Origin: a bacterium
Lineage (GTDB): Bacteria; JAHJDO01
Direction of reading: 5' to 3'
DNA: 28,153 nucleotides
Assembly: GCA_030611945.1 (NCBI GenBank)
Contig: JAUWOV010000011.1
Location: forward strand, 1 to 28,153
Below, piece after piece: positions 1-28,153 of this stretch. The notes under the pieces were generated by a model that worked only from the letters and a program-made list of their open reading frames with translations, had not been told where the DNA came from and ran no database searches. How positions within the stretch are numbered: position 1 is the stretch's first letter; each line of letters starts with the position of its first letter. Both the position numbers and the translations under genes were made by a program.

Positions 1-135
1 TTGAATATATAATGCCATAAATGAAGGACAAAACAACACGATATGGATCGAATTTAAATTACCAATAGTGCGTTAAATGAATTTCTTGAATTATGGGACT
101 TTTATTGCCTCTTGGCGTTTGGTTATGACACAGTC

Positions 136-191
136 TCTTGATCGGGGAATCCAGTGTTTTTCTGGATATTCCTGTCAAGCAGGAAGATGAC
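136..191. repeat. Degenerate interspersed palindromic repeat
   Basis: Two hairpins lie back to back. GGAATCCAG (146-154) pairs with CTGG (162-165) plus ATTCC (168-172), with a two-base bulge. TTCCTG (169-174) pairs perfectly with CAGGAA (180-185) around the loop TCAAG. The pattern, a CCAG/CTGG core flanked by GGAAT/ATTCC and ending in ATGAC (187-191), resembles the dispersed 'GGAATCCAG...CTGGATTCC...ATGAC' palindromes scattered through many bacterial genomes. The copy is degenerate and lies just upstream of the first gene. Family membership is recalled rather than searched. Confidence 0.5.
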
Positions 192-226
192 TACATATGT
201 GGTGATTTTTAAACGAAAAAAGAAAA

Positions 227-3200
227 ATGGAAACAAAGAAGACAAATAATGTTTTTTGGTTAATTTTGTTTGGAATTTTAGTAGTTGGATTTACAGGACA
301 TTGTTTTGCCGCCGAAAAAAATCTCTCCCCAGAAGAAATCTTTAAGCAGGCTGAACTCAAACGGTCTCAGATTAAAAAATTAGGGAAGAAAGAGGCTAAT
401 GGGCAAAGTAAAATCTTCCTAAGTTTTGGAGGATACTGGCTACACAAAGTAAACGCAGGGTTCACAGGAGAAAATATAAGCCTTCGTGTTTTTATTTTTG
501 AGGATGGTAAATTGATGAAGTCTGAGGCGAAAAATGTTAAAGAGATTGAAGTTAGAAACACTGTTGGAGAAAAAATTGAAGGAGTGAAGTTCGCTATTAA
601 AGGCATTGCTTCGGAACAGGTGTGGCTGATTGCGATAAGTATGAAGGCAGATAATTTAGGCCCTGGAGTTTATAGGATTAGGGCTATTTTTAAGGACGGG
701 CAAGAATCGGAAGTGAGTGAAATAAAATTGGTAGATAGGAAAATTGCCGAGAGACTGAAAAAAATTAATAAACGGTTAAGGAAGAAAACGGATAGAATAT
801 GCAAGGCTTGTGAAAAAGGGAATAATTATGAGGAAAATTTTAAGTTGTTATGTAAGGCAGGTGAGAGTGGTGCAATTTCCTTACTGTCCAAAGAAGAAAG
901 AAAATGGCTTGAAGATATCAGAAGCATACCAAGAATATCTAAATGTCTTACAAAGTCAGTTGATGAAGCAGCAGAACAACTATTACAGAGTAGAGTTTAC
1001 TCGATAATGATTGATTGTGGGGGGACTATAGCTTATACCTTCGGTAAGTTACGCGATAAGAGAGCCGTCCCATATTTAAAAGAGATGTTCTTTTTTAGCG
1101 ATGGTGGATTTAGTGAAAGTATATATTCGGCAATAAAAAAATGTGGAGGGAACTTGCAGGATGTCAACATTTTCTCCCTCGCAACAGACAGGGCAAAAAA
1201 AATCTTCAAGCAGGCTGAACACAAGCGTTCTCAGATTGAAAGCGTGGAAATGCTCTATGAAATAGAAAATGTAGAAACAAGATCTGGGAAAATACCGAAA
1301 GGCTTAATGCAACTTGTTTGGAGAAAGCCAAATATAGCAAAATTAGTTTCTGCATTAGTTCACAAGGAGATAGATGTCTTTGATGGCAAAGTTCAGTGGC
1401 GTGGGTATGAAGAAGATTCTGGTGGGAGAATTACAAAGATAGACTTATCCAAGCTATCAGAAGAAGAAAAAAGCAGAATAAGGAAGATGAGCCCTCCCAA
1501 TGTTAGTTATTTTTGTTGCAGCGATGGCTTTTCTTACGTTTTTTCATCTATGTTTGATTTTATCTCTTTTAATTCTAATTGGGAATTCTGTGGGTTTAAG
1601 AATGGCCATTTAGGAAAAGCATATTTTCTAACTCTAAGCGAAGGAGATGATTATGCAAAGATGTGCTTAGGCTGCAAAGATGGATTGATCCATAAATTAG
1701 AATTTTCTGTAAAAGGTTATACTCGTACTCCTTATATAATAACATTAAAAAAACTAAACATTGACCAACCAATTCCTCAAGAGCGTTTTGCTTACCAGCC
1801 TCCCCAAAAAGTGAAAATTAAGGAAGTTGCTGCTGAGGAGTTTGTTAAGAGCTTGCGAATAAAAGAAGAAAATCCAGAAGCTTTTGAAAAGGCAAGACAA
1901 GATGCATTGCTTTCTCGCTGTAAGTCAAATATAAAGCAGCTATTAGCTTGCATAAAAATGTATGCACAAGACTATGATGGCAGGTACCCGGACAAATTAT
2001 CAGATTTATCTATCTATTTAAAACGACTTGATACATTTACCTGTCGAGCAACTAAAGACAAAATCACCAGCAAAGAAAAGATAGATACAGAAAGCAGTTA
2101 TGAATACAGGGGAGCTGGGCTTACTAAAGAACTCGCCAAAAAGGGTCCGCAAAGAATTATTCTCATAGAGAAAAGTTATAATCATACTATCAATGGCAAA
2201 CCTGTCCGTTGTATTGGCTATGCTGGTGGGCATGTGAGGACAAGGATAGATCGAAAAGCAAAAATAGAACCAAGTAAGTCAATAACTGTAATCGGTAAAA
2301 ATGCCACTTATCTCCAAGGCAAAAAAGAAAAAGAAATCTTAACACTAGATGCTCTTAAGAATGCTGAATATTGTTGTTTTTGGTACAGTAAGGTTGGGAA
2401 AATTCGTTTAAAAAATGGTGTTTACGAAGAACACTATGCTTATACTGCATCAGTGTTTCATGTAGGGATATACAAAGATAAAGTAGCTTTTGGCGATCTG
2501 AATAATGATGGAAGAGAGGATGCGGTTGTTGTCATAGATAGTTATGCAGGAGGTTCCGGACACTTTTACGAATTGGCTATTATGATAAATCAAAATGGAA
2601 TCCCAAAATATCTTGCTGGTAAAAAATTAGGAGATAGAGTGATAGTAAATTCTGTAATCATTAACAAAGCGGGTAAAATTATTGTTGATATGATAGCTCA
2701 TGGTCCAAATGACGCTATGTGCTGTCCTACTGTTAGAAAAATAATAGAGTATAAGTTATATGGACATACATTAATCGAACTTGGAGAAAACAGAACGGCT
2801 GACAACATAGATATAGATATTGAACAATACTTACATAAAAATGCGATTATTAATGGAGCATCGTACCCGCCAGTGGGAAGATATGGATGGACTTTGGAAG
2901 ATTCTAAGAGATTGATCCCAATACAAGAAGCAATATTATTTGCTATCAAACATCTGAAAAAGAAAGCTGTTGGAAACATAAAAATCTGTGAAACACGTGG
3001 GATAGTTGCTCCATTCGGAGCTTACTTTATAGATGGGAAAGGCGATTTCAGCATAGGCAAAAAGCCTTACTCAACATTTCGCATAGGAGTGAGAGATGGA
3101 ACAGAAGATGAAGGAAAGGGTAGGTGGAAAACAGGTGATGAGTGTCTGTTTATAGCCAGAGGCATAGATAATAAAGGAAAGGTTATCTGGTATCCTGAGC

Positions 3201-3322
3201 CAGGGCCCGACTTCCGACGACCCGCTAAAGGCGAACTGTTTCCAACTGAACTTTTAGTTTATGAATTTATGTATGGAAATGATAGGGTGCGTTTTGAAAG
3301 TTTATCTGATAGATTTAAGTAA
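227..3322 (+). CDS. Exported multidomain protein with LolA-like and pseudopilin-like domains
   Basis: This 1031-residue protein opens with a signal peptide (hydrophobic about 9-28, AEK after the likely cleavage site). Residues about 62-170 look like a beta-rich, Ig-like domain. About 205-310 is helical, with a HEAT-like stretch near 270-287 (GKLRDKRAVPYLKEMF). About 322-535 resembles the LolA lipoprotein-carrier fold: FDGKVQW at 385-391 and a C-terminal LNIDQPIPQERFAYQPP. About 563-675 matches the soluble part of DUF1559-type pseudopilins (CKSNIKQLLACIKMYAQDY, then a GGHV box) without the N-terminal membrane helix. About 745-850 contains a Ca-binding-type DLNNDGREDA loop (757-766). I do not recognise residues 880-1031. 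The phrase IFKQAExKRSQI occurs twice, before the Ig-like and the LolA-like parts. The start is the first ATG; its ribosome site is weak. The function is unknown. An envelope or extracellular lipid- or protein-binding role is inference. Confidence 0.8.
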   Translation: METKKTNNVFWLILFGILVVGFTGHCFAAEKNLSPEEIFKQAELKRSQIKKLGKKEANGQSKIFLSFGGYWLHKVNAGFTGENISLRVFIFEDGKLMKSEAKNVKEIEVRNTVGEKIEGVKFAIKGIASEQVWLIAISMKADNLGPGVYRIRAIFKDGQESEVSEIKLVDRKIAERLKKINKRLRKKTDRICKACEKGNNYEENFKLLCKAGESGAISLLSKEERKWLEDIRSIPRISKCLTKSVDEAAEQLLQSRVYSIMIDCGGTIAYTFGKLRDKRAVPYLKEMFFFSDGGFSESIYSAIKKCGGNLQDVNIFSLATDRAKKIFKQAEHKRSQIESVEMLYEIENVETRSGKIPKGLMQLVWRKPNIAKLVSALVHKEIDVFDGKVQWRGYEEDSGGRITKIDLSKLSEEEKSRIRKMSPPNVSYFCCSDGFSYVFSSMFDFISFNSNWEFCGFKNGHLGKAYFLTLSEGDDYAKMCLGCKDGLIHKLEFSVKGYTRTPYIITLKKLNIDQPIPQERFAYQPPQKVKIKEVAAEEFVKSLRIKEENPEAFEKARQDALLSRCKSNIKQLLACIKMYAQDYDGRYPDKLSDLSIYLKRLDTFTCRATKDKITSKEKIDTESSYEYRGAGLTKELAKKGPQRIILIEKSYNHTINGKPVRCIGYAGGHVRTRIDRKAKIEPSKSITVIGKNATYLQGKKEKEILTLDALKNAEYCCFWYSKVGKIRLKNGVYEEHYAYTASVFHVGIYKDKVAFGDLNNDGREDAVVVIDSYAGGSGHFYELAIMINQNGIPKYLAGKKLGDRVIVNSVIINKAGKIIVDMIAHGPNDAMCCPTVRKIIEYKLYGHTLIELGENRTADNIDIDIEQYLHKNAIINGASYPPVGRYGWTLEDSKRLIPIQEAILFAIKHLKKKAVGNIKICETRGIVAPFGAYFIDGKGDFSIGKKPYSTFRIGVRDGTEDEGKGRWKTGDECLFIARGIDNKGKVIWYPEPGPDFRRPAKGELFPTELLVYEFMYGNDRVRFESLSDRFK
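338..373 (+). repeat. Internal direct repeat, copy 1 (36 bp)
   Basis: This copy encodes IFKQAELKRSQI (residues 38-49) of the first gene. It matches 1202-1237 at 32 of 36 positions by hand alignment. Confidence 0.8.
1202..1237 (+). repeat. Internal direct repeat, copy 2 (36 bp)
   Basis: This copy encodes IFKQAEHKRSQI (residues 326-337), immediately before the LolA-like domain. It is the partner of 338-373. The surrounding sequence is not obviously duplicated, so only the linker helix was copied or retained. Confidence 0.8.
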
Positions 3323-3330
3323 AAGAAGAT

Positions 3331-3374
3331 GAGATTGCTTTGTTCCGAAAGTTTTCGGGGTTCGCAATGACAGA
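3331..3374. repeat. Interspersed GAGATTGC...GCAATGACA palindrome
   Basis: The outer stem ATTGC (3334-3338) pairs with GCAAT (3364-3368). The inner stem CCGAAA (3345-3350) pairs with TTTCGG (3353-3358), and G-U pairs extend it outward. The ends GAGATTGC and GCAATGACA match a dispersed palindrome common in many bacterial genomes (recalled, not searched). It fills most of the gap between the first gene and secDF. The purine-rich AGAGGG (3374-3379) at its right edge lies about 9 bases before the secDF ATG and is the best ribosome-binding candidate. Confidence 0.55.
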
Positions 3375-3388
3375 GAGGGCACTTTCAA

Positions 3389-5935
3389 ATGAAATCACTT
3401 AAGTGGCGGATAATATTAGTTGTGGTGGTTGTTCTTGCAGGCATAGTGTGTAATCTGCCGTCAACAGGGATTTATGGATACTTTCTTCCTGTGTGGCTGC
3501 AGAGTGTGTTCCCTGAAGAAGGAATAAAGACAGGCACAGACAAGAATGGCTGCGGCTATTTTTCTCTGGAGCTTGATTTTGCAAATCTTCCCAAGAATGT
3601 GGAACCGCACACAGCCTTTGGCAGGGCTTCAAACATAGTAAAAACCCGCCTGGAAAAACAAGAAATACATAAATTATCTACCCGAATTAATGAGAAAGAG
3701 AATGTCATTACATTCACACTGCCGACAGTTAAAGAAGAATCTGCGGTTAATGATATTTTAAAGAGCGCAAAGCTGTACGGAAATATCCCTGTATTCTTAA
3801 AGCGCTATTTACCCCAAAAGCTTATTAATCTTGGCTTGGACCTTCAGGGAGGAAGTCACCTTGTGCTTGCTGTTGATACTAAGGGGATGTCTAAAAAGGA
3901 AGCAAAAGGCGTTCAGGAAAAAGCGCTTACAGTTATACGCAACCGCATAGATGAATTTGGGGTTGCGGAACCAGTTGTAATGCCTGTCAGGGGGAAAAAC
4001 AGAATAATTATAGAATTACCAGGCATTAGAGAGCCTGAGAGAATAAAAGAGATAATAAGGCGTCAGGCTGTACTTGAGTTTAAACTTGTTTGTGAAGATG
4101 AGGATAAAAAAAAACAGGCTTTAGCGGGAAAGGTTCCCGATGGATATGAACTGGCGTATCTTACAAGAACAAAAATTGACGGCGCAACTTATAAAGAGCC
4201 ATTTCTCTTAGAGGCAAAATCTGCTCTGTCAAGCAAGAAAGGAGAGCTTTTAACAAATGCTTATGTGACATATGGGCAGATGAACCAGTCTATTGTAGCG
4301 ATTAAGTTTAACAGGAAAGGCTCAAAGGCTTTTGCAAGACTTACCGGCTCGCATATTGGAGAAAGGCTTGCTACATTGCTTGACGGGAAACTGAAGCTGG
4401 TTGCAACAATAAATGATAGGATCATCGGAGGCGGTCAGATTACAGGTGTGTCTGCTCAGGAAGCGCCCGATCTTGCGGTTGTTCTAAAGTCCGGCGCATT
4501 GCCTGCGAAAGTTGAAATTCTGGAAGAGAGAACGGTTGGTCCTTCTTTGGGAGCGGATTCTATAAGGAAGGGCATAAGGGCAGGTATTCTGGGGCTGATA
4601 ATTGTATTCTGTTTCATAATGATTTATTACCTGTTTCTTGGCTTAATTGCAGGAGTCGCTCTGTGTCTTAATCTAATTATAATAATGGCAGCGCTTGCAT
4701 CTCTCAGCGCCACGCTCACCTTGCCGGGCATTGCAGCCATCATACTGACAATTGGTATGGCAGTAGATGCGAATGTGCTTATTTTTGAGAGGATAAGAGA
4801 GGAGCTTTCAAGCGGCAAAACCATTCGCGCGGCTATTGGAAGCGGATATCAAAAAGCGTTCAGGACGATTATAGATGCGAATGTAACAACGCTCATAGCG
4901 GCAGTTGTGCTTTATCAGTTTGGAACAGGACCTATAAGAGGTTTTGCTGTAACACTAACACTAGGTATTCTTGCAAGCATGTTTACTGCGATCGTTGTAA
5001 CCAGAGTTATTCTTGATCTGTTTTGCAGGAGAAGAAGTTTTGTCAGTATAAAAATGCTGCAGCTTTTTCATAAGCCAAACCTTGATTTTATTAATAAGCG
5101 TTTTATAGCTCTTAGTCTTTCACTAATACTGATCTTGGTTGGGATGACAAGCTTTTTTATTAAAGGAGAAAAGAATTTTGGCATAGATTTTACAGGTGGG
5201 AAACTTATACAGCTCAGGTTTGTTCCAAGCGTGTCAATAGGAGCAATAAGAAGGGTTTTAAAGAACGTAGGTCTTGGGAAAAGCGTGATACAGCATTTTG
5301 GAAGCGAGAATGACTTTATTATCAAGACCCCTCTGGAAGTAAAGGACAATATTGCTAATTTACTAAAGAAATCTTTTAGGGATATAAATATAACAGCGGA
5401 ACGAACGGAAATGGTCGGCGCTCAGGTTGGCAGAGACTTGAGGAACCAAGCAGTGCTGGCAATTCTGTTTGCTATGATAGGTATTTTGGCATATGTTACA
5501 TGGAGATTTGAACTTAAATTCGCAGTTGGGGCAATACTGGCGCTTGGGCATGATGTGCTTATTACAATGGGAGCGTTTGCCATTATGGGAAAGGAGATAA
5601 CCCTGCCTATAGTAGCTGCTCTGTTGACAATTGTTGGATATTCTCTTAATGATACAATAGTTGTATTTGACAGGATAAGAGAAAATACGCGTTTTATGAA
5701 AAAGAGCAATGATAAAGAGATTATCAACACCAGTATAAATCAGACATTATCAAGAACAGTGTTAACTTCTATTACCACTCTTTTTGTAGTGGTATCTTTA
5801 TTCTATCTGGGCGGAGAGGTCATTCACAATTTTGCTTTTGCTCTGATAGTTGGAATAATTGTGGGCACATATTCCTCTATTTACATAGCAAGCCCCACTC
5901 TCCTGCTGTGGCAAAAATTCAAATCAAAGAGCTAG
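3389..5935 (+). CDS. secDF: Fused protein-export membrane protein SecDF
   Basis: SecD and SecF use the proton-motive force to pull exported proteins through SecYEG on the outer side of the inner membrane. Here both are one 848-residue chain. SecD spans about 1-550: TM1 (8-22), a long N-terminal periplasmic region as in proteobacterial SecD, LGLDLQGGSHLVL (148-160), the P1 segment NRIDEFGVAEP (185-195), and TMs 2-6 from about 398 with GMAVDANVLIFERIREEL (456-473), including conserved D460. SecF spans about 560-848, with FGIDFTGG (597-604), GHDV (720-723) and SLNDTIVVFDRIREN (752-766). All diagnostic motifs of both halves are present and no frame break is visible. It heads the export operon; the fmdB-like gene begins 5 bases after its stop. 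Confidence 0.97.
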   Translation: MKSLKWRIILVVVVVLAGIVCNLPSTGIYGYFLPVWLQSVFPEEGIKTGTDKNGCGYFSLELDFANLPKNVEPHTAFGRASNIVKTRLEKQEIHKLSTRINEKENVITFTLPTVKEESAVNDILKSAKLYGNIPVFLKRYLPQKLINLGLDLQGGSHLVLAVDTKGMSKKEAKGVQEKALTVIRNRIDEFGVAEPVVMPVRGKNRIIIELPGIREPERIKEIIRRQAVLEFKLVCEDEDKKKQALAGKVPDGYELAYLTRTKIDGATYKEPFLLEAKSALSSKKGELLTNAYVTYGQMNQSIVAIKFNRKGSKAFARLTGSHIGERLATLLDGKLKLVATINDRIIGGGQITGVSAQEAPDLAVVLKSGALPAKVEILEERTVGPSLGADSIRKGIRAGILGLIIVFCFIMIYYLFLGLIAGVALCLNLIIIMAALASLSATLTLPGIAAIILTIGMAVDANVLIFERIREELSSGKTIRAAIGSGYQKAFRTIIDANVTTLIAAVVLYQFGTGPIRGFAVTLTLGILASMFTAIVVTRVILDLFCRRRSFVSIKMLQLFHKPNLDFINKRFIALSLSLILILVGMTSFFIKGEKNFGIDFTGGKLIQLRFVPSVSIGAIRRVLKNVGLGKSVIQHFGSENDFIIKTPLEVKDNIANLLKKSFRDINITAERTEMVGAQVGRDLRNQAVLAILFAMIGILAYVTWRFELKFAVGAILALGHDVLITMGAFAIMGKEITLPIVAALLTIVGYSLNDTIVVFDRIRENTRFMKKSNDKEIINTSINQTLSRTVLTSITTLFVVVSLFYLGGEVIHNFAFALIVGIIVGTYSSIYIASPTLLLWQKFKSKS

Positions 5936-5940
5936 CAACC

Positions 5941-6243
5941 ATGCCGACATATGAATATGAATGCAAAGATTGCGAACACAGTTTTGAGAAGTTTCAGTCA
6001 ATGACAGAAAAACGTCTGGAAAAATGTCCGCAATGTGGAGGAATCCTTAGAAGATTGATAGGAAAAGGGACTGGCATAATCTTCAAGGGCTCCGGTTTTT
6101 ATGCGACTGACCATAGAAGCAGTGATTATCACAAGAAGGTAAAGGAAGAAACAGGTAAAGCAGAGAAAAAAGAGGATAAAAAACCCGCATCTGAATCCAA
6201 ATCTGAATCCAAGAAAAAGAAGAAAGATGAGGGGAAAGATTAA
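5941..6243 (+). CDS. FmdB-family zinc-ribbon protein
   Basis: This small protein (100 residues) opens with MPTYEYEC, the signature of the FmdB/CxxC putative regulatory family. C8-x2-C11 and C29-x2-C32 form a single zinc ribbon. Residues about 40-60 complete the conserved domain (GTGIIFKGSGFYATD). The tail from about 65 is Lys/Glu/Ser-rich and probably disordered, with a 12-base tandem repeat (6190-6213) encoding SESK twice. An in-frame ATG at 5908 lies inside secDF. I chose 5941 because family members start at MPxYEY and the spacing to the secDF stop is short. FmdB was first described as a regulator of formamidase and amidase genes, but most homologues have no demonstrated role. Its place between secDF and lepA suggests co-expression with the export genes. 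Confidence 0.92.
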   Translation: MPTYEYECKDCEHSFEKFQSMTEKRLEKCPQCGGILRRLIGKGTGIIFKGSGFYATDHRSSDYHKKVKEETGKAEKKEDKKPASESKSESKKKKKDEGKD

Positions 6244-7075
6244 GACAATAAAATCGCTGAACATATTAGTTTTATTCTGCATATTTTTTTTGTCCTGCGC
6301 AGGTTTTTCTGAAGAATTTAAGAGAGAGAATAAGGTTGCTGGATTTCATTACAACATCAACTATCAACTGTCATTCTTTAAGCTGATAAAGATTGCAGAA
6401 GCTGAGATATTGATAGAAGAAGGAATATACAGGGGTATTCCTTCATACCGCATTGTTTTTCAGATAGATTCCCTGGATAAGAAAAATCCGATTATAAAAA
6501 AGTTTTATATTATGCATAATAGAATGGAATCATTTGTCAGAAAGACTGATTTCAGTTCTCTAAGACTAAAAAAAACGATTAATCAGAGGATTAGAAGATT
6601 TGGAGGTGTTAGAGAGAAAAATTACTATGAAGTAGTAGATTTTCCTTTAAGCCAAACAAATCATATAATTATAGATAAATATGACAATAAACTTGCAAAA
6701 AGAGAGAAAATAGATTTGCATGTGCCTGGCTTAGAACCTGTTTCAGATATATTGGGTATTCTGGCAAAAGGTTATTTTATCAAAGAACATAAAACAGATA
6801 GCATAAAATTGTATGCAAAACATGAAATCAGAGCAGTTAAACCGTTGCTTGATAAAGAGAAAATAAATAGTAAATTACTTGGCAAAGTTGATACAATAAA
6901 AGTCAGTTGCAACGCAAAGTTTCCCACTATGGGCGGCAGAAAGGGAAACTTTATAATCTGGTTTTTAGAGGGGGAGAGGCAGATACCTGTTCAATTACAG
7001 CTTGAGCTGCCAATTGGCTCAGCAAAGATTACTTTAAGCAGGGTTGAGGATTTTGATGACAATAGAGAATATTAG
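6227..7075 (+). CDS. DUF3108-like exported protein
   Basis: This protein has 282 residues and a signal peptide (hydrophobic 11-26). SCAG near 24-27 is only a weak lipobox, so cleavage by signal peptidase I or II is undecided. The mature part is beta-rich and resembles DUF3108 proteins: an N-terminal [20 protein letters not shown] strand pair, a central [11 protein letters not shown] segment, and a C-terminal [20 protein letters not shown] followed by GSAKITL. DUF3108 proteins are periplasmic or outer-membrane-associated with no established activity. The gene overlaps the fmdB-like gene by 17 bases and lepA by 20, so translation is probably coupled. AGAAAG just before the ATG supports the start. 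The family assignment rests on pattern resemblance. Confidence 0.75.
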
Positions 7076-8849
7076 AAATTTTTGTATTATTGCTCATATA
7101 GACCATGGAAAGTCCACTTTAGCAGACCGGATTCTTCAATATACAAACACAATAGATGATAGATTGTTTCGGGAACAGGTTCTAGACGATATGGATCTGG
7201 AAAGGGAACGAGGCATAACAATAAAAGCCAGGGCTGTAAGGATAGATTATAAGCATAAGGACAACAAGTCCTATATATTGAATCTTATAGATACTCCCGG
7301 TCATGTGGATTTCAGCTACGAAGTATCAAGAAGCATGAAAGCCTGTGAGGGAGCGATTCTCCTGGTAGACGCTGCGCAGGGTATTCAAGCGCAGACAATG
7401 GCAAATCTTTATCTGGCATTGGATGCGGATTTAACAGTAATCCCGGTAATAAATAAAATAGACCAGAATCATGCGGATATAGAAGGCGTAAAGGAGCAGC
7501 TTAATAATATCGGGCTGGATAATAAGGATATCATATTGGCAAGCGCAAAAGAAGGGATCGGCACGGAGGAGATTCTATCGGCAGTGGTAGATAGAATCCC
7601 TTGTCCGAAGGGTCAGGCAGACACTCCTCTTCAATGCTTAATTTTCGATTCAAATTTTGATACGTACAGAGGGGTGGTTACATACGTTCGTGTTGTTAAT
7701 GGAGAAGTTTATGCTTCAATGAAAATCAGAATGATGGGAACAAACAGAGTATATGAGGTTGATGAGATAGGCGTGTTTAAGCCGGATATGATACGGGCGA
7801 ACAAGCTTTCTGCAGGCGAAGTAGGGTATGTAATGGCTAATATGAAAAACATATCTGACGCAACAATAGGAGATACTATAACGAGCGAAGCTCATCCTGC
7901 TAAATCTACTCTGACGGGATACAAAAAAGCAAAGCCGTTTGTGTTCTGCGGTCTTTACCCGGTAAATTCCGCAGATGTTGATGCTTTAAGGGATGCGCTT
8001 GGGAAACTATCACTTAATGACGCTTCTTTTAGTTACCAGCCTGAGAGCCTGCCTTCTTTGGGATATGGATTCAGGTGCGGATTTCTGGGATTGCTGCATA
8101 TGGATATTGTTCAGGAACGGCTTGAAAGGGAATACGATCTCAACCTTATCATCACCATACCGAATGTCAGATATCAGATAAAGAAGACAGGCGGTCAAAC
8201 AGTTGAAATACATAATCCATCTGAGCTTCCTGATCCGTCATACATAGAAACCATAAAAGAGCCGTACGTAAAGGCAATGATTATTGCGCCAAAAGAGTAT
8301 GTCGGCGGCGTTATGGAGCTTTGTCAAAGCAAAAGAAGTATATATAAGAGCATTGATTATATAAATGAGAAAGCAGCAATGCTGGTTTATGAGATGCCCC
8401 TTACGGAAATGATAACGGATTTTTACGACCGACTAAAATCCATAACCAAGGGATATGGGTCAATGGATTATGAATATATTGGTTATAGAGAAGCGGATAT
8501 AGTCAGGCTTGACATATTGATAAACGGAGAAACTGTAGCTGCAATGTCTTCCATGGTACATAGAGATAAGGCTTATTATAGAGGACGTGAGCTAACAGGC
8601 AGGCTGAAACAGACAATACCAAAGCAGCTTATAAGCATTGCCATCCAGGCGGCAATAGGAAGCAAAGTTATTGCAAGAGAAACTATTTCCGCTTTGAGAA
8701 AAGATGTTATCGCAAAACTATACGGAGGAGATGTTACAAGGAAGAGAAAGCTTTTGGAGAAGCAGAAGAAAGGCAAGAAGAGAATGAAACAGATAGGAAG
8801 CGTTTCTATCCCGCAGGAGGCGTTTGTGGCTATGATCAGGGTGGGTTAA
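7056..8849 (+). CDS. lepA: Elongation factor 4 (LepA), back-translocating GTPase
   Basis: LepA (EF4) is a ribosome-binding GTPase that can reverse translocation and helps translation or ribosome assembly under stress. The 597-residue length is normal for the family. G1 is AHIDHGKST (13-21), G2 lies in RERGITIKA (50-58), G3 is DTPGH (79-83), and G4 is NKID. The EF-G-like domains follow. The LepA-specific C-terminal domain carries [20 protein letters not shown] and ends [14 protein letters not shown]. An upstream in-frame TTG (7044) is rejected: GAGG at 7045-7048 is well placed for the ATG at 7056, and homologues begin close to this point. The stop overlaps the lepB ATG by one base (TAATG). The lepA-lepB pair is also an operon in E. 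coli. Confidence 0.97.
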
Positions 8850-9511
8850 TGAATATATTGATTAAAAGAGTGCCAATGCATATCCTTTGTCTTGCTATAG
8901 GATTGGTCATAGCAGTTGCTGTATTAAGGTATTTCATTAAGAGAGACAATGTCTCCTCCAAGCGCAAGAAGGTACTCAAATTTATTTTTGAATATGCGGA
9001 TTCTGCAAGATCTGCGTCCATTCTTGCGTTAGTAATTGTTACGTTTATTGTGCAGACTTTTGCAATACCAACAGGATCAATGATCCCTACACTAAATATA
9101 GGGAATCATCTTATGGTAAACAAGTTTATATACTATTTCAAAAAACCCAGAAGAGGGGATGTCATAGTTTTTGTATATCCAGTTAATCCCAAAAAAGATT
9201 TCATAAAAAGATTGGTAGGACTTCCTGGGGAAACAATAGAGATAAAAGATGGGAGTGTTTTTATAAACGGAGAAGAGCTGAGAGCTCAAGAGCTGAAAGC
9301 TCCTCAAGCAATAGCAGAACGGTATTATTACAATGAGGGGATGTATGGAGAAGGCGTGATTAAGATACCTGATAATGCGTATTTTGTTATGGGAGACAAT
9401 ACAAAAAACAGCAAAGATTCGCGCTTCTGGGGATTTGTTCCTAAAAAAAACTTGCTAGGCAAAGCATTCTTCGTATACTGGCCCTTAACAAAAATGCGTA
9501 TGATAAGGTAA
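8849..9511 (+). CDS. lepB: Signal peptidase I
   Basis: This membrane serine protease removes signal peptides from exported proteins. It has 220 residues, with TM segments at about 10-29 and 56-72. The catalytic Ser77 is in PTGSMIPTL and the general-base Lys120 is in DFIKRLVGLPGE. Box E is GDNTKNSKDSRFWG, against the usual GDNRDNSxDSRxWG. All catalytic boxes are present. It contains a 15-base tandem duplication (9274-9303). It shares one base with lepA and closes the export operon. The 54-base gap to the convergent typA stop holds no hairpin plus T-run terminator that I can see. Confidence 0.97.
   Translation: MNILIKRVPMHILCLAIGLVIAVAVLRYFIKRDNVSSKRKKVLKFIFEYADSARSASILALVIVTFIVQTFAIPTGSMIPTLNIGNHLMVNKFIYYFKKPRRGDVIVFVYPVNPKKDFIKRLVGLPGETIEIKDGSVFINGEELRAQELKAPQAIAERYYYNEGMYGEGVIKIPDNAYFVMGDNTKNSKDSRFWGFVPKKNLLGKAFFVYWPLTKMRMIR
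9274..9303 (+). repeat. 15-bp tandem duplication inside lepB
   Basis: The unit agagctgagagctca (9274-9288) is followed directly by agagctgaaagctcc (9289-9303), 13 of 15 bases identical. It encodes the degenerate pentapeptide repeat ELRAQ-ELKAP in the loop after the INGEE strand of signal peptidase I. Confidence 0.75.
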
Positions 9512-9565
9512 TTCGTGGTTCCAAAAAACTTGCATATTTCTCTTCAAAAACTTTATTTGTAAAAA

Positions 9566-11374
9566 TTACCTTGAGCAGATCCTCCTGCGGCGTCTTCTGT
9601 CGTTCTCTGTTAAATACCTTTTGCGCAAGCGAATATTCTTAGGGGTTACTTCCACATATTCATCATCAGCAATATATTCAAGAGCCTTTTCAAGTTCAAC
9701 TTCTACCGGTGGAGTCAGGTTAATTGCATCATCAGCGCCGGAAGCGCGAACATTCGTAAGGCTTTTACCTTTAATAGGATTGACCGTTAAATCCGTTCCC
9801 TGATTATGCTCTCCAATAATCATACCTTCGTACACCTCTGTTACAGGATGAATAAAAATAGGACCGCGCTCCTGAAGGTTCCATAATGAATAAGCAGTTG
9901 CTGTTCCGGTTGCTCCTGAAATTAGTGATCCAACCGTACGCTTTTCAATCTTCCCGCAATGAGGAGCAAAATGACTAAAAGCGTGATATAAAGTCCCCTC
10001 TCCTTTGGTTAAAGTGACAAAAGTTGAACGGAAGCCGAGCAGTCCTCGTGTCGTAATTTCAAATTCCATGATCGTATTACCATTTTCATTAGACATATTT
10101 TTCATCATCCCTTTACGAGAGGACAACACCTCAATGATTTTCCCAGCCATGCTTTTTGGTACATTCACTACCACTGACTCAATCGGCTCGGAAGAAACAC
10201 CGTCAATTTCCTGTAAAACCACCTGTGGTTGAGAAACCTGAAGCTCAAAACCTTCACGACGCATATTTTCAATTACAACCGAAAGGTGCATTTCTCCACG
10301 ACCATAAACCTTGAATGTATCTGTATTGTTAGTCATTTCAACAGACAATCCAACATTAGTCTCCAGCTCTTTCAAAAGACGTTCCCGAATATTGCGGCTT
10401 GTTAGCAACTTCCCCTCCCGCCCTGCAAAAGGAGAAGTATTAACCATGAAATCCATTGCAAGCGCAGGCGGATCAACCCGAATAGCGGGAAGCGGTTCAA
10501 CATCAGGGTTATCTGTAATAGTTTCCCCTACATAAATATCAGAAATGCCTGCGACAGCAACAATGTCCCCAGCTTCTACCTTTGAAACCTCAACTTTCTT
10601 CAGCCCCTGAAATGTAAAAACCTTAGTTAATCGCGCAGAACGACTTTCACCGTCAGAATTCAGTACAGTCACCATTTGACCTGACTTAATCTTACCCTCA
10701 TAAACACGGCCAACCGCCATTCTGCCTAAAAAGTTATCATAAGCCAAGGTAGCTGGCTGCATTCTAAAATCTTTTTCAGTATCTGCTTTGGCAGCATGGA
10801 CATTCTCCAAAACAAAATCCAGAAGAGGAGTAATATCCTTATGCTCGTCCTCTAAATTTCGTATCGCAATTCCGTCACGAGCAATTGTATACATATAAGG
10901 AAAATCCATTTGTTCATCAGACGCCCCAAGTCTGCCAAATAGATCAAAGGTTAAATCAACCACTTTATCCGGCCTTGCAGCAGGTCTATCTATTTTATTG
11001 ATCACAACAAGAACAGGCAAACCAAGGTCTAATGACTTAGAAAGAACGAACTTAGTCTGCGGCATAGGTCCCTCATAGGCATCCACCAAAAGAACGGTTG
11101 CATCCACTGTTCGCAAAACACGCTCTACCTCTGAACCAAAATCCGCATGACCAGGTGTGTCCACAATGTTAATCTTGGTTCCCTTATAATGAATTGCAGC
11201 GTTTTTGGCATAAATCGTAATCCCACGCTCCCTTTCCTGATCATCACTGTCCATCACGCGCTCATCAACTGTTTCATGAGAGCTAAATGCCCCTCCTGCC
11301 TTCAGTAAAAAATCCACCAAAGTTGTTTTTCCATGATCAACATGGGCAATAATAGCAATATTTCTAATTTCCAT
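9566..11374 (-). CDS. typA: Translational GTPase TypA/BipA
   Basis: TypA/BipA is an EF-G-like ribosomal GTPase needed for growth under cold and other stresses and for 50S assembly. The 602 residues match the family length. G1 is AHVDHGKTT (10-18), G2 lies in RERGITIYA (48-56), G3 is DTPGH (72-76), and G4 is NKIDRPAARP. The C-terminal domain carries GLLGFRSTF and ends in an Arg-rich tail (RRRRRRICSR). An in-frame TTG at 11392 is rejected because homologues begin with the equivalent of MEIRNIAIIAHVDHGK. It is the only minus-strand gene, convergent with lepB and divergent from the pseudopilin gene. Its start codon has no obvious Shine-Dalgarno sequence. Confidence 0.97.
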   Translation of the reverse strand: MEIRNIAIIAHVDHGKTTLVDFLLKAGGAFSSHETVDERVMDSDDQERERGITIYAKNAAIHYKGTKINIVDTPGHADFGSEVERVLRTVDATVLLVDAYEGPMPQTKFVLSKSLDLGLPVLVVINKIDRPAARPDKVVDLTFDLFGRLGASDEQMDFPYMYTIARDGIAIRNLEDEHKDITPLLDFVLENVHAAKADTEKDFRMQPATLAYDNFLGRMAVGRVYEGKIKSGQMVTVLNSDGESRSARLTKVFTFQGLKKVEVSKVEAGDIVAVAGISDIYVGETITDNPDVEPLPAIRVDPPALAMDFMVNTSPFAGREGKLLTSRNIRERLLKELETNVGLSVEMTNNTDTFKVYGRGEMHLSVVIENMRREGFELQVSQPQVVLQEIDGVSSEPIESVVVNVPKSMAGKIIEVLSSRKGMMKNMSNENGNTIMEFEITTRGLLGFRSTFVTLTKGEGTLYHAFSHFAPHCGKIEKRTVGSLISGATGTATAYSLWNLQERGPIFIHPVTEVYEGMIIGEHNQGTDLTVNPIKGKSLTNVRASGADDAINLTPPVEVELEKALEYIADDEYVEVTPKNIRLRKRYLTENDRRRRRRICSR

Positions 11375-11376
11375 TG

Positions 11377-11404
11377 TTGCATAATAACCCAATTTTGCTA
11401 TACT
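11377..11404 (+). promoter_or_regulatory. Predicted sigma70-type promoter of the pseudopilin gene
   Basis: TTGCAT (11377-11382) and TATACT (11399-11404) are separated by 16 bases. Transcription would start near 11411, leaving a leader of about 38 bases that contains GAAGGAG (11437-11443), 5 bases before the ATG at 11449. The -35 box lies 3 bases from the typA start codon on the opposite strand. This is a sequence-only prediction. Confidence 0.5.
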
Positions 11405-11448
11405 ATAAAGAGTTTTTATGTATTTTTGTAACAGTTGAAGGAGAAAGA

Positions 11449-12051
11449 ATGCTTAAATTAAGGGAGGGAATTGATGTGAGAAAGTGGCTTGGCAAAGGAA
11501 AGGGATTTACGCTTATTGAGATGCTTGTTGTAATTGCAATAATAGCAATGCTTGCAGGCATGCTGCTTCCGGCTTTATCAAAAGCGCGGATAAGAGCGAG
11601 GGTTGCAAAAGCCAAAGCGGAAATGCTGAATATCAGAGTTGCCATAGAGCAGTACTACGCAGATTATTCCACTTATCCGACAAATGATGTGAACCTCAAT
11701 TATAGTACTGGCACAGTTGCAGAAGAAAAATATGGGGCGCTTTATAAATTAAAGAAGGACTCTAAGTCATACACGTCCAGTATTCCAATGGATCCATTTG
11801 ATAATTCAAAACCATATATGTATTTTTCTAATGAGGACGATCATGATGGCACATCTGATACAGCTACTGCGTGGGTCTTGTTCAGCAAAGGGCCTGATAA
11901 GGATAATACATTTTCAAATGGAACAATGGATATAACTGGCAATGCTTCAGATGGTGCCTATGACAGCTGTATTCAGGACATTGGTTCTGATAAGGAATAC
12001 TCTGCAAAGAACGAAACAAATGAAGGGAATATATATTTGCAGGGACCGTAA
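11449..12051 (+). CDS. GspG-like type II secretion pseudopilin
   Basis: This 200-residue prepilin has a class III leader: 19 residues ending in Gly19, then FTLIEMLVVIAIIAMLAGML. Cleavage by prepilin peptidase would fall at G19/F20, and Glu24 is the conserved +5 residue. The helix continues into a mature domain with YYADYSTYPTN, IPMDPFDNSKPYMYF and FSKGPDKDN. These match the GspG pattern of P-x-DP...Y-x-Y and S-x-GPDG. The central loops are Asp/Ser/Thr-rich, possibly Ca-binding as in GspG. The start is set by GAAGGAG at 11437-11443; an upstream in-frame ATG at 11374 would add 25 atypical residues. No other secretion-system component is encoded nearby, so it is an orphan here, assembled by machinery elsewhere or used as a minor or alternative pilin. 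Confidence 0.88.
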   Translation: MLKLREGIDVRKWLGKGKGFTLIEMLVVIAIIAMLAGMLLPALSKARIRARVAKAKAEMLNIRVAIEQYYADYSTYPTNDVNLNYSTGTVAEEKYGALYKLKKDSKSYTSSIPMDPFDNSKPYMYFSNEDDHDGTSDTATAWVLFSKGPDKDNTFSNGTMDITGNASDGAYDSCIQDIGSDKEYSAKNETNEGNIYLQGP

Positions 12052-12108
12052 AGAATGAAATGATGGGCTATAAACATATTGAGATTATTAGTCCTGAGGA
12101 GGTTGAAG

Positions 12109-12309
12109 ATGAGAATGTCTAAAGAAAGAGTTGAGAAACCGTTGGAAGAAGTTAGAAGATGGAAAAAAGCTGTGTCGTTAAGGACTAAAAATATGTCCAC
12201 AAAAGAAGTGATTAAGTATTTTCGGGAAGACGCTGATGTGTTTTGGAAAGAGCATGGATATAAATGCGTAACAGTTGGAAAAGGGGTTTGCAGATATATA
12301 AAAGGCTAA
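12109..12309 (+). CDS. Small hypothetical protein, 66 residues
   Basis: A full AGGAGG (12097-12102) lies 6 bases before the ATG at 12109, strong evidence for a real gene. A second ATG at 12115 is possible. The protein is charged and predicted helical: an N-terminal PLEEVRRWKKAVSLRTKNMS, then TKEVIKYFREDADVFWKEHG, then a short tail with two Cys (YKCVTVGKGVCRYIKG). There is no signal peptide or membrane segment. I do not recognise a named family. The 'LEEV-x2-WK...MS-x-KE-x3-YF' layout recalls small antitoxin-like or accessory proteins, but no toxin gene lies beside it. It sits between the pseudopilin and the Ig/LolA-like gene and could be co-transcribed with either. Confidence 0.65.
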   Translation: MRMSKERVEKPLEEVRRWKKAVSLRTKNMSTKEVIKYFREDADVFWKEHGYKCVTVGKGVCRYIKG

Positions 12310-12346
12310 AATAAATCGGGAAAATTTTTAAGGAGATAAACTTGTT

Positions 12347-14281
12347 ATGAAAAAACTTTCAATATTTTTACTCATATTTTCGATGATTCTAAGTAGCATA
12401 ACTTCTGCATATAGCCAGCCAAAAAAAGCAGGCTGGTGGAAAACAGGCACAGCTACAATTCAAGGACAAGTAACAAATTCAGTAACAAATCAAGCCATAT
12501 CCGGTGCAGCAGTGAAAGCAGGTCGTTACAGAGTTACAACAGATACAAATGGCAACTATATAATAAAGAATATTAAGGTATGGTTCTGGGGAAGGATATA
12601 CAGAGTAAAAGCCTCAGCAAATGGATATTATTCAGGTCATAGATGGATATATGTCCGAAAAGACAAAACATATACATTGAATTTCAAGTTAAGACCCAGA
12701 AAACCATTAATATTGGTCAAGATAGATTCTCCTGAAGATAATTCATATATAAGAGGAACAAGTTCAGACGTATTAGTAGCATGGCAGGGCAGAGCGGGGA
12801 TAATAGATTTATATCTGGATGATAGTTTAGCTGGAAGCTACAGGACATGGCGCTGGTGGCACAGGGCAGGGAATCATACATTCAATATAAACATTTCAAG
12901 CCAGGAAGATGGAGAACATAAACTCAAAGCAATTGCATACAGGTCGCACAAGAGAAGAGGCTATAAAGCGGAATCCAAAGAGATAACATTCATCTTGGAC
13001 AATACCTCCTCTGTGATTTCGGATATATCGCCGGCAAACGATGCCTTAATAAACGACAACCAGCCGGAAATCTCAGCAGTATTGTCGGATGCTACAAGTG
13101 GGATTGATAAAGAAACTGTCATATTAAAACTTGATGATGCAGAAGTAACTGCAATTTATGATGAGATAACGGGAAAACTAAGTTATACACCAGAAACAGC
13201 GCTTGAAGACGGAAGCCATACAATTTCTATTGAAGTAAAGGACAGAGCAGGAAACGAAGCGACTGCAAGTTCAACATTTAGAGTGGAAACAGACACAACG
13301 CCGCCAAGCATAACTGATTTATCACCAAAAGATGCTTCCACAATCTACTACACAACCCCAACAATCTCAGCAAAATATTCAGATGATAAATCAGGTATAG
13401 ACAAAACCACAGTAAAGATATTAGTAAATGCAGTAGATGTAACAGCAAGCAGTACAATCACAGATGAAGACATTTCATATGCTGTTCCTGATGGAAAACT
13501 TACAGAAGGTGGAGTGACAGTAAACATAGAGGCAAAAGACAATGCAGGGAATTTAGCAGCGAAGGAATTTGGTTTTGAGATAAAGATATTGACAGCGGAA
13601 GAGGCATTGGAACTGGTTAAGATAAACCATGATAAGATTCAGGATATGAAGGCGACACTGGAAGGCAAGTCTACATATAAATCACAGCCTTATGGGAAGG
13701 GCGTTTATGCTGATTACTGGTATAAATACCCTGATAATAAAAAAACAAAGCATTACACTTCTTCAGCAAGGAATGAAGTAGAGAGTATTTCCATACTTGC
13801 AGATACAGCGCTGCATTATATAAACCCGTCAAAGAATATAAGACAGACTGTAGATATTCTGGAAGGCAAGGAAGTAACTAAACAGGATTTAGCTAATGCG
13901 AATCCAATTGATAATCTTGATAGTTTCATAAATGCAAACGATGTTACAAGGATTAGCAATGATAAATGGTTATATTTAATAGAGGCAACACCAAAAGAGG
14001 AGAATTCGCACTACAACAAGATATCTTTATACATAGATACTAGCCATTCATTGCTGCAGAAAACAGAGTTATACAAGGACAATAACTTAAAACAAATAAC
14101 AGAGATATCTTCCTGCGAAGATTTAGATGGCATATATGTGGCATCAGAAACAAAGAAGATACCTGTGCTTGAAGATGATAGTGGAGACACTTCATTGGAT
14201 TTTATAACAACACTAACATACAGCAATATAGAAATAAACACAGGAATTCCAGATAGTGAATTTGATCCGGAACAGCAATAG
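12347..14281 (+). CDS. Exported Ig-domain protein with C-terminal LolA-like domain
   Basis: This protein has 644 residues and a signal peptide (1-24). About 35-116 is a carboxypeptidase-regulatory-like beta sandwich (IQGQVTNSVTNQAISGAAV, then a DTNGNYIIKNI turn). About 120-220 is a Trp- and Arg-rich Ig-like domain. About 222-316 and 318-413 are tandem bacterial Ig-like domains sharing the pattern 'SPxDA...Y/LSDxxSGIDKxTV...VKDxAGN'. About 415-644 resembles the LolA fold: ADTALHYINPSKNIRQTV, LYLIEATPKEEN and a closing INTGIPDSEFD. The Ig part suggests surface display or adhesion. The LolA-like part suggests binding of a lipid or lipidated chain. The combination is unusual. AAGGAG (12330-12335) lies 11 bases upstream of the ATG. 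It is the first gene of a run that continues into the TolB-like and lipase-like genes. Confidence 0.82.
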   Translation: MKKLSIFLLIFSMILSSITSAYSQPKKAGWWKTGTATIQGQVTNSVTNQAISGAAVKAGRYRVTTDTNGNYIIKNIKVWFWGRIYRVKASANGYYSGHRWIYVRKDKTYTLNFKLRPRKPLILVKIDSPEDNSYIRGTSSDVLVAWQGRAGIIDLYLDDSLAGSYRTWRWWHRAGNHTFNINISSQEDGEHKLKAIAYRSHKRRGYKAESKEITFILDNTSSVISDISPANDALINDNQPEISAVLSDATSGIDKETVILKLDDAEVTAIYDEITGKLSYTPETALEDGSHTISIEVKDRAGNEATASSTFRVETDTTPPSITDLSPKDASTIYYTTPTISAKYSDDKSGIDKTTVKILVNAVDVTASSTITDEDISYAVPDGKLTEGGVTVNIEAKDNAGNLAAKEFGFEIKILTAEEALELVKINHDKIQDMKATLEGKSTYKSQPYGKGVYADYWYKYPDNKKTKHYTSSARNEVESISILADTALHYINPSKNIRQTVDILEGKEVTKQDLANANPIDNLDSFINANDVTRISNDKWLYLIEATPKEENSHYNKISLYIDTSHSLLQKTELYKDNNLKQITEISSCEDLDGIYVASETKKIPVLEDDSGDTSLDFITTLTYSNIEINTGIPDSEFDPEQQ

Positions 14282-14285
14282 AAAT

Positions 14286-15296
14286 ATGAAGATACACAAA
14301 TTCAGATTAATAATTTTATTAGCCCTAGCATTATTAATTTCTGGACAGCAGAATACATATGCAGCAAAAAAGCCCAGGCATGAAGAGTGGGTAAAATACT
14401 ACAGCCCTGATTGGGCACCAGATAGTAAGCATATAGTTTACATAAAAAAGGTCGAGCATTTAAAATTACGTTATGATTGGCTAGCAGAGATAACAAAGAG
14501 TACATATATGATGACAGGAAGAGATTTCTGTATATGTAGGATGAATGTAGATACACAGACGGAAGAGATAATAAGAAATTTTAGAATAAGGGAATGGTAT
14601 AGAAAACGATGGAGAGCTACGTGGATAGCTAAGGAAGACAAAGCACTACTTGAAAATGATGGGTTAGAGGATATAGTTCATGATGCGATTTCTACAATTT
14701 CAGTTAACGAGAAAACTGGTGATATATTAATGGTAGTAAAAAAGGATGGGCTGTATTTATTAGAAGAAGATGGGAGTAAAATCACAAAAATTATTAAACA
14801 GAGAGATTGGATTTTTAATCCCCACTGGTCACCGGATGGGAAGCAAATTTTGTATCAGATAAGCGGAAAAATAGAAGGCAAACATGTTTCTGAACTATGG
14901 CTTGTAAATGCAGATGGATCTAATAAGCATCTTTTAGTAAAGAATGCTTCTCATGGTATCTGGCATCCGAGTGGGAAGAAGATAGGGTTTTATATTGAAA
15001 GAGCCAAAGGTTATTTCTGGACGATAAATACGGATGGAACGGATAAGAAAGCAGAGTTTAAGTCAAATTGCTACCCATCAGATTGGTCTCCTGATGGGAA
15101 ATATATAAACTTTGTGTCAACGCTTCGTGATATTGATGGCAAGAGAGTTAAAACAGAATTCAAAGATATTCCTACATATGGTAGATTTTCTCCTGATGGA
15201 CTCAAAATGGTAGGAGGCAGTTTAGATATAACTTTCTCTAAAATTGGAGACAAAAAAGAAACAATACTTCTCAAAAATTATTCAAGGAAATATTAA
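14286..15296 (+). CDS. TolB-like beta-propeller exported protein
   Basis: This 336-residue protein has a signal peptide (about 1-27, ending TYAAKK). It carries repeated PD40/WD40-like blades: YYSPDWAPDSKHIVYI near the start, then HWSPDGKQILY, IWHPSGKKIGFY, DWSPDGKYINF and RFSPDGLKMVGG. At least five blades of the W-SPDGK-I type seen in TolB and related periplasmic proteins can be counted. It is shorter than TolB and has no visible TolB N-terminal domain, so it is not a confident Tol-Pal component. It starts 4 bases after the upstream stop. An in-frame start at 14256 inside the previous gene would bury the signal peptide and is rejected. A scaffold for protein-protein contact in the periplasm or at the surface is inferred. 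Confidence 0.85.
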   Translation: MKIHKFRLIILLALALLISGQQNTYAAKKPRHEEWVKYYSPDWAPDSKHIVYIKKVEHLKLRYDWLAEITKSTYMMTGRDFCICRMNVDTQTEEIIRNFRIREWYRKRWRATWIAKEDKALLENDGLEDIVHDAISTISVNEKTGDILMVVKKDGLYLLEEDGSKITKIIKQRDWIFNPHWSPDGKQILYQISGKIEGKHVSELWLVNADGSNKHLLVKNASHGIWHPSGKKIGFYIERAKGYFWTINTDGTDKKAEFKSNCYPSDWSPDGKYINFVSTLRDIDGKRVKTEFKDIPTYGRFSPDGLKMVGGSLDITFSKIGDKKETILLKNYSRKY

Positions 15297-15311
15297 AAAA
15301 TGGAGATGACG

Positions 15312-17837
15312 ATGACAGATAAAAAGGCAAAATTTTTAATCATATTACTAAGTATGATCTTTCTGTTTACATGCTTTTCAATAGAAGCAGATCAGTTATA
15401 TACAAAGAAAGATGCTTGGAAAGAAGAGAACGTCTATCGTCCCACTCCATTATTATTCCTTCACGGTTTTGGACCTGGAAGTCCAGCGACATGGAGTGAC
15501 ATGACTGGTAAGTTATCAGAAGATCATTATGACAGGTATTTCCCGCCATCTTCTTCACCTCCTAGATTAGGTCGTCTTCAAGGTCCTGATTATCTGGAGC
15601 GAATAAGTTTCAAAGATGACTCATGTGGCTCAGTAGACACATATCCAAACGGCAATCCTGGGTGGTCTGATAAAGTCAACGATGCAATGAGTAATATATT
15701 GCAGCGTTATGACAAAACCGACAAAGTAATTCTCATCTGTCACAGTATGGGAGGTTTAGCAGGAAGATATTATATGTTAGCTTTGGGAGGAGATAGCAAT
15801 ACTGATAAGTATGTTTCAATAGATACGCCACATTGCGGAGCGAAGCTGGCAGATATAGCGAATGGAATAGAGATAGCTCAGGTTGGCAGCTTAATATTTG
15901 GAGGATGGGGCGGATTTCTTTTCGCTGCGGTTACAGAAGTAATAAATCAATCTGCTGTGAAGATTGGGGATATAGATATACATGGAGATGCAGTGAATGA
16001 TATGGACCCTGATGGGGAATTTATAACCAACTTAATAAACATGGGAACAGGAAGTGGAAGTAAATCCCGCTGTGTAGTTGGACAGATAGGCTCGGCAAAG
16101 AATTTTATATTATTTGGAAGTTATTATGGAGGAGATGGAGTAGTATCAGTAAGAACTCAGCAGGCGATAGATAAGAACGGCTACACTACATGGAATTTTT
16201 ATGATACCTGCGTTGTTACGGCTTCTCATTCTAATACTCCGAAAAACAGCAAGACATATGACCAGATTTTAAAATGGGTAGATAAAGAAAAACCAGAACT
16301 TGGTTTAGTTCGAGTTTTGGAGTCAGTTAAGGAGTTAAATCTTGAAGAAGAACCTGAAAAAGAAAGTGGAAACTGGGACAATAAAGACACAGATTGGACA
16401 GAACATATAATTGGCGAAGGCTCGCAGCCGTTTTTACTGGATCTGGATAAATATGGGCGTGCCTATATTGAAGGGAAAGTAGATGAGGAATATCTCCCTG
16501 CAACAACAAAGGTGGATATTAAGGTATATAAAGAAGGAGAGACAACAGTCGTATGGGATAATACCCCAGAGACTAGTTTGCTTAAACCTTATGCAGACAT
16601 GCAGCCTGCGCCGGCAGGATTTAGATATGAGGTGCTATTTGCAAAAGATAAGTACACTGCTCCGGAATCGGGAGTGTATGATATAAAGGTTTTTGTTGAG
16701 AATCCGGCAGGATTAAAATCAGAAGGAAAAAGTGTAAAAGTAAGAATAGGCGCAGGACACTACTTCCACGTCTCGCTTTCCCCAGAATACGTGGAAACAA
16801 GTGGCGATCCTTCACAAACTCAAGCATTCACAATAACAGTTCAATGTTATAACTACGGAACATCAGAGACAAAACCACAGGTAGAGGGAGAGAGATACGT
16901 AGATAAAAAAGAAGGTACAGAAAGCTGGTGGCATTATGTTAATGATGAACAAGACATTGATGAATGGCGAAAAGAGAAAATCAATCCAAACTGCATAGCT
17001 CCTGAACAATGGGAAAAGAGCGATTATACTGGAGAGGTAAGTTTTGGATTGAATACATCAGGTTATGAATTATACGCAGGTGGAGAGAAATTAGAAACAT
17101 TGGAACTGATAGATGGCACAGGCACAATATCGGGAGCAGTAATAAAAGCTAAAGATGGAGATATAAGCAGTAATCATCTGTTCCTGATTATCTCCGCATC
17201 AGACGGAACAGGCAGCGGAAATGGAGCGCTGATGGTGAATCCAGTAGTTGTTAATATGTTAGAGTCTCCTTTTGGTAAAAGAAAAGCAGGTTGGACTAAA
17301 TTTTATACATGGAATGAAACGATTTATGACGAAAAATGGAGTGAGACAGTAGCATTTTTTTTAAGTGAGCCTTGGTCTATCGGTGGAGGTCACGTAGGAT
17401 TTTTTGGTAGAATAAGCCATTGGGATATATCTTATGGTCTTACAATCGACTATCGCAGTCGAACAGATAGATTTAATTTATCAGAAGAATCCATAGGCTA
17501 TACTCCAGAACAACTAAAAAAAGCGTGGATGAGGATTCCTATAGGAGATGTCAGACAATGTGAGGATTGCACACATAGTGGAGGCATAAAAAACGCAACA
17601 ACAGGAGAAATGGGCGTATTAAAATATGGCGGGCCACATGAAGTATGGATGTATTTTTATAATATTCCAATATCGGATTTTGGGAATTCAATAAAGGATT
17701 ACGCTCTTAAGCCTTCGTTAGATCCTAGTGATACAGGTAATGTAAAACCTCCATATACAGAGGATCCCTATTATTCTTATAAAGGGATAAGCACTATAGG
17801 AGGTTCGCAGATTTTATTTATTCCAAAAACCGAATAG
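15312..17837 (+). CDS. Exported alpha/beta-hydrolase (PGAP1/lipase-like) with C-terminal beta domains
   Basis: This 841-residue protein has a signal peptide (hydrophobic about 8-22). The catalytic domain spans about 40-325. The oxyanion-hole strand is LLFLHGFGPGS (47-57). The nucleophile elbow is ICHSMGGLAG with Ser145, where Cys143 replaces the first Gly of GxSxG. D172 falls in SIDTPHCGAKLAD, typical of PGAP1-like lipases. The likely triad Asp275 is in YGGDGVVS and His306 in TASHSN. Residues about 370-485 look Ig-like (VDIKVYKEGETTVVW, VYDIKVFVENPAGLKSEGK). About 490-841 is beta-rich and unrecognised. GGAG (15302-15305) sits 6 bases before the ATG at 15312, deciding between in-frame ATGs at 15300, 15306 and 15312. 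An esterase, lipase or acyltransferase acting outside the inner membrane is the safest call; the substrate is unknown. Confidence 0.85.
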   Translation: MTDKKAKFLIILLSMIFLFTCFSIEADQLYTKKDAWKEENVYRPTPLLFLHGFGPGSPATWSDMTGKLSEDHYDRYFPPSSSPPRLGRLQGPDYLERISFKDDSCGSVDTYPNGNPGWSDKVNDAMSNILQRYDKTDKVILICHSMGGLAGRYYMLALGGDSNTDKYVSIDTPHCGAKLADIANGIEIAQVGSLIFGGWGGFLFAAVTEVINQSAVKIGDIDIHGDAVNDMDPDGEFITNLINMGTGSGSKSRCVVGQIGSAKNFILFGSYYGGDGVVSVRTQQAIDKNGYTTWNFYDTCVVTASHSNTPKNSKTYDQILKWVDKEKPELGLVRVLESVKELNLEEEPEKESGNWDNKDTDWTEHIIGEGSQPFLLDLDKYGRAYIEGKVDEEYLPATTKVDIKVYKEGETTVVWDNTPETSLLKPYADMQPAPAGFRYEVLFAKDKYTAPESGVYDIKVFVENPAGLKSEGKSVKVRIGAGHYFHVSLSPEYVETSGDPSQTQAFTITVQCYNYGTSETKPQVEGERYVDKKEGTESWWHYVNDEQDIDEWRKEKINPNCIAPEQWEKSDYTGEVSFGLNTSGYELYAGGEKLETLELIDGTGTISGAVIKAKDGDISSNHLFLIISASDGTGSGNGALMVNPVVVNMLESPFGKRKAGWTKFYTWNETIYDEKWSETVAFFLSEPWSIGGGHVGFFGRISHWDISYGLTIDYRSRTDRFNLSEESIGYTPEQLKKAWMRIPIGDVRQCEDCTHSGGIKNATTGEMGVLKYGGPHEVWMYFYNIPISDFGNSIKDYALKPSLDPSDTGNVKPPYTEDPYYSYKGISTIGGSQILFIPKTE

Positions 17838-17847
17838 GTATATTAAA

Positions 17848-17919
17848 ATGACAAAAACCATCACAAAACCAGAACAAAAAGCGTTGAAAGAATTCATAAA
17901 TAGGGAAAAACATGTCTGA
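17848..17919 (+). CDS. Possible 23-residue ORF overlapping the nuclease gene
   Basis: This ATG-to-TGA frame encodes a short basic peptide, MTKTITKPEQKALKEFINRE plus KHV. It begins 10 bases after the lipase-like stop and overlaps the start of the DUF1016 gene by 8 bases. No Shine-Dalgarno sequence is visible. It could be a leader peptide coupling translation into the nuclease gene, a remnant of a lost neighbour, or chance. Confidence 0.25.
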   Translation: MTKTITKPEQKALKEFINREKHV

Positions 17920-18943
17920 ACTTATATCAAAAAACACCAGCTTGCTTAAATCTCTCGTCAGTTTAATTGATAGTGCCCGTAGGCGAGTTGCAATTACGGT
18001 AAATTCAGAACTTACAATTTTATATTGGGAAATCGGGAATAAGATAAACAGAGATATCCTTCAGTATAAACGAGCTGATTACGGCAAACAGGTTATTGCC
18101 GAAATAAGTATTGAACTGGCATCAAGATACGGCAATAGTTTTAGCAAAAGAAACTTGCAGCATTTCGTGAAATTTAATTCTATCTTTTCTGATTTTGAGA
18201 TTGTGAACACACTGTGTACACAATTTAGTTGGTCTCATTTTAGAAGTTTATTAAGCATGAAAAGCAACTTAAAACGTGAATTTTATATACAAATGTGCAA
18301 ACATGAGAGGTGGTCTGTTAGAATTTTAAAGAACAAAATAGACAGTATGCTTTTTGAAAGAACCGCCATAAGTAAAAAGCCTGAGCAGACTATAATAAAC
18401 GAACTTAAACAACTTGAGGAAGAGAATCAAATAAGTCCTGATCTAACATTTCAAGACCCTTATATGCTTGATTTTCTTGGTTTAAAAAACACATACAACG
18501 AAAAAGATATTGAATCAGCTATATTGGTACATTTACAAAATTTCATTATTGAGCTTGGAACAGAATTTGCCTTTCTTGCCAGGCAGAAACGCATAATAAT
18601 TGATAACGAAGATTTTTATATTGACTTGTTGTTTTACCATCGTGGATTAAAAAGACTTATAGCCATTGACCTGAAACTTGATAAATTTAAAGCTGCATAT
18701 AAAGGACAGATGGAGCTTTATTTGCGTTGGCTGGAAAGAAACGAAATGAAAGCCAGCGAGAATAAACCTATCGGCTTAATTCTTTGCAGTGAGAAATCGC
18801 CGGAACAAATTAATTACCTCTCACTGGATAATAATGAGGAAATAAAAGTCGCTGAATATTTAACAAAATTACCGGAAAAGAAAATATTGGAAGAAAAATT
18901 AAATAAAGCTATTGCTCTGGCTCGGAACATGCTTAAAGAATAA
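17912..18943 (+). CDS. DUF1016/YhcG-type PD-(D/E)XK nuclease
   Basis: This 343-residue protein has two parts. The N-terminal DUF1016 domain (about 10-150) contains ILYWEIGNKI (36-45), YGKQVIAEIS (57-66) and FSKRNLQHFVKF (77-88). The C-terminal YhcG nuclease domain (about 175-325) has the PD-(D/E)XK core: Asp238 in DFYIDLLFYH, then D253-L-K255 in AIDLKLDKFKAAYKGQM. Most relatives have E-x-K where this one has D-x-K, which the fold permits. Homologues often sit beside type I restriction-modification genes or in defence and mobile regions, but no methylase, specificity or helicase gene is present here. The GT9 start follows the stop by 2 bases, so it is packed into an envelope-glycan operon. It looks like an acquired orphan; DNA-end processing or defence is inference. 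Confidence 0.9.
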   Translation: MSELISKNTSLLKSLVSLIDSARRRVAITVNSELTILYWEIGNKINRDILQYKRADYGKQVIAEISIELASRYGNSFSKRNLQHFVKFNSIFSDFEIVNTLCTQFSWSHFRSLLSMKSNLKREFYIQMCKHERWSVRILKNKIDSMLFERTAISKKPEQTIINELKQLEEENQISPDLTFQDPYMLDFLGLKNTYNEKDIESAILVHLQNFIIELGTEFAFLARQKRIIIDNEDFYIDLLFYHRGLKRLIAIDLKLDKFKAAYKGQMELYLRWLERNEMKASENKPIGLILCSEKSPEQINYLSLDNNEEIKVAEYLTKLPEKKILEEKLNKAIALARNMLKE

Positions 18944-18945
18944 TT

Positions 18946-19953
18946 GTGCTATTCATAAACCCTCATAAAATCTTAATCATCAAGCCCTCCTCAATGGGCG
19001 ATATTATTCATGCTCTGCCTGTGCTTGCAACATTGAGAAAACACTATCCGAAAGCAGAAATTGCCTGGATTGTTAAAAACAAGTTCTCTGATTTATTAGT
19101 AGGCAATCCTGAGCTGACAGAGATTATTTCATTTGATAGCAATAACTTTTTGCAATTAATCAAGACACTACGCAAAAAGAAGTTTGATGTAGCGCTGGAC
19201 CTTCAAGGACTATTCAGAAGTGGAATCTTAGCTTATTTCAGCAAGGCAAGTCATAGGATTGGATTCAGCAAGGTTAGTAGTCGTGAATTAAGCTGGATGT
19301 TTTACAATCACAGAGTAACTCCGCCTCAAAAGGCTGTTCATGTAGTGGATAAAAACCTGAGTCTGCTTGAACCGCTGGGCATATCCAAGTATACTTATGA
19401 TTTTAAAATCCCTATATCCACACAGGATTTAATATTCGCAAAGGAATTTTTTGCATCAAGAAAACTTGTTCCCAAGAGAGATAAAATCATTATGCTGAAT
19501 CCTGGCGCCGGGTGGCCGACAAAGCGCTGGCCGGCTGAGAAATTCATCCGTCTTGCAGATAAATTAACGGGGGAGATTAATTCAAAAGTAATTATGTCAT
19601 GGGGACCTCAGGAAAAAGAGATAATAGAAAACATTAAAAACAACATGAATAATAGAATTACAATAATGCCTCAATCTACTATAAAACAACTCGGGGCAAT
19701 AATTAGGAGATGTGATCTCTTTGTTGGTTCTGATACAGGGCCTACACACCTTGCAGCTGCATTAGAAATTCCTGTTGTTGGCCTGTATGGACCATCAGAT
19801 CCTAAAAGAAATGGACCGTATGCAACAAAGAATATCATTATTCAGAAAGATATATCATGTGCCTCATGCTGGAAGAGAGAATGTAATAAAATTGATTGCA
19901 TGAAGAATATATCTGTGGATGAGGTTTTTGAAGCATGCGTAGAGTTAATATGA
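18946..19953 (+). CDS. GT9 glycosyltransferase, heptosyltransferase type
   Basis: This 335-residue enzyme transfers a sugar, typically heptose from an ADP-heptose donor, onto the inner core of lipopolysaccharide on the cytoplasmic face of the inner membrane. The N-terminal KILIIKPSSMGDIIHALPVL matches the WaaC/WaaF start, with Asp19 at the position of the catalytic Asp. LNPGAGWPTKRWP (about 184-196) and FVGSDTGPTHLAAALEIPVV (about 259-278) are the donor-site motifs. The C-terminal CASCWKRECNKIDC is the Cys-rich tail seen in many family members. The start is GTG, 2 bases after the nuclease stop. Its end overlaps the next GT start (ATGA). Whether the donor is heptose cannot be settled from sequence alone. 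Confidence 0.9.
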   Translation: MLFINPHKILIIKPSSMGDIIHALPVLATLRKHYPKAEIAWIVKNKFSDLLVGNPELTEIISFDSNNFLQLIKTLRKKKFDVALDLQGLFRSGILAYFSKASHRIGFSKVSSRELSWMFYNHRVTPPQKAVHVVDKNLSLLEPLGISKYTYDFKIPISTQDLIFAKEFFASRKLVPKRDKIIMLNPGAGWPTKRWPAEKFIRLADKLTGEINSKVIMSWGPQEKEIIENIKNNMNNRITIMPQSTIKQLGAIIRRCDLFVGSDTGPTHLAAALEIPVVGLYGPSDPKRNGPYATKNIIIQKDISCASCWKRECNKIDCMKNISVDEVFEACVELI

Positions 19954-21074
19954 AAATAGCTATTTTTTCTCCGACCATAGACATAACTAATGGCTGGGGG
20001 AATTTTACCTTTGAATTCTGTCAACATCTTAGAGGAATATTGGATTTTACTGTTTATTTACCTCAGAAAGAAAAAGAACAAAATATAAAATTTGATTTCC
20101 CGGTAAAATTTACTCTTCCTCCTTTCATTAAAGATTTTAAAAAAAGGGATTCTCCCCTTCCTTATATTTCACCTTTAGAAATTCATAAGACGGACTTGAT
20201 TCATTCAATAGCTAGTTTTCCCTATGCTATACTGGCTTATTATACAGCTAAACAGAGAGGAATCCCCTATATAGCAGGAATTCACGGCGGATATGGGATA
20301 AGGCCCTTATTGAGAAGGTCTGAGAGAAAATATCTTAAAGAAGCATATCTTAACGCAGATTTTCTGTATGCTGTAAGCAGTTTTCTAGCAAATTTAGTAA
20401 ATAAAAAAACAGGGAAAGAGGTAAAAGTTTTACATCCAGGGGTTAACTTTAGACGTTTTCAAGAGAATCTAGATCTATCTGAACTAAAAGAAAAATTCGG
20501 ACATGGACCAATAATCCTAACTATAGGAAGAATCCAGGCTAGGAAAGGACAGGATATTGGATTGAGAGCATTCAAGATAGTAAAAGAATATTTTCCTTCC
20601 AGTAAATTCCTTTTAGTAGGTGAAGACCAGTGGGATGGATACTTACAGAAATTAATAAACAAATTGAAGCTAAAGGATGTATATATTATAGGGGAAAAAA
20701 CAGGCAGGGAACTGGTTAAGTACTATCAATTATGTGATATTTTTGTGCATGTTCCTAGACTGGTAAAGCAGAAAATAGAAGGATTTGGTATAATTTATTT
20801 AGAAGCTGGTGCCTGTGGTAAACCTATAGTAGGTTCTCTATCTGGGGGGGTTTCTGATGCTGTAGAGAATAATGTTACAGGATTACTTGTGCCTGAAGAG
20901 AATGCTAATGCCACAGCAAAGGCAATAATAAAACTTCTTAAGGATAAAAACCTAGCTAAGTATCTTGGTGAGAATGGGAAAAAGAATGCTAGAAGATTAC
21001 AGTGGGAAAACCATGTAGATATTATGAAAAAAAATTATGAAAGAATCCTGGAAAATAAGGTGAAGACATATTAA
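19950..21074 (+). CDS. GT4 glycosyltransferase
   Basis: This 374-residue GT-B fold enzyme starts MKIAIFSPTIDITNGWGNFT, the usual N-terminal strand plus Gly-rich acceptor loop. PGVNFRRFQ, ILTIGRIQARKGQD and KFLLVGE mark the linker and second Rossmann domain. The EX7E donor motif is E277-GFGIIYLE285, followed by GACGKPIVGSLSGGVSDAV. ATG 19950 overlaps the GT9 stop as ATGA; an upstream in-frame start at 19935 would add MRRVN and is less likely. The clustering suggests it extends LPS core or another surface glycan. Donor and acceptor are unknown. Confidence 0.9.
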   Translation: MKIAIFSPTIDITNGWGNFTFEFCQHLRGILDFTVYLPQKEKEQNIKFDFPVKFTLPPFIKDFKKRDSPLPYISPLEIHKTDLIHSIASFPYAILAYYTAKQRGIPYIAGIHGGYGIRPLLRRSERKYLKEAYLNADFLYAVSSFLANLVNKKTGKEVKVLHPGVNFRRFQENLDLSELKEKFGHGPIILTIGRIQARKGQDIGLRAFKIVKEYFPSSKFLLVGEDQWDGYLQKLINKLKLKDVYIIGEKTGRELVKYYQLCDIFVHVPRLVKQKIEGFGIIYLEAGACGKPIVGSLSGGVSDAVENNVTGLLVPEENANATAKAIIKLLKDKNLAKYLGENGKKNARRLQWENHVDIMKKNYERILENKVKTY

Positions 21075-21115
21075 AAAATGGATTTTTCAATAGAAACAGT
21101 ATAGAGTGGCAGATT

Positions 21116-21850
21116 ATGAGCAGAATACCAATTCTTTTCTATCATAAAATTAATTATCCCAATCCTGAATCCACGGAACAGTGTCTGTATGTAACACCAA
21201 AAGATTTTGAAAAACAGATGAATCTTCTTAAGAAATGGAACTATATGACCGTTTCTCTTGATGAGGTCATTACGAGTACTAAAAGAAATAAAGAGTTTCC
21301 TAAAAAACCTATTGTAATAACCTTTGATGATGGTTATCTTGATAATTATACATATGCATTTCCCATTATGAAAAATCTTGGATTTACAGGTACGATTTTC
21401 TTAACAACAGACGCTGTCGGTAAAACTATGGCTTTTGATGAAAGCAAAGAAAAAATACCTGATAAATTCATGTCATGGGAAGATGCAAAGAAGATGGCGG
21501 CATTTGGCTTTAATTTCGGGTCTCATTCATGCGCCCACAAACGTATGACTAAGTTAACAGATGAGGATGCATGGGACGAAATAACAAAATCAAAACAAAT
21601 TATTGAAGAGAATCTGTCCCAAGATGGAATCCCTCAGCCAGTAAAGTACTTTTGTTATCCCTACGGCGATTACAATGAAAAAGCAAAGAATTTTCTTGCG
21701 CAAGCTGGGTACAAAGGAGCATGCGCAACAAAAAGAGGCATGAATCATACATCTGAAACTCTATTTGAGCTGCGAAGAATACCCGTAAAACAGAAAACAA
21801 ATATTCTGAAATTCGTTTTCTCTATAACGCTTAAGTATATAAATAAATAA
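21116..21850 (+). CDS. NodB-type polysaccharide deacetylase
   Basis: This 244-residue metal-dependent carbohydrate esterase 4 homologue carries motif 1 TFDDGY (69-74, general-base Asp71 and metal Asp72), motif 2 SHSCAH (136-141, His137 and His141 as metal ligands) and motif 3 CYPYGDYN (180-187). Catalytic and metal residues are in place. Before motif 1, PILFYHKI and a long helix (FEKQMNLLKKW) match the PgaB/IcaB-type arrangement more than short NodB. There is no signal peptide, so it may act on lipid-linked sugars in the cytoplasm, which fits its place among glycosyltransferases. A 41-base gap precedes it. Confidence 0.93.
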   Translation: MSRIPILFYHKINYPNPESTEQCLYVTPKDFEKQMNLLKKWNYMTVSLDEVITSTKRNKEFPKKPIVITFDDGYLDNYTYAFPIMKNLGFTGTIFLTTDAVGKTMAFDESKEKIPDKFMSWEDAKKMAAFGFNFGSHSCAHKRMTKLTDEDAWDEITKSKQIIEENLSQDGIPQPVKYFCYPYGDYNEKAKNFLAQAGYKGACATKRGMNHTSETLFELRRIPVKQKTNILKFVFSITLKYINK

Positions 21851-21868
21851 ACCACAAGAAAAATCAAA

Positions 21869-23323
21869 GTGCCAAAATTTAGGAAATTTCTCTCCATCCT
21901 ATTCCTCATCTTCGTTAGCATTTTTATATGCTATAAGCTTCTTTGCGCAGTCGGCGGTTTGTATATCAGGAAAACCATTGATAGGGTTTCTCAAGGCAGA
22001 GTCTCTGTAAATAAAGCGTCCATAAAACTTAATTTTCATACAGCAAGTATTCAGCTCAATGGTCTAAACATATTAAATGAGCGTGATCTAAAAGAGAATT
22101 TACGCGCAAAAACAGTATTTGCAGAAATAAAAATCCGCCCGTTATTAAACAGAGAATTAGTTTACGACAACATTATTGTTGCAGAACCTCAGATAAAACT
22201 TCCATTTTCCTTTCAAAAAACAAGTTCTACAAAAAGATGGAAATACACAGTTAAAAAAATGGAAGCAAAGGGCGGGAATATTTGCTGGTATAATACTTCA
22301 TCTAAATTTTCAATAAAAGACTTTCATTTAACGCTGAATGATTTTTCGCTGACAAATTCCTTCCCTTTTTCTTTAAATGGGCATGCTGTTTTCGGAGAGA
22401 GGCGGGCGTATCCTGTTGATTTTACCGGTAATGTTGCTATTGAAGAAAATTGCGCAAGCATTGAAATAGAAAAGGGCGTATATGATGACATAAAAATCGT
22501 TACGCCGCATCTTCCGCTCTATATAAAAGACAGGGTACTGCATATCAATGGGGTAAAATTAAAACTAGCAGATGGGGAAGCTGAACTTTCGGGCAGACTT
22601 AATTTTTCTTCTCAGCACGGCATTAAATTTGATTCAGTATACGAAACAAAAAATATTGATGTCCAAAAACTGGTTTCAAAGTTTGGCATTGAGAATCTTA
22701 AATTCAGCGGAGCGCTTGATTGTAAAGGAAATATAGAAAGCTATGGCAAAACAACAAGTGAAAGAATAAAGAATCTGAATGGAGAAATAAACATAACGCT
22801 GAATAACGGTTATCTGACCAGACAACACATATTGATCAGAATGTTCACGCTTATTAATATGTATGACGTAATAAAACTAAAGTTCCCCAAAATGGACAAA
22901 GAGGGAATAAAATACAATACAGCCACAGTTGAAGCGGTAATAGACTCAGGAATAATTAATGTAAAAAGTCTGTGTATTGACGGCGAGAGAATGAGAATTT
23001 CAGGCAAAGGTAATATTAATCTGGTTAAAAAGTCAACAAATATGGTTTTTGGGGTCAAGCTTTTCCAGATCATTGATGAGGTGTTGAATAAAATACCGAT
23101 TGTAGGTTATATTATAGCTGGGGAAGATGGTAACTTATTTGCCTTTTATGTCAGGTTAAAAAAGGACAAAGACAAACATTTGAAGGTAACAGTTGTTCAG
23201 CATGAATTACTGGAGGATGTAACCATAGGACTGCTTCAGCGATTGTTAAATTTGCCGTTAAGGATGATGACTCCTATTACAAAATACATAAGTAAGAAGA
23301 AAAATGTTAAAAATAGAAGATAG
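21869..23323 (+). CDS. AsmA-like envelope protein
   Basis: This 484-residue protein has one N-terminal membrane helix (about 5-28, FLSILFLIFVSIFICYKLLC). A long beta-rich repeat region follows, of the kind predicted for AsmA/YhdP/TamB-type bridging proteins: RVSVNKASIKLNFHTASIQL, FAEIKIRPLLNRELVYDNI and VAEPQIKLPF near the start. The C-terminal part has LNGEINITLNNGYL, NTATVEAVIDSGIINVKSL and MRISGKGNINL, typical of AsmA C-terminal domains. Such proteins are anchored in the inner membrane and are implicated in moving phospholipids to the outer membrane. The start is GTG (a Val codon to an ATG-only gene caller), 18 bases after the deacetylase stop. It overlaps the CCA-adding enzyme gene by 20 bases. 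Confidence 0.82.
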   Translation: MPKFRKFLSILFLIFVSIFICYKLLCAVGGLYIRKTIDRVSQGRVSVNKASIKLNFHTASIQLNGLNILNERDLKENLRAKTVFAEIKIRPLLNRELVYDNIIVAEPQIKLPFSFQKTSSTKRWKYTVKKMEAKGGNICWYNTSSKFSIKDFHLTLNDFSLTNSFPFSLNGHAVFGERRAYPVDFTGNVAIEENCASIEIEKGVYDDIKIVTPHLPLYIKDRVLHINGVKLKLADGEAELSGRLNFSSQHGIKFDSVYETKNIDVQKLVSKFGIENLKFSGALDCKGNIESYGKTTSERIKNLNGEINITLNNGYLTRQHILIRMFTLINMYDVIKLKFPKMDKEGIKYNTATVEAVIDSGIINVKSLCIDGERMRISGKGNINLVKKSTNMVFGVKLFQIIDEVLNKIPIVGYIIAGEDGNLFAFYVRLKKDKDKHLKVTVVQHELLEDVTIGLLQRLLNLPLRMMTPITKYISKKKNVKNRR

Positions 23324-24671
23324 AATAATACAAAGTATTTTTAAAATCTTCAGCCAGGCAGGGAAATCCATATATCTTGTTGGAGGGTCAGTGCGTGATA
23401 TATTAATGAAGAAACCTCTCAATGATTACGATTTTGCCACCTCTGCGACACCTCCTGAAATTATCAGGATTCTACGAAACGCAAGGATAAAAACATATCC
23501 TGTCGGCATAAATTTTGGAACGGTCGGCGCATTCATAAATCAGGTTGAACTGCATATTACAACGTTCAGGGAAAAGGAGACATACAGAGGTTTTAGCAGA
23601 AAACCGGATGTTGATTTCGGCGCCAATATAATGGAGGACTTAGCGCGCAGGGATTTTACAATAAATACAATGGCTGTAGGCGCCGACTCAAAAATAATTG
23701 ACCCATTTAAAGGAAGAGAAGATTTAGAACAAGGAATAATCAAAACTCCCAAAGATCCGGATTCTGCATTTGAAGATGATTCGCTGAGGATACTAAGAGC
23801 GTTAAGGTTTCAATCTCAGTTAGGATTTGAGATTGAAGAGAATACCCGCATATCATTGAGAAAGAATGCATTCAGGCTGCTGAATCTCTCAGGCGAGAGA
23901 ATAAGAGATGAGATGACTAAACTGTTACTTGGCAGTTATGCAGAAGCGGCATTGAAAAATCTAATGCAGGAAGAAGTAATCAACTACTTCATCCCGGAAC
24001 TTGTTCCTCTGAGAAACCTGCATGAAGACAGCCGGCTTCATCATAAGGACGTATGGATGCATACAATAAAAGTTGTTAATAATTGTCCTTTAGATGGAAA
24101 TATCAGATGGACTGCGCTGCTTCACGACATAGCGAAACCATATGTCAGAACAATAGATGAGAAGAATGTGCATTTTTACAGACATGAAGATTTAGGCGCT
24201 AAGATGGCATGGGGGATTCTTTCAAGGCTCAGATTCTCCAATCAGGACCTCAAGCACATATGCTTTTTAATCAGGAAGCATATGAGAGCAAATCTTTATA
24301 CTTCTCTATGGACAGACACTGCAGTGAGACGGTTTGCAGCTAAGATGGGAGACAAACTCTCAGATGTTCTCAGCATTTCTAAAGCGGATATAACATCATA
24401 CAGAAAGGAGAGAGTTGCTAAAAAGCTGAAAGAATTATCTGAGCTTGAGGAGAGATGCGAAAAATTACGTTCAGCAAAAAAAACCAAATTCCCAATTACT
24501 GGAGATGAGTTAATGGATAAATTCAAGCTTTCCCCATCTCGTTTAATAGGGAAAATGAAGAATAAGATACTTGAAGCTATTACAAATGAAGAATTGCCGG
24601 AGGATAGTAAGAATAAAGAAATATATTTTAAATACATTAAGAAGGCATTTAAGAAGGAACTTGGGATATAG
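23304..24671 (+). CDS. cca: CCA tRNA nucleotidyltransferase with HD domain
   Basis: This 455-residue class II nucleotidyltransferase adds or repairs the 3' CCA end of tRNA. The head carries IYLVGGSVRD (23-32) and the metal-binding DYD (41-43). GTVGAFINQVELHITTFR, LARRDFTINTMA and DDSLRILRALRF follow as the RRDFT, neck and body motifs. An HD phosphohydrolase domain lies behind it (RLHHKDVWMHTI, then ALLHDIAKP with His274-Asp275). It could alternatively be an A-adding enzyme or a poly(A) polymerase relative; the motifs alone do not separate these fully. It overlaps its neighbours on both sides (20 bases upstream, 1 base downstream), so it is translated inside the glycan cluster. Confidence 0.93.
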   Translation: MLKIEDRIIQSIFKIFSQAGKSIYLVGGSVRDILMKKPLNDYDFATSATPPEIIRILRNARIKTYPVGINFGTVGAFINQVELHITTFREKETYRGFSRKPDVDFGANIMEDLARRDFTINTMAVGADSKIIDPFKGREDLEQGIIKTPKDPDSAFEDDSLRILRALRFQSQLGFEIEENTRISLRKNAFRLLNLSGERIRDEMTKLLLGSYAEAALKNLMQEEVINYFIPELVPLRNLHEDSRLHHKDVWMHTIKVVNNCPLDGNIRWTALLHDIAKPYVRTIDEKNVHFYRHEDLGAKMAWGILSRLRFSNQDLKHICFLIRKHMRANLYTSLWTDTAVRRFAAKMGDKLSDVLSISKADITSYRKERVAKKLKELSELEERCEKLRSAKKTKFPITGDELMDKFKLSPSRLIGKMKNKILEAITNEELPEDSKNKEIYFKYIKKAFKKELGI

Positions 24672-25774
24672 TGCAAACCGTATTACACATAAACGCAGGT
24701 GAGGTTTGGAGCGGGATAGAGCAGAGAATATTAACTATCAGTAAACTTCTTCATAACAAAGAGTTTAATATAATTTTAGCTGTATCTCCATTAAGCCCAT
24801 TATATAAGGAAGCAGGTTCATATAATATCCCGTTATTGTCTCTTAAAGTAGGCAAATGGAAATTCAACCCGGCAGTTATATGGAAACTGGCACAATTTTT
24901 AAAGACTCATAAAGTCGATATCCTGCATACACACCGTTCGTCAGATCACTGGATTGGGGTGCTTGCTGTTAGATTATTTGGCTTGTCCGGTCAATGCAAA
25001 ATTATCCGCACACGCCATAATTTCACAAGAATAAAAAATAACCGGATAAACAATAAACTGTATATGGAATGGACAGATAGAATAATAGCAGTGGCTGAAG
25101 TAATAAAAAGACAACTGGTTGATGAAAATAACATTTCTGAGAATAAAATCATCACTATTCACAGTTCCATAGACATGGGAAAATTTAAGGGCGAGTTTGA
25201 TGGTAAGAAAATACGTAACGAGTTTGGAATCTCTACTGATACTGTGGTTTTAGGAATGATAGGAAGATTAAGAGAGCATAAAGATTACCCAAATATGCTC
25301 ACAACGCTAAAGATTATTATTGAAAAATTCAAGAATATTAAATTGCTGATTGTTGGAGATGGAATTCTGGAATCGCAGCTTAAAAGCATGGTTCAAAGAA
25401 TGGAATTAAGTAGTTATGTTATATTCGCAGGTAAAAGAGAAGATATCCCGCAAATCCTCTCAGGGATTGATATATTTGCGCTTTCGTCTTCTGTTGAAGG
25501 ATCTCCTGCTGTGATCAAGGAAGCTCTTATTATGGGAAAACCTGTTGTTTCAACTAATGTAGGCGGAATTCCTGAAATTATTCAAAACGGAATTACCGGC
25601 GTATTAGTTCCTCCTCATAATCCTGAAGCTTTAGCCAATGACATTTTTGATGTAATAAATAATAGAAATAAATTCTTGGAAATGGCAAGAAAAGGAAAAC
25701 AGGTTATCATTGATGAATTCTCGGAAACCAGACTTGCAGAACTGACAGCGGAGGTATATCAAGGACATGATTAG
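24671..25774 (+). CDS. GT4 glycosyltransferase
   Basis: This 367-residue GT-B enzyme starts at GTG, sharing one base with the cca stop (TAGTG). The N-terminal VLHINAGEVWSGIEQRIL holds the Gly loop, and DILHTHRSSDHWIG (about 90-103) lines the acceptor side. The C-terminal domain has LGMIGRLREHKDYPN and KLLIVGDG, and the EX7E motif E276-GSPAVIKE284 is followed by MGKPVVSTNVGGIPEII. This pattern is common in LPS and capsule assembly enzymes. Its sugar specificity cannot be read from the sequence. It overlaps the PAS-LuxR gene by 8 bases. Confidence 0.92.
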   Translation: MQTVLHINAGEVWSGIEQRILTISKLLHNKEFNIILAVSPLSPLYKEAGSYNIPLLSLKVGKWKFNPAVIWKLAQFLKTHKVDILHTHRSSDHWIGVLAVRLFGLSGQCKIIRTRHNFTRIKNNRINNKLYMEWTDRIIAVAEVIKRQLVDENNISENKIITIHSSIDMGKFKGEFDGKKIRNEFGISTDTVVLGMIGRLREHKDYPNMLTTLKIIIEKFKNIKLLIVGDGILESQLKSMVQRMELSSYVIFAGKREDIPQILSGIDIFALSSSVEGSPAVIKEALIMGKPVVSTNVGGIPEIIQNGITGVLVPPHNPEALANDIFDVINNRNKFLEMARKGKQVIIDEFSETRLAELTAEVYQGHD

Positions 25775-27074
25775 ATTAAAAAGAGCTGAGAAAGCTCTGC
25801 GTGAAAGCGAAGAAAGATATCGGCTCTTATTTGAAACCTCGCGCGACGCAATAATGACACTTGCTCCGCCGTCCTGGAATTTTACTTCAGGAAATGCTGC
25901 TGCGATTGAACTGTTCGGTATGAAAGATAAAAAAACGTTTATTTCCGCGCCTCCGTGGAAGTATTCTCCGGAGTTTCAGCCGGACGGACAATCATCTGCA
26001 GATAAAGCAAAAAAAATGATTGACACAGCAATGGAAAAAGGGTCAAACTTTTTTGAGTGGACGCACAAAAAGCTGAATGGCAGGGACTTCTTTGCAACCG
26101 TTTTGCTGACAAGAATAAGTATCGGAGAGAAAACCTTCCTGCAGGCGACAGTCAGGGATATTACTGAGCGAAAGAAGGTGGAAGAAGAATTAAAAAAGCA
26201 TCGTGAGCATCTTGAAGACATGGTTGAAAATCGCACAGCAGAACTTAAAAAGGAAATCGTTGAACGCAGGCAAGTGGAAAAATTATTGCGGGAAAGCAAG
26301 GAAAAGATACGAGCCATTCTTGATGCTAGTCCCGATGTAATACATCTGCTTGATATCAATGGAATCATTCTCTCTGCGAACGAAAGCTATGCAAAAAAAC
26401 TTGGCGTAGAGGTAAATGACATTGTTGGCAAAAACATTTTTGATTATACCCCCCCTGAATCAATACAGAAAAGAAAAGCTGTGATTGACAAGGTCTTCAG
26501 CACAGGTGAGCCGGTACAACTTGAAGATAAAGGAGTAGTTGGCGTATATGATGCGCATGTTCATCCTGTTCTTAATCCGGCTGGAGAAGTAGCAGCAGTT
26601 GCCGTTTATGCCAGCGACATTACCAAGCGCAAGCAGGCTGAGAAGGAGTTACAGGAACAAAAACTGAATTTGGAGCAAAAGAATATTGCTCTCAGCGAAA
26701 TCATAGCGCAAGTTGAAGTAGAAAAGAAAAAGATGAAAGATGATATAGCGGCTAATGTAAATGAATTATTGTTTCCGATTTTAGAAAAACTCAAATTAGA
26801 GAATGCTGCAGGTAAATATGTTGATTTACTCAAAACCCATTTAGAGGAATTAGTTTCTTCGTTTGGCCGTAAAATAAGAGGGAAAAGACTTAATCTAACT
26901 CCAAGAGAAATTGAAATCTGCAATATGATAAAAGGCAGGCTCACGAGCAAAGAAATTGCAGAGCTTTTGAATATTTCCTTGCAGACAATTGAAAAACACC
27001 GCAAGAATATCAGACGCAAAATGGGAATATCCAAAAAAGATATTAACCTAACTTCCTTTCTTCAGGTCATTTAA
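25767..27074 (+). CDS. PAS-PAS-LuxR regulator without kinase or receiver
   Basis: This 435-residue cytoplasmic protein has a first PAS domain (about 12-135), a coiled coil (about 133-180), a second PAS domain (about 180-290), a helical region (about 290-370, KKMKDDIAANVNELLFPILE) and a LuxR-type helix-turn-helix (about 374-430, LTPREIEICNMIKG, SKEIAELLNIS, TIEKHRKNIRRKMGI). No histidine kinase, receiver or membrane segment is present, so signals would reach DNA directly through the PAS domains. A ligand, redox or light input is possible but not shown. Proteins of this layout are frequent orphan regulators in Desulfobacterota-like genomes (recalled). GGAGG (25750-25754) lies 12 bases before the ATG, inside the upstream GT gene. 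Control of the surrounding glycan genes is inference. Confidence 0.9.
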   Translation: MIRLKRAEKALRESEERYRLLFETSRDAIMTLAPPSWNFTSGNAAAIELFGMKDKKTFISAPPWKYSPEFQPDGQSSADKAKKMIDTAMEKGSNFFEWTHKKLNGRDFFATVLLTRISIGEKTFLQATVRDITERKKVEEELKKHREHLEDMVENRTAELKKEIVERRQVEKLLRESKEKIRAILDASPDVIHLLDINGIILSANESYAKKLGVEVNDIVGKNIFDYTPPESIQKRKAVIDKVFSTGEPVQLEDKGVVGVYDAHVHPVLNPAGEVAAVAVYASDITKRKQAEKELQEQKLNLEQKNIALSEIIAQVEVEKKKMKDDIAANVNELLFPILEKLKLENAAGKYVDLLKTHLEELVSSFGRKIRGKRLNLTPREIEICNMIKGRLTSKEIAELLNISLQTIEKHRKNIRRKMGISKKDINLTSFLQVI

Positions 27075-27075
27075 C

Positions 27076-27092
27076 GGGTATTTTATATACCC
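27076..27092 (+). terminator. Short hairpin after the PAS-LuxR stop
   Basis: GGGTAT (27076-27081), loop TTTAT, then ATACCC (27087-27092), begins one base after the stop codon. There is no T-run behind it, so a classical intrinsic terminator is not supported. It may stabilise the mRNA end or act as a weak pause. Confidence 0.3.
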
Positions 27093-27150
27093 ATTATCTA
27101 CCCGCACAATTCCCATTGCTGATATCTTCTTACAAAGTTAGTCTATATAT

Positions 27151-27972
27151 ATGAAACTTTCTGATCTCATGCAGAAGGAACTGGTTCTTCTTGATCTTTC
27201 ATCCGAAAAAAAAGAAGACGCAGTCAAAGAGCTAATATCTCCAATCATAAAAAAAGGACTTGCCCTTTCAGAAGAGACACTGAGTAAAGCTATTTTAGAT
27301 AGAGAAGCGCGCGGCAGTACTGCAATAGGGAACGGGGTTGCTATCCCACATGCGGAAACATCTTCTATTAAAGAAAAAATTATTGTTTTTGGAAGATCAA
27401 AAAAAGGCATAAACTTTGATGCAGTTGATAATAATCCTGTCCATCTTTTCTTTATGATTATTTCTCCAAGCAGAGAAATTTGTCCGCACTTGAAAACTCT
27501 GGCCAGAATATCACGCCTTCTTAAAAATAAAGCTTTCAGGGATGATTTGATGAGCGCTAAGTCTTCAGAAGACATAATAAAACTAATTGCTATAGAGGAA
27601 AACCCTCCTGCGGAAAGAAGAAAATATCCGCGGTATGCCGTTGATGAAGCTGTTGAGTTAAGATTGCAAAAAGATTCGGAAAAACATCTGGTTGTATACT
27701 ATGGCTATACAAAAGATATAAGCCTTGGTGGGATATGTATAACGCTACCAAAGCATGAGGATACAAATGACTCCAGAATAAAAGAAGATATAAAACTTCA
27801 AATAAGAATTCCTGTGTTGGATGTCAAAAAATATTTAGAATTAGATGGACAGATAGTCTGGATCTTACAGAGAAAAAAAGATTACAATATTGGGATACAA
27901 TTTATCTCAAACGATAAGGAAGCAGAAACCGCTCTTTCTCGATTTATTGATGAAGTAAAAACCTCTTCTTAA
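27151..27972 (+). CDS. PTS EIIA-Ntr-like domain fused to a PilZ domain
   Basis: This 273-residue protein joins two signalling domains. About 1-147 is a PTS fructose/EIIA-Ntr-type domain: REARGSTAIGNGVAIPHAET with the phosphorylatable His67, then HLKTLARISRLLKNKAFRDD (113-132). About 154-270 is a PilZ domain with both c-di-GMP-binding motifs: RxxxR as R157-KYP-R161 and D/NxSxxG as D189-I-S191-LG-G194, followed by QIVWILQRK and NIGIQFI. The first domain would be phosphorylated by HPr or NPr; the second would sense c-di-GMP. No EI, HPr, EIIB or EIIC gene is in the window. No Shine-Dalgarno sequence is seen before the ATG, which sits in a TA repeat. The role is inferred to be linking PTS phosphorylation state to c-di-GMP-controlled surface functions. 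Confidence 0.92.
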   Translation: MKLSDLMQKELVLLDLSSEKKEDAVKELISPIIKKGLALSEETLSKAILDREARGSTAIGNGVAIPHAETSSIKEKIIVFGRSKKGINFDAVDNNPVHLFFMIISPSREICPHLKTLARISRLLKNKAFRDDLMSAKSSEDIIKLIAIEENPPAERRKYPRYAVDEAVELRLQKDSEKHLVVYYGYTKDISLGGICITLPKHEDTNDSRIKEDIKLQIRIPVLDVKKYLELDGQIVWILQRKKDYNIGIQFISNDKEAETALSRFIDEVKTSS

Positions 27973-28028
27973 ATTTCGAACTGCATTCTTTTATCGATAC
28001 CCATTTTTACTTCAGTTTATCACTTGGC

Positions 28029-28057
28029 TTGACCAAATTAGTACTTGTCTATACAAT
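28029..28057 (+). promoter_or_regulatory. Predicted sigma70-type promoter, near-leaderless start
   Basis: TTGACC (28029-28034) and TACAAT (28052-28057) each match the consensus at 5 of 6 bases, with the ideal 17-base spacer. The predicted transcription start, near 28064, is only about 3 bases before the ATG at 28067. No Shine-Dalgarno sequence precedes that ATG. This is a sequence-only prediction. Confidence 0.55.
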
Positions 28058-28066
28058 GACGCTGCT

Positions 28067-28153
28067 ATGAAAAAGCCAGTTAGAATTCTCCGCATAGTCC
28101 CTTCTCTTGAAATGGGTGGTGTTGAAAGAACACTGACATCCATACTTCCAAGA
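28067..28153 (+). CDS. GT4 glycosyltransferase, N-terminal fragment cut by the window edge
   Basis: 29 codons run open to the last base of the window. The N-terminus MKKPVRILRIVPSLEMGGVE, followed by RTLTSILPR, has the beta-strand plus Gly-Gly acceptor loop typical of GT4 enzymes (I-x-PSLxxGGxER). The truncation is an edge artefact, not a broken gene. It would be the third GT4 gene in this region, apparently driven by its own promoter. Confidence 0.72.
   Translation, partial: MKKPVRILRIVPSLEMGGVERTLTSILPR

Follow-up and report, generated by a model that had tools for sequence, protein, structure and literature searches.

A PTS EIIA domain and a PilZ domain joined in one conserved bacterial protein: a possible meeting point of phosphotransferase status and c-di-GMP

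Few control signals are as widespread among bacteria as the state of the phosphotransferase system (PTS) and c-di-GMP, and the locus described here raises the question of whether both could be read by a single chain. The gene concerned (27151..27972, + strand; ATG start, 273 aa) lies in the window, that is, the whole stretch of 28,153 nucleotides under analysis, which represents the entire contig C59 of genome G000 (1.66 Mb, 119 contigs). This genome is one of five, all from a single genus, that made up our sample of the phylum. In the initial annotation the product was taken to be a fusion of an EIIA-Ntr domain with a PilZ domain.

A two-domain protein with intact key residues

At the local base composition, an open frame as long as ORF 27151-27972 would arise by chance with a probability of ~6e-10, and the frame is therefore not a chance one. 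A profile search, the check that had been proposed for the two domains, scored both halves in Pfam. The first half (residues 6-146; 27166..27588, + strand) matched PTS_EIIA_2 (PF00359) with 133.8 bits against a cut-off of 27 (5.7e-39), and the second (residues 155-267; 27613..27951, + strand) matched PilZ (PF07238) with 62.8 bits against a cut-off of 22.5 (4.2e-17).

The residues singled out in the initial annotation also proved correct. In the alignment with 1a6j, the phospho-acceptor His67 (27349-27351, + strand), found in the context VAIPHAE, falls on the IPH of E. coli IIANtr, while His113 aligns with the second active-site His, and both histidines are invariant in six proteins. In the PilZ half, RxxxR (R157/R161) and DxSxxG (D189/S191/G194) are both complete; RxxxR and D/NxSxxG are the c-di-GMP motifs of PilZ proteins (PMC3131395). 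His67, RxxxR and [D/N]xSxxG are retained by every one of the phylum's six intact EIIA-PilZ proteins, with the second PilZ motif more diverged (NVSPDG) in the orthologue of G003. A chance PilZ match was ruled out by the score over the Pfam cut-off and the conservation of both motifs, and a frameshift or assembly artefact by the presence of the fusion in five genomes. From its sequence, then, the ORF is confirmed as encoding a real two-domain protein, EIIA plus PilZ, with its predicted key residues intact. The fold and the domain geometry rest on Pfam, since a profile sequence search of the PDB matched no solved PilZ structure to the PilZ half and a structure prediction of the fusion from single-sequence input reached a pLDDT of 35.

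The name given to the first half requires a small correction. Both domains of the annotated fusion stood, but the EIIA-Ntr label was too narrow, as the EIIA half stayed below the NCBIfam PtsN equivalog cut-offs (90 vs 221 bits; 86.5 vs 138.7 bits). It passed the fructose-IIA subfamily model TIGR00848 (110.9 bits vs a cut-off of 103.5), and its nearest solved structures are those of PtsN (6.1e-22), with mannitol EIIA at 3.9e-7. Judged by these models, it is best called a fructose/Ntr-type EIIA, not strictly EIIA-Ntr. The half shares with PtsN/EIIANtr (1a6j) the PTS_EIIA_2 fold family and the aligned phospho-His and second His, whereas it differs in carrying a PilZ domain, in failing the PtsN cut-offs and in belonging to a genome whose EI scores as the PtsI type and has no GAF domain.

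Distribution, conservation and related fusions

Full-length EIIA-PilZ is encoded in five of the five sampled phylum genomes. A second intact copy in the window genome, a paralogue on contig C68, is located ~7 kb from a cellulose-synthase-like GT2, and there is a third copy on contig C88 (L020:10949-11797, - strand) in which the EIIA is intact and the PilZ half has decayed through stops and frame changes. In the tree of the PilZ half, the five syntenic EIIA-PilZ orthologues are grouped together (support 99/98) and the C68 paralogue falls outside. Pairwise dN/dS was ~0.17-0.23 for the EIIA half and mostly 0.19-0.30 for the PilZ half, with one close PilZ pair of very low dS giving 0.6; both halves are under purifying selection, with dN/dS ~0.2. 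Between the window and G004, dS was 0.075 in the PilZ half (27613-27969) and 0.376 in the EIIA half, a contrast that may reflect recombination or gene conversion.

The initial annotation knew of no characterised protein with this architecture, and we likewise found no EIIA-PilZ fusion described in the open-access literature (InterPro entries and subscription papers lying outside that scope). A 2022 review (PMC8846402) describes PTS domains as rare in c-di-GMP signalling proteins and lists EIIA_1 and EIIC; the word PilZ is absent from it. Outside the phylum, 380 diverse genomes searched at E 1e-34 and 398 genomes of one other phylum searched at E 1e-38 yielded no EIIA-PilZ chain, thresholds that divergent fusions would escape; 54 of the 380 yielded none at E 1e-3 either. 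Searching from the PilZ side revealed no EIIA-PilZ chain in other phyla, none of 320 plasmid records covered 80% of the EIIA-PilZ query, and the GTDB 220 contig collection, scanned with the fusion, yielded only a distant EIIA. Ten long frames with EIIA matches were inspected as possible hidden PilZ fusions: the six scanned with Pfam, including one from within the phylum, had HTH, CBS or zinc ribbon partners and no PilZ, and the remaining four were set aside on inspection by eye.

The assumption that EIIA of this family normally stands alone was not supported, for its members are also found fused to HTH domains, CBS domains and amino-acid permeases. Relatives in the phylum carry EIIA joined to HTH domains and at the C-terminus of amino-acid permeases (L126:1813-3660, - strand; L127:662-2545; L128:1984-3846, - strand). 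EIIA fusions to HTH, CBS and permease are common, and it is the PilZ partner alone that is new.

The PilZ half, for its part, belongs to a subfamily that G000, G002 and G004 also couple to a Ser/Thr kinase (L019:1984-3138; L020:12510-13688, - strand; L078:11410-12600, - strand; L079:5633-6823, - strand), near EIIA-PilZ in C68 and C88. A small HTH_17-type gene follows the kinase-PilZ gene in L020, L078 and L079, and an apparent broken remnant of such a gene precedes it in L019. The window genome also encodes a PilZ domain ahead of an ABC-transporter ATPase (L022:5258-6394; ABC_tran 7.8e-33), an FHA-PilZ protein (L026:766-1749, - strand) and a PilZ-flavodoxin-like protein (L027:2781-3737). Being joined to kinase, ABC ATPase, FHA and flavodoxin, PilZ serves as a plug-in module in this lineage.

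Gene neighbourhood and candidate control sites

The neighbours were as the initial annotation had claimed, with a PAS-LuxR regulator upstream and glycosyltransferases on both sides. The conserved upstream neighbour is a PAS-PAS-LuxR (GerE) regulator gene (25767..27074, + strand), whose start overlaps by 8 bp the preceding gene for a GT4-family glycosyltransferase (24671..25774, + strand), likewise a conserved neighbour; downstream, only the start of another GT4 glycosyltransferase gene (28068..28153, + strand) is present before the contig end cuts it. The order PAS-LuxR, EIIA-PilZ, GT4, second PilZ gene, FxsA and GT4 is shared by G002, G003 and G004. A GT4 gene precedes PAS-LuxR in G002, G004 and the window, the contig of G003 beginning inside PAS-LuxR, while in G001 the PAS-LuxR gene upstream of EIIA-PilZ is kept and the downstream order differs. 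Further genes in the window are those for a GT9 heptosyltransferase, another GT4 and a polysaccharide deacetylase, along with an AsmA/YhdP-like one. A gene for a YhcG/DUF1016-type PDDEXK nuclease (17912-18943) separates a lipase-like gene from the glycosyltransferase cluster.

Just past the LuxR stop, upstream of the fusion gene, we found the palindrome GGGTATTTTATATACCC (27076..27092), which occurs exactly in a single place each in G000, G002 and G004 and with one change at that place in G001 and G003. The 65-bp stretch between PAS-LuxR and the fusion gene that contains it is 71-94% identical between genomes. The palindrome may act as an operator bound by the neighbouring LuxR protein, or else form a 3'-end or attenuator RNA hairpin. 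On the other side of the fusion gene, a promoter-like TTGACC-17-TACAAT (28029..28057, + strand) with 10/12 consensus matches stands before the next glycosyltransferase gene; the region overall has no excess of such matches over shuffles, and both hexamers are identical across four aligned genomes. With such a site in front of the following gene, co-transcription of the fusion gene solely with this downstream neighbour is improbable, and the arrangement suggests that it ends its own transcription unit.

Possible workings of the fusion and its wider meaning

Could the cell supply both signals? A cluster on contig C108 of the window genome contains a stand-alone EIIA, an HPr kinase C-terminal domain, HPr and EI, together with a TPI gene and a ribosome-hibernation-type gene (both identified by eye). 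The EI has three PEP-utiliser domains only, without a GAF domain, and scores as the PtsI type, below the PtsP cut-off. A search limited to the PF02378 family turned up no PTS_EIIC permease in the five phylum genomes, and owing to this absence the phosphoryl chain is probably regulatory. There are seven GGDEF matches in the genome, with GGEEF read in at least two. Both signalling systems are therefore encoded in the window genome, as an EI-HPr-HPr kinase-EIIA chain and as GGDEF diguanylate cyclases. The retention of the fusion in all five phylum genomes implies that a single molecule may combine the two signals, and the integration of PTS status and c-di-GMP in one chain, as first proposed, is plausible on the domain content of the protein.

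The reading we favour, to which we give an even chance, is that the fusion serves as a cytosolic two-input switch, open in both directions, within a surface-polysaccharide locus. HPr~P would phosphorylate His67 in proportion to the supply of PEP, since a chain without PTS permeases would be regulatory only, and c-di-GMP would bind the RxxxR hinge right after the short linker. By analogy with the N-terminal domain of YcgR/VCA0042-type receptors, binding may re-orient EIIA against PilZ; in YcgR, the domain rotates around the ligand when c-di-GMP is bound (PMC3131395). The combined phosphorylation and c-di-GMP state would then set which partner the fusion binds, and gene order points to surface polysaccharide synthesis as the likeliest output, through either the neighbouring glycosyltransferases or PAS-LuxR.

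Two one-way schemes, which we judge jointly to be a serious possibility somewhat short of probable, have to be weighed against this. The first, unlikely when taken by itself, leaves the sensing to PilZ alone and gives the EIIA half the part of a PTS-interaction output, so that c-di-GMP hides or exposes EIIA and thereby tunes phosphoryl flow, the exposed domain accepting phosphate from HPr or binding PTS targets. It fits the several EIIA domains that compete for one HPr in the window genome and the Ser/Thr kinase with the same PilZ subfamily, where PilZ would likewise be an input to a phosphotransfer domain, but it leaves the conserved glycosyltransferase neighbourhood unexplained. That neighbourhood speaks for the second scheme, as do the window's genes for a polysaccharide deacetylase and an AsmA/YhdP-like protein and the additional PilZ gene that relatives carry two genes downstream. 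In this scheme the target of PilZ is the polysaccharide machinery or another partner, and phosphorylation of EIIA gates PilZ, envelope synthesis following the PEP supply. Here c-di-GMP binding may be secondary; yet the c-di-GMP motifs are kept in six of six copies, suggesting that ligand binding matters, and we hold this scheme to be rather improbable. That the fusion is a neutral duplication product, its domains joined without joint function, is very hard to credit: PilZ modules are indeed mobile in the phylum genomes and the C88 paralogue has a decayed PilZ after an intact EIIA, but the full-length fusion persists in all five genomes, each half is under purifying selection, and the upstream non-coding sequence is conserved.

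The two-input switch would have relatives among known systems on either side. Its N-terminal domain, short linker and PilZ with RxxxR and D/NxSxxG recall YcgR/VCA0042-type PilZ receptors, but EIIA takes the place that PilZN/YcgR has in those proteins; contig C111 of the window genome encodes a YcgR-like protein apart from the fusion. As in the regulatory PTS, the window genome has a stand-alone EIIA beside HPr, HPr kinase and EI, and no PF02378 permease was detected in the phylum genomes. With the HTH-EIIA, CBS-EIIA and amino-acid permease-EIIA proteins, of which the phylum itself also has the HTH and permease types, it shares the use of EIIA as a regulatory plug-in, but here the partner is a c-di-GMP receptor domain.

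A functional precedent is that of V. cholerae, in which EIIAGlc controls the c-di-GMP phosphodiesterase PdeS (PMC6877527), a case also covered in PMC8846402. PTS phosphorylation state is there tied to c-di-GMP signalling and biofilm, through protein-protein contact with a c-di-GMP-degrading enzyme, whereas the present protein has its EIIA and a c-di-GMP receptor domain in one chain. The known link identified in this analysis, EIIAGlc-PdeS, uses separate proteins, and EIIA-PilZ would join both in one chain.

More broadly, we put forward as a tentative idea that the phylum uses single-chain logic gates of this kind throughout, combining a permease-less PTS with c-di-GMP, together with sister chains of the same PilZ subfamily and Ser/Thr kinase; a single c-di-GMP module would then be attached to different phospho-signalling domains in order to set surface polysaccharide. 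The sister Ser/Thr kinase-PilZ chain provides a matched comparison for EIIA-PilZ, and the fusion itself would allow the link between PTS and c-di-GMP to be tested directly with one small soluble protein.
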